Assembly: GCA_029212505.1 (NCBI GenBank)
Contig: JARGOS010000012.1
Location: 1-44,390, forward strand
Direction: 5' to 3'
DNA: 44,390 nt
Source of the DNA: Legionellaceae bacterium
Lineage (GTDB): Bacteria; Pseudomonadota; Gammaproteobacteria; Legionellales; Legionellaceae
The notes below the pieces were generated by a model, which saw only the letters and a program-made list of their open reading frames with translations, searched no databases and was not told the origin of the DNA. The position numbers were made by a program, and so were the translations under genes. Positions 1 to 44,390 of the stretch are shown here, piece after piece (position 1 is the first letter of the stretch; each line of letters opens with the position of its first letter).

Positions 1-7
1 TCGCAAG

Positions 8-52
8 AAGCCCCCACCAGAACGGGTTAGCCGTTTGGTGGTGGGAGTATGT
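8..52 (+). mobile_element. Possible right-end hairpin of an IS200/IS605-type element (partial, window edge)
   Basis: A GC-rich hairpin is seen: CCCACCA at 13-19, G20 and AACGG at 21-25 pair with CCGTT at 31-35, T36 and TGGTGGG at 39-45, with a GG bulge at 37-38 and loop GTTAG. It is preceded by AAGAAGCCC and followed by AGTATGTCAC. That layout (GAAGCCCC, hairpin, GGGAGT, then host DNA) recalls the right end of IS200/IS605 elements, which is also the 3' end of the TnpB guide RNA. The transposase or tnpB would lie left of the window, so this is recognition by pattern only. It could instead be an ordinary stem-loop in the sdaA leader. Confidence 0.4.
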
Positions 53-71
53 CACTTTAAATGGATTTAAT

Positions 72-1448
72 ATGAGCATTAGTTTATTTGATTTATTTTC
101 TATTGGTATAGGTCCCTCGAGTTCACATACCGTGGGGCCTATGGCAGCTGCCAATCAATTTTTAGTGCAACTTGATAAAGCAGGTAAGCTGAATCTTGTG
201 CACCGCCTAAAAACCGAACTTTACGGCTCGCTTGCATTAACCGGCAAAGGGCATGGCACCGATAAGGCGATATTAAACGGCTTAGAAGGTCACGCACCCG
301 AAACGGTCGACCCCAGCATCATGGTGCCTCGTATGCAGGCGATTATTCACGATAAAACATTAAATCTTGCAGGCAAACACTGCATCGCTTTTGATCTTGC
401 AAACGATTTGGTGTTATTTCAAAAAGAAACACTGCCTAAACACACCAACGGCCTGCGTTTTACGGCCTATGATGCACAGCATCATCGAATAATAAGCCAA
501 GTTTATTATTCGATTGGCGGTGGCTTTATCGTCACAGAAGAAGATTTTGGTCTTGATCAACCCGACCAAGTCGACCTACCCTACCCGTTTGATACCGCTG
601 AAGAACTGCTCACGCTATGCAAACAACATCAGCTTTCGATTGCTGAGTTAATGCTTAAAAATGAACGCGCGTGGCGCAGCACAAAAGATATTCATGCCGG
701 TATTTTAGAACTCGCCAACGTCATGAGTGATTGTATTGAGCAGGGCTTTCAAAACGAAGGCATACTTCCCGGCGGCCTTCAAGTGAAACGCCGCGCTCCG
801 GATTTGTATCAAAAATTAAACGAAAAACAAAACACGCAACACACCGATACCAGCTCCGATGTTTTAAATCGTTTGAATCTTTATGCAATGGCCGTTAACG
901 AAGAAAATGCTGCGGGTGGGCGCATTGTGACGGCCCCCACCAACGGCGCGGCTGGCATTATTCCCGCCGTCCTGCGCTACGCACAAAAGGCCCATGGCTA
1001 TACATCCAACGAGGCTATTTACACGTATTTATTAACCGCAACGGCGATCGGAATATTATACAAAAAAGGGGCTTCAATTTCAGGTGCCGAAGTAGGTTGC
1101 CAGGGTGAAATTGGCGTAGCTTCATCGATGGCAGCAGGCGCATTCACCGCGCTCTTAGGGGGCTCAATCGATCAAATCGAAAACGCCGCTGAAATCGCGA
1201 TGGAACACCATTTGGGCATGACGTGCGATCCGGTCATGGGCTTAGTGCAAATCCCCTGCATCGAGCGCAACGCCATGGGGGCCGTCAAAGCCGTGAATGC
1301 CTCGCGTATGGCGCTCATGGGTGACGGCCAACATTATGTCTCACTCGATAAAGTGATTAAAACCATGCTGCAAACGGGCCAAGACATGCAGAGTATTTAT
1401 AAAGAAACTTCGCTCGGCGGTTTGGCTGTAAACTTTCCTGAGTGCTGA
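72..1448 (+). CDS. sdaA: L-serine dehydratase, iron-sulfur dependent, single chain
   Basis: Deaminates L-serine to pyruvate and ammonia using an oxygen-sensitive [4Fe-4S] cluster in the cytoplasm. The 458-residue protein has the full single-chain layout: an N-terminal beta domain beginning [17 protein letters not shown] and a C-terminal alpha domain. Cys343 (GCQGE), Cys385 (TCDPVMG) and Cys396 (PCIERN) are all present; by my count they coincide with the E. coli SdaA cluster-ligand positions. Length is normal (E. coli about 454). The start ATG sits only about 20 bases after the possible IS605-type end, so its promoter may be displaced or supplied by the upstream element. Neighbours are unrelated. 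Identification is firm. Confidence 0.95.
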
Positions 1449-1461
1449 TTTTCAGCAAGAC

Positions 1462-2613
1462 CTAACCGTATTGCTGCAAATAGGTCACCACGTCACCTTC
1501 TGGAATATTGGGCAGAAGCATTTGGTCTTTTTTAGGGAGCGGTGACTTATACTGACTCCAACTCCAATAGTCCGTGCCAATATAATACGGACTTTTGGCT
1601 TGCGCCATCATGATCGCGCGTGCAGCCTTCATGTAACCCACTTGCGTAATCCCATCAGGCGTATAATCTTTTTGTAATTTAAAATTAGGTGGCGGAATAT
1701 TCCCATCATAAAATCCAAATTGATTAAATTCAGAAAAGCTAGACGCTGCAGGAATCACCACCGTATACGGTATTTTGTTTTCTTTTGAGGCCGCATCCAT
1801 GGCCATCAGCATACCGGTGACGCTGGCTGTATAAGCGTGCATGCTCACCGGTACGGGAGGCTGCACATCGCCTACATCATAACCCGACACGGCCGCGTAA
1901 CCATTATCGCCAAAAGCCGACGCCAAGGCACCCCAATCACTGATTTTATGCGGACTTAAAAAAGCAGCAAACACACGCCCACCCGGATGCTTTTCATCCA
2001 CACATGATGCGCTTGCAAAGCGACGCGAGATTTCTTTATAAAAAGCAAACTGTCCTGGCGAACTAATATCCAACGGCTCTAAATCAAAAAACACACCATC
2101 AACCTTAGGATCGGCACAAATCGTATCAGCAACTAAATCTGCTGTTTTTGTTCCGACCGAGCTATAACTTAAGGCTTTTAATAAACTACTTTTTGTACTG
2201 CCATCAATGATTGCCATAATCGTTGCTTCTGGAAATTCTGCGCGATACGCTGCAACCGAATCTTTGCCGTACCCAGAAGGTGCATTATAATACACAAACA
2301 CATTTTGCTTAGGGCCCGAATAAATACAGTCATCGTTAAGACCCGTGCAGTACATTTCGATATCACCTGAATACGGATACAAGCGTGAAATTTGCGCGCC
2401 TTTTTTAGCTCCAGCATTAAACGCTTTGATATTATCTTTCCACTGACCCGGATCATTCGTTCGTGTTGAATTCGGACCCGATGGCTGCGTGACATCGTAC
2501 ACTAAAGCGCCGTGGCCAGCTGCCGGTACAGCTGCCATAACCACACTGGATGATGCTGCACCACAAACCAGACTTAACGCACCGAGAACCTGCTTTATTC
2601 GCGTACCTAACAT
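1462..2613 (-). CDS. Secreted GH18-like (TIM-barrel) protein with altered catalytic motif
   Basis: A predicted exported protein of 383 residues. The ATG at 2613 is preferred because GGGAG lies 8 bases before it; a GTG nine bases upstream is too close to that site. The N-terminus has a basic stretch, a hydrophobic core and an Ala-rich cleavage region ending near VVMAAVP, a Sec signal peptide. Around residues 172-179 it reads DGVFFDLEP, which resembles the GH18 chitinase motif DGxDxDxE with the middle Asp replaced by Phe while the last Asp and Glu remain. Other barrel-like strands (VFVYYNAP, TIMAIIDG, VFAAFLSPH, YTVVIPAAS) fit a TIM barrel. Substrate is unknown; it may be a weak glycosidase or a binding protein. 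It is followed convergently by sdaA. Confidence 0.6.
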   Translation of the reverse strand: MLGTRIKQVLGALSLVCGAASSSVVMAAVPAAGHGALVYDVTQPSGPNSTRTNDPGQWKDNIKAFNAGAKKGAQISRLYPYSGDIEMYCTGLNDDCIYSGPKQNVFVYYNAPSGYGKDSVAAYRAEFPEATIMAIIDGSTKSSLLKALSYSSVGTKTADLVADTICADPKVDGVFFDLEPLDISSPGQFAFYKEISRRFASASCVDEKHPGGRVFAAFLSPHKISDWGALASAFGDNGYAAVSGYDVGDVQPPVPVSMHAYTASVTGMLMAMDAASKENKIPYTVVIPAASSFSEFNQFGFYDGNIPPPNFKLQKDYTPDGITQVGYMKAARAIMMAQAKSPYYIGTDYWSWSQYKSPLPKKDQMLLPNIPEGDVVTYLQQYG

Positions 2614-2646
2614 ACCTAGCACTCCCTGTTTTATTCTAGGAAAAAT

Positions 2647-3426
2647 TTAGGAAAAATATTTATTGATCGTAAGATTAAACCCTTGCTCAAGCAGTTGCAT
2701 TTGTCCAAAAAACTTACTGTAGTAGCTTGTTGAATGGGTTCTAAAATAAATCGGTGAAATATCTGTTGTTGGGCTTACAATCAAGTTGTATGACAGGTCG
2801 ATGGCAAATCGATGCGGCAATACATACTCAAAACCGAGCTGCCCCGCACCACCCCATACCGTTTTTTGACTGCTTTTTTCGGTGTATTGAAAATTGAGTG
2901 CCGTGCTTTCTAAAAGATTACCGCGTAACTCGTTTTTAATGCCGGTTACCGCAGGCCCAAACCCTAAATAAACCATCCAATGGGGAACAAACTGATACCC
3001 AGCCTCCAGCGTCAGAAAAAATTCTTGAACAAGCGTGGTATGAAAATCAGCTTGCTGATACGTACCGTTTTGAAACGTGCCTGACCATGCAATTTTTGAA
3101 TGCTGCACACCGAGGTATTTATACAAGCCTTTTACACCAACCAACCATGCACGATCTAAGCTGTGTAAATAGCTAGCATTCACCACAGGGCTCAGGCTAC
3201 TTTTAATATCATCGCCACGAAAATACTCCGTCACCGAGGGGAACGGGGACACCATGGTGACATCCGTCCATTTCTTACTATTCGTATTGACATAGCCTGC
3301 TCCCAGTCCAAACGATAGCCCATCAAAACTCGGCGTGCTTCCCATCGTGCCAGCGTAAAGCGTTGCAGAACTGGATATCAATAAACAACTCAGTAAATTT
3401 ACACGCAAAGTTTGCTTAAATAACAT
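2647..3426 (-). CDS. Outer-membrane beta-barrel protein, Opa/OmpA-barrel-like
   Basis: A 259-residue protein with a Sec signal peptide (hydrophobic segment LLSCLLISSSATLYA, cleavage after Ala about residue 25). It then shows alternating aromatic and glycine-rich strands typical of small outer-membrane barrels, such as LSFGLGAGYVNTN, WLVGVKGLYKYLG, LEAGYQFVPHWMVYLGFG, GGAGQLGFEYVLPHRFAIDLSYN and a final FNLTINKYFS. The last strand ends YFS rather than the usual terminal Phe or Trp. The start ATG follows AGGGAT at good spacing. Related porin-like or surface-antigen barrels are common in Legionellales. It lies 33 bases upstream of the GH18-like gene on the same strand and may share its transcript. 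The function is not predictable. Confidence 0.7.
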   Translation of the reverse strand: MLFKQTLRVNLLSCLLISSSATLYAGTMGSTPSFDGLSFGLGAGYVNTNSKKWTDVTMVSPFPSVTEYFRGDDIKSSLSPVVNASYLHSLDRAWLVGVKGLYKYLGVQHSKIAWSGTFQNGTYQQADFHTTLVQEFFLTLEAGYQFVPHWMVYLGFGPAVTGIKNELRGNLLESTALNFQYTEKSSQKTVWGGAGQLGFEYVLPHRFAIDLSYNLIVSPTTDISPIYFRTHSTSYYSKFFGQMQLLEQGFNLTINKYFS

Positions 3427-3443
3427 GCTTTATATCCCTATAT

Positions 3444-3986
3444 TTATATTGCTACACCACACTCCAGCATTTCCCTCATTGTTTCAAGTTGTTCAACAAT
3501 TCTTGGTGACGCTTCATACCTACGCATGTTCGGATATTTCACATCGGGGTGCTCAGCATCACGGTAAATTGCATAACTCGCAAATAATCCAACAACGCCT
3601 AAGAGTAACGGCCCTGCAAGCACACACGCGATGGACAGCACCCACACAGCCCAACTGAGGGTTACCATAGCCTGACTCAAACGAGAAGGTTGATGCGAAT
3701 CACCTGCCTTTAACTTCATGTCATGAATCAAACGACCATACGCCTCCGGCGTCACCTCACCTTTTAGAAAACCTTCGGTTTGTTTTATCGCTTTGATTAA
3801 CGCCACCGTAGGCACACACGCCTCTTGATGCAACACGTCCATTTCACGAAGAAAATTGTCGATGGGTGGATGAAAAAGTTCTGCCATCTGCCTTTGATAA
3901 GCAGTTAATTGCTCATGTGCATGATGATATTCATGCACGATTCGCGCGCGCTCTTCTTGCAACGATAACGATCTACTAAAAAACAT
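3444..3986 (-). CDS. Hypothetical protein with paired membrane helices
   Basis: Not recognised. The ATG at 3986 is favoured because GGGAG lies 10 bases upstream, whereas the TTG at 3995 overlaps that site. The 180-residue product has an N-terminal helical, charged half (EERARIVHEYHHAHEQLTAY, then a heptad-like stretch to about residue 85). A strongly hydrophobic segment of about 40 residues follows (MVTLSWAVWVLSIACVLAGP then LLLGVVGLFASYAIY), long enough for a helical hairpin, and then a charged C-terminal tail with RIVEQLETMREMLE. No signal peptide is evident. It sits directly upstream of the outer-membrane barrel gene on the same strand, with 17 bases between them, so co-transcription is possible. 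Confidence 0.55.
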   Translation of the reverse strand: MFFSRSLSLQEERARIVHEYHHAHEQLTAYQRQMAELFHPPIDNFLREMDVLHQEACVPTVALIKAIKQTEGFLKGEVTPEAYGRLIHDMKLKAGDSHQPSRLSQAMVTLSWAVWVLSIACVLAGPLLLGVVGLFASYAIYRDAEHPDVKYPNMRRYEASPRIVEQLETMREMLECGVAI

Positions 3987-4123
3987 CGACAACAAGCTCC
4001 CTAAATTATAAAAATTAAATCACATATTTTACTATCCTATACATTTTCTTCATCATCGTCCATGTTGCTCTTTTTATCATATTCTTGGATAATTAAGCAG
4101 ATTTTAAACTTGAGTAATATCAG

Positions 4124-4393
4124 ATGTCTAACTTAATATTTTGCAGTAAACTAAAACAAGATCTTGAACAAATGGATGCACCTCCGTTTCCTGGCCCCCT
4201 CGGTGATAAGATTTTTAACGAAATATCGCAAACAGCGTGGCAGCAATGGCTACAACACCAGACCATGTTGATTAACGAATATCGTTTGGCGTTAATTGAC
4301 CCTAAAGCGCGAACTTTTTTACAAGAAGAGATGGAAAAATACTTTTTTGGCGAAGGTTCAACACCTCCAGCAGGATTTTCAGAAAAAAATTAA
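4124..4393 (+). CDS. yggX: Probable Fe(2+)-trafficking protein YggX
   Basis: An 89-residue protein matching the YggX family along its whole length: [14 protein letters not shown] with the conserved Cys7, [29 protein letters not shown] and a C-terminal [12 protein letters not shown]. coli YggX is about 91 residues. Family members help protect and repair iron-sulfur clusters under oxidative stress and are thought to handle labile iron, though the mechanism is debated. In many gammaproteobacteria the gene follows mutY; here mutY is not adjacent, and a divergent membrane protein gene lies upstream. The tRNA-Phe promoter starts nine bases after the stop codon. Confidence 0.92.
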
Positions 4394-4401
4394 ATTTTTA
4401 C

Positions 4402-4430
4402 TTGACTCCAAGGCTCACACAGCGTTTAAT
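4402..4430 (+). promoter_or_regulatory. Sigma-70 promoter of tRNA-Phe
   Basis: TTGACT at 4402-4407 and TTTAAT at 4425-4430 are separated by exactly 17 bases. The -10 is followed by the GC-rich stretch ACGCGC, a discriminator typical of stringently controlled stable-RNA promoters. The predicted start is only a few bases before the tRNA. Confidence 0.75.
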
Positions 4431-4441
4431 ACGCGCTGAGT

Positions 4442-4517
<76 letters not shown>

Positions 4518-4569
4518 TATCCGTAAAACTTCCTGCATCAATCAAAGCCAACATGTCATTACAAAAAAA

Positions 4570-4598
4570 TTGACCCGAGAGACTAATTAAAGTACACT
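4570..4598 (+). promoter_or_regulatory. Sigma-70 promoter of the orphan gene at 4682
   Basis: TTGACC at 4570-4575 and TACACT at 4593-4598 are spaced by 17 bases, close to consensus. Transcription would start near 4605 and give a leader of about 75 bases that is rich in A and T. A GAGG ribosome site at 4669-4672 lies 9 bases before the ATG at 4682. Confidence 0.65.
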
Positions 4599-4681
4599 AA
4601 TCTATTATTTTATTTTAATTTAATTTTAAGGATGATAAAAAGTAGATAGGAGCATCTAGCATCTCAACGAGGCAATATCCT

Positions 4682-5374
4682 ATGTTTTTTTGTAAAAAAA
4701 CAACCATGTCACTCTATATTACACATGGCTCCCCCTTGGTCATGAAAGGTGTTGCACGCACACACTCTCAACATGAACCCCATCTTATCGTCATATGCTC
4801 CTACCTTGCTGGCGAAAAAATCTATGGTATTAAAAACATCGATCCATTAATTATCAAAATCACTCAAGCAGGCAATAAAAACAGAGAAAAACTTGTTCAT
4901 CTCGCTCAACATCATCAACAACCTCTTACCCAAACAGAATTTAATTCTTTTATCCATGAAATTAAAACATATTTCAAAATAAATCATATTAACCTATGTG
5001 CCGATGGTAATTTGTTTCATGGTAATACAGCAAGCGTATCAGATGAGCTATGTGATTTAGTCCAAACTCTCAAGCCTCAGAGCCTGTTTTTATTTTCAGA
5101 AACACCGGAATGTGTCGAGGATGCACGCAATTATTTGAATCGACGCCTCACAAATAATCACGTTCAATTGCCACGTTACCGCTTAAACGGAGCTGCTACG
5201 TCACGTCAATACTTAGCAGAAATAATACGACAAGAAAAAATTAATCCAACCATGATTCCTGTGCACCGCGGATGCCTTGATTTTTTTTCTCAAAAAAAAA
5301 AATACCGAGATGCGACAGTGGTTCCAGAGGAAACCACACCAAGCCTCACGATTATGAGGAGCTCCGTTTATTAA
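4682..5374 (+). CDS. Orphan protein of unknown function, lysine/asparagine/histidine-rich
   Basis: Not recognised. The 230-residue product has no signal peptide or membrane segment and shows alternating hydrophobic strands and helices (LIVICSYLA, INLCADGNLF, SLFLFSETPE), suggesting a compact alpha/beta fold of cytosolic or translocated type. The start ATG has GAGG at 9-base spacing and a strong promoter. The gene is visibly more AT-rich than its neighbours and contains a run of eight T, a CTC, then eleven A near 5281-5302, a slippage-prone tract inside the C-terminal quarter. It is wedged between tRNA-Phe and the glutamate synthase-like gene, with which it converges seven bases apart. Position beside a tRNA and biased composition suggest acquisition; a secreted effector role is only a guess. 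Confidence 0.6.
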   Translation: MFFCKKTTMSLYITHGSPLVMKGVARTHSQHEPHLIVICSYLAGEKIYGIKNIDPLIIKITQAGNKNREKLVHLAQHHQQPLTQTEFNSFIHEIKTYFKINHINLCADGNLFHGNTASVSDELCDLVQTLKPQSLFLFSETPECVEDARNYLNRRLTNNHVQLPRYRLNGAATSRQYLAEIIRQEKINPTMIPVHRGCLDFFSQKKKYRDATVVPEETTPSLTIMRSSVY

Positions 5375-5381
5375 AAGCGAT

Positions 5382-6953
5382 CTAAAAGCGATCGAACGAT
5401 GACTCAAGCCAAGGCGCCACATAGTTATCTGGTATGTTTTTTCCTAACAACTGCCCTGGCTCAAGATACTGATACAATTCACGCAAGGTAAGCACTTGAT
5501 TATGTGCCACACGTCGCATCACATGAGCCGGCGTGAGCGCCTCCGGTGTCTCAAGACCCATGCTACCTAACAAATCTAAAAAACTTTTTATCGTATTTTG
5601 ATGAAACTGCTTCACGCGATGCTTTTTATCTTTCACCACCAAACCCCGCTCTAAGCGCTTATTTTGTGTCGCAACACCGGTTGGACACGTGTTTGCATGG
5701 CATTGTTTTGATTGAATACAGCCAATGCTCATCATCATGGTGCGTGCTGCATGACATAAATCCGCTCCCATCGCTAAATGGGCAATCAAATCAAACCCTG
5801 TTGTGATTTTACCGCTGCAGATAATACGTATTTTGTCGCGCAAATGCGTACCAACCAAAGCATTATGAACAAAAATAAGCGCAGGCTCTAATGCTTCACC
5901 TAAACGATTGGTGTATTCCAGCGGTGCCGCGCCTGTGCCGCCTTCCGCACCATCGACCGTAATAAAATCAGGATATATTTCGAGCTCCCTCATGGCTTTA
6001 CATAGACCCAAAAACTCACTTTTTCGGCCGATGCATAATTTAAAACCCACAGGTTTACCCCCTGATAAATCTCGCAAGTGCTGTATAAATAAAATCAAGC
6101 CTTTGGGCGAATCAAATGCTGAATGTGCTGGAGGTGAAATCACATCGTGCCCCATGGGTACTCTACGTACATCGGCGATTTCTTGTGTTAACTTAACCGC
6201 CGGTAAAATACCGCCATGCGAAGGCTTAGCACCTTGAGAGAGCTTGATTTCTATCATTTTAACTTCTGGACGGCTGGCTTCTTTTTCAAATAATTTATCA
6301 CAAAAATGCCCGTTTTTATCTCGACAACCAAAATACCCGGTACCCACCTGAAAAATAAGATCGCCTCCTTGAAGATGATGTGAACTTAAACCACCCTCGC
6401 CCGTGTTATGCGCAAAATTCCCCAGTGCCGCGCCTTGATTGAGCGCCATAATCGCTCGTGAAGATAAAGCACCAAAACTCATGGCCGAAATATTTAAACG
6501 CGATGCATCGTAAGGCTGCTTGCAAGCATCACCCCCGACCCGAATACGCGCACCAGATTCTGGAGCAATTTTAGGGGCGAGCGAGTGCTCTGCCCAGGTG
6601 TAACCAACTTCTAATATATCGCGCTCGGTCCCAAACGGAACGGTATCACGTATATTTTTAGCCCGCTCGTAAATTAAAGAACGAATTTCACGATTAAACG
6701 GCCGCTCTGCTTCATCATCAGCAATAAAATATTGCCGAATTTCAGGTCCAAAAAATTCTAAAATATAACGCATGTGCCCAAGGATCGGGAAATTACGTAA
6801 AATGGCATGCTTGGTTTGCGTCACATCATAAAGCCACAAACCAAGCAAAGGGAAGAGCACAAAAAGAAACCATCGAATATCATGCAACATTGTTAATGCA
6901 AGGAAAACAGCTAACAGCACAGCCCCTAGCGCAAGATACCACGGTCTTCGCAT
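5382..6953 (-). CDS. Membrane-anchored FMN-binding glutamate synthase-like protein
   Basis: A 523-residue member of the GltB2/archaeal-type glutamate synthase domain family. It is not a full GOGAT: the amidotransferase and GXGXG domains are absent. Residues 1-45 hold two hydrophobic segments (WYLALGAVLLAVFLALTM and WFLFVLFPLLGLWLY). The synthase barrel follows, with MSFGALSSRAIMALNQGA, GEGGLS, SQGAKPSHGG, HSAFDSPKGL, a VDGAEGGTGAAP loop for FMN phosphate and the cysteine cluster CxxxxxCxxxxC in CIQSKQCHANTCPTGVATQ, which binds a [3Fe-4S] centre in glutamate synthases. The start ATG follows AAGGAT. The physiological electron donor and substrate of these stand-alone proteins are uncertain. An APRT-like fragment lies just upstream on the same strand. 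Confidence 0.88.
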   Translation of the reverse strand: MRRPWYLALGAVLLAVFLALTMLHDIRWFLFVLFPLLGLWLYDVTQTKHAILRNFPILGHMRYILEFFGPEIRQYFIADDEAERPFNREIRSLIYERAKNIRDTVPFGTERDILEVGYTWAEHSLAPKIAPESGARIRVGGDACKQPYDASRLNISAMSFGALSSRAIMALNQGAALGNFAHNTGEGGLSSHHLQGGDLIFQVGTGYFGCRDKNGHFCDKLFEKEASRPEVKMIEIKLSQGAKPSHGGILPAVKLTQEIADVRRVPMGHDVISPPAHSAFDSPKGLILFIQHLRDLSGGKPVGFKLCIGRKSEFLGLCKAMRELEIYPDFITVDGAEGGTGAAPLEYTNRLGEALEPALIFVHNALVGTHLRDKIRIICSGKITTGFDLIAHLAMGADLCHAARTMMMSIGCIQSKQCHANTCPTGVATQNKRLERGLVVKDKKHRVKQFHQNTIKSFLDLLGSMGLETPEALTPAHVMRRVAHNQVLTLRELYQYLEPGQLLGKNIPDNYVAPWLESSFDRF

Positions 6954-7032
6954 GATTATATCCTTATAATAAATGCATCAAGTTTTATATAGTTTTAGCA
7001 TGAATTTAGCTTTAATTACACTTGCACCAGAA

Positions 7033-7308
7033 TTAAAGCACTTTCTTTAAATATTTGCCTAATGTTTTATTGGGTGATTGAATCATATCCAAAAACAAAT
7101 ACCCTCGTGATGCAATACCTGCAACCCCATCAATAGACTCAATGGTTCCTGAGAGCCCTTGATTAACGGCGCGAGCTAATCGTTCTTGTATCTCAGGAAC
7201 ATCAAAAAAGTGATCTAATACTGCAAAATTCACCCCTTGTTTCGGGTGATCTTTTAATATGCCGCCTTGACGGATAATAATTTCAATTAACTGGCTTGCT
7301 TCTTTCAT
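7033..7308 (-). pseudogene. Truncated adenine phosphoribosyltransferase-like N-terminal fragment
   Basis: A 91-residue frame that aligns with only the N-terminal half of adenine phosphoribosyltransferase. It has IRQGGILKDHPKQGVNF (family: DYPKPGIxF), VLDHFFDVPE, and IDGVAGIASRGYLF (family: IxxVxGxEARGF). APRT enzymes are about 170-180 residues; the part carrying the PRPP loop (VDDxxATGGT) is missing, and I see no trace of it in the 80 bases before the next gene. The intact start (AAGGAA then ATG at 7308) means it may still be translated. It could be a decayed gene or a small stand-alone domain; decay is favoured because a hemE remnant lies just upstream. Confidence 0.55.
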
Positions 7309-7371
7309 TTTATATTTTCCTTCGTATTTAAATTCGATAGAAAAATGATAAAGCTAAAGTAGAACCCAAAC

Positions 7372-7392
7372 ACTCCGTATTAATTACGGGGT
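7372..7392. other. Stem-loop between gene remnants
   Basis: ACTCCGTA at 7372-7379 and TACGGGGT at 7385-7392 form an 8-bp stem with one G-T pair and loop TTAAT. There is no T-tract on either strand, so it is not a standard terminator. The role is unknown. Confidence 0.35.
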
Positions 7393-7400
7393 CTAAACGT

Positions 7401-7485
7401 TTAAAGCATATCCTCATGATACACAGGACTCAAAGCATGAACAGCATCCACCATGGCGGTTACTTGACCGCTCAAATAAAAATCA
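7401..7485 (-). pseudogene. hemE 3'-end remnant with internal deletion
   Basis: Read on the minus strand this segment gives DFYLSGQVTAMVDAVHALSPVYHEDML and a stop. It joins the YLSGQVAA stretch from the middle of the intact hemE (gene at 9167-10231) to that gene's C-terminus AAMIDAVHALSPAYHE. Over a 48-base stretch beginning CCTCATGATAC, 39 bases match the true hemE end by my count. In the intact gene the two joined regions each carry GTxGCCGC, so a deletion between short direct repeats can explain the junction. It has no usable start and is far too short to work. Together with the real hemE end it flanks the J-domain gene in direct orientation. Confidence 0.7.
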
Positions 7486-7556
7486 CTAAGTACAAACCCT
7501 TTTCTTTTGATTTAAAAAAGTGTACAATGATTTTTTTTTGTTATCGGTAAATTAGT

Positions 7557-9071
7557 ATGCCATATTCCTTGAATCGCTTAAATGTTGATGATGCACTGCA
7601 AACTCTCGAGATAGCGAGAGATGATTTGTCGAACAAACCTGAAGCAGCAATCGTTAAACTCATTAGGAAAAAGTATAAACTACTTGCTTTAAAGCATCAT
7701 CCCGATCGTCCTGGTGGAAATAATTCACGATTCCAGTCCGTAAAAAAAGCCTACGACGCGTTGATTATAGAAACTGATGAGCATGCCGACGAGCTCGCTC
7801 GTTATTTTGAATCAGCGCACGTCGATATTTCGTTAAAAGCCTTTAATTTTGTCATGGAAGAGGAAATTGAACGTATCAACTCCGAGTTAAGACGTGAGTT
7901 TTCAGAGTTAGCAAATGAAAAAGCTAAAGAAAGTTTTGCCAAACAACATGCAGATTTCTTTAATCTTGCACAAACTTTAGAAAACAACAAAGAAAAAATT
8001 CTAAGAATACGTATCGAAGCACTAAGCCAACAAGAACTTGACCATTCCATGAAACAAGCGTACACCAACGGCATTATTGAGTGGCGAAAACACATCATCA
8101 CCTTGTTCGGTGAAGAAGGCTTAGATGATTTTCAATATAGAGAAGCTTTAGCTTCTGGTAACCTTTGGCCAATTCTTGATACGGCTAAATTAATGCTACC
8201 CACCAAGTGGTTAGCTGCCATCATAAGCAGTGTGGCTTTATGCTTATCTCATACAATGGATGCACTGCCATACCTTATGTTTGGACATCAGCTCCCTGAA
8301 CAGATGTTGATGCTGTACTATCTCGTGTCTGCAATCTTTCTAGCCACTTTCCTCCCCACACCTGTAGCTTTATTAGTCTTGGGCGCGCCTACAATTACAA
8401 AGGCTTTACTGATGCTTGCATGCCCCTACAACCTTATCATTCGGCCATTGCAAGAGCGTTTTTCCGAGCAACCCAAACACCTTATTAGCGCAGGAATAGC
8501 ACTGTTAGCTCTTCTAGCAAGCACATCAGTTTTTTTCATAATTACGACGACTCCTCCAGCTATCCTCATTGCATTGGTTCAAATAGCCCTGCAATTTTGG
8601 ATCATATATCAAAATTACGCTTTGATCATGGCCGAGAAAGAATTAACCGGCGAGTACAATCCAGTACTTATTAAACTTCTGGTTATCTCTACTATCGGTA
8701 GTCTCCTGAATGTAGCGACTGCTACATCAAGCCTTTTTTCAAGCGTACACGCGCTGATGTGCCATTTACCAGAGCCTACAAGCGCGTTGCTCTGGCAAGA
8801 TCAAGCATTTGATTTGATTATGAACTGTAACATGTCTCAGATAATTTCTAGACTCCAATTTCACAAAGATTTTGTTGCCAACATCATGGAGCAACTTCCG
8901 CTACCGGAAAAACCAGTTACCGATCAAGTAAAAAATGCCTACACTTCAGAAAATACACGTGCTACGCAGTCGCATTATTTTTTCAAAACACCAAAAGATG
9001 CATGCCCCAAACATGCCAAAATTCGTGAACCATTGACGCCTGAGGCCGAGCATTGTTTAGAATTTTCTTGA
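7557..9071 (+). CDS. Membrane protein with N-terminal J domain
   Basis: A 504-residue protein with a DnaJ-type domain at about residues 8-75: helix RKKYKLLALK, then HPD at residues 48-50 followed by RPGG, and FQSVKKAYDAL. J domains stimulate Hsp70 (DnaK) ATPase, and the HPD tripeptide needed for that is intact. Residues about 85-190 are highly charged and helical, probably coiled coil. About 210-400 contain five to six hydrophobic segments (for example LVSAIFLATFLPTPVALLVLG and LISAGIALLALLASTSVFFI), and the last 100 residues are soluble. There is no Gly/Phe linker or zinc finger as in DnaJ proper. The ribosome site is weak. The gene lies between a hemE remnant and hemE itself. A role in targeting DnaK to a membrane, or an effector role, is inference. 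Confidence 0.75.
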   Translation: MPYSLNRLNVDDALQTLEIARDDLSNKPEAAIVKLIRKKYKLLALKHHPDRPGGNNSRFQSVKKAYDALIIETDEHADELARYFESAHVDISLKAFNFVMEEEIERINSELRREFSELANEKAKESFAKQHADFFNLAQTLENNKEKILRIRIEALSQQELDHSMKQAYTNGIIEWRKHIITLFGEEGLDDFQYREALASGNLWPILDTAKLMLPTKWLAAIISSVALCLSHTMDALPYLMFGHQLPEQMLMLYYLVSAIFLATFLPTPVALLVLGAPTITKALLMLACPYNLIIRPLQERFSEQPKHLISAGIALLALLASTSVFFIITTTPPAILIALVQIALQFWIIYQNYALIMAEKELTGEYNPVLIKLLVISTIGSLLNVATATSSLFSSVHALMCHLPEPTSALLWQDQAFDLIMNCNMSQIISRLQFHKDFVANIMEQLPLPEKPVTDQVKNAYTSENTRATQSHYFFKTPKDACPKHAKIREPLTPEAEHCLEFS

Positions 9072-9109
9072 TCTAATAGGGGCTGCTGACCTTTCCCTAC
9101 GCCTACTTC

Positions 9110-9126
9110 GCCCGACGTGTTCGGGC
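9110..9126. other. Perfect GC-rich stem-loop between J-domain gene and hemE
   Basis: GCCCGA at 9110-9115 and TCGGGC at 9121-9126 form a perfect 6-bp stem with loop CGTGT, placed between two convergent genes. It may act as a weak bidirectional terminator, but no T-run follows on either strand. Confidence 0.35.
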
Positions 9127-9166
9127 CATCCATTTATTGATGTCTTTACTGGGTTGTCGTAATCCA

Positions 9167-10231
9167 TTAGGCCACCTCATGATACGCTGGGCTCAAAGCA
9201 TGCACTGCGTCAATCATCGCGGCTACATGCTCGGGTGGCACATCGGGCGTAATCCCATGCCCTAAATTAAAAATATGACCTGAGCCCGAACCAAACGACG
9301 CTAACACACGCGCCACTTCAGCTCGAATACACTCGGGTGAGGTTAGCAGTACCGTTGGGTCTAAATTACCTTGTAGAACCACCCGCTCACCAACTTCACG
9401 CCGTGCTCGCGCCAAATCACAGGTCCAGTCCAAACCTAAAGCATCACACCCCGTATCAGCCAAGGTCGACAACCACTGACCACCACCTTTGGTAAACAAT
9501 ATGATAGGTATATCTGGATGAAGCGCTTTAAGACGCGTCACAATTTGATCAAGATAATCACACGAAAATGCTTTAAAATTAGGCGTGGTTAATACCCCAC
9601 CCCAACTATCAAACACCATAAGAGCATTCACACCTGCGGCCACTTGACCACTTAAATAATCAACGATGGAATCTGTGAGTTTAGTCAAAAGCATATGCAT
9701 CGCTTCAGGGTGCTGATACATAAAGCCTAATACCTGCTTGAAATCTCGACTTCCACGTCCTTCAATCATATAACTTGCGAGTGTCCATGGGCTGCCAGAA
9801 AATCCAATCAACGGCAAATCTTCAGGCATGTCTTGACGAATACGCGCTGCCGCCTCCATCACATAACCTAGCGATTCAGATGTGTTTGGAACACGCAACG
9901 CTTCAACTTCAGACACCGCTCGGATAGGCCGCGCAAATTTAGGACCTTCGCCCTCAGAAAACGAAAGCCCAAGCCCCATGGCATCAGGAATGGTTAAGAT
10001 ATCTGAAAATAAAATCGCAGCATCCAAATCATACCGCCTTAAGGGTTGAAGTGTTACTTCACAGGCAAGTGCTGGCGTGCGACACAGCGTCATGAAATCA
10101 CCGGCTTTGGCACGTACTTCACGGTATTCAGGTAAATAACGCCCAGCTTGGCGCATAAACCAAACGGGGGTACGTGACACAGGTTCACGTCTTAACGTAC
10201 GTAAAAAAAGAGATTGATTGCATGTAACCAT
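9167..10231 (-). CDS. hemE: Uroporphyrinogen decarboxylase
   Basis: Decarboxylates the four acetate side chains of uroporphyrinogen III to give coproporphyrinogen III in haem synthesis, as a cytosolic homodimer without cofactor. The 354-residue sequence matches the usual length and carries both signature regions: PVWFMRQAGRYLPEYRxVR near the N-terminus (active-site Arg loop) and GFSGSPWTLASYMIEG around residue 145. The ILFSDILTIPDAMG stretch contains the catalytic Asp. It is divergent from folB with about 60 bases between them. A degenerate copy of its 3' end lies at 7401-7485. Confidence 0.97.
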   Translation of the reverse strand: MVTCNQSLFLRTLRREPVSRTPVWFMRQAGRYLPEYREVRAKAGDFMTLCRTPALACEVTLQPLRRYDLDAAILFSDILTIPDAMGLGLSFSEGEGPKFARPIRAVSEVEALRVPNTSESLGYVMEAAARIRQDMPEDLPLIGFSGSPWTLASYMIEGRGSRDFKQVLGFMYQHPEAMHMLLTKLTDSIVDYLSGQVAAGVNALMVFDSWGGVLTTPNFKAFSCDYLDQIVTRLKALHPDIPIILFTKGGGQWLSTLADTGCDALGLDWTCDLARARREVGERVVLQGNLDPTVLLTSPECIRAEVARVLASFGSGSGHIFNLGHGITPDVPPEHVAAMIDAVHALSPAYHEVA

Positions 10232-10289
10232 TCGACACCACCCAACAAAGCATGTTAAAAATGCGCTAGTTTAACATGAGAAGCGATTC

Positions 10290-10640
10290 ATGAATATTTT
10301 ACGCATCGAAGCCCTACGTACCACCACCCGCATTGGCGTGCATGCCTGGGAACAACGCATTGACCAAGTGTTATTACTGGATATTGATATCCCACTCAGC
10401 TCAGAAAAACTCGAGCAAGCCGATGACGCCATCGAAAATACACTTGATTACGACGCGCTCTGCCAGCATGTGACCCATTTAGTTGAGTCGAACGCTTTTA
10501 AACTCATCGAAACCGTCGCTCTGCGTGTCATCGAGTCCGTCCAAAGCAGGTTTGGAGTCCAAGCTATCACCGTGCGTGTAAGCAAACCTCATGCCATTGC
10601 GAATGCCAGCAACATCAGTATTACCATGACACGCACCTAA
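10290..10640 (+). CDS. folB: Dihydroneopterin aldolase
   Basis: Converts 7,8-dihydroneopterin to 6-hydroxymethyl-7,8-dihydropterin and glycolaldehyde in folate synthesis. The 116-residue protein shows the family pattern: IGVHAWEQRIDQVLLLDIDI, the TLDYDALCQHV segment, LIETVALRV with the Glu that anchors the pterin, and the C-terminal VRVSKPHAIANASNISI (family SKPxA). Length equals that of E. coli FolB within a few residues. Its last 162 bases are also covered on the opposite strand by the C-terminal tail of the degenerate P-type ATPase frame, an unusual antisense overlap. Confidence 0.93.
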   Translation: MNILRIEALRTTTRIGVHAWEQRIDQVLLLDIDIPLSSEKLEQADDAIENTLDYDALCQHVTHLVESNAFKLIETVALRVIESVQSRFGVQAITVRVSKPHAIANASNISITMTRT

Positions 10641-13136
10641 ATTAGATTGAGATTGAGATTGAGGCATAATTTCAGGCGCGTCTTCACAACTAAAACGATA
10701 GACATTCGCAAAAATCAGGAGTGTCTGAAGCATCATGAGTGCGGCCCCAACTGCGGGGCTCATCATCATGCCTGTTCCAAATAATAACCCCATCGGGGCA
10801 AAAACTGCAACGGCGTTATACAGCAAATTAAACGCTAGATTTTGATTGATGTGTTCAACCGTTCGTTCAGCAGTTTTAAACACTTGGAGCACCGAGAGTA
10901 AGCTATCATCATGGATAACCGCAGATGCAGCCCCTTGCGCTGCCACATGCCCGCCTGTGTGCGCAACAGCTAAACCAAAATCACTCGCGGCAATCGCACT
11001 AGCATCATTGCCATAATCCCCAACCATGGCCACCGTGCACCCTTGTTCTTGTAGCTCTTGAACATAGCCTTGTTTTGATTTGTCTCGGGTATGACCTGCT
11101 TTTGTTGTAACATCCAAAATCTGTATTTTAAACTGAGTATCTTGTAGTTTTTCCTCTAAGTTTGTTAAGTCCATATCTTCGGGTAAAAATACGGATTCGC
11201 TCATGTCTTTCACAAAATATGCTTTAGGATTATCACTTAAATAAACAACCCCTTCTTTTACATTATTCAGATCCCCCTCTAATGAGGATATCAATTTAAA
11301 TTCATACCCACTCTCTCTATCTGGCGCACAATTATAAGAAACATGCTTCACATCAATACTAAGCGCCGTCGCATAAAGCTCGGCTGTACTTTTATCTGCT
11401 CCTGTACACATGAGTACCTTTTTACCGGCGTCTTGCAGCGCTTGAACCACAACACCGGCTTTGCTACGCAGCTTATCTTCTAAAACCACATGGCCTATAA
11501 CAACACCATTCGTAGCTAGATACACGACACTTTCACCAAAACCAACCTCAGGTGCCTCAACTGCAATACTCGCTTGCTTCATCATGTTTTGATTTCCAAG
11601 CACATATTCCACATCATCGAGTTTCACACGAATACCCGTGCGTTCATGCGAGACCACCTGGCGCCTACCAGCCACACGCTCGCCCTTATAGGCTTTTCGA
11701 ATCGCGCCAGCCATTGCGTGTGGTTCGCCTTCTTCAAGTGTTGCCATGAGACCTAGTATTTCTTTACTCGTATAATTTTGAACTTTAGGCTCGCCTTCGG
11801 TGAGTGTGCCGTTTAAATCAAACACGACACAATCAACAGCCGCAGCGGCTTCTAGATGCTCAGGAACTCGAAAAGATACATCGTCGTTCTTATCTTCTTT
11901 CTTAAATTGATTAATACCTACTTGAATCACAAGCGGAGTAATCAACCCAAATGTACACGGACAGGCGGCAACTAAAACCGACGAAACGCACTGCAAAGCA
12001 AGCACCCATGAAGAAAAATACACACCAACAATCATACCCGAAAGTAAAGCAACAGCGACCACAGCAGGAATAAAAAATTGGAGTATATATGCTGTTGTCT
12101 TAGGTTTTGGAGGTGGATTTTCTTGAGCTCGTTTGATTTTGGCCTCAAGAATGCGTGCATCTTCTTGGGCCAAAAAAGAATCACGTGCCGCGGCGCTTGC
12201 TTTAAATAAAAGCGAGTCACCACCTGAGACAGACATGATTTTTGTGCCGGCATCAAGTTTTTCATGACAAACCAAGGGTGTTAAACGCTCTGAGCCCTGT
12301 TTATATTTATTCGATGTAAAACCTGCTCCCGACACAAACTCACCGTCCACAGGTAAAATTTTACCGGGGAACACATGAAAAACATCATCTTTATTAATCT
12401 TATGACGTGGAATTTTGCGACCATCCTCGCGTATCACCTCTGAAGGTAATGCCGTATCATCTTGAAGTCGTGTTATGGCAGATAATTTTGCTTTAAACGC
12501 CTCTTCAATCGCAAGGCCCGCATGTCGAAAACCAAAGATTAATAAACCGGCCTCAAACATCATTGGCACACCAGGAACAAAAAGTGCAGTAACAGAAACC
12601 AGTAATATCACGCCCGTGCTGATAGAAAAAAGTGTATCCATCGTCCAATGGCCTTTCCGCAACCCACGGTACGCATGACGATAAAAAGGCCAACCCAGAC
12701 CTACCGTTAGACCAAGACTCATCGAGGCGATAACAACCGTTAACAACCAAGGCATGCTTGTGATAAATAGCGGCAAAACTAATAAGGAAAAACCAGAAAA
12801 AAGCCCTAATGCGCCTTTATACTTATGGGGCCACACTGTGGTTTCAGGTGCATCCTCTTCAGGTTCAGGTTCAGGTTCAGATTCAGATATATCATCCGTA
12901 TTTTCAAATACATCATCCAAAAGCTTAGATACAAAACCTATGTCATCAAGAAGTTTAAATACGTGTGCATGAACATCACAATCGCTACGTAATTTATCCG
13001 TATCAAGTATTACGGTATGTGTAAGGTGAGCTATTAAAAGATCACAATTACCCAATAACTCATCGTTTTTGAATGCATGCTTAACCGCTTCAACACAACA
13101 ACCACCCATATCAGGAACAGAATAAGTATAAATCAA
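10479..13136 (-). CDS. Degenerate heavy-metal (P1B) P-type ATPase-like protein
   Basis: An 885-residue frame with the architecture of CopA/ZntA-type metal pumps: N-terminal metal-binding domain (residues 1-75, MGGCC in place of MxCxxC), acidic EP-rich linker (84-95), membrane helices, actuator, the CPC metal site ACPCTFG (Cys392, Cys394), phosphorylation and nucleotide domains, and two final helices. Most catalytic motifs are changed: TGE of the actuator is QGS at 280-282, DKTGT is DLNGT at 440-444 (the Asp remains), HP of the nucleotide domain is PH at 472-473, TGD is TGA at 578-580, and GDGxND is GDYGND at 706-711. About 75 extra residues lie between the last two. The final 53 residues are antisense to folB. 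TTG at 13136 follows AGGA. Pumping seems unlikely; a binding or pseudoenzyme role is possible. Confidence 0.8.
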   Translation of the reverse strand: MIYTYSVPDMGGCCVEAVKHAFKNDELLGNCDLLIAHLTHTVILDTDKLRSDCDVHAHVFKLLDDIGFVSKLLDDVFENTDDISESEPEPEPEEDAPETTVWPHKYKGALGLFSGFSLLVLPLFITSMPWLLTVVIASMSLGLTVGLGWPFYRHAYRGLRKGHWTMDTLFSISTGVILLVSVTALFVPGVPMMFEAGLLIFGFRHAGLAIEEAFKAKLSAITRLQDDTALPSEVIREDGRKIPRHKINKDDVFHVFPGKILPVDGEFVSGAGFTSNKYKQGSERLTPLVCHEKLDAGTKIMSVSGGDSLLFKASAAARDSFLAQEDARILEAKIKRAQENPPPKPKTTAYILQFFIPAVVAVALLSGMIVGVYFSSWVLALQCVSSVLVAACPCTFGLITPLVIQVGINQFKKEDKNDDVSFRVPEHLEAAAAVDCVVFDLNGTLTEGEPKVQNYTSKEILGLMATLEEGEPHAMAGAIRKAYKGERVAGRRQVVSHERTGIRVKLDDVEYVLGNQNMMKQASIAVEAPEVGFGESVVYLATNGVVIGHVVLEDKLRSKAGVVVQALQDAGKKVLMCTGADKSTAELYATALSIDVKHVSYNCAPDRESGYEFKLISSLEGDLNNVKEGVVYLSDNPKAYFVKDMSESVFLPEDMDLTNLEEKLQDTQFKIQILDVTTKAGHTRDKSKQGYVQELQEQGCTVAMVGDYGNDASAIAASDFGLAVAHTGGHVAAQGAASAVIHDDSLLSVLQVFKTAERTVEHINQNLAFNLLYNAVAVFAPMGLLFGTGMMMSPAVGAALMMLQTLLIFANVYRFSCEDAPEIMPQSQSQSNLGACHGNTDVAGIRNGMRFAYTHGDSLDSKPALDGLDDTQSDGFDEFKSVRLN
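10645..10662. repeat. Tandem hexamer GATTGA x3 beside folB stop
   Basis: Three perfect copies of GATTGA begin four bases after the folB stop codon. On the minus strand they encode SQSQSQ-like residues in the ATPase tail. Copy number change would keep that frame open. Confidence 0.8.
12858..12887. repeat. Tandem hexamer TTCAGG/TTCAGA x5 in ATPase linker
   Basis: Five hexamers (three TTCAGG, two TTCAGA) encode the alternating SESEPEPEPE linker on the minus strand, between the metal-binding domain and the first membrane helix. Changes in copy number would alter linker length in frame. Confidence 0.8.
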
Positions 13137-13184
13137 GACCAGTACATCCTACGTCATGCTTAGCTTATGGTTAAGCTAAAAAAG

Positions 13185-13784
13185 TTACGACTCCATTCTT
13201 CGAATAATGCCTGAAACACGCTCGCTATGAGCGATGGCTCCTTGGGCTTTTTCTGCTTGCGTTTTGGAAGCAAAAGGACCGACCACCACACGATGCCACG
13301 CTGCACCTTGTTGTGTAATGGTTTTAATGTTGGCCTCAATACCTCGCATCACAAGCCCAGCCAACATTTGCTCAGCATCCTCACGTCGTTGAAATGAAGC
13401 AAGTTGCAACACATAATAAGTTTGATGCGGATTAATATTCACCGTATCCGCCACCGCAGGTGAAGCAGGCGCTGAAGCAGCAGGAGCAGAAACAGAGGCG
13501 GTCTTTGCGATTTCAGAAGGCGTTTTTTTGGGCGGCTCGGTTTTCTCTTGCGTAAGCAGAGTATAAAATTCAAATTTAGGCTTAGGCAAGGCTGCCACAT
13601 CGACACCTGAATCTTCGACAACGGCGGGATGCCCTAAATGAATTTTTAACCAACTGATAACCAACACCGGGTTACAAAACCAAGAAAAAGCATAGCCCAA
13701 CACAAAACCAAGGATAACCCATGGAACCCTCGAGGTTGTTGAGCGAGGTTTTCTCTTTCTACGCTGTTCGGGATAGTTTGCCAT
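13185..13784 (-). CDS. SPOR-domain membrane protein (FtsN-like)
   Basis: A 199-residue bitopic protein. A basic cytoplasmic N-terminus (RRKRKPRS) precedes one membrane helix (VPWVILGFVLGYAFSWF) and a Pro/Ala/Lys-rich periplasmic linker. The C-terminal SPOR domain runs about 120-195 (YYVLQLASFQRREDAEQML, then HRVVVGPFASKTQAEKAQ), which binds denuded septal peptidoglycan. This is the FtsN layout, and position directly downstream of argS is typical for such genes in gammaproteobacteria. The ATG at 13784 overlaps the argS stop as TGATG, so translation is probably coupled; a GTG three bases earlier is also possible. Whether it is the essential FtsN or a paralogue cannot be decided here. Confidence 0.85.
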   Translation of the reverse strand: MANYPEQRRKRKPRSTTSRVPWVILGFVLGYAFSWFCNPVLVISWLKIHLGHPAVVEDSGVDVAALPKPKFEFYTLLTQEKTEPPKKTPSEIAKTASVSAPAASAPASPAVADTVNINPHQTYYVLQLASFQRREDAEQMLAGLVMRGIEANIKTITQQGAAWHRVVVGPFASKTQAEKAQGAIAHSERVSGIIRRMES

Positions 13785-15547
13785 CACATGCTCTCAGGAT
13801 AAGAAACACCCAGCAAGGTTAAGCCATTACGTAACACCTGGCGCACAGCCGACAGCAAGCAAAAACGCGCAGACCGTAGGGCTTTGTCCTCACACAATAA
13901 AGGCACGGCATTGTAATAAGCATGCAGTGCATTCGCCAACTCTCTTAAATAATAGGCTATTTGGTGAGGTTCGCAAGCTTCTGCCGCAATCTGTATCGCA
14001 TCAGGGTAACGCCCGATTTGTGTCACCAAAGCAGATTCGTGTTTTTCGGTGAGTAAATCCAAGTTTTCAAGACCGATGTTTTTATCCCATGCCATCTCGC
14101 GTGCTTCAAGTTGCCTAAACACACTGCTGATACGTGCGTGTGCGTATTGAATATAATACACCGGATTATCGCGTGATTCAGACTTTGCTAAATCTAAATC
14201 AAAATCCATGTGTTGCTCAGGTTTACGCATGACATAGAAAAACCGTGCTGCGTCGCTACCGACTTCGTCGCGTAACTCACGTAGCGTGACAAAAGAACCA
14301 CTGCGCGTCGACATTTGAACACGCTCGCCTTGACGATACAAAATAGCAAATTGAACGAGACACACGCGCAACGCTTCATCATCATGGCCCAATGCTTTAA
14401 CCGCGGCTTTAAGGCGGGGTATATACCCGTGATGATCGGCACCAAACAGATCAATCACACGATCAAACCCACGTCTGTATTTATCCCAATGATAGGCAAC
14501 ATCTGATGCAAAATAGGTCGGCTGACCGTTGGCCCGCACCAACACACGATCTTTTTCATCACCAAATTCGGTGGACTTAAACCAGACGGCTCCTTCTTGT
14601 TCAAACGTAAAGCCGGCTTGTTTTAATGCCGCCACGCCTTCAGCAATCGCCCCTGAATCCAATAAGCTTCGTTCAGAAAACCATTGGTCATAATGCACAC
14701 CAAATTCACCCAAATCTTGCTTAATATCATCCAGTACCGAGTTAAGTGCTGTTTGGTGAAAGATTAAAAACCCTGCTTCACCTAACGTTTGTTTTGCATG
14801 GTTAATCAGTGCGTCGATATATTTTTCTTTATCCCCACCTTCCGGTTCATCCAAAGGTAAATCAGCGATGATATCTGACCAAACGCGACGATACGTGTCT
14901 TGATGTTCGGCATACAACGCAGCAGCAATATCACGAACATAATCACCTTTATAAGCATTTGCAGGAAAGGTGATAACTTCACCAGCGCAAGCTAAATAAC
15001 GGAGCCATACGCTCACGGCGAGAATATCCATTTGACGCCCGGCGTCGTTGACATAGTATTCACGCGTAATATCAAACCCTGCTTTTTCTAATAAATTAGC
15101 CAAGCTTGCGCCAAACGCAGCACTACGGCCATGCCCTACATGCAACGGCCCGGTTGGGTTAGCTGAAACGTATTCTAAAAGCACGCGCTCGCGCTTGCCG
15201 TTGGTATTTGCACCAAATGCATCCGCTTGTTCAAACACACGTTTTAAAATCAACGATGCACGACTTGCTGCTTCCATAAAAAAATTAATAAAGCCCGGCC
15301 CTGCAATTTCTACACGTTTTAATAAGGCGTGCTCGGGCAAAGCCTCAACTAATTTAGTGGCAAGCACTTGAGGTGGCTGCTTGCAAGGCTTGGCCAGCAT
15401 CAACGCTATATTCGTGGCAAAATCACCGTGCCGCGTATCTTTTGTCGGTTCTACTTTAATAGAAAGTTGAAGATCGGCGGGAATCACAGCATCTGTTTTT
15501 AGCTGTTCTAGGGCTTGATTAATTAACTGCTCAACGATAGATTTCAT
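13784..15547 (-). CDS. argS: Arginyl-tRNA synthetase
   Basis: Charges tRNA-Arg with arginine, class I enzyme. The 587-residue protein has the N-terminal Add-1 tRNA-binding domain (to about residue 105). The HIGH-type signature is HVGHG at residues 136-140, after SANPTGPL. The KMSKS region is represented by MSTRSG near residue 411, and the C-terminal anticodon-binding helices end [10 protein letters not shown]. Length is as expected. The stop overlaps the start of the SPOR protein. The rhodanese-secB-gpsA group begins divergently about 140 bases upstream. Confidence 0.97.
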
Positions 15548-15639
15548 ATTTATACGTACGTCGTGATCTCAAAATTGCTATTATGCGCTCTTTCGTGCCG
15601 ACTGAAAAGTCATAAAGCAATTCTGGCTTGCCTTATGCT

Positions 15640-15645
15640 TATAAT
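15640..15645 (+). promoter_or_regulatory. Consensus -10 hexamer before rhodanese-secB-gpsA
   Basis: A perfect TATAAT lies 45 bases upstream of the rhodanese start. No good -35 hexamer is seen at 16-18 bases, so the promoter may need an activator or be only partly recognised. Confidence 0.4.
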
Positions 15646-15690
15646 CGCTGGATAATCCGACCCATAAATTTAAAATTTAGGTATTTATTT

Positions 15691-16113
15691 ATGATCAACC
15701 AACTTCAAGAATTTATTTTACATCACTGGGAATTATGGCTCGCTCTTTTGGCCGTATTAAGCCTGCTACTTATCAACGAGCATCTCACGAAAAAAAATGG
15801 CCCACAAGCGCTTTCAACCGCTGATGCGATTGACGCCATAAACCATCAAGACGCCATCGTCATTGATATACGTGAAGCCACTGCCTATCAAGCCGGTCAT
15901 GTGGTTGGGGCAAAAAATCTTCCTGGCGAACCTTTAGGCAAACTCGAAAAATACAAACAAAAACCGCTCATACTTGTTTGTTCTCGCGGTTTGCAATCTT
16001 CAGCGCTTGCCGTTAAATTACGTAAACAAGGGTTTACCGACGTCATGATTTTAGCCGGTGGAATCACCGCCTGGAAAACGGCAAACTTGCCACTGACTAA
16101 AGGCAAAAAATAA
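15691..16113 (+). CDS. Membrane-anchored rhodanese-like protein (YibN type)
   Basis: A 140-residue protein with one N-terminal membrane helix (LWLALLAVLSLLLI) and a single rhodanese domain: AIVIDIREATAYQAGHVVGAKNLP, the active loop VCSRGLQSS with catalytic Cys, and ILAGGITAWKTANLPL. Rhodanese domains transfer sulfane sulfur. The ATG at 15691 follows a weak AGGT; an upstream in-frame TTG at 15628 would add residues over the promoter and is rejected. Order rhodanese-secB-gpsA matches yibN-(grxC)-secB-gpsA of enterics, with grxC missing here. Recent family literature links YibN to membrane protein partners; that is not visible in the sequence. Confidence 0.88.
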   Translation: MINQLQEFILHHWELWLALLAVLSLLLINEHLTKKNGPQALSTADAIDAINHQDAIVIDIREATAYQAGHVVGAKNLPGEPLGKLEKYKQKPLILVCSRGLQSSALAVKLRKQGFTDVMILAGGITAWKTANLPLTKGKK

Positions 16114-16146
16114 TTTTTTTTATAATTTACTTACAGCAATAGGATA

Positions 16147-16641
16147 ATGAATATCATGGAAAATGGAACAGAAAATACAACACAAAGCCAACCTGACACA
16201 CAATTTATTATTCAACGGGTTTATGTTAAAAATCTTTCGTTTGAAACCACCAACACGCCCGCAATCTTTCAAGAAGAGTGGACCCCAGAATTAAACCTCG
16301 ATTTAAATACCGCGCACACAGCACTTGACGATCAAGGCGCTTATGAAGTTGCTTTAACCGTGACGGCTACCGTAAAAAATAAAGATAAAACCGCATTTCT
16401 TATTGAAGTACAGCAGGCCGGTATTTTTACAATTACAGGCGCCGAAGCACCTCAGTTGGATCATCTTTTAGGAAGCTTTTGCCCAAGCATTCTGTTTCCT
16501 TATGCACGTGAGGCGATTACAGCTGAAGTTGTTCGTGGTAGCTTCCCGCAACTCGTGTTAGCACCCATTAACTTTGATGCAATCTACATGCAACAGCAGC
16601 AAGAAGCGAATCAAACAGCCCAAACGGAGACAACACACTAA
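16147..16641 (+). CDS. secB: Protein-export chaperone SecB
   Basis: A 164-residue cytosolic chaperone that holds pre-proteins unfolded and passes them to SecA. It matches SecB throughout: [45 protein letters not shown], the [12 protein letters not shown] strand, the [11 protein letters not shown] and [18 protein letters not shown] segments, and a Gln-rich tail. AGGA is only two bases from the first ATG (16147) but 11 bases from a second ATG at 16156, so translation may begin at the latter and shorten the protein by three residues. The stop abuts the gpsA start with no gap. Confidence 0.96.
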
Positions 16642-17652
16642 ATGATAAAAAACACGACGCTGGCTATTCTCGGTGCGGGCTCTTGGGGTACCGCAGTCGC
16701 CATTCATTTGGCACAAGGTGGACAGCGCGTGTTGCTTTGGGGACGTAACCCAGAGCATGTTAAAAACATGACTCAATCACGCGAAAACCAACGTTATTTA
16801 CCGGGCATAAAATTTCCAGAGTCGCTTATCCCCGAACCAAGTCTCGAAGCATGCACACAACAAGCCGATGAACTAATAATCGCGGTGCCATCGCATGCCT
16901 TTGCTGACTTATTACCAAAACTTCCGCAAAAATTAGCAGGTCTTGCTTGGCTCACTAAAGGTATCGATCCCAAAACACACGCGTGCTTGAGCCAATTAAT
17001 TACAGCGCGATGGGGTAATACATTTCCAATGGCGGCCATCTCTGGGCCATCGTTTGCCAAAGAAGTTGCAAACGGTTTACCGACGGCCTTAGTGATTGCA
17101 GGTAATGAATCTCAATATTTACACAAACTTCGTGACATGCTGCATCACGGCAACTTACGTGTGTATTTAAGTCATGATTTAATTGGTGTGCAATGTGCGG
17201 GAGCCGTTAAAAATGTTTTGGCCATTGCGTGTGGGATCAGTGATGGGCTCAATTATGGTGCAAATGCCAAAGCCGCACTCATCACCCGAGGCCTCGCTGA
17301 AATGGGTCGTTTAGGTATGGCACTCGGCGCTTCTCCAGATACATTTATGGGGCTTGCGGGTCTAGGTGATTTGGTACTCACGTGCACCGACAATCAGTCG
17401 AGAAATCGACGTTTTGGATTGTTACTCGGCCAAGGCCAAGAAATTATTGATGCTGAGCAATCGATAGGCCAAGTGGTTGAAGGAAAATATAATGCCGCGC
17501 AAGTCTGTGCGCTTGCAAAAAATTATGCTTTAGATTTGCCGATTTGCCAAGCAGTGGATGGCTTACTGCAAGAACATACAACAGCGGAGCAAGCGGCTCA
17601 ATCGCTGTTAGCACGACCACCACGCAATGAAGAGGCTTGGTGGTCGCCGTAA
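16642..17652 (+). CDS. gpsA: Glycerol-3-phosphate dehydrogenase [NAD(P)+]
   Basis: Reduces dihydroxyacetone phosphate to sn-glycerol 3-phosphate, the phospholipid backbone. The 336-residue protein has the dinucleotide-binding loop GAGSWGTA at 11-18, the SGPSFAKEVANGLPTALV segment, the catalytic Lys region CAGAVKNVLAIACGISDGL, and the substrate loop GLGDLVLTCT followed by SRNRRFG. Length is standard. It is translationally coupled to secB (adjacent stop and start). The neighbouring gene on the other strand is zipA, 15 bases away and convergent. Confidence 0.97.
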   Translation: MIKNTTLAILGAGSWGTAVAIHLAQGGQRVLLWGRNPEHVKNMTQSRENQRYLPGIKFPESLIPEPSLEACTQQADELIIAVPSHAFADLLPKLPQKLAGLAWLTKGIDPKTHACLSQLITARWGNTFPMAAISGPSFAKEVANGLPTALVIAGNESQYLHKLRDMLHHGNLRVYLSHDLIGVQCAGAVKNVLAIACGISDGLNYGANAKAALITRGLAEMGRLGMALGASPDTFMGLAGLGDLVLTCTDNQSRNRRFGLLLGQGQEIIDAEQSIGQVVEGKYNAAQVCALAKNYALDLPICQAVDGLLQEHTTAEQAAQSLLARPPRNEEAWWSP

Positions 17653-17666
17653 ATAACCTTCAAATT

Positions 17667-18413
17667 TTAAACCTCAAGCAATGCTTCTTCTGATATCTGC
17701 AATTTTTGATGATAACGTTCAAGACTTGCTTCAGACCAGGGGTTACGCTCATCATCTAACAAATGGGTATCCAGGCCATCGTTCAACTGTCTGGCCGTAT
17801 CCATCATCATAGCAAAACGCTCTAAATCAATATTTGCATTATCAGAGGTTTCCATAAATAAACACAAACCATGAACACTGAATGCACCCATGTTTTGTAA
17901 ATCAAACGTACCGTCCGCTGTTGCCGTAGCAAGACTGCAAATCACAGGTCCTTGCCCATTAGTAAACTGATGTCTATGAAACAATTGGCCCTCACCAAAA
18001 CGCAACCCCGTTGAAAGAATCGTTTGAAGCAGCTCATACCCCATGAGTTTACGCTGTTCTTTTGCTAGAAGAAAAACCATCAGTATCGTAGGTTCACCTT
18101 GTTTTCTTTCTTGTTTTCTTTCTTGTTTTTGCTTAATTCCTAGATTGGCATCAGGTGTTATTTTGGGTGTTATTTTGGGCTGAACCTTGGGTTCATAGAC
18201 CGACTCAGACTCAGGCTCAGGCTCAGGCTCAATTTTTCGAACGGCAATAATATCATCCGACAATTCAGATGCAGCTTGCTGCTGATGAAGTGCGGGCTCA
18301 AAACGTCGCGTTCTCGAGATGGAACTTGAACGCTTCATATGAATCATACGAACAATGGCAAAAACAACGCCTGCTAATAGAAAGACATTGAGCATGACAC
18401 TCCAGTTTGTCAT
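17667..18413 (-). CDS. zipA: Cell division protein ZipA
   Basis: Anchors FtsZ to the inner membrane at the septum. The 248-residue protein has an N-terminal membrane helix (WSVMLNVFLLAGVVFAIV), a basic patch, and a charged low-complexity linker with EPEPEPESES, PKITPKITP and KQERKQERKQ. The C-terminal FtsZ-binding domain (about 108-248) has MGYELLQTILSTGLRFGEGQLFHRH, GTFDLQNM, VHGLCLFMET and LLDDERNPWSEASLERYHQ, all matching the ZipA C-domain. AAGGAA precedes the ATG. The linker is encoded by several tandem 6- and 12-base repeats. ligA, the usual neighbour, is absent; the desaturase gene is upstream on the same strand, 35 bases away. Confidence 0.9.
   Translation of the reverse strand: MTNWSVMLNVFLLAGVVFAIVRMIHMKRSSSISRTRRFEPALHQQQAASELSDDIIAVRKIEPEPEPESESVYEPKVQPKITPKITPDANLGIKQKQERKQERKQGEPTILMVFLLAKEQRKLMGYELLQTILSTGLRFGEGQLFHRHQFTNGQGPVICSLATATADGTFDLQNMGAFSVHGLCLFMETSDNANIDLERFAMMMDTARQLNDGLDTHLLDDERNPWSEASLERYHQKLQISEEALLEV
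18099..18130. repeat. 12-base tandem repeat in zipA linker
   Basis: The unit TTGTTTTCTTTC is repeated about 2.6 times and encodes the KQERKQERKQ part of the ZipA linker on the minus strand. Confidence 0.8.
18156..18179. repeat. 12-base tandem duplication in zipA linker
   Basis: Two exact copies of TGTTATTTTGGG encode the KITPKITP stretch of ZipA on the minus strand. Confidence 0.8.
18204..18232. repeat. CTCAGG hexamer repeat in zipA linker
   Basis: About five CTCAGR units encode EPEPEPESES in ZipA, similar in unit and product to the EP repeat at 12858-12887 in the P-type ATPase frame. Confidence 0.8.
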
Positions 18414-18448
18414 AAGTAAGTTTCCTTGTTCAGGTTTAAGATCACCAA

Positions 18449-19633
18449 CTACACCATCGCAACGCGTGGCACATAACTTTTAAGCTGTTCCGAAAACTGG
18501 CGTAAAACATCTACGCCTGATTCTTCGGCCTGTCGGCACCACGCTTGTAACGCCTCGATGAGTTCTTTTTGAGACGTTGCGGTTCTTTGCCAAATATCTT
18601 GTAACGATTGCCGGTAAGCATACACCATTCGAAGCCGTTCGTAACGTTGAAGCAAGGCTTCTAATCGAGAGCTCGCATGAGATGACAACAAACCTTCGCG
18701 TCGTCGCAATAAAACACCTGCGCGTTGGAGTAATGCTTTATCATTTTTATTCATCACGCGTTGACGTTTTTCATATTGTAAGCTTGGACGCACAACACGT
18801 TTATAATAGTGCGACATGATTTGAAAGCGATTACCTACCACGGCTCGAACGGTTTCTAAATCAACTTGAAATTTTTGTTTATCACGCGCTAAGCGAGGTG
18901 GCAGCTTCTTCACTTTGGCTAACCCCAAGCATGATAAACAACGAATATAAAACCAGCCAATATCAAATTCCCACCAGTGGATAGAAAACTTGGCAGACGA
19001 CGCAAACGTATGATGATTGTTATGTAATTCTTCACCACCAATCCAAAACGCCCAAGGAATGATATTGGTCGATGCATCTTCCGTCTCAAAATTACGATAA
19101 CCCCAGTAATGGCCAATACCGTTAATTACACCCGCTGCCCATAACGGAATCCAAAGCATTTGGAGCGCCCAAATACTGATGCCTGGAATACCGAACAATA
19201 AGGCATTAATCAATAATAAAATCACCACGCCTGAACCACAAAATCGCTTATATACATTCCGCTCGAGCCAATCATCAGGCGTTCCATGGGCGTATTTTTC
19301 AACCAGTGCTTGATCTTTTGAAGCCGCGCGATATAAATCAACGCCTTCCCACAGCACTTTTTTAATGCCATGTACCACAGGGCTATGCGGATCACCTTCG
19401 GTCTCGGTTGCGGCATGGTGTTTACGATGAATCGCAACCCACTCCGATGTCACCATACCTGTCGTAAGCCATAACCAAAATCGAAAAAAATGACTAACCA
19501 TAGGATGCAGTGTTAATGCGCGATGCGCCTGACATCGATGTAAATAAATCGTCACGCCTGCAATTGTGATTTGTGTCACAATCAAAGCCGCTAACATATA
19601 CCCCCAAAACGACAAGTTTAATAAACCAAACAT
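18449..19633 (-). CDS. Fatty-acid (acyl) desaturase, integral membrane
   Basis: A 394-residue membrane di-iron desaturase of the acyl-CoA/phospholipid delta-9 type. The three histidine boxes are intact: HRCQAHR near residue 33, HRKHH near 70 and HNNHH near 204. Membrane helices surround them (MLAALIVTQITIAGVTIYLH, and VVILLLINALLFGIPG with WALQMLWIPLWAAGV). The last 125 residues are a charged helical extension (LEALLQRYERLRMVYAYRQ, LIEALQAWCRQAEESGV) seen in other proteobacterial DesA-type proteins of this length. It probably introduces a double bond in membrane acyl chains to adjust fluidity. It is divergent from the plsC pair, sharing a 137-base regulatory spacer, and is followed by zipA. 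Confidence 0.9.
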   Translation of the reverse strand: MFGLLNLSFWGYMLAALIVTQITIAGVTIYLHRCQAHRALTLHPMVSHFFRFWLWLTTGMVTSEWVAIHRKHHAATETEGDPHSPVVHGIKKVLWEGVDLYRAASKDQALVEKYAHGTPDDWLERNVYKRFCGSGVVILLLINALLFGIPGISIWALQMLWIPLWAAGVINGIGHYWGYRNFETEDASTNIIPWAFWIGGEELHNNHHTFASSAKFSIHWWEFDIGWFYIRCLSCLGLAKVKKLPPRLARDKQKFQVDLETVRAVVGNRFQIMSHYYKRVVRPSLQYEKRQRVMNKNDKALLQRAGVLLRRREGLLSSHASSRLEALLQRYERLRMVYAYRQSLQDIWQRTATSQKELIEALQAWCRQAEESGVDVLRQFSEQLKSYVPRVAMV

Positions 19634-19681
19634 CTTGAATCTCCTAGGTCATACGCCTGTTATATATTACATAAAAAATAC

Positions 19682-19702
19682 ATTATACACGCATTATACA
19701 CG
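19682..19702 (-). promoter_or_regulatory. Tandem consensus -10 boxes upstream of the desaturase
   Basis: Two exact 11-base copies of CATTATACACG run tandem at 19681-19702. On the minus strand each contains TATAAT (19698-19693 and 19687-19682), so the desaturase gene has two perfect -10 hexamers 11 bases apart. No strong -35 was seen at normal spacing; TTGATC lies 19 bases from the first. Confidence 0.5.
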
Positions 19703-19708
19703 GTTTCT

Positions 19709-19737
19709 TTGCATCCAGATCAATTCTGGAGGATAAT
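19709..19737 (+). promoter_or_regulatory. Promoter with internal palindrome upstream of plsC pair
   Basis: TTGCAT at 19709-19714 and GATAAT at 19732-19737 are 17 bases apart. The spacer begins with the inverted repeat CCAGA-TCAAT-TCTGG (19715-19729), well placed for a repressor to block RNA polymerase. The regulator is unknown. Confidence 0.45.
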
Positions 19738-19770
19738 TATAAATTAAGCCCCTTTATTTAGAATAAATTT

Positions 19771-20040
19771 ATGCCTCCTTCAATCAAACAGTTTTTACAG
19801 CAACTTCCTCCGTTTATTCTCATCGGAATATCCATCGCTTTAGGCGTGGGCATTTTTATTGTATTCTCCTACGTCTTAGTCTGGGGTATCGTGATCGGTG
19901 CTATTTTATGGGGGGCTAACTTACTCATCGAGTATTTACGATCCGCTCATATTTTACCGTCTAAAAAGCAAACTAAAAAATCCACATCATCATCCACATC
20001 CACATCCAAAGGACGTATTATTGATCATGAAAAAAACTAA
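19771..20040 (+). CDS. Small membrane protein upstream of plsC
   Basis: An 89-residue protein of unknown function. It has one long or two short hydrophobic helices (FILIGISIALGVGIFIVFSYVLVWGIVIGAILWGA spread over residues 15-50, broken by small residues), then a basic and Ser/Thr-rich tail (KKQTKKSTSSSTSTSKG) partly encoded by short CATCCA-type repeats. It overlaps the plsC start by 14 bases, so the two are translationally linked and probably act together in the membrane. The ribosome site is weak. No family is recognised. Confidence 0.6.
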   Translation: MPPSIKQFLQQLPPFILIGISIALGVGIFIVFSYVLVWGIVIGAILWGANLLIEYLRSAHILPSKKQTKKSTSSSTSTSKGRIIDHEKN

Positions 20041-20794
20041 ACCTGTCACCAAAAAAAATAAAGCCGGCTTTTTTCGTAGCGTATGGGTTGGCCTTGCTTC
20101 GTTGTATTACATTGCCGCCACCTGTTCTCGCGCCGTACTGCGCAGTTATTTTGGCAAAACCACGCGCGCGTGGGTTGATGCACGCATGCAACTCTGGGCA
20201 AAACAAACGCTGAACCTATGGAATATATCTTGCACCGTACATAACCCCAAAAATATTCATCCCAAACCGGGCCAACCTACGATTATTATGTGCAACCACA
20301 GCAGTCTTTTTGATATTCCACTCACCTATCATGCGTTTCCGAACACATCATTGCGTATGCTTGCTAAAAAAGAAATGTCTAAATATCCTATTATGGGACG
20401 CGGCATGCGTGCATCAGAATTTCCTTTTGTGGATCGCAAAAATCGACGGCAAGCGATTATTGATCTTGAATACATTCATGAACTCTTAAAAAGCGGTATT
20501 GTGATGTGGATTGCGCCCGAAGGCACACGTGCCATGGACGGACGCGTGGGTCCATTTAAAAAAGGCGGTTTTATTACTGCGATTCAAACTCAAGCGACGA
20601 TTATACCGATTGGTGTACGTGGCGCTTTTGATATCATTCCCGCTAAAACTTACGATTTTTACTTAAACCAAACCGGCGAAGTTCATATTGGTGAACCGAT
20701 TGACGCTTCCCAGTTTACGTTAGATAACAAAGAAGAGCTGATAGAGTTAACTCGCAACAGCATCAAAAAACTTGCCGGTGATGACACGCCCTAG
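20027..20794 (+). CDS. plsC: 1-acyl-sn-glycerol-3-phosphate acyltransferase (PlsC family)
   Basis: Acylates lysophosphatidic acid to phosphatidic acid at the inner membrane. The 255-residue protein carries the acyltransferase motifs in order: NHSSLFD (NHx4D, catalytic His), FPFVDRKNR, the APEGTR motif and a final IIPIGVRGAFDIIP segment. The N-terminus has a basic stretch followed by a weak membrane helix (VWVGLASLYYIAATC). ATG at 20027 is chosen: AAAGGA is 13 bases upstream, and the longer frame to 19898 lies inside the preceding gene. It converges on coaD with a gap of nine bases. Sharing a regulatory spacer with the desaturase gene fits a common role in membrane lipid make-up. Confidence 0.9.
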   Translation: MKKTKPVTKKNKAGFFRSVWVGLASLYYIAATCSRAVLRSYFGKTTRAWVDARMQLWAKQTLNLWNISCTVHNPKNIHPKPGQPTIIMCNHSSLFDIPLTYHAFPNTSLRMLAKKEMSKYPIMGRGMRASEFPFVDRKNRRQAIIDLEYIHELLKSGIVMWIAPEGTRAMDGRVGPFKKGGFITAIQTQATIIPIGVRGAFDIIPAKTYDFYLNQTGEVHIGEPIDASQFTLDNKEELIELTRNSIKKLAGDDTP

Positions 20795-20803
20795 CCCAAC
20801 AGC

Positions 20804-21322
<519 letters not shown>

Positions 21323-21376
21323 CTAGCGTATTGTAAGTAGAAAGTAACGATCTATTCATAGAATTTGGTACGCATC

Positions 21377-21997
21377 ATGAACTGGAAAAAAATCGTAAGC
21401 CTTAGCGTCATTTTTTTAACCGGCTGTGCGTCACATGAAGCACCTGATGCCGCTCTCTCGCCTCTTGCAGCATCCCAAGCACAAAAGCAAACATCCCCCA
21501 TCATCAAGACACGTACAGCAAGCGAGATTTCATCATGGACCATCACAGGTGCACTTGCTGCCAAAAACAAAACAGATGCTTGGACTGCCTCGCTTCATTG
21601 GACACAAAACGGCCCGAACAAGTATAAAATCCGTTTATTTGGCCCTCTCGGCGGTGGTAGCATCCTGCTCGAGAAAAAAAATGGTGTAGTCACCTATCAG
21701 GACGGACAAAAACGCATAAAATCGCGCAACGCCGATGGATTAATGTACCAACAAACAGGCATTCGTATACCCATTCAAAATTTATATTTTTGGGTGCGAG
21801 GTGTGCCTGCACCCGGTGAAATCAAATCAGCGCACCATGATAGCTCACAAAATTTAACTTATTTAGAGCAAGCTGGGTATGCTATAACGTACCTAAATTA
21901 TACAAATAGAAAAGGTATTACCCTGCCTTCTAAAATTCATGTCCGTGGATCAAAAGGAAACTTAAAAATCATCATAAAACGTTGGGAAACCCATTGA
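21377..21997 (+). CDS. lolB: Outer-membrane lipoprotein LolB
   Basis: Receives lipoproteins from the LolA carrier and inserts them into the inner leaflet of the outer membrane. The 206-residue precursor starts at ATG 21377 and has a lipoprotein signal peptide with lipobox LTGC (Cys17). The mature part shows LolB features: SSWTITGALAAKN, ASLHWTQNGPNKYKIRLFGPLGGGSILLE, the IRIPIQNLYFWVRGVPAP segment and a C-terminal IIIKRWE. The order lolB, tRNA-Gln, prs resembles the lolB-ispE-prs neighbourhood of enterics, but ispE is missing. The promoter for tRNA-Gln overlaps the lolB stop codon. Confidence 0.92.
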   Translation: MNWKKIVSLSVIFLTGCASHEAPDAALSPLAASQAQKQTSPIIKTRTASEISSWTITGALAAKNKTDAWTASLHWTQNGPNKYKIRLFGPLGGGSILLEKKNGVVTYQDGQKRIKSRNADGLMYQQTGIRIPIQNLYFWVRGVPAPGEIKSAHHDSSQNLTYLEQAGYAITYLNYTNRKGITLPSKIHVRGSKGNLKIIIKRWETH

Positions 21998-22022
21998 CAA
22001 GCGGCTTAGATGACGGCAAAAT
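21994..22022 (+). promoter_or_regulatory. Promoter of tRNA-Gln (and perhaps prs)
   Basis: A perfect -35 TTGACA at 21994-21999 overlaps the lolB stop. CAAAAT at 22017-22022 follows after exactly 17 bases. Transcription would start about 55 bases before the tRNA and may continue into prs. Confidence 0.6.
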
Positions 22023-22082
22023 AGCGAAAAATTTGCAGCGTCACGTTGCAAAGCAAGTTCAGGGAATGAACAACGACATTAT

Positions 22083-22158
22083 TGGGGTGTCGCCAAGTGG
22101 TTAAGGCACAGGGTTTTGATCCCTGCATACCTAGGTTCGAATCCTAGCACCCCAGCCA
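22083..22158 (+). tRNA. tRNA-Gln (anticodon TTG)
   Basis: A 76-base cloverleaf with encoded CCA. The acceptor TGGGGTG pairs with CACCCCA. The D-arm contains GCCAAGTGGTTAAGGC, the anticodon stem CAGGG/CCCTG encloses TTTTGAT with TTG, and the T-arm is CTAGGTTCGAATCCTAG. prs starts 36 bases downstream. Confidence 0.97.
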
Positions 22159-22194
22159 ATCTCTTCTTATGCACTAAACCTGAAGGCGCCTCAC

Positions 22195-23142
22195 ATGTCT
22201 AACATGATGATTTTTACCGGAAATGCCACACCCGATCTTGCCCATGATGTTTCATCTCACTTAAATATTCCTCTTGGAAAAGCGACCATCAGCACATTTA
22301 GCGATGGCGAAACCATGGTTGAAATTCTTGAAAATGTACGAGGAAAAGACGTATTTATCATACAGTCAACATCGGCCCCTGCAAACGATCATCTCATGGA
22401 GCTGCTCACCATGGCAGATGCGCTCAGACGTTCGTCTGCGGGTCGTATTACGGCGGTCATTCCTTATTTTGGTTATGCAAGGCAAGACCGACGCGTTCGT
22501 TCTGCACGCGTTGCTATTACGGCTAAAATTGTCGCTGATATGCTTGAGACCGTTGGTATTTCTCGAATTCTTACCGTCGATCTACATGCAGATCAAATCC
22601 AAGGCTTTTTTTATATTCCCGTGGATAACCTCTACACAACACCGGTTTTAATCACGGATATCAAAGAACAACATCTCGATAATATTATGGTGGTTTCGCC
22701 TGATGTGGGAGGCGTTGTTCGAGCCCGAGCTATTGCAAAAAAACTTAATGACGCCGAACTTTGTATTATCGATAAGCGCCGAAGCGGACCCAATAAGTCT
22801 GAAGTCATGCATTTAATTGGTGATCCTTCCGGTCGAAATTGCATTATTATCGACGATATTGTCGATACCGCAGGGACATTATGTTCTGCTGCAGCTGAGC
22901 TTAAAAAATCAGGCGCTAAAAGCGTTACAGCTTACATCACCCACCCTGTTTTGTCTGGCGCGGCGATTGATAATATCAATCATTCTTCATTGGATGAAAT
23001 TGTCGTAACCGATACCATTGCAGGTTCTGCAGCAACACGAGCGTGTCATAAAATAAGAGTGGTAAGCCTTGCAACCATGCTTGCCCAAGCCATCAAACGC
23101 GTTAATATCGAAGAATCTGTCAGCTCAATGTTTAATGAGTAA
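22195..23142 (+). CDS. prs: Ribose-phosphate pyrophosphokinase
   Basis: Makes PRPP from ribose 5-phosphate and ATP for nucleotide, histidine and cofactor synthesis. The 315-residue protein is of standard length and shows the class I features: [10 protein letters not shown], the ATP-contact stretch [10 protein letters not shown], the signature [11 protein letters not shown], the flexible-loop region around [19 protein letters not shown], and the PRPP loop [12 protein letters not shown]. It lies just downstream of tRNA-Gln and ends before a strong terminator shared with fis. Confidence 0.97.
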
Positions 23143-23148
23143 CTGTGA

Positions 23149-23172
23149 AATTATGTAATTATGTAATTATGT
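23149..23172. repeat. Tandem octamer AATTATGT x3 after prs
   Basis: Three exact copies of AATTATGT lie between the prs stop and the terminator. No function is apparent. Confidence 0.8.
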
Positions 23173-23185
23173 TTAAATTTGAAAC

Positions 23186-23219
23186 AAAAAAAAGAGCTTC
23201 GTATTGAAGCTCTTTTTTT
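23186..23219. terminator. Bidirectional intrinsic terminator between prs and fis
   Basis: AAAGAGCTTC and GAAGCTCTTT form a 10-bp stem with loop GTATT. It is flanked by an A-run on the left and a T-run on the right, so it can terminate both prs (plus) and fis (minus). Confidence 0.88.
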
Positions 23220-23253
23220 ACAATCATGCACAGCATATCTCGATTATATGATC

Positions 23254-23535
23254 TTAATCGCGTGTTCCAACGTATTTATCATCAAAATAACGACGAAGTT
23301 TTGTTCGCAAAGTTCCTCGGCTAATACCTAACATAAGCGCAGCACGTGATTGGTTGTATTTACAATGCTCCATGACAGCACGGAATAAAGGTGTTTCCAC
23401 TTCTTCTAAAACAAATTGATATAAATCAACAGGATCTTCGCCTCTCAGCTCAGAAAAATACTGCTGAACTGATTGTGTAACACTTGAAGCCAGAGAGACT
23501 GAAATCTCTTTGTTTTCGTTAGTAATACTTGTCAT
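23254..23535 (-). CDS. fis: DNA-binding protein Fis
   Basis: A 93-residue nucleoid protein that bends DNA and controls rRNA, tRNA and many growth-linked promoters. The C-terminal half is close to E. coli Fis: QQYFSELRGEDPVDLYQFVLEEVETPL, then the helix-turn-helix NQSRAALMLGISRGTLRTKLRRY. The N-terminal arm (about 20 residues) that contacts invertases differs. It stands alone here, not behind dusB as in enterics. AAGGAG precedes the ATG, and a well-spaced promoter lies at 23577-23605. Legionella and Coxiella relatives carry several Fis paralogues; which one this is cannot be said. Confidence 0.93.
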   Translation of the reverse strand: MTSITNENKEISVSLASSVTQSVQQYFSELRGEDPVDLYQFVLEEVETPLFRAVMEHCKYNQSRAALMLGISRGTLRTKLRRYFDDKYVGTRD

Positions 23536-23576
23536 GCTATGTAACTCCTTGGTTTACTTTTCAAAAATAATAGCCA

Positions 23577-23605
23577 AATCTAAACACTCTAATACACTGT
23601 ATCAA
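23577..23605 (-). promoter_or_regulatory. Promoter of fis
   Basis: On the minus strand TTGATA (23605-23600) and TAGATT (23582-23577) are 17 bases apart, about 45 bases before the fis start codon. Confidence 0.5.
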
Positions 23606-23637
23606 AATCAGAGAGCGTTATAAACGATTGACAGGAC

Positions 23638-25083
23638 TTAAAAATTTAGCATCCCCGAATGAAATGGATGCCCATTCACCAACAAACGTCCATCGGAGAG
23701 CTTGAGGTCCAATACATAATCACGCTCTTTGGCCTGCAAAGCCCCCGCCTGAATCAAGTCTGCCAACTTCTGGTCTGCTTGATGAACTGCTTGTTGATCT
23801 AGGTCCGCCGGTTCTATCATAACGGCGGCATCCGCCTTCTGCGATGCTTGATGTAATTTTTTCTTATAAGAACGTACGAATAAAGATTTTACGTAAACTG
23901 CCGGCATTTTTAATTGCGCAAGACCTTCGATGCTTGGAAGAAGCTGAAGCACCGCTTCTGCTTTAGTTTCTGGAAAGGCAAGACGTAACGAGCCATCAAT
24001 CATACCGTCTGGTAAACCAAATTTAAACTGGCTAATCTCAAAGATTGCACCTTGACTTAATAGCGAAGGAACATCCGGTAACAAAGACAAGAATGCTTGC
24101 TGCGCTTCTGCTCGGCTCAAACCGGCATGCTGTAATTGATATGCGCGACCGTTCAAGTTTGCCAACACCTCGGCATCTAAATTTTGTGTTGACATATCAA
24201 GTGCAGCTGGACCGTATGTTTTTTGGTCGATGATTAAACTTTCAAATGCAGCATGCATGCTGGATGCAAAACGATTATCACTTACATCACTGGCTGAACT
24301 AAAATCAACCTGTTTTAATTCAAGGGTTGCAACGTCTTGGTTCGTAAAGTTTAAGACGGGAATGTGAAGCGTAGCTTCGCCTAAATACAGACCCTGTTTG
24401 TCTTGATATATATCATACGAACTTGTTAACTTCTCAAACATAAGCTGCAGTTGTTCACCCGCCATGCGCAAACCATCCGCGGTAATCTCTCCCTGCATAC
24501 GGGTACGTTCTGGAGAAAACACAACCGAGCTCTGCATACCCAGCCACTCAACGTGTTTGATATGAGATGTATTCCCAGACGCTTTAGTGATTAACTTAAA
24601 CGCCGGTAGCTCAAGCTCAAGCTTGGTTTTGTTTGCGTACGTTACAAACGCATGAAGCATAAGACGAGGTTGCGTCGTGTTTGATGTAAAGTGTTCATAG
24701 AATTCTTTAAGATAAGCTTTGGGTAGCACAAGCTCACCATTGGCCATACCCAATCCTAAACGTACATGGCCGTTTTGCAAAATAATCGGTCCGTGCCAAA
24801 TGGTCAAAGGCATATCAAAAACATAACGCTTCGGAGGAACAATGATCGATCGTCCGTCTTCTTGCTGAATAATTTTCTCAGGAGTTTTCATGCACCAGGT
24901 TAATTGAGCCTCTGAACGCAAAAGACCCCGATGATATTCAGTTAATTCAACGGAAAGAAGGCTCGCTTGATTAAACGTACCTAAGTTCTTTTTTAATGTA
25001 TGCTCGGTCACAAGACCTGTAATAAAATAGCTAGCAAAAACAATCACCACCAACAAAACTAGCATACCGACGATTCGTTTCAT
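23638..25083 (-). CDS. YdgA-like DUF945 family protein
   Basis: A 481-residue envelope protein of the YdgA/DUF945 family. It has an N-terminal membrane anchor (IVGMLVLLVVIVFASYFITGL) followed by a long periplasmic region rich in beta strands. Family-like features are the early VELTEYHRGLLRSEAQL stretch (family: YxRGxxxSxA) and LTIWHGPI. Late repeats of hydrophobic strands include the GQLQLMFEKL-like region, YLGEATLHIPVLNF and a C-terminal LSDGRLLVNGHPF. The function of the family is not settled; cell-wall or surface roles have been proposed. It lies about 100 bases upstream of fis on the same strand, but fis has its own promoter. The start ATG is preceded by a GGAGAGATG-like ribosome site. 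Confidence 0.82.
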   Translation of the reverse strand: MKRIVGMLVLLVVIVFASYFITGLVTEHTLKKNLGTFNQASLLSVELTEYHRGLLRSEAQLTWCMKTPEKIIQQEDGRSIIVPPKRYVFDMPLTIWHGPIILQNGHVRLGLGMANGELVLPKAYLKEFYEHFTSNTTQPRLMLHAFVTYANKTKLELELPAFKLITKASGNTSHIKHVEWLGMQSSVVFSPERTRMQGEITADGLRMAGEQLQLMFEKLTSSYDIYQDKQGLYLGEATLHIPVLNFTNQDVATLELKQVDFSSASDVSDNRFASSMHAAFESLIIDQKTYGPAALDMSTQNLDAEVLANLNGRAYQLQHAGLSRAEAQQAFLSLLPDVPSLLSQGAIFEISQFKFGLPDGMIDGSLRLAFPETKAEAVLQLLPSIEGLAQLKMPAVYVKSLFVRSYKKKLHQASQKADAAVMIEPADLDQQAVHQADQKLADLIQAGALQAKERDYVLDLKLSDGRLLVNGHPFHSGMLNF

Positions 25084-25184
25084 TCATCTCTCCGTATTTA
25101 TCTTCGTGCTCACAAAACAGGCGTGTTTCAAGCACGAGATAATCAGCCTTCCATTAGAACATGAGAAAGCCTTAGTGAGAAGCC

Positions 25185-26498
25185 TTAAGCTTCATTTTTA
25201 AGAGGGTTACAATAAGTTTCTTTCAACATCAACACCAAGGCCAATGCAATGAGCGAGCATACTGGCAATATCTTCAAACCAAATTGAAAATCTGACAATA
25301 AAATTTGCTCGACATGATAAGCTTGAGCTCCAGCCATATGATCCACTAATTTACCAACCACGGGTTGTAGAACAGCCCCCACAAGAATAGAAGCCATGTT
25401 GGTGAAGGCAATCGCTGTTCCAATCACCGCACGCTGATGTATCTCCGTTGAAAGTGCATAAGCAATTGCCACCCCTGTGTTTGTAAACCCCAGAAAAAAA
25501 CATAATACATACAACATGGTTTGATCGAGACCGGGGTAGAAAATAATCAACGATGACAGAATAAAACCGCAGATAGCGGAGGCAATCATGATGGGCTTAC
25601 GACGCCCCATTCTATCCGAGAGCCAGCCTGACAAAGGCCCACCGATACTCCAACCAATAAAAATTAAGCCAATTGAAAAAGCCGCTGCATGCGCATGCAG
25701 GCCGCGACCGTATTGTAAGTAGGCAGCCCCTAACGATTCACCAATCACGGCTGTCGGCCCAAACAAAAACCCAGCATACAAAGCATTAATCCACGTTTGT
25801 TTGCTTGAAAGTACGACGCGAACCCCAGAATAAATGCTAAGCATTTCATCCGTTTTAGTCTTATATTCGTAATTTTCTGATTTAGGTTTATCACGAATAT
25901 ATTGATGCAAGAGTATAGCTAAGATAATAAATAAAAAAGCGATCGCCAACATACTGTGTCGCCACCCAATATTATCCACTAAAAAAGACACGGGGGCTTG
26001 ACCTGTTGCAGCACCCAGCATACCAAGCGCCTGCGTTAACCCCGCAAGCAGGCCTAACATGTTCGGAGGAAACCATGACGTGGCTAAACGCAAGGCCGAA
26101 ATCATGGCAAACGCCGCACTAAAACCTATCAGCATTCTTCCAACCGATGCGATACCTAAACTATCAGCAAGACCAAACACGCAACAACCAAAAGCAGTCA
26201 ATAACGACATCAACGTTAATAACCAACGAATACTCACTCGGTCAACCATCAGCCCCACAGGAATTTGCATCAAAACATAAGGCACATAAAACGATGCGGT
26301 CAAAATACCGAATTGTGCTTCGTTCATACCAAAATCAAGTTGCAAAAAACGATGCATCACACTTGGGGTGACGCGCGCCATATAATCAGAAAAATAAAAT
26401 ATCGCGGCCAAACCCCATACTAACCACGCACAACGCGTTGTTTTTTCGAGACTATTCTGATTTATTGATAAATGATTAGAGCTAATAGGCATATTCAC
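25185..26498 (-). CDS. Major facilitator superfamily transporter
   Basis: A 437-residue inner-membrane transporter with about 12 helices. The first half contains the MFS loop signature in GLMVDRVSIRWLL (form GxxxDRxxxR) after helix 2, and the second half repeats it as GWLSDRMGRRKPI. The N-terminal part FYFSDYMARVTPSVMHRFL is typical of the anion:cation symporter or hexose-phosphate branches common in Legionella and Coxiella. Between halves there is a charged loop IRDKPKSENYEYKTK. The substrate cannot be inferred. It is a single gene with a 229-base upstream spacer holding tandem heptamers. Confidence 0.88.
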   Translation of the reverse strand: MNMPISSNHLSINQNSLEKTTRCAWLVWGLAAIFYFSDYMARVTPSVMHRFLQLDFGMNEAQFGILTASFYVPYVLMQIPVGLMVDRVSIRWLLTLMSLLTAFGCCVFGLADSLGIASVGRMLIGFSAAFAMISALRLATSWFPPNMLGLLAGLTQALGMLGAATGQAPVSFLVDNIGWRHSMLAIAFLFIILAILLHQYIRDKPKSENYEYKTKTDEMLSIYSGVRVVLSSKQTWINALYAGFLFGPTAVIGESLGAAYLQYGRGLHAHAAAFSIGLIFIGWSIGGPLSGWLSDRMGRRKPIMIASAICGFILSSLIIFYPGLDQTMLYVLCFFLGFTNTGVAIAYALSTEIHQRAVIGTAIAFTNMASILVGAVLQPVVGKLVDHMAGAQAYHVEQILLSDFQFGLKILPVCSLIALALVLMLKETYCNPLKNEA

Positions 26499-26696
26499 AA
26501 CTTAATTGCACTCACGTACAATGCAGAATTTAAAAGTCGGTATAGACTGCTCGATTTACCTTCAAAATGCAAGTTTTTCTAGGTAGGCATGGTTAATGGT
26601 TACAAAAGAAATAATTTTCCTTACTGCCTTCACCTCGTTCTATTTTGACGAGATAAAGACGGTAGGAAACAGGTAGAGGTCTATCAAAATATATTA

Positions 26697-26723
26697 TCTA
26701 AATCTAAAATCTAAAATCTAAAA
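26697..26723. repeat. Tandem heptamer TCTAAAA x4
   Basis: One TCTAAA and three TCTAAAA units directly follow (on the minus strand) the stop codon of the RMF-like gene. The remaining 26499-26696 spacer shows no gene or strong hairpin. Confidence 0.8.
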
Positions 26724-26727
26724 AATA

Positions 26728-27120
26728 TTAAGCAACTAAATCAATCACTTGGTAACCCAAAATAGCAGAAACAGCGATAACACTTGCGATTTCTAACGCA
26801 CGCAGCAAATAATTTCCTGATGTTTCATAAAAAGCATCATCGTTTGCAGAGGTTAAATCCGCTGCATTATCTTCTGGATGCTCAGCATCAAATGCAAACA
26901 ACGGTTGATCTTCATAAAAACCAGCCCACCAGCCTTCGCTCCATTGTTCATAATTATGAGATGCTACGTCATAAGGATTTTCATCTTCAGATATGCCGGC
27001 ACGCGCAGACTCGTAGCCAAAGGCATAACACTCTTCCACCGTTGGGTAATCCACATGAAAACGAAATTTAATATCAGGCATCACATCCGTCAGCTCATTC
27101 ATCGTTGAGTCATTCATCAT
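26728..27120 (-). CDS. RMF-like domain protein with C-terminal membrane segment
   Basis: A 130-residue acidic protein. Residues about 31-71 resemble ribosome modulation factor: GYESARAGISEDENPYD, then EQWSEGWWAGF, against the RMF pattern GYxAGxxGxSxxxCPY followed by QWLxGW. The Cys of RMF is Asn here. RMF dimerises (hibernates) 70S ribosomes in stationary phase. Unlike the 55-residue basic RMF, this protein has an acidic spacer (72-100) and ends in a hydrophobic helix (LLRALEIASVIAVSAILGYQVIDLV), which would place it in the inner membrane as a tail-anchored protein. GGAG lies eight bases before the ATG. It stands alone. Weak similarity means it could be an unrelated small domain. Confidence 0.6.
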   Translation of the reverse strand: MMNDSTMNELTDVMPDIKFRFHVDYPTVEECYAFGYESARAGISEDENPYDVASHNYEQWSEGWWAGFYEDQPLFAFDAEHPEDNAADLTSANDDAFYETSGNYLLRALEIASVIAVSAILGYQVIDLVA

Positions 27121-27273
27121 TGAGTACTCCTTGTTTATATATATTCAATATATTCTCAGAAGATAAAACAACCTAACAACTCATTCTCCTGTGTAAAATT
27201 GAGTTTATGCCAGCATGAAAAAAATATAGGGGATCGTTTTGTTTTTTACACTTTCTTAACAAATTAAAAAAAC

Positions 27274-27933
27274 TTAAGGAGCAAGTCGTTCTTTTTTCCA
27301 TGATTTATCGTCTTTAGCGTATAAAATGCGATCGTGAAGACGATTATCGCGACCCTGCCAAAACTCCATTTCATCCACAAAAACAGCAAAACCACCCCAG
27401 TTTACGGGCCGTTCAACTTCATGATTGCACTGTATTTGCTCTTGCATAACGTGTTCAACTTGAGCTTCTAAATAGGCTCGATCAGTAATAATTTGGCTTT
27501 GAGGTGACGCAATCGCGCTGTATTGGCTCGCTTTAGGACGCGATGCAAAATATGCATCAGATTCAGCATCGCTCACACGCTGAACAGCCCCACGAATACG
27601 CACCTGACGTACCATGGTCGGCCAATAAAAAGTTAACGCCGCATAGGGCGTTGTATTAAGCTGTAAGGCTTTAGAGCTGTTATAATTTGTATAAAAAACA
27701 AAGGCATTGTTTTCAATGCCTTTGAGTAAAACCACACGCGCATCAGGACGGCCTTGTGAATCCACCGTCGATAAGACCATCGCCGTTGGATCCAACACTT
27801 CACTGGAAACCGCTTCTTGAAACCACTGGTCAAACTGCACCCAGGGTGAGTCAGCCATTTCCTGTTTATTTAAGCCTCGTTGACCATATTCACGTCGATT
27901 AGACGCAAGAGCCGTAGGATGATGCTGTGTCAT
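27274..27933 (-). CDS. pdxH: Pyridoxamine/pyridoxine 5'-phosphate oxidase
   Basis: FMN enzyme that oxidises PNP or PMP to pyridoxal 5'-phosphate. The 219-residue protein matches E. coli PdxH in length and sequence: REYGQRGL, PTAMVLSTVDSQGRPDARVVLLKG, FYTNYNSSKALQL, ALTFYWPTMVRQVRIRGAVQRV, FASRPKASQYSAIASPQS and the C-terminal EFWQGRDNRLHDRILY with WKKERLAP. It begins eight bases after sucD and so is most likely the last gene of the sdh-suc transcript, an uncommon partner for TCA-cycle genes. Confidence 0.95.
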   Translation of the reverse strand: MTQHHPTALASNRREYGQRGLNKQEMADSPWVQFDQWFQEAVSSEVLDPTAMVLSTVDSQGRPDARVVLLKGIENNAFVFYTNYNSSKALQLNTTPYAALTFYWPTMVRQVRIRGAVQRVSDAESDAYFASRPKASQYSAIASPQSQIITDRAYLEAQVEHVMQEQIQCNHEVERPVNWGGFAVFVDEMEFWQGRDNRLHDRILYAKDDKSWKKERLAP

Positions 27934-27941
27934 ATATAAAC

Positions 27942-28817
27942 TTACCAGCCTGTTATCTCAGCAACCGCCTCACCTAGATCAGCCGGTGAACGTACGGTTT
28001 TAACACCCGCAGCTTCAAGTGCTGCATATTTATCAGCAGCCGTACCTTTACCACCTGAAATAATTGCACCGGCATGGCCCATACGCTTACCCGCTGGAGC
28101 AGTTACACCCGCAATATAAGCAACCACCGGTTTGGTGATATTTGCTTTGATAAACGCAGCCGCTTCTTCTTCAGCTGTTCCACCAATTTCACCCACCAAA
28201 ATAATCGCTTCGGTTTGGGGATCTTGCTCAAACAAAGCCAGTGCATCAATAAACGATGTTCCAGGAATCGGATCGCCACCAATACCCACACAGGTACTTT
28301 GTCCAAAACCTTTATCCGTGGTTTGTTTGACCGCTTCATAAGTCAACGTACCTGAACGCGAAACAATCCCGACTTTACCTGGAAGATGAATCGAACCCGG
28401 CATAATGCCCATTTTGCATGCGCCTGGCGTAATCACACCTGGGCAATTAGGACCAACTAACCGACTGCTGGTGTTATTTTCTAAATAAACTTTGACTTCG
28501 AGCATATCTAATGCAGGCACGCCTTCAGTAATACACACGATAAGTTCAATACCGGCATCCGCCGCTTCAATAATCGAGTCTTTACAAAAAGGAGCGGGTA
28601 CGTAAATCACCGTTGCCTCTGCACCGGTTGCTTCGACCGCTTCTTGAACCGTATTAAATACAGGCAAACCTAAATGGGTTTGTCCACCTTTGCCCGGTGT
28701 AACACCACCGACCATATTTGTACCGTATTCAATGGCTTGCTCAGAGTGAAACGTACCTTGTTTCCCCGTAAATCCTTGGCAAATCACCTTGGTGTTTTTA
28801 TCTACTAAAATACTCAT
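27942..28817 (-). CDS. sucD: Succinyl-CoA synthetase, alpha subunit
   Basis: With SucC converts succinyl-CoA to succinate with ATP or GTP formation. The 291-residue subunit has the CoA-binding N-terminal Rossmann part ([20 protein letters not shown]), the [10 protein letters not shown] segment, [12 protein letters not shown], and the phosphorylated His in [17 protein letters not shown], His248 by my count (E. coli His246). It lies 34 bases after sucC in the same operon. Confidence 0.97.
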
Positions 28818-28851
28818 ACTTGTCTAGCCTCTAAAATTTTATCGTCAGGTG

Positions 28852-30012
28852 TTACGCAGTCGCTGCAACAATTTTTTTCGCAGCATCCGTTAAACCATCT
28901 GCAGCAATAACATTGAGATCGCTTTTATTTAAAATCTCAGCACCAGCAATCGCCTGATTACCTTCGAGACGAACCACCACAGGTACATCGACTTGTACCT
29001 CTTTAACGGCTGCTAAAATACCTTCGGCAATCAAATCACAACGTACGATACCACCAAAAATATTAACCAAAACACCTTGAACGTTATCATCCGATAAAAT
29101 AATCTTGAATGCTTCAGCAACACGCTCTTTGGTCGCACCACCACCTACATCTAAAAAGTTAGCCGGATCGCCACCGTGAAGTTTAATCACATCCATCGTC
29201 GCCATTGCAAGGCCGGCACCGTTCACCATACAACCAATGTTGCCATCTAACGGAATGTAATTCAGTTCCCAATCACGCGCTCGGTTTTCACGATCATCTT
29301 CTTGCGATGTATCACGTAAACCTTTGAGATCAGGATGGCGATATAATGCATTTTCATCTAATGCAACTTTACCGTCGAGGCAAATTAAATCTCCGGCCCC
29401 TGTCACAACCAATGGATTAATTTCTAATAAACTCAGATCACACTCAACAAAAAGCTTACCTAACGTCGTCATGATATGCGTCAGTTGTTTAATTTGAGGA
29501 CTTGTTAATCCTAAGCTAAAACCAACGTCACGGCATTGGTACGGCATAATACCGACCATAGGATCCATATCAACTTTGATGATTTTTTCAGGTGTGTTTT
29601 CTGCTACATCTTCGATATCAACACCACCTTCAGTCGATGCCATAAAAACAACGCGACGTGTGGCGCGGTCCACCACGGCACCCAAGTATAACTCACGTGC
29701 AATATCACTGGTTTCTTCAACCAATAATGCATTCACAGGTTGGCCTGCAGCATCGGTTTGATAGGTAACTAAGTTGGTTCCTAATAATTTTTGAGCAAAC
29801 GCGGTTAACTCTTCCTGCGTTGAAAGCAATTTAACGCCCCCAGCTTTTCCTCTTCCGCCAGCATGCACTTGTGCCTTCACAACCCACGTTGGGGTTGATA
29901 ACGTGGACGCCACTTGCAAGGCATCTTCAACGTTGTAGGCAACATTACCGTTAGGTACAGGTAAATTATAACGCGCAAACAGCTGTTTGGCTTGGTATTC
30001 ATGTAAGTTCAT
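28852..30012 (-). CDS. sucC: Succinyl-CoA synthetase, beta subunit
   Basis: The 386-residue nucleotide-binding subunit. It has the ATP-grasp fold starting [20 protein letters not shown], the [18 protein letters not shown] loop, [20 protein letters not shown], and the C-terminal [16 protein letters not shown] and [11 protein letters not shown] segments that meet the alpha subunit. Length is as in E. coli (388). It follows sucB by 21 bases. Confidence 0.97.
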
Positions 30013-30033
30013 ATAGTCAATACTCTACTTCAA

Positions 30034-31227
30034 TCAAACATTTAGTAACAAGCGCGCAGGATCTTCTAACAATTCCTTCACACTCACCAAAAACTGCACG
30101 GACTCACGTCCATCAATCAGACGATGATCATAAGACAACGCCAAATACATCATCGGACGAATCACAATCTCGCCGTTTTCAACAACAGGCCTGTCTTGAA
30201 TTTTATGCATGCCTAAAATACCCGTTTGTGGCGGATTCAAGATAGGTGTTGCTAAGAGAGAACCAAATACCCCACCGTTGGTGATGGTAAATGTTCCACC
30301 TTGCATATCTTCCATCCCTAATTTACCAGTTCGTGCACGACCCGCTAAATCTCCGATGGTTTGCTCGATGCCTGCCATGCTTAAATTATCAGCATCGCGA
30401 AGAACGGGCACAACTAAACCACGCTCGGTCGACACGGCAATCCCAACATCATAATACCCGTGATACACCACATCATGCCCATCAATCGACGCATTCACCG
30501 AAGGAAAACGTTTCAGCGACTCAACCACTGCACGTGTAAAAAACGACATAAATCCAAGTTTGACACCGTGTTTTTTCTCAAACGAGGTTTTATATTCCGC
30601 GCGTAAATCCATCACGGCTTTTAAATTCACTTCGTTAAACGTTGTGAGCATCGCAGCATTGTGTTGTGCTTCTAACAAACGCTCAGCAATACGCACGCGC
30701 AAGCGAGACATAGGAACACGGCGCTCTTCACGTGCACCTGCTGGTGTGGCTACCGGTGTAGCTTCTGATGCAGGAGCTGCTGCGGGTGCTGCAGGCTTGC
30801 TTTGGCTATCACCGCGTGATGAAGCAATAAAAGCATCCACATCCGCTTTAGTAATACGTCCATCTTTACCCGAACCTGAAATATCAGCGGGGTTTAAATC
30901 ATGTTCGGCCATCAAACGCCTAACCGCAGGGCCCGTCGATGGCTCAGCATCTTTAGCTTCTACTTGTTCAGAAGGTTTTGCAACGGCCCCACCTTCTTTT
31001 AGTTTAGCCAAAAGCTGTCCCGACACGACCGTATCACCCACTTGAAAGAGACAGGCCTCTAAAACACCGTCAGCAGGCGCGGGGACTTCAAGGACGACTT
31101 TATCTGTTTCAAGATCGAGTAAATTCTCATCTCGAGTAACTGGATCACCTGGCTTTTTATGCCAAGCAGCAATGGTGGCATCAGCCACAGATTCTGGCAA
31201 GACCGGTACTTTGACTTCGATCGACAT
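30034..31227 (-). CDS. sucB: Dihydrolipoyllysine-residue succinyltransferase (E2 of 2-oxoglutarate dehydrogenase)
   Basis: Core enzyme of the 2-oxoglutarate dehydrogenase complex. The 397-residue protein has one lipoyl domain (1-80) with the lipoylated Lys in [10 protein letters not shown], an Ala/Pro-rich linker, and a peripheral subunit-binding domain (about 95-135, [22 protein letters not shown]). The catalytic domain from about 165 has the active-site His in [12 protein letters not shown] second Ala/Pro linker ([16 protein letters not shown]) connects the last two. It follows sucA by 59 bases. Confidence 0.97.
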
Positions 31228-31286
31228 GATTTTAACCTTATTTATTCAACATTCAATTCAACAAAAAACAAGCCCATAAGTCAGGT

Positions 31287-34100
31287 TTATTCCCCAACGA
31301 GTGCTTGCTCCACTAACGCATGTTGCTCCTGTGCATGAGCGCTCGCACTTCCCGTTGCCGGTGAAGCCGCAAACCCACGTCCAGCATAACGAAGCGATTG
31401 GTCGGCTTGTAAGCAATCTTGCATATTATGCTGCGACGAAAACCAAACACCCTGATTTTTAGGTTCTTCTTGACACCAAACAATGTGTTTTGCTTCAGAA
31501 TATTTCACAAGTTCCGCCCGAAGCGCTTCTTTAGGAAATGGATAGAGCTGCTCTAAGCGAATAATAGCCACATCGTGCTGTTTATTTTCCCGACGCTTTT
31601 GTAGCAAGTCATAATAAACCTTTCCAGAACATAACACCACGCGCTTCACACCCTCAGGTTTAATTGGATCAACCTCAGGAATCACATTATGAAATTTACC
31701 GTCGACCAAATCAGAAAGCGGTGAAACAGCCAATTTATGTCGAAGCAAACTTTTGGGCGTCATAATAATCAGCGGTCGGCGGAAAGGCCGTATCAGCTGA
31801 CGACGCAGCAAATGGAAAATTTGCGACGGCGTGGTTGGCATACACACTTGAATATTTTGTTGCGCACACAACTGCAAATAACGCTCCAAACGCGCTGAAG
31901 AATGCTCTGGACCTTGGCCTTCGTAACCATGAGGCAATAGCATCACAAGCCCACACAATCGGCCCCATTTCTGCTCACCTGAACTAATAAACTGATCGAT
32001 CACCACTTGAGCGCCATTGGCAAAGTCACCAAATTGCCCTTCCCAAAGCACTAAGAAATTTGGCTCCGAGGTCGCATAACCGTATTCAAAAGCAAGTACC
32101 GCTTCTTCAGAAAGCACCGAGTCAATCACAAGTGCAGGTTTGATGCCATCAGCAACGAGGTTTTCAAGCGGAATGGTTGTCTCGCCCGTTTCCATATCAT
32201 GCAATACCGCATGACGATGAGCAAACGTACCTCGACCACAGTCCTGACCAGAAAGACGTACGCCATATCCTTCATGCAGTAAACTTGCGTAAGCCATGGT
32301 CTCAGCGTAGCCCCAGTTCATCGAGATCTCGCCTTTTGCCATTTTTTCGCGTTCGTTTAATAAACGCTTAACCACAGGATGAACCTGAAAACCCTCGGGC
32401 AAATCCTGAAGCTTTTGAGATAACGCTTGAATCGTATCTAACGGAACCGATGTATCGACAGGAGCATCCCATGCAGTGTTCCAATAAGGCGTCCAATCGG
32501 TGGCTATTTTGCCTTTATAATTTTCGTGTGTGGTATCCACAACACTTTCGCCGCGATCTAATTTATCCCGATACGCATTCATTGCATCATCAACATCAGC
32601 TTGGGAAAGCAAACCTTCTGTGATTAATTTTTCAGCATACAAAGCACGGATCGGTTTAATTTTTTTGATGGCTTTATACATCAACGGTTGCGTTACAGAA
32701 GGTTCATCTGCCTCATTATGCCCATGTCGTCGATAACACACCAAATCCAGCACCACGTCGCGTTTAAATTTCATTCTAAAATCAAACGCCATCTGTGTTG
32801 CAAAAATAACGGCTTCAGGATCGTCGCCATTCACATGAATCACAGGTGCTTGGACCATTTTAGCCACGTCGGTGCAATACAGCGTTGAGCGTGAATCAAG
32901 AGGATTACTTGTGGTAAAACCAATTTGATTATTAATCACAATATGAACGGTCCCACCGGTGCAGTACCCACGTGCTTGTGAAAAATTGAACGTCTCCATC
33001 ACAACACCCTGGCCTGCAAACGCAGCATCACCATGAATCACAACCGGAAGCACTTGCTTTTTCTCGATAAGATCATCGCGTCGACGCAAGCGTGAACGAG
33101 AAGAACCTTGGACCACAGGACCAATAATCTCAAGATGTGATGGGTTAAACGCCAGTGACACATGCACGACATTTTTAGAACTGGTCGGTAAATCGGATGA
33201 GAAACCCATGTGATATTTAACATCACCTGTTCGCTCACCGTGTGAATGCTTACCTTCAAACTCTTGAAATAAAACTTCGGGCTTTTTACCTAAAACATTC
33301 ACAAGCACATTAAGACGACCGCGATGCGCCATACCCACAATCACTTCGCGCACTTCGTTTTTTCCGGCTTCACGAATGATTTCTTTCATCATCGGAACTA
33401 AAGCATCGCCACCTTCAAGTGAAAAGCGTTTTTGCCCAACAAAACGCGTTCCAAGATAACGCTCTAATCCATCGGCCGCAATCAACTCATCAAGCAACGC
33501 TTTCTTTCTTTCAGCGGTTAATGCACGACGTCCTCGTCCGGATTCCATTTGTTGCTGAATCCACATCACTTCATCGGCATTAGCAATATGCATATACTCA
33601 ATACCAATGCTGCCGCAATAGGTTTGTTTGAGTGCATCATGAATCACAGCCAAAGAAAAAGGCTCGTCAGAAAAACCTTTGCCAGCAAAAAATGTTTGAT
33701 TTAAATCTGCTTCTGTCAAATCATGATAAGCCAGTTCCAAACTTGGCGGCGCGTCTCGAACCACCATTTTCAGCGGATCTAAATTTGCCATAAGATGACC
33801 GTTGGTTCGATAAGCATTAATAAACTCGGTCACGCGCGCTTGCTTATCGCCTCCCTCGGATGACACAACCACGGCGTGTTTAGGGGCATGCGCTTGGGCT
33901 AAAAAATAGTCACGCAGTGCTCGATGTGAAATATCTGATGCTGCGCCATCAACCTTGGGTAAATTTTTAAATACAGCCGACCAATCACTCGATACCGAAT
34001 CTGGATCAGCCAAATAATCTTCATAGAGCCCATCAACATAGGCCATATTACCGCCAGACAAATAAGCTGTGTCCCAGGCGTTTTGTAAAGTATCACTCAT
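31287..34100 (-). CDS. sucA: 2-oxoglutarate dehydrogenase E1 component
   Basis: Thiamine-diphosphate enzyme that decarboxylates 2-oxoglutarate and succinylates the lipoyl group of SucB. The 937-residue protein has the N-terminal helical segment for complex binding (LQNAWDTAYLSGGNMAYVDGLYEDYLADPDSV in separate parts) and GMAHRGRLNVLVNVLGK. The thiamine site includes GDAAFAGQG with NNQIGFTT, and the transketolase-like half has FEYGYAT and HGYEGQGPEHSSARLER. ATG at 34100 is preferred since GGAG lies nine bases upstream; in-frame ATG 34106 and TTG 34115 are too close to it. It follows sdhB within the operon. Confidence 0.96.
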   Translation of the reverse strand: MSDTLQNAWDTAYLSGGNMAYVDGLYEDYLADPDSVSSDWSAVFKNLPKVDGAASDISHRALRDYFLAQAHAPKHAVVVSSEGGDKQARVTEFINAYRTNGHLMANLDPLKMVVRDAPPSLELAYHDLTEADLNQTFFAGKGFSDEPFSLAVIHDALKQTYCGSIGIEYMHIANADEVMWIQQQMESGRGRRALTAERKKALLDELIAADGLERYLGTRFVGQKRFSLEGGDALVPMMKEIIREAGKNEVREVIVGMAHRGRLNVLVNVLGKKPEVLFQEFEGKHSHGERTGDVKYHMGFSSDLPTSSKNVVHVSLAFNPSHLEIIGPVVQGSSRSRLRRRDDLIEKKQVLPVVIHGDAAFAGQGVVMETFNFSQARGYCTGGTVHIVINNQIGFTTSNPLDSRSTLYCTDVAKMVQAPVIHVNGDDPEAVIFATQMAFDFRMKFKRDVVLDLVCYRRHGHNEADEPSVTQPLMYKAIKKIKPIRALYAEKLITEGLLSQADVDDAMNAYRDKLDRGESVVDTTHENYKGKIATDWTPYWNTAWDAPVDTSVPLDTIQALSQKLQDLPEGFQVHPVVKRLLNEREKMAKGEISMNWGYAETMAYASLLHEGYGVRLSGQDCGRGTFAHRHAVLHDMETGETTIPLENLVADGIKPALVIDSVLSEEAVLAFEYGYATSEPNFLVLWEGQFGDFANGAQVVIDQFISSGEQKWGRLCGLVMLLPHGYEGQGPEHSSARLERYLQLCAQQNIQVCMPTTPSQIFHLLRRQLIRPFRRPLIIMTPKSLLRHKLAVSPLSDLVDGKFHNVIPEVDPIKPEGVKRVVLCSGKVYYDLLQKRRENKQHDVAIIRLEQLYPFPKEALRAELVKYSEAKHIVWCQEEPKNQGVWFSSQHNMQDCLQADQSLRYAGRGFAASPATGSASAHAQEQHALVEQALVGE

Positions 34101-34127
34101 AATCATGTTCTCCAACGAACAAATACA

Positions 34128-34850
34128 TCAAGTTTCGTCATCCAACATTTGCTGTCGAATTTCACTGATAGCATGTGTTGGATTGAGTCCCTTCGGACAA
34201 ACAGAGGCGCAGTTCATGATGCTTCGGCAACGAAACACGCTGAACGGATCTTGCATTTCTTCCAAACGTTGTTCGGTTGCGGTGTCTCGGCTATCCGCCA
34301 AGAATCGACGTGCCTGCAACAGGCCTGCAGGCCCTACAAATTTATCGGGATTCCACCAAAAAGATGGGCACGAACTCGTGCAACAACCACACATAATGCA
34401 CTCATACAAACCATCGAGTTTTGCACGGTCTTGTGGCGATTGAAGCCGCTCTTTTTCTGGTGGCGCTGTATCGTTTTGTAGATATGGTTTAATACGCTCA
34501 TATTGTTTAAAAAACGTGGACATATCAACAATAAGATCGCGCATCACCGCAAAGCCTGTTAAAGGACGTACCACAATCGTTTTTGTTTTTAACGCAGATA
34601 ACGGCGTAATGCATGCCAAACCATTGGCACCGTTAATATTCATGCCATCGGAGCCGCACACGCCTTCACGGCAAGATCGACGAAATGATAGTGTCGGATC
34701 TTGCTCTGCTTTCAAACGCTCTAGCAACGTCAACAACATCGGATCATTGGCCGTTGAAACACTCAGCTCATAATGCTTCATGTAAGGCTTCGTATCTGTC
34801 TCAGGATTATAACGATAAATAGACAGGTTAATCATTCGACTATCAGTCAT
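34128..34850 (-). CDS. sdhB: Succinate dehydrogenase iron-sulfur subunit
   Basis: Carries electrons from SdhA flavin to ubiquinone. The 240-residue protein has ligands for all three centres: [2Fe-2S] in CREGVCGSDGMNINGANGLAC, [4Fe-4S] in CIMCGCCTSSCP and the [3Fe-4S] and last ligands in CRSIMNCASVCPKGLNP. Length and order are standard. It lies 16 bases after sdhA. Confidence 0.97.
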   Translation of the reverse strand: MTDSRMINLSIYRYNPETDTKPYMKHYELSVSTANDPMLLTLLERLKAEQDPTLSFRRSCREGVCGSDGMNINGANGLACITPLSALKTKTIVVRPLTGFAVMRDLIVDMSTFFKQYERIKPYLQNDTAPPEKERLQSPQDRAKLDGLYECIMCGCCTSSCPSFWWNPDKFVGPAGLLQARRFLADSRDTATEQRLEEMQDPFSVFRCRSIMNCASVCPKGLNPTHAISEIRQQMLDDET

Positions 34851-34866
34851 AGGTGTGTATCCTTAA

Positions 34867-36639
34867 TCAATAAACACGTTTTTTTGGTTCAAAAGGTTCA
34901 ACATAACTTGGTGACTGATTCACAGGACGATAGTCAATACGATTATCTTCCTCAAAATACAGTGTATGTTTAATCCAGTTGACATCATCACGTTCAGGGT
35001 AATCTTCACGACTGTGCGCGCCGCGACTCTCGGTGCGAGCCAATGCTGACTGTGCTGTTGCACATGCCGTTGCCATCAAGTTATCCAGCTCAAGTGCTGC
35101 CACACGTTCGGTATTAAAAATCTTACTTTTGTCCCTTAAGCTTGCGGCATTTAAACGCTCACGAAGGGCTTGCAGGCGTAAAATACCTTGATCCATCACC
35201 TCACCTGTTCGAAACACACCAAAATCTTCTTGCATCACACGTTGCATTGCTTCTCGGATGGTTGCTGGGCTTTCACCGGTTGATGTTGAGTTTTCCCAAC
35301 GCGTATAACGCGCGAGCGAAGCATCAATCGCTTCATCACTGACATCAGCTAATGCGGGCAATTCATTTGCTTTCCACATATCTTCAATATGAATACCGGC
35401 AGCACGGCCAAACACGACTAAATCAAGCAGCGAATTACCACCCAAGCGATTGGCTCCATGAACCGAAACACAAGCACACTCACCTACGGCATATAAACCA
35501 TCAACAACGTGATCTTTACCTTTATGGTGCGTCACCACTTGCGCATGAATATTCGTTGGAATACCACCCATACTATAATGACAGGTTGGCACCACAGGAA
35601 TCGCATCAACAATTGGATCAACCCCTGCAAATGTTTTAGATAATTCACGAATACCGGGCAAGCGTGATTTGATTAAATCAGCACCTAAGTGATCCAACTT
35701 CAATTTAACGTGATCAACGCCTTTCGGATCAAACCCTTTGCCCGCACGAAGCTCAAGCGCAATCGAACGTGACACAACATCACGCGACGCTAAATCTTTA
35801 ACGTGCGGTGCGTAACGCTCCATAAAGCGCTCACCGTCTTTATTAATTAAATAGCCACCTTCACCACGACAACCTTCGGTCACAAGTGTTCCTGCACCAG
35901 CAATACCGGTTGGATGGAATTGCCACATTTCCATATCTTGAAGCGGAATACCTGCACGCACCGCCATACCAAAACCATCACCGGTATTGATATGCGCATT
36001 GGTGGTTGATTGATAAATACGACCCGCCCCGCCTGTCGCTAAAATACACACCCGTGCTTGGAAAAAAACAACCTCGCCGGTTTCGATACAAAAAGCCGTT
36101 GTACCCAACACACGACCGCTTTCATCGCGGACGAGGTCGAGCGCAAACCATTCACTAAAAATATGTGTTTTGGCTTTAATATTTTGCTGATACAACGTAT
36201 GCAATAAGGCATGGCCTGTACGATCAGCTGCAGCGCACGTACGTGCCGCTTGTTCACCACCAAAATTTTTCGATTGGCCGCCGAACGGACGTTGATAAAT
36301 TTTACCATTGTCCATGCGCGAGAACGGCAAGCCCATATGCTCAAGCTCATACACCGCTTCTGGGCCTTCTTTACATAAGTACTCAATGCAATCTTGATCG
36401 CCAATATAGTCAGCACCTTTAACCGTGTCATACATGTGCCAGCGCCAATCATCTTCGTCCGCATTGCCAAGCGCCGAAGTAATACCACCTTGGGCCGAAA
36501 CCGTGTGTGAACGTGTCGGAAATACTTTCGAGAGCAACGCTACTTTTAATCCTGACTTCGCTAATTGCAGTGCTGCACGCATGCCCGCACCACCTGCTCC
36601 AATAATTACCGCATCAAATGTCTTTCGTGTCACCGTCAT
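34867..36639 (-). CDS. sdhA: Succinate dehydrogenase flavoprotein subunit
   Basis: Oxidises succinate to fumarate using covalently bound FAD. The 590-residue protein starts at ATG 36639, with GGGGAT at good spacing; the longer in-frame start would overlap sdhD. It has the dinucleotide fold [14 protein letters not shown], the FAD-linking His45 in [11 protein letters not shown], the [23 protein letters not shown] substrate region and the catalytic stretch SRSIALEL, and ends as usual with a [10 protein letters not shown] and YRPV segment. It begins five bases after sdhD. Confidence 0.97.
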
Positions 36640-36644
36640 CGTTA

Positions 36645-36989
36645 TTATCCCCAAATCATCATGAAGCCCGCAACCAATTGGCCAAGCAACACAAACAACA
36701 CCAGACCTTGAACCGTAAGTCTTAATGCTGTGCTTTTAATATAATCTGTTGTCACCGTCCAAAGCCCTATCCAGGCATGAAAAAGCAACGTCAACAGTGC
36801 AAGTGCTGTTGCTATCTGGAACCAGGGGGTTTGAAACCATGCGGTCCACGTCTCGTAACTCCATGGGGAAGATGCAAACCAAACCACAACAAACAAAACG
36901 GCATATATCGCCAAATAAATCGCGGTTACCCGTTGAACAAGCCAATCTTTTAGCCCATTTCCGGTTAAACTCGTTACACTAGTGACCAT
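36645..36989 (-). CDS. sdhD: Succinate dehydrogenase membrane anchor subunit D
   Basis: A 114-residue protein with three membrane helices that, with SdhC, anchors the enzyme and forms the quinone and haem b sites. Conserved features are [20 protein letters not shown], a helix with [15 protein letters not shown] (haem/quinone region with His and Asp-Tyr) and a third helix [18 protein letters not shown]. It overlaps the end of sdhC by 16 bases, indicating translational coupling. Confidence 0.93.
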
Positions 36990-37360
36990 AAGGATGCTCC
37001 AAAAAGAAGGGTGCCAATCACAGCAAGCCCGATAACAACAAACGCACTTCGACGCGCAGCAACAAGCGATTCACCGAATCCCATATCCATCAGCAGATGC
37101 CGAACACCAGCCAATACATGATAGATAAGCGCAGCCGCAAAGGCTAAAATAGCAAGCTTGTACCACACACACGTCGTTAAAAGCATCTGAAGATGCTCAA
37201 ACGATGCCGCCGATGCAAGCGATAATTTTAAAAAATAAAGCATCAAGGGCAACAACAGAAAAAGACCGATTCCTGAAATACGATGCAAAATTGATGCAAT
37301 AGCCATGGGGGGAAACTTCAAACTGCCCAAATTTAGATTAATTGGTCGCTGATCATTCAC
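36974..37360 (-). CDS. sdhC: Succinate dehydrogenase cytochrome b556 subunit C
   Basis: First gene of the operon. The 128-residue membrane subunit has RPINLNLGSLKFPPMAIASILHRISG (quinone-site Ser and Arg region), three helices, and the haem ligand His in YHVLAGVRHLLMDMG. Length and motifs match the family. Upstream lies an extended -10 promoter (37393-37401) and no other sdh-linked gene; gltA, often divergent here, is absent. Confidence 0.95.
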   Translation of the reverse strand: MNDQRPINLNLGSLKFPPMAIASILHRISGIGLFLLLPLMLYFLKLSLASAASFEHLQMLLTTCVWYKLAILAFAAALIYHVLAGVRHLLMDMGFGESLVAARRSAFVVIGLAVIGTLLFGASLWSLV

Positions 37361-37392
37361 AAGTTATGCCTTCTTAGTGAGAAACAACCTGA

Positions 37393-37401
37393 AGTATAGC
37401 A
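37393..37401 (-). promoter_or_regulatory. Extended -10 promoter of the sdh-suc operon
   Basis: On the minus strand TGC directly precedes TATACT, giving TGnTATACT (37401-37393), about 33 bases upstream of the sdhC start. The -35 region is weak (TCAACT 17 bases from the hexamer), typical of extended -10 promoters. A single promoter may serve all nine genes. Confidence 0.5.
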
Positions 37402-37425
37402 CTCTGTTTTAAAAAAGTTGACCCT

Positions 37426-38070
37426 TTAACCTCCACTCATCGTCGAATTTATTGAAGTTGGATGTCGATACGTGTCTCGAGGCGTTTCAGTTGGGTAACC
37501 ATAGCCTTGTTCTGATATGCGTTTTACGTTCTGTAAATATTTTTCACCCCATTCACCGGGATCAAAATTAGTAACAACCACGTTATATTTTAAATTGATG
37601 ATCGACTCAAACGCTTTGCGCTGTGCAAACTCATGCCCACCAAAAGCAACCTGAACTTCGGTTTCTTCGCTAATTCCTTCGTCTTTGATACGCTGAACTA
37701 AAACAGCAATCATTTTTTCAATCGTGTAATACAATTTACACATCGAAAAACCAGCCGTATAAAAATCTTCGCCTTTGGAGGCACTCAGCTGATCACCATA
37801 ATCTGTAATAGCATACACAAATTCACGTTGCTTCGTGTCCTCTAGCTTTTCTGGAAGAATCATTTGAGGCGGTGAAAACCGCTCAAGCACCGGGTGGGTC
37901 ACATAAAGATGAAAATCAGCACATTGCCACCAGAGTAAGGCAGCAATTTCTATCTGAGACAGAAAATCAAAATCATCACCTTGCATCAGCGCTTGACGCT
38001 GCGCCTCTAACGTTTGAATCACCGTTTCTTCTGAAAGATGATGCTCTGTATGTGTATGCTCGTCGCTCAT
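37426..38070 (-). CDS. Hypothetical protein upstream of sdhC
   Basis: Not recognised. ATG at 38070 (MSDEHTHTEHH) is preferred over a GTG nine bases earlier because GGTGG precedes it at suitable spacing. The 214-residue product is acidic, has no signal peptide or membrane helix, and looks mainly helical in its first half (SEETVIQTLEAQRQALMQ, FLSQIEIAALLWWQCADFHLYV). An alpha/beta part follows, with FYTAGFSMCKLYYTIEKMIAVLVQRIK and VQVAFGGHEFAQRKAFESIINL, and then a Tyr/Pro/Thr-rich tail. It is placed between algC and sdhC on the same strand, but the sdh operon has its own promoter. Confidence 0.6.
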   Translation of the reverse strand: MSDEHTHTEHHLSEETVIQTLEAQRQALMQGDDFDFLSQIEIAALLWWQCADFHLYVTHPVLERFSPPQMILPEKLEDTKQREFVYAITDYGDQLSASKGEDFYTAGFSMCKLYYTIEKMIAVLVQRIKDEGISEETEVQVAFGGHEFAQRKAFESIINLKYNVVVTNFDPGEWGEKYLQNVKRISEQGYGYPTETPRDTYRHPTSINSTMSGG

Positions 38071-38137
38071 CAACGCCACCGTTATTATCTCATAATATTT
38101 ACCATCTTAGCCGAAATAACACACGGGTAACAAGCAA

Positions 38138-39538
38138 CTAGAACGGAATCACTAAATCATCATCCACAGCATGCAATTGCGTTTTAAACAGCGCTTGGAT
38201 TTGATTCAAACTTACGGCATTTTCCGCTTCAAAGCGCGCAACCAAGCAAGGCGTGGTATTTGAAGCTCGAATCAGCCCCCAGCCATGTGGAAACTCAACA
38301 CGTAATCCATCAATCACAATCAAATCAGCATCAGGAAACGCCGCCTCGGCGGTAAAACGCTTCATAAAATCAAATTTTTTGGCGTCAAAAATAGGAATTT
38401 TAATCTCTGGCGTGTTCACGCTGTTTGGAATCGCATCAAACAACTCACTCACAGATTGCTCTGAAGCACTCAAGATTTCAAGCAATCGCGCTGCACTGTA
38501 AAGCGCATCATCAAAACCATACCATCGGTTTTTAAAGAAAATATGCCCGCTCATCTCGCCAGCCAACGCCGCTTGCGTTTGCTTCATCACACCTTTAACA
38601 ATGGAGTGGCCTGTTGGACACATGCGCGCAACACCACCAGACGCCTGAATCACCTGCGCCAAATGACTGGAGCATTTGACATCATACACAATGGTCGCGC
38701 CTGGCTCTGCTGTTAAAACTTGTTTTGCAAACAACATCATCAAACGGTCAGGCCAGATAATATCGCCCTGATTGGTCACGACACCTAAACGGTCGGCATC
38801 GCCATCAAACGCTAAACCCAGATCGGCTTGATGCAAAGCAACCGCCTCTTTTAAGTCTATTAGATTTTTTTCAACGGTTGGATCGGGATGATGATTTGGA
38901 AAATTTCCATCAACATCGCAATAAAGCTCAATCACCGTACAGCCTAGTTGCCTTAAAACCTTCGGAATAATTGGCCCAGCGACACCGTTACCGCAATCAA
39001 CCACCACGCGCACCGGACGTACAACGTTGATATCACTCACAATACGCTGCATATAATCATCAAGAATCGCGAGCGGCATCTCCTGCCCTTGGCCGCGAAT
39101 TATTTTTTCTTGAAGCACAAGCTGACGTAAGGCCTGGATATCTTCATCAACCAACGTTTTTCCCGCTAGCACCATTTTGATGCCGTTATAATCACCAGGA
39201 TTATGACTGCCTGTAATCATCAAACCACTATCAATGCCCGAAGTCTGGGTCGCATAATACATCACGGGTGTTGGGACCTCACCCAAATCAAATACATCAA
39301 TACCGCTATCAAGTAAGCCTTGCTTTAAAGCTTGTGTAAGCTCAGGGCTACTCAAACGCCCGTCTCGAGCAACACAAATGCCCGTGCGATCAAGTGCATG
39401 CAATTGACACGCAATCGCTTGCGCTATCATATAAAATGCATGCTCATCTAACTCAGACCCAATCACGCCACGTACGTCATAAGCCCGAAAAACCGTACTT
39501 GGGATTTCACGACGCGTGTATTTTTTTTGTGCTTCCAT
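38138..39538 (-). CDS. algC: Phosphomannomutase/phosphoglucomutase (AlgC type)
   Basis: Interconverts hexose 1- and 6-phosphates for LPS and exopolysaccharide precursors. The 466-residue protein has the four alpha-phosphohexomutase regions: FRAYDVRGVIG near the N-terminus, the phosphoserine loop LMITGSHNPGDYNGIK, the metal loop AFDGDADRLG, the sugar-binding GEMSGHIFF and a C-terminal phosphate-binding RASNTTPCLVARFEA. ATG at 39538 with GGGAG upstream is chosen; the frame stays open 51 codons further into dut, but that is overlap rather than protein. The coaBC-dut-algC order matches Pseudomonas and relatives. Specificity for mannose or glucose phosphate is inferred from the family. Confidence 0.92.
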   Translation of the reverse strand: MEAQKKYTRREIPSTVFRAYDVRGVIGSELDEHAFYMIAQAIACQLHALDRTGICVARDGRLSSPELTQALKQGLLDSGIDVFDLGEVPTPVMYYATQTSGIDSGLMITGSHNPGDYNGIKMVLAGKTLVDEDIQALRQLVLQEKIIRGQGQEMPLAILDDYMQRIVSDINVVRPVRVVVDCGNGVAGPIIPKVLRQLGCTVIELYCDVDGNFPNHHPDPTVEKNLIDLKEAVALHQADLGLAFDGDADRLGVVTNQGDIIWPDRLMMLFAKQVLTAEPGATIVYDVKCSSHLAQVIQASGGVARMCPTGHSIVKGVMKQTQAALAGEMSGHIFFKNRWYGFDDALYSAARLLEILSASEQSVSELFDAIPNSVNTPEIKIPIFDAKKFDFMKRFTAEAAFPDADLIVIDGLRVEFPHGWGLIRASNTTPCLVARFEAENAVSLNQIQALFKTQLHAVDDDLVIPF

Positions 39539-39542
39539 GTGA

Positions 39543-40001
39543 TTAATTTCTCCCTGAACTTCCAAATCCACCTTCTCCACGATCCGTCTCATCAAATGCT
39601 TCAACCAGCTTAAAATCGGCCCGCACAACGGGTAAAAATACGAGTTGCGCGATTCTATCACCCGGCTCAATCGTAAAATGCTCTTGTCCACGATTCCAAC
39701 ACGAAATTTTTAACTCACCCTGATAATCAGAATCAATCAGCCCAACCAAATTGCCCAGCACAATGCCGTGCTTATGACCCAGCCCTGAACGGGGTAAAAT
39801 AACCGCAGCCAAAGCAGGATCGGCAATATAAACCGACAAACCTGTCGGTAATAATACCGTCTCGCCTGCTTTTATTTGCATGGCCTCATCGATGCAAACA
39901 CGCAAATCAATCCCAGCAGAACCAGGCGTTGCATACGTAGGCATAGGAATGCTGTCCCCCACACGGGGGTCAAGAATTTTAACTTGAATAGGATGGCTCA
40001 T
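39543..40001 (-). CDS. dut: Deoxyuridine 5'-triphosphate nucleotidohydrolase
   Basis: Hydrolyses dUTP to dUMP and pyrophosphate, keeping uracil out of DNA and feeding dTMP synthesis. The 152-residue trimeric-type dUTPase shows all five motifs in order: [27 protein letters not shown] in place of the PRSGLA region, [28 protein letters not shown] and the C-terminal [12 protein letters not shown]. It overlaps the end of coaBC by 23 bases and ends four bases before the algC start, so the three are one operon. Confidence 0.97.
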
Positions 40002-41223
40002 CAGTCAACTCAGGAATTAATTTGCCGCTATTCTGCAAGCTTGCAGCGATAATTGCAACCAATTCCCCGGCTAACCGCACTTTATGTTGTTTAGAAAGCG
40101 TATGCGCTTCTGTCTGCGTTAATACCGTAACCTCATGCTGATCAACATCAAAGCCCAAGCCCTCACCAACCCAATTAGCAACAATACAGTCCAGCTTTTT
40201 CTTAAGCAATTTCTCACGTGCATGGGTAATTAAATCATCTGTCTCTGCCGCAAACCCCATCACACATCGTGCTTTTTTACTCGCAGCAACCTCCGCTAAA
40301 ATATCTGGATTTTGTTTTAACTCCAAGGCAAGCTTTTGCTTCGCTTGCTTTTTAATTTTAATTTCTGACGGCGCATCGATAGCATAATCAGAAACAGCTG
40401 CAGCACCGACAAAAATACATCCAGGCTTGAGCGCATCCATCACGGCTTGATGCATATCGGCGGCTGTTTTCACGCGCTTAACCATCACGCCTTCAGGTGG
40501 TGTTAACGCTGTAGGGCCTGTAATTAAGATCACCTCGGCACCTGCAACACGTGCAGCTTCTGCAAGCGCATAACCCATTTTACCTGAGCTGTTATTGCTT
40601 AAATAACGCACCGGATCAATCGCTTCTCGTGTTGGGCCCGCCGTAATCACTACACGTTGCCCCAAAAGTAAATCATGCACACGTTGCAAGCGCAATGCAT
40701 TGATGATAGATGGCACTTCAAACATCCGTCCTAGGCCTTCATCACCACAGGCTTGCATACCTTCACCTGGGCCTAGGATCAATGCACCGCGATCGCGTAA
40801 TATTTTAATATTGACTTGCGTTGCTGCATGGTGCCACATGCCTTGGTTCATCGCAGGACATATGATTAACGGTATTTTAAGTACAAGTGCAAGGGTCGAA
40901 AGCAAATCATCAGCGATCCCATGCGCAAGTTTCGCTATGGTATTGGCCGTTGCCGGTGCTATCACACAATAATCAGCCCAGCGCGCAAGCTCAATATGGC
41001 CCATCGCTTGCTCTGCGGCTGAGTCAAACAACGCTGTGCGTACCGCTCGGCCGCTCAACGCTTGCAGTGTCATAGGCGTTACAAAGGCTTCTGCGGATGC
41101 GGTCATCACGACTTGGACCTCGGCGCCCAATTGTTTTAATTCACGCACAAGTTGTGTGCTCTTATACGCTGCAATGCCGCCACAAATACCTAATAATATT
41201 CGTTTGTTTTTAAAATCTTGCAT
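39979..41223 (-). CDS. coaBC: Bifunctional phosphopantothenoylcysteine decarboxylase / phosphopantothenate-cysteine ligase
   Basis: Two successive steps of CoA synthesis. The N-terminal flavin domain (1-190) has [13 protein letters not shown], a [33 protein letters not shown] segment with the active His, PAMNQGMW and the [10 protein letters not shown] loop. The C-terminal ligase domain (190-414) has [32 protein letters not shown] and the CTP-binding KIKK and GFAAETDD regions. ATG at 41223 with AAAGG upstream gives 414 residues, near the usual 400-430; the open frame upstream adds only nine codons. It works with coaD in this window. Confidence 0.96.
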
Positions 41224-41256
41224 GTGTTTGCCTTTAAATCTAATACTCATTTAATA

Positions 41257-42390
41257 CTAATCTAGTGTTTGGCGATACCGTTTTACACCAACAAACATCA
41301 CGACCAACATAAACCCTAAAATTGGGATAATCTCACGCCAAACATCAAAAAAACCACTGCCTTTGAGTAAAATACCGCGAACAATGATTAAAAAATGCGT
41401 CAATGGTAACATATTTCCAATAGCTTGGGCCCATTCAGGCATCCCTCGAAATGGAAACATAAAACCCGATAATAAAAGCGACGGCAAAAAGAAAAACATC
41501 GCACCTTGAACTGCTTGCAGTTGATTTGTTGCCACGGTCGAAAACGTGAGTCCCATCGCCAGATTTGCAGCAATAAACGGCAAGCATAATACAAGCAATA
41601 ACACTACACTCCCTTGCATAGGTACATGAAATAAAAATTTAGCAAATATTAAAATTAAGCCGACCTGGATATAGCCAACAAGAATATAAGGCACAATTTT
41701 TCCTACCATGACTTCAATCGGCCTCAGCGGGGTCGCCAGTAAATTTTCCATCGTGCCTCGTTCGACTTCTCGCGTAATCGCTAACGCGGTAATAATCACC
41801 AACGTCATGGTGAGTACCACACCCAATAATCCGGGAACAATATTATTCGCCGTAATTGCCAACGGGTTATAAACCGAATGCACCATGGGAATATACGGCG
41901 GTGGCTGCGCCTTAAGCTTAGCCAAAATACCATCAAGATCCTGATCTAAAGCGCGATTGGCGAGTTCTTTAAAAACATTCACAGCACCTGAAGTCGCCGA
42001 AGGATCGGTCGCATCGGCCTGTAAGAGCAACGTAGGGCGAAGCCCACGAACCAAATCATTTGAAAACGTAGAAGGAATATTAACAACAAATTGAACTTGC
42101 GCGGTCTTTAATAAATGCTGAGCCTCTTGTTCTGTCATCGCGGGGGCAACAAAACGAAAATACGTTGAGTTCTCCATCGCCGACAAAATACGCCGGGTAT
42201 ACATGCTATTATCTGTTCCTACAATCGCCGTAGGCAAATCACGTGGATTCATGTTGATAGCAAATCCAAATAAAATCAGCTGAATCAAAGGAATACCGAC
42301 CATCATCCCAAACGTCGCTTTATCACGTCGCATTTGAACAAATTCTTTCGCCATCATGGCTTTTAAACGACGTCCCCAAAGAAAATTCAC
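41257..42390 (-). CDS. ABC-2 type transporter permease
   Basis: A 377-residue inner-membrane permease of the YhhJ/YbhR type. It has one N-terminal helix (FGMMVGIPLIQLILFGFAIN), a large periplasmic loop (about 45-180) and five C-terminal helices, with REVERGTMENLLATPLRPIEVMVGKIVPY and the LLLSGFMFPFRGMPEWAQAIGNMLPLTHFL signature of ABC-2 permeases. The start GTG at 42390 overlaps the ATPase stop by four bases, so translation is coupled. Related operons often carry two permeases; only one is seen, so it may act as a homodimer. Confidence 0.9.
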   Translation of the reverse strand: MNFLWGRRLKAMMAKEFVQMRRDKATFGMMVGIPLIQLILFGFAINMNPRDLPTAIVGTDNSMYTRRILSAMENSTYFRFVAPAMTEQEAQHLLKTAQVQFVVNIPSTFSNDLVRGLRPTLLLQADATDPSATSGAVNVFKELANRALDQDLDGILAKLKAQPPPYIPMVHSVYNPLAITANNIVPGLLGVVLTMTLVIITALAITREVERGTMENLLATPLRPIEVMVGKIVPYILVGYIQVGLILIFAKFLFHVPMQGSVVLLLVLCLPFIAANLAMGLTFSTVATNQLQAVQGAMFFFLPSLLLSGFMFPFRGMPEWAQAIGNMLPLTHFLIIVRGILLKGSGFFDVWREIIPILGFMLVVMFVGVKRYRQTLD

Positions 42391-43313
42391 CTCAATTCCC
42401 CTTGCGTTTGCTCAACCAGGCTAATAAACGCATCTTCAAGCGTTGGAGCTATTACTTTCCATGTGATCGCGGTAGTTTTAGTCAGCTCACGAAGACCTGA
42501 TTCAATATCTGATTGATTAAATCCTGAGATATGGATATGACGACCAAATAAAGCCGCTTGCTCAACGCCTTTCATTTTTTTTATTTTTTGAAGCAAATGG
42601 GTTGTGAGCTCGCCTTGAACTTCCCATGTTTTTAGCTTGGTCGCATCAATTACATCCTTCACTGTACCGGTTACCATCAAGTCGCCGTACGCTAGATACG
42701 CCAAACGCGTACAACGCTCGGCTTCGTCCATATAATGTGTTGACATGAGAGTAGTTACGCCTTGTTCGCTTAACGCATGAATGGTATCCCAAAATTCACG
42801 ACGTGCAATTGGATCAATACCGGCCGTTGGCTCATCCAGCAAGAGTAATTCGGGATCATGCAATAAACATGCCGCTAGAGCTACGCGTTGCTTCCACCCA
42901 CCTGAGAGCTCGCCGGTTAATTGCTTACTACGGCCTCGTAGATTTAGCTGCTCCATAACACGCGTGACAGCATGTTTTGCCTGACTAACCTGATAAATAT
43001 GTGCAATAAAATTAAGATTTTCTTCGATACTCAAATCCGTATACAGGCTATATTTTTGCGTCATGTAGCCTACATGCTGCTTAATTTGTCTGGATTGCGT
43101 CAGAATATCATACCCTAAACACCGGCCTTCGCCTGAATCTGGAACGAGCAAGCCGCATAACATACGAATGGTCGTAGTTTTTCCACTGCCATTGGGACCT
43201 AAAAAACCAAACACTTCACCCCGATTAACCTCCAAATCTAAATCACGCACCGCCACATGATCACCAAAGGTTTTGCGTAGGGCTTTCACCTCAATAATCA
43301 CGTCATGCGTCAT
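42387..43313 (-). CDS. ABC transporter ATP-binding protein
   Basis: A 308-residue single nucleotide-binding subunit of an ABC-2 exporter. It has Walker A GPNGSGKTT, Q-loop GYMTQKYSLYTDLSIEENL, signature LSGGWKQRVALA, Walker B LLLLDEPTAGID and the H-loop STHYMDEAERC. The C-terminal 75 residues form an accessory domain typical of the YbhF/DrrA group. YbhF itself is about twice this length, with two ATP-binding domains. The gene overlaps both neighbours (11 bases with the adaptor, four with the permease), marking a three-gene operon. Confidence 0.94.
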   Translation of the reverse strand: MTHDVIIEVKALRKTFGDHVAVRDLDLEVNRGEVFGFLGPNGSGKTTTIRMLCGLLVPDSGEGRCLGYDILTQSRQIKQHVGYMTQKYSLYTDLSIEENLNFIAHIYQVSQAKHAVTRVMEQLNLRGRSKQLTGELSGGWKQRVALAACLLHDPELLLLDEPTAGIDPIARREFWDTIHALSEQGVTTLMSTHYMDEAERCTRLAYLAYGDLMVTGTVKDVIDATKLKTWEVQGELTTHLLQKIKKMKGVEQAALFGRHIHISGFNQSDIESGLRELTKTTAITWKVIAPTLEDAFISLVEQTQGELR

Positions 43314-44265
43314 GTTTAAATCCCGTAATTGTCACAGGCTGTCCTGGCTTAAATAAACTGGGTTGCACGGGCTTAGCTCGAATGCGAAACACGAGCTTGT
43401 CGTAATTATCACGGCTATAAACAAGCGGTGGTACATATTCAGCTTGACGCGCAATATAATCAAGTTTTGCTTCGTTTTTTATAGCACATCCATCGCACGT
43501 AAAATAAACCGTTTGATTAAGCTTGAGTTTTGAAAGCATCGACACGGGTACAAAAAATTCGATATAAATATGCTTTGCAAGCAATAACGCAACGACCGGT
43601 GTACCTGCAGCGACCCATTCACCTTCGCGGTAATACGTATCAAATACACTGGCATCTTCTGTAGCATAGCCTTTTTTTTGGTCCAGCTTCCATTTTGCAA
43701 TCTTAATTTTCTCTAAAAGAAATTCAACGCGTGCCTTTTTTTCCCAAATTTTATTTTTTCTAGCGCCTAAGTTTAAAAGCTCTAATTCAGCCACACGTTG
43801 TTTTTTTAATTCTTCTAATTCAACCACATGCTCTCGCGCTTCATCGGCGCGATCTAATGTACCTGCTCTTTTTTGATAGAGATGTTTATAACGTTCTTGG
43901 CGTAACTGAGCTAACCTAAGACGAGATTCAACCTGGGCAAGTTTCGCTTGTCCTACCTCAATTTCAGGTTCTCGTTTAGGGCTTTTTTGATCATTAAGGT
44001 CGAATTGACCTTCTTTTAAAAGCAATGTGTCGGCTTCAAGTTCAAGCGATTGTGGATTAGGATCGAGTTGAAACACAAGATCACCTTGATGAACTTCGTC
44101 TCCTCGCCCATAAGGCATTCGAAGCAACACCCCTGAAAACGGTGCACTTAGATAAACATTATTCCCTTCGACATAACCTTGAAAAATATGATCATGCTCT
44201 TGATCACACGCAGCCAGTGCCATGAGCAAAAATACTGGAATATATTTTATTATTTTTATTCTCAT
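43303..44265 (-). CDS. HlyD/YbhG-type periplasmic adaptor lipoprotein
   Basis: A 320-residue membrane-fusion protein. The signal peptide ends in lipobox LAAC (Cys20), so the protein is probably lipid-anchored. It has an N-terminal beta-barrel or lipoyl half (QGYVEGNNVYLSAPFSGVLLRMPYGRGDEVHQGDLVFQLD in parts), a long coiled-coil hairpin (about 70-190, with KRAGTLDRADEAREHVVELEELKKQR) and the second lipoyl half with VFDTYYREGEWVAAGTPVVALL. It would bridge the inner-membrane ABC pump to an outer-membrane channel such as TolC. The substrate is unknown; toxic compounds and drugs are typical for the family. Confidence 0.9.
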   Translation of the reverse strand: MRIKIIKYIPVFLLMALAACDQEHDHIFQGYVEGNNVYLSAPFSGVLLRMPYGRGDEVHQGDLVFQLDPNPQSLELEADTLLLKEGQFDLNDQKSPKREPEIEVGQAKLAQVESRLRLAQLRQERYKHLYQKRAGTLDRADEAREHVVELEELKKQRVAELELLNLGARKNKIWEKKARVEFLLEKIKIAKWKLDQKKGYATEDASVFDTYYREGEWVAAGTPVVALLLAKHIYIEFFVPVSMLSKLKLNQTVYFTCDGCAIKNEAKLDYIARQAEYVPPLVYSRDNYDKLVFRIRAKPVQPSLFKPGQPVTITGFKHDA

Positions 44266-44280
44266 ACCACGGTACTTTTT

Positions 44281-44286
44281 ATTATA
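44281..44286 (-). promoter_or_regulatory. Consensus -10 box of the exporter operon
   Basis: ATTATA on the plus strand is TATAAT on the minus strand, just upstream of the adaptor start at 44265. Only a poor -35 (TTAGGA, 18 bases away) is seen, and the leader would be very short, so this is tentative. Confidence 0.3.
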
Positions 44287-44345
44287 AATATAGCTTTAAG
44301 TATATCCTAAATATGAAGTAAGCAAATAAATATAAAATTTTAGAC

Positions 44346-44387
44346 AAAAAAAAGCCCCTTAGATTAAATAAATCTAGGGGGCTTTTT
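44346..44387. terminator. Bidirectional intrinsic terminator at the window edge
   Basis: A 15-bp stem (AAAGCCCCTTAGATT at 44351-44365 with AATCTAGGGGGCTTT at 44371-44385, one G-T pair) has loop AAATA. It is flanked by an A-run on the left and a T-run on the right. It probably ends a gene to the right of the window and insulates the exporter operon. Confidence 0.88.
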
Positions 44388-44390
44388 AGA

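What the first reader, a model, noticed from the sequence alone, without database searches (positions are those of the whole stretch)
10479..13136. P-type metal ATPase with nearly every catalytic motif altered but the frame intact
TGE is QGS, DKTGT is DLNGT, the HP motif is PH, TGD is TGA and GDGxND is GDYGND, yet the CPC metal site, the phosphorylatable Asp440, the membrane helices and 885 open codons persist. Random decay would be expected to add stops; this pattern suggests a pseudoenzyme kept for metal binding or sensing, or a transporter with a new cycle.
Basis: partly seen in the sequence, partly recalled or inferred. Interest (0 to 1): 0.7.

Follow-up and report, generated by a model that had tools for sequence, protein, structure and literature searches.

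The report
Legionella-family metal ATPase lacking signature motifs
This gene belongs to a conserved family of metal-pump-like membrane proteins, found so far almost only in Legionella's bacterial family, that keeps the metal site and chemical core of a pump but has lost the textbook residues that pumps use to reset themselves.

Summary
In detail: on the minus strand, 10479-13136 is an intact 885-codon P1B-type ATPase frame with DLNGT for DKTGT, QGS for TGE, TGA for TGD and GDYGND for GDGxND. It is not decay, because relatives share the changes. By score, 91 of 143 Legionellales genomes (18 of 33 genera) have a member. I compared 80 rows lacking the DKTGT lysine with 36 having it. In the 80, the phospho-Asp, CPC and N-domain Glu are invariant; the hinge Lys and GDxxND are kept in 79 of 79 readable rows. 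The DKTGT Thr is kept in 0 of 80, TGE Glu in 1 of 80, TGD Asp in 0 of 79. dN/dS is 0.10-0.25 in 24 close pairs. In 15 of 17 neighbourhoods the gene follows argS and a SPOR gene. In 5 of 7 genomes of its genus it is the only PF00122 protein found. The HAD catalytic residues survive and losses are densest in the actuator domain. I therefore favour a copper-site protein that can still form an aspartyl-phosphate but has lost the usual dephosphorylation step, over an inert pseudoenzyme. This mechanism is inferred. My literature searches showed no description of it.

The parts
10479..13136 (-). The gene: divergent P1B-type ATPase, 885 aa, TTG start
12903..13136 (-). N-terminal HMA-like region (residues 1-78, my delimitation), metal motif degraded to GGCC
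   Evidence: 53 of 80 family rows have a CxxC in the first 45 residues read, the window copy does not; Pfam HMA matches 5 of 29 family and 20 of 29 canonical members
12639..12641 (-). Met166, equivalent of LpCopA entry-site Met148
   Evidence: alignment to 3RFU; M in 68 of 80 family rows
12522..12536 (-). FGFRH (201-205) in M2, family-specific Arg/His
   Evidence: H205 in 74 of 80, R204 in 61 of 80 (W in 16); canonical rows have V23 I13 at 204 and N17 L11 S4 D2 (2 others not shown) at 205; H205 family-specific
12291..12299 (-). QGS in place of TGE (280-282), actuator phosphatase loop
   Evidence: Gly kept 80 of 80; Glu kept 1 of 80
11955..11963 (-). CPC metal site (392-394)
   Evidence: 80 of 80
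11805..11819 (-). DLNGT in place of DKTGT (440-444), phosphorylatable Asp440
   Evidence: D 80, G 80, T444 80 of 80; second position L72 I3 Y3 V2 (no K, by the definition of the group); third position N70 H9 R1
11718..11735 (-). N-domain E468...H473 (ATP-binding Glu and His), Pro changed to Ala
   Evidence: E 80 of 80, H 74 of 80, P 53 of 80
11394..11405 (-). TGAD in place of TGD(N) (578-581); an Asp sits one residue later
   Evidence: TGD Asp 0 of 79 readable rows; D at 581 in 89% of family rows
11082..11324 (-). 81-residue insert in the P domain (605-685)
   Evidence: only in the window copy and its 84% relative among the 29 rows of A1; dN/dS 0.109 within it
11073..11075 (-). Lys688, P-domain (HAD motif III) lysine
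   Evidence: 79 of 79 readable rows
11004..11021 (-). GDYGND (706-711), Mg-site Asp707 and Asp711 kept
   Evidence: G, D, N, D each 79 of 79 readable rows; third residue A57 G15 and others
10815..10820 (-). Tyr773-Asn774 in TM5, equivalent of LpCopA Y688/N689
   Evidence: 79 of 79 rows that reach it; mapping counted from the alignment
10722..10736 (-). M801..Q804-T805 in TM6 (canonical MxxSS)
   Evidence: M 74 of 80 (3 rows gapped); first Ser replaced by Q58/E16
13185..13787 (-). SPOR-domain (FtsN-like) gene directly upstream
   Evidence: conserved neighbour
13784..15547 (-). argS, next upstream gene; argS-SPOR-ATPase is the usual order

Best explanation
A member of a Legionellaceae family of copper-type (P1B-1-like) P-type ATPases with a re-worked catalytic cycle. 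Shown: an intact gene under purifying selection at an old, conserved locus. Its membrane metal site (Met166, CPC, Tyr-Asn, Met801), the HAD phosphoryl-transfer core (Asp440, Thr578, Lys688, Asp707/Asp711) and the ATP-pocket Glu, His and Gly are kept, while residues specific to the P-type cycle are lost nearly throughout the family (TGE Glu, DKTGT Lys and Thr, TGD Asp). Inferred: it still binds ATP and Cu(I) and can phosphorylate Asp440. But the actuator domain no longer catalyses hydrolysis of the phosphoenzyme, so turnover is slow, spontaneous or partner-assisted. It would then act as a slow metal pump or loader, or as a metal-gated phospho-switch, rather than as a bulk copper exporter like CopA.
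For: Shared motifs: 80 family rows against 36 canonical rows (the two sets were defined by the DKTGT lysine, so that residue is 0 of 80 by construction, while the other losses are not). 76 of 80 rows keep all 18 listed core residues; the exceptions are two Thr-to-Ser, one Gly501-to-Thr and one partly masked row; median pairwise identity in the family is 35%. One split separates 19 canonical from 77 other rows, SH-aLRT 100, branch 1.84 (short search, motif columns left in). dN/dS 0.25 for the window pair and 0.096-0.253 over 24 close, partly overlapping pairs. Spread: 91 of 143 Legionellales genomes at E <= 1e-145. argS-SPOR-ATPase order in 15 of 17 neighbourhoods, the window's own included. 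Losses of canonical-invariant positions: 10 of 21 in the actuator domain, 21 of 99 in the membrane, P and N parts (the single HMA/linker position left out; Fisher p 0.025). In 5 of 7 genomes of the genus it is the only PF00122 protein. TGE as the dephosphorylation motif and DKTGT as the signature: PMC10654040 and PMC11970713 (passages).
Against: No biochemistry. Loss of the DKTGT Lys and Thr may abolish phosphorylation altogether (recalled from SERCA mutagenesis, not checked). Selection is milder than on canonical CopA (median dN/dS 0.141 for 24 pairs against 0.078 for the 5 of 12 canonical pairs with dS under 1.5) and than on most neighbouring genes (0.054-0.139; the SPOR gene is 0.233). The C-terminal tail and one P-domain stretch of 35 codons show dN/dS near or above 1. 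Two of 132 matches contain an internal stop. A member found later has DLHKT, losing the Gly (L185). One of the 80 keeps the TGE Glu (L078). Some genomes of the order had no match, or best matches that read DKTGT, so the family is dispensable in some. The copper-site serine of TM6 is not conserved (A27 T21 S21), so substrate is uncertain. The structure prediction failed (pLDDT 32).
Confidence: 0.55

Rival explanations
1. A true pseudoenzyme: no phosphorylation, the fold kept as a membrane copper-binding scaffold, sensor or chaperone, or as a partner of another protein.
For: Loss of the P-type signature residues in nearly all rows read; conserved metal site; weaker constraint than on CopA.
Against: A pseudoenzyme need not keep Asp440, Thr444, Glu468, Lys688, Asp707 and Asp711 invariant across rows with a median 35% identity. 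The HAD core is as conserved as the metal site.
Confidence: 0.25
2. A membrane-anchored HAD phosphatase or phosphotransferase (DLNGT resembling the DLDGT of HAD phosphatases, recalled), no longer an ion pump.
For: The form of motif I; 9 of 80 family rows carry His two places after the Asp, which could act as acid/base (role of that position from PMC6321591, passages).
Against: Asn, present in 70 of 80 rows, cannot replace the general acid/base Asp. Profile matches to HAD phosphatases are no more frequent than in canonical CopA: SerB in 14 of 29 family against 24 of 29 canonical members. The CPC site is invariant.
Confidence: 0.12
3. Simple pseudogene or assembly error in one metagenome-assembled genome.
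For: Two of 132 matches contain an internal stop, though not in the window copy.
Against: The same motifs occur in all 30 first-pass relatives, two of them the same locus, and in 80 rows, some from genomes of one or two contigs; dN/dS well below 1.
Confidence: 0.02

Closest known systems
P1B-1 copper ATPase CopA (Legionella pneumophila LpCopA, PDB 3RFU)
   Same: Domain layout and CPC, Met148, Tyr688/Asn689 and Met717 equivalents (best PDB match, E 2.8e-56); an M2 Glu equivalent to Glu189 in the multiple alignment.
   Different: DKTGT, TGE, TGD, first Gly of GxG and TM6 MxxSS are changed; Arg/His in M2; the window copy has a degraded HMA motif and an 81-residue P-domain insert; it scores below the copper and heavy-metal ATPase cut-offs, which a canonical Legionellaceae copy passes.
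HAD-superfamily phosphatases (such as phosphoserine phosphatase)
   Same: HAD domain (PF00702) with the nucleophile Asp, motif II Thr, motif III Lys and motif IV Asp pair (motif scheme recalled).
   Different: The residue two places after the nucleophile is mostly Asn, not the general acid/base Asp; actuator, nucleotide-binding and membrane domains present; profile matches no more frequent than for CopA.
Functionally uncharacterized P-type ATPase (FUPA) families of the transporter classification
   Same: Divergent P-type ATPases without known substrate (PMC3573892, passages).
   Different: Sequences not compared; whether a FUPA family covers this one was not tested. The 2010 review that defines them was not read.

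Membership tests
P-type ATPase superfamily | E1-E2 actuator domain plus HAD domain at curated cut-offs | tested here: met
   PF00122 58.2 bits (28.1), PF00702 63.7 bits (26.4), TIGR01494 148.8 bits (62.3):
P-type ATPase superfamily | DKTGT signature | tested here: not met
   DLNGT in the window copy; Thr of DKTGT in 0 of 80 family rows and 36 of 36 canonical rows (rows sorted by the Lys)
P-type ATPase superfamily | Glu in the actuator phosphatase motif TGE | tested here: not met
   QGS in the window copy; E in 1 of 80 family rows, 36 of 36 canonical rows
P-type ATPase superfamily | phosphorylatable Asp, GDxxND, P-domain Lys | tested here: met
   80 of 80, 79 of 79, 79 of 79
P1B-1 copper ATPase (CopA) | curated profile cut-off | tested here: not met
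   TIGR01511 270.2 of 397; TIGR01525 246.8 of 346.25; a canonical Legionellaceae copy scores 617 and 638.7. NF007952 242.6 of 1316 is not informative: the canonical copy fails it too (680.3)
P1B-1 copper ATPase (CopA) | CPC in TM4, YN in TM5, MxxSS in TM6 | tested here: inconclusive
   CPC and YN met; TM6 is MxxQT, first Ser replaced
P1B-1 copper ATPase (CopA) | Cu(I) transport | not testable with these tools
   needs biochemistry
HAD superfamily | four catalytic motifs: Asp; Thr/Ser; Lys; Asp pair (scheme recalled) | tested here: met
   D440, T578, K688, D707/D711; PF00702 above cut-off
Catalytically dead pseudoenzyme | loss of residues essential for chemistry | tested here: inconclusive
   coupling residues lost, HAD core kept
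FUPA families | sequence clustering with a named FUPA family | not tested
   no such sequences in the tools used; only passages of PMC3573892 seen

The most novel reading that the evidence does not exclude
A P-type ATPase lineage that has abandoned the standard Post-Albers reset: it forms the aspartyl-phosphate without the DKTGT Lys/Thr and releases it without the TGE glutamate, using the metal site as input. It would be a copper-gated phospho-switch or slow metal loader, and in several small genomes the only P-type ATPase the cell has.
Probability: 0.3. Interest if true: 0.85.

Novelty: new variant of a known kind. Interest (0 to 1): 0.62.

Why it matters
[quoted passage not shown] A conserved family that lacks both but keeps the phosphoryl-transfer core and a copper-type site makes the role of those residues testable in a natural variant. 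It also points to an unstudied, possibly metal-handling protein in a bacterial family best known for living in amoebae (recalled).

Tried and rejected
Pseudogene or sequencing error: rejected (shared motifs; dN/dS).

A more phosphatase-like P domain: tested by profile hits with canonical CopA as control; the control hit SerB more often (24 of 29 against 14 of 29) and Cof-type hydrolases too (29 of 29 against 8 of 29), so rejected as evidence.

Functional clue from neighbours: the Pfam-named ones (argS, SPOR, hemE, FolB, DAHP synthase, GrpE, Hsp70, DnaJ) are housekeeping genes and gave no hint. Neighbours were otherwise only clustered.

Plasmid search with the member L016: all 5000 records kept (cap reached) are under 60% identity; the 25 rows shown are 27-29% and, where named, ordinary heavy-metal or copper ATPases.

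Literature: 'DLNGT'+'ATPase' 0 papers; 'Legionella'+'P-type ATPase'+'DKTGT' 10; with argS 4; 'P-type ATPase'+'pseudoenzyme' 0; FUPA/P-type ATPase/Legionella, 20 of 147 listed; 'functionally uncharacterized P-type ATPase' 2; TGE/pseudo, 15 of 160 listed; HAD, 10 of 20 listed; 'heavy metal translocating P-type'+'Legionella' 4; DKTGT/degenerate/inactive, 12 of 18 listed. Judged by the titles and abstract starts shown, none describes such a family. Beyond listings I saw passages of PMC10654040, PMC11970713, PMC6321591, PMC8880997 and PMC3573892, and section 15 of PMC10654040.

Rows dropped before counts: 13 of 101 extracted reading frames were collapsed as duplicates by core sequence; L135 (wrong frame) left out; L084 and L085 left out of the tree, which used 10 of the 29 class-level loci L123-L151. 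Members found later (L181, L182, L184, L185) are not in the 80. The rows are mostly best matches, not a random sample.
Full report
WHAT IS THERE. The frame at 10479-13136 lies on the minus strand: 885 codons from TTG 13136 to the stop at 10479-10481. Its same-genus relatives begin MSI followed by (H/Y)(T/S)Y where it reads (M)IYTY, so the TTG start fits. Pfam finds an E1-E2 ATPase domain and a HAD hydrolase domain, both above cut-off. NCBIfam places it above the general P-type cut-off (TIGR01494) but below the copper and heavy-metal ATPase cut-offs; a canonical Legionellaceae copy passes both. The best solved relative is the copper ATPase structure 3RFU. The window is contig C14 of a 1.95 Mb genome, 98% complete. 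The closest named relative is a contig of a Legionellaceae metagenome-assembled genome, JARGNP010000019.1, 83-84% identical.

THE ALTERED MOTIFS ARE A FAMILY TRAIT. In the family search 88 of 93 genomes had some match. Thirty relatives were read, the best matches and so not a random sample: all have DL(N/H/R)GT and none has the TGE glutamate. A wider set of 88 unique frames and then 116 rows was sorted by one residue, the lysine of DKTGT: 36 rows have it (canonical), 80 do not (family). The lysine is therefore 0 of 80 by construction; the other counts are not. In the 80: Asp440, Gly443, Thr444, CPC and Glu468 are 80 of 80. Lys688, Gly706, Asp707, Asn710 and Asp711 are 79 of 79 readable rows, and Tyr773/Asn774 79 of 79. 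The DKTGT threonine is 0 of 80 (N70 H9 R1) against 36 of 36 canonical. The TGE glutamate is 1 of 80 (S38, A29, others; L078 keeps it) against 36 of 36. The TGD aspartate is 0 of 79 (A64 S12 E2 T1) against 35 of 35, with an Asp one place later in 89% of family rows. Four further members found later keep the Asp; one of them, L185, reads DLHKT.

NOT DECAY. A tree of 96 rows puts the 19 canonical rows on one side of one branch (SH-aLRT 100, length 1.84). It was a short search with the motif columns left in, and the program flagged several long branches. dN/dS for the window gene against its 84% relative is 0.25. Over 24 close family pairs, partly sharing members, it is 0.096-0.253, median 0.141; for the 5 of 12 canonical pairs with dS under 1.5 the median is 0.078. 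Purifying selection is clear but milder than on CopA; the C-terminal tail is not constrained. Two of the 132 matches listed contain an internal stop; not all 132 were read by me.

SPREAD. At E <= 1e-145, 91 of 143 Legionellales genomes, 18 of 33 genera, have a match. The cut-off is a score, not a reading of motifs; the best canonical row outside the order scored 1.6e-139. It misses divergent members in genera g7, g10 and g33. Of 20 genomes looked at again, 4 had no match, and in several others the best match reads DKTGT. Among 369 genomes sampled from the class, matches above 465 bits came from three Legionellaceae genomes and one genome of another order, G307, whose copy has DLNGT. That order is held as two genomes, one with a member. 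Among 398 genomes sampled from the phylum, partly the same ones, only the window's own passed 1e-140. In both large searches only the two best candidates per genome were scored, so members could be missed. The order argS-SPOR-ATPase is seen in 15 of 17 neighbourhoods, in one of them with a 128-residue frame between. It recurs at L158-L160, L166 and L168 in the second set, so this looks like an old resident locus. A second paralogous group (mostly LGFWHLG in place of FGFRH) sits elsewhere.

THE ONLY P-TYPE ATPASE. PF00122 and TIGR01494 find no other P-type ATPase in this genome. In the genus, 5 of 7 genomes (each at least 91% complete) have a single PF00122 match, this gene; the other two also have a canonical copy. 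Assemblies are incomplete, so absence is likely rather than proven.

WHAT IS KEPT AND LOST. By the pairwise alignment to 3RFU (counted by me), Met148, Cys382/384, Tyr688/Asn689 and Met717 correspond to M166, C392/C394, Y773/N774 and M801, and Ser721 to T805. For M2 the pairwise alignment differs from the multiple alignment; I follow the latter, which pairs E195 with Glu189 and E211 with Glu205 (columns). New family-specific residues include His205 in M2 (94% of rows) and Gln or Glu at 804. Of positions invariant in canonical rows, 10 of 21 in the actuator domain are lost in the family, against 21 of 99 in the membrane, P and N parts (one HMA/linker position left out; Fisher p 0.025; one rough, uncorrected test). 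76 of 80 rows keep all 18 core positions listed.

HOW IT MOST LIKELY WORKS. Shown: gene, family, conservation, selection. Inferred: the P domain still transfers phosphate from ATP to Asp440, because the residues HAD enzymes need are kept. The actuator loop may still dock (its Gly is 80 of 80) but cannot activate water as the TGE glutamate does. So the phosphoenzyme is reset slowly or by another route, and the protein is a slow loader or a metal-gated switch. In HAD phosphatases the residue two places after the nucleophile is the acid/base (PMC6321591, passages); here it is mostly Asn, which cannot do this, though His in 9 of 80 rows might. Rival readings and their tests are given in their sections.

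LIMITS. 

Noticed in passing
18449-19633 (-): A 394-residue frame matches fatty acid desaturase (residues 10-224) and, C-terminally, the ISL3 transposase DDE model (269-388); frames of the same cluster are in 6 of 17 neighbourhoods compared.
   Followed up: partly
11769-12101 and 11082-11429 (-), within the gene: Synonymous divergence from the 84% relative is only 0.07-0.08 over M3-M4 and the first P segment and 0.19-0.21 over the second P segment and insert, against 0.48 in the N domain between and 0.64-1.33 in neighbouring genes: possible recent exchange between lineages.
   Followed up: no
11082-11324 (-): 81-residue P-domain insert found, among the 29 rows of A1, only in the window copy and its nearest relative; dN/dS 0.109 within it.
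   Followed up: no
L086-L099, L102, L123: Second paralogous group, mostly with GFWH in M2, CPC followed by (A/V)LS, and Glu in place of the TM6 Gln.
   Followed up: partly
L078 / G006:C94: A member that keeps TGE yet has DLNGT and TGAD: a possible intermediate or reversal. A second piece of a similar protein lies on another contig of that genome.
   Followed up: no
L056 / G081:C1:2146375-2148540: Relative at the argS-SPOR locus whose match contains one internal TAA; a 128-residue frame lies between it and the SPOR gene.
   Followed up: no
5382-6953 (-): Stand-alone 523-residue glutamate-synthase-domain protein.
   Followed up: no
7557-9071 (+): 504-residue protein with an N-terminal J domain, in no shared cluster among the neighbourhoods compared.
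   Followed up: no
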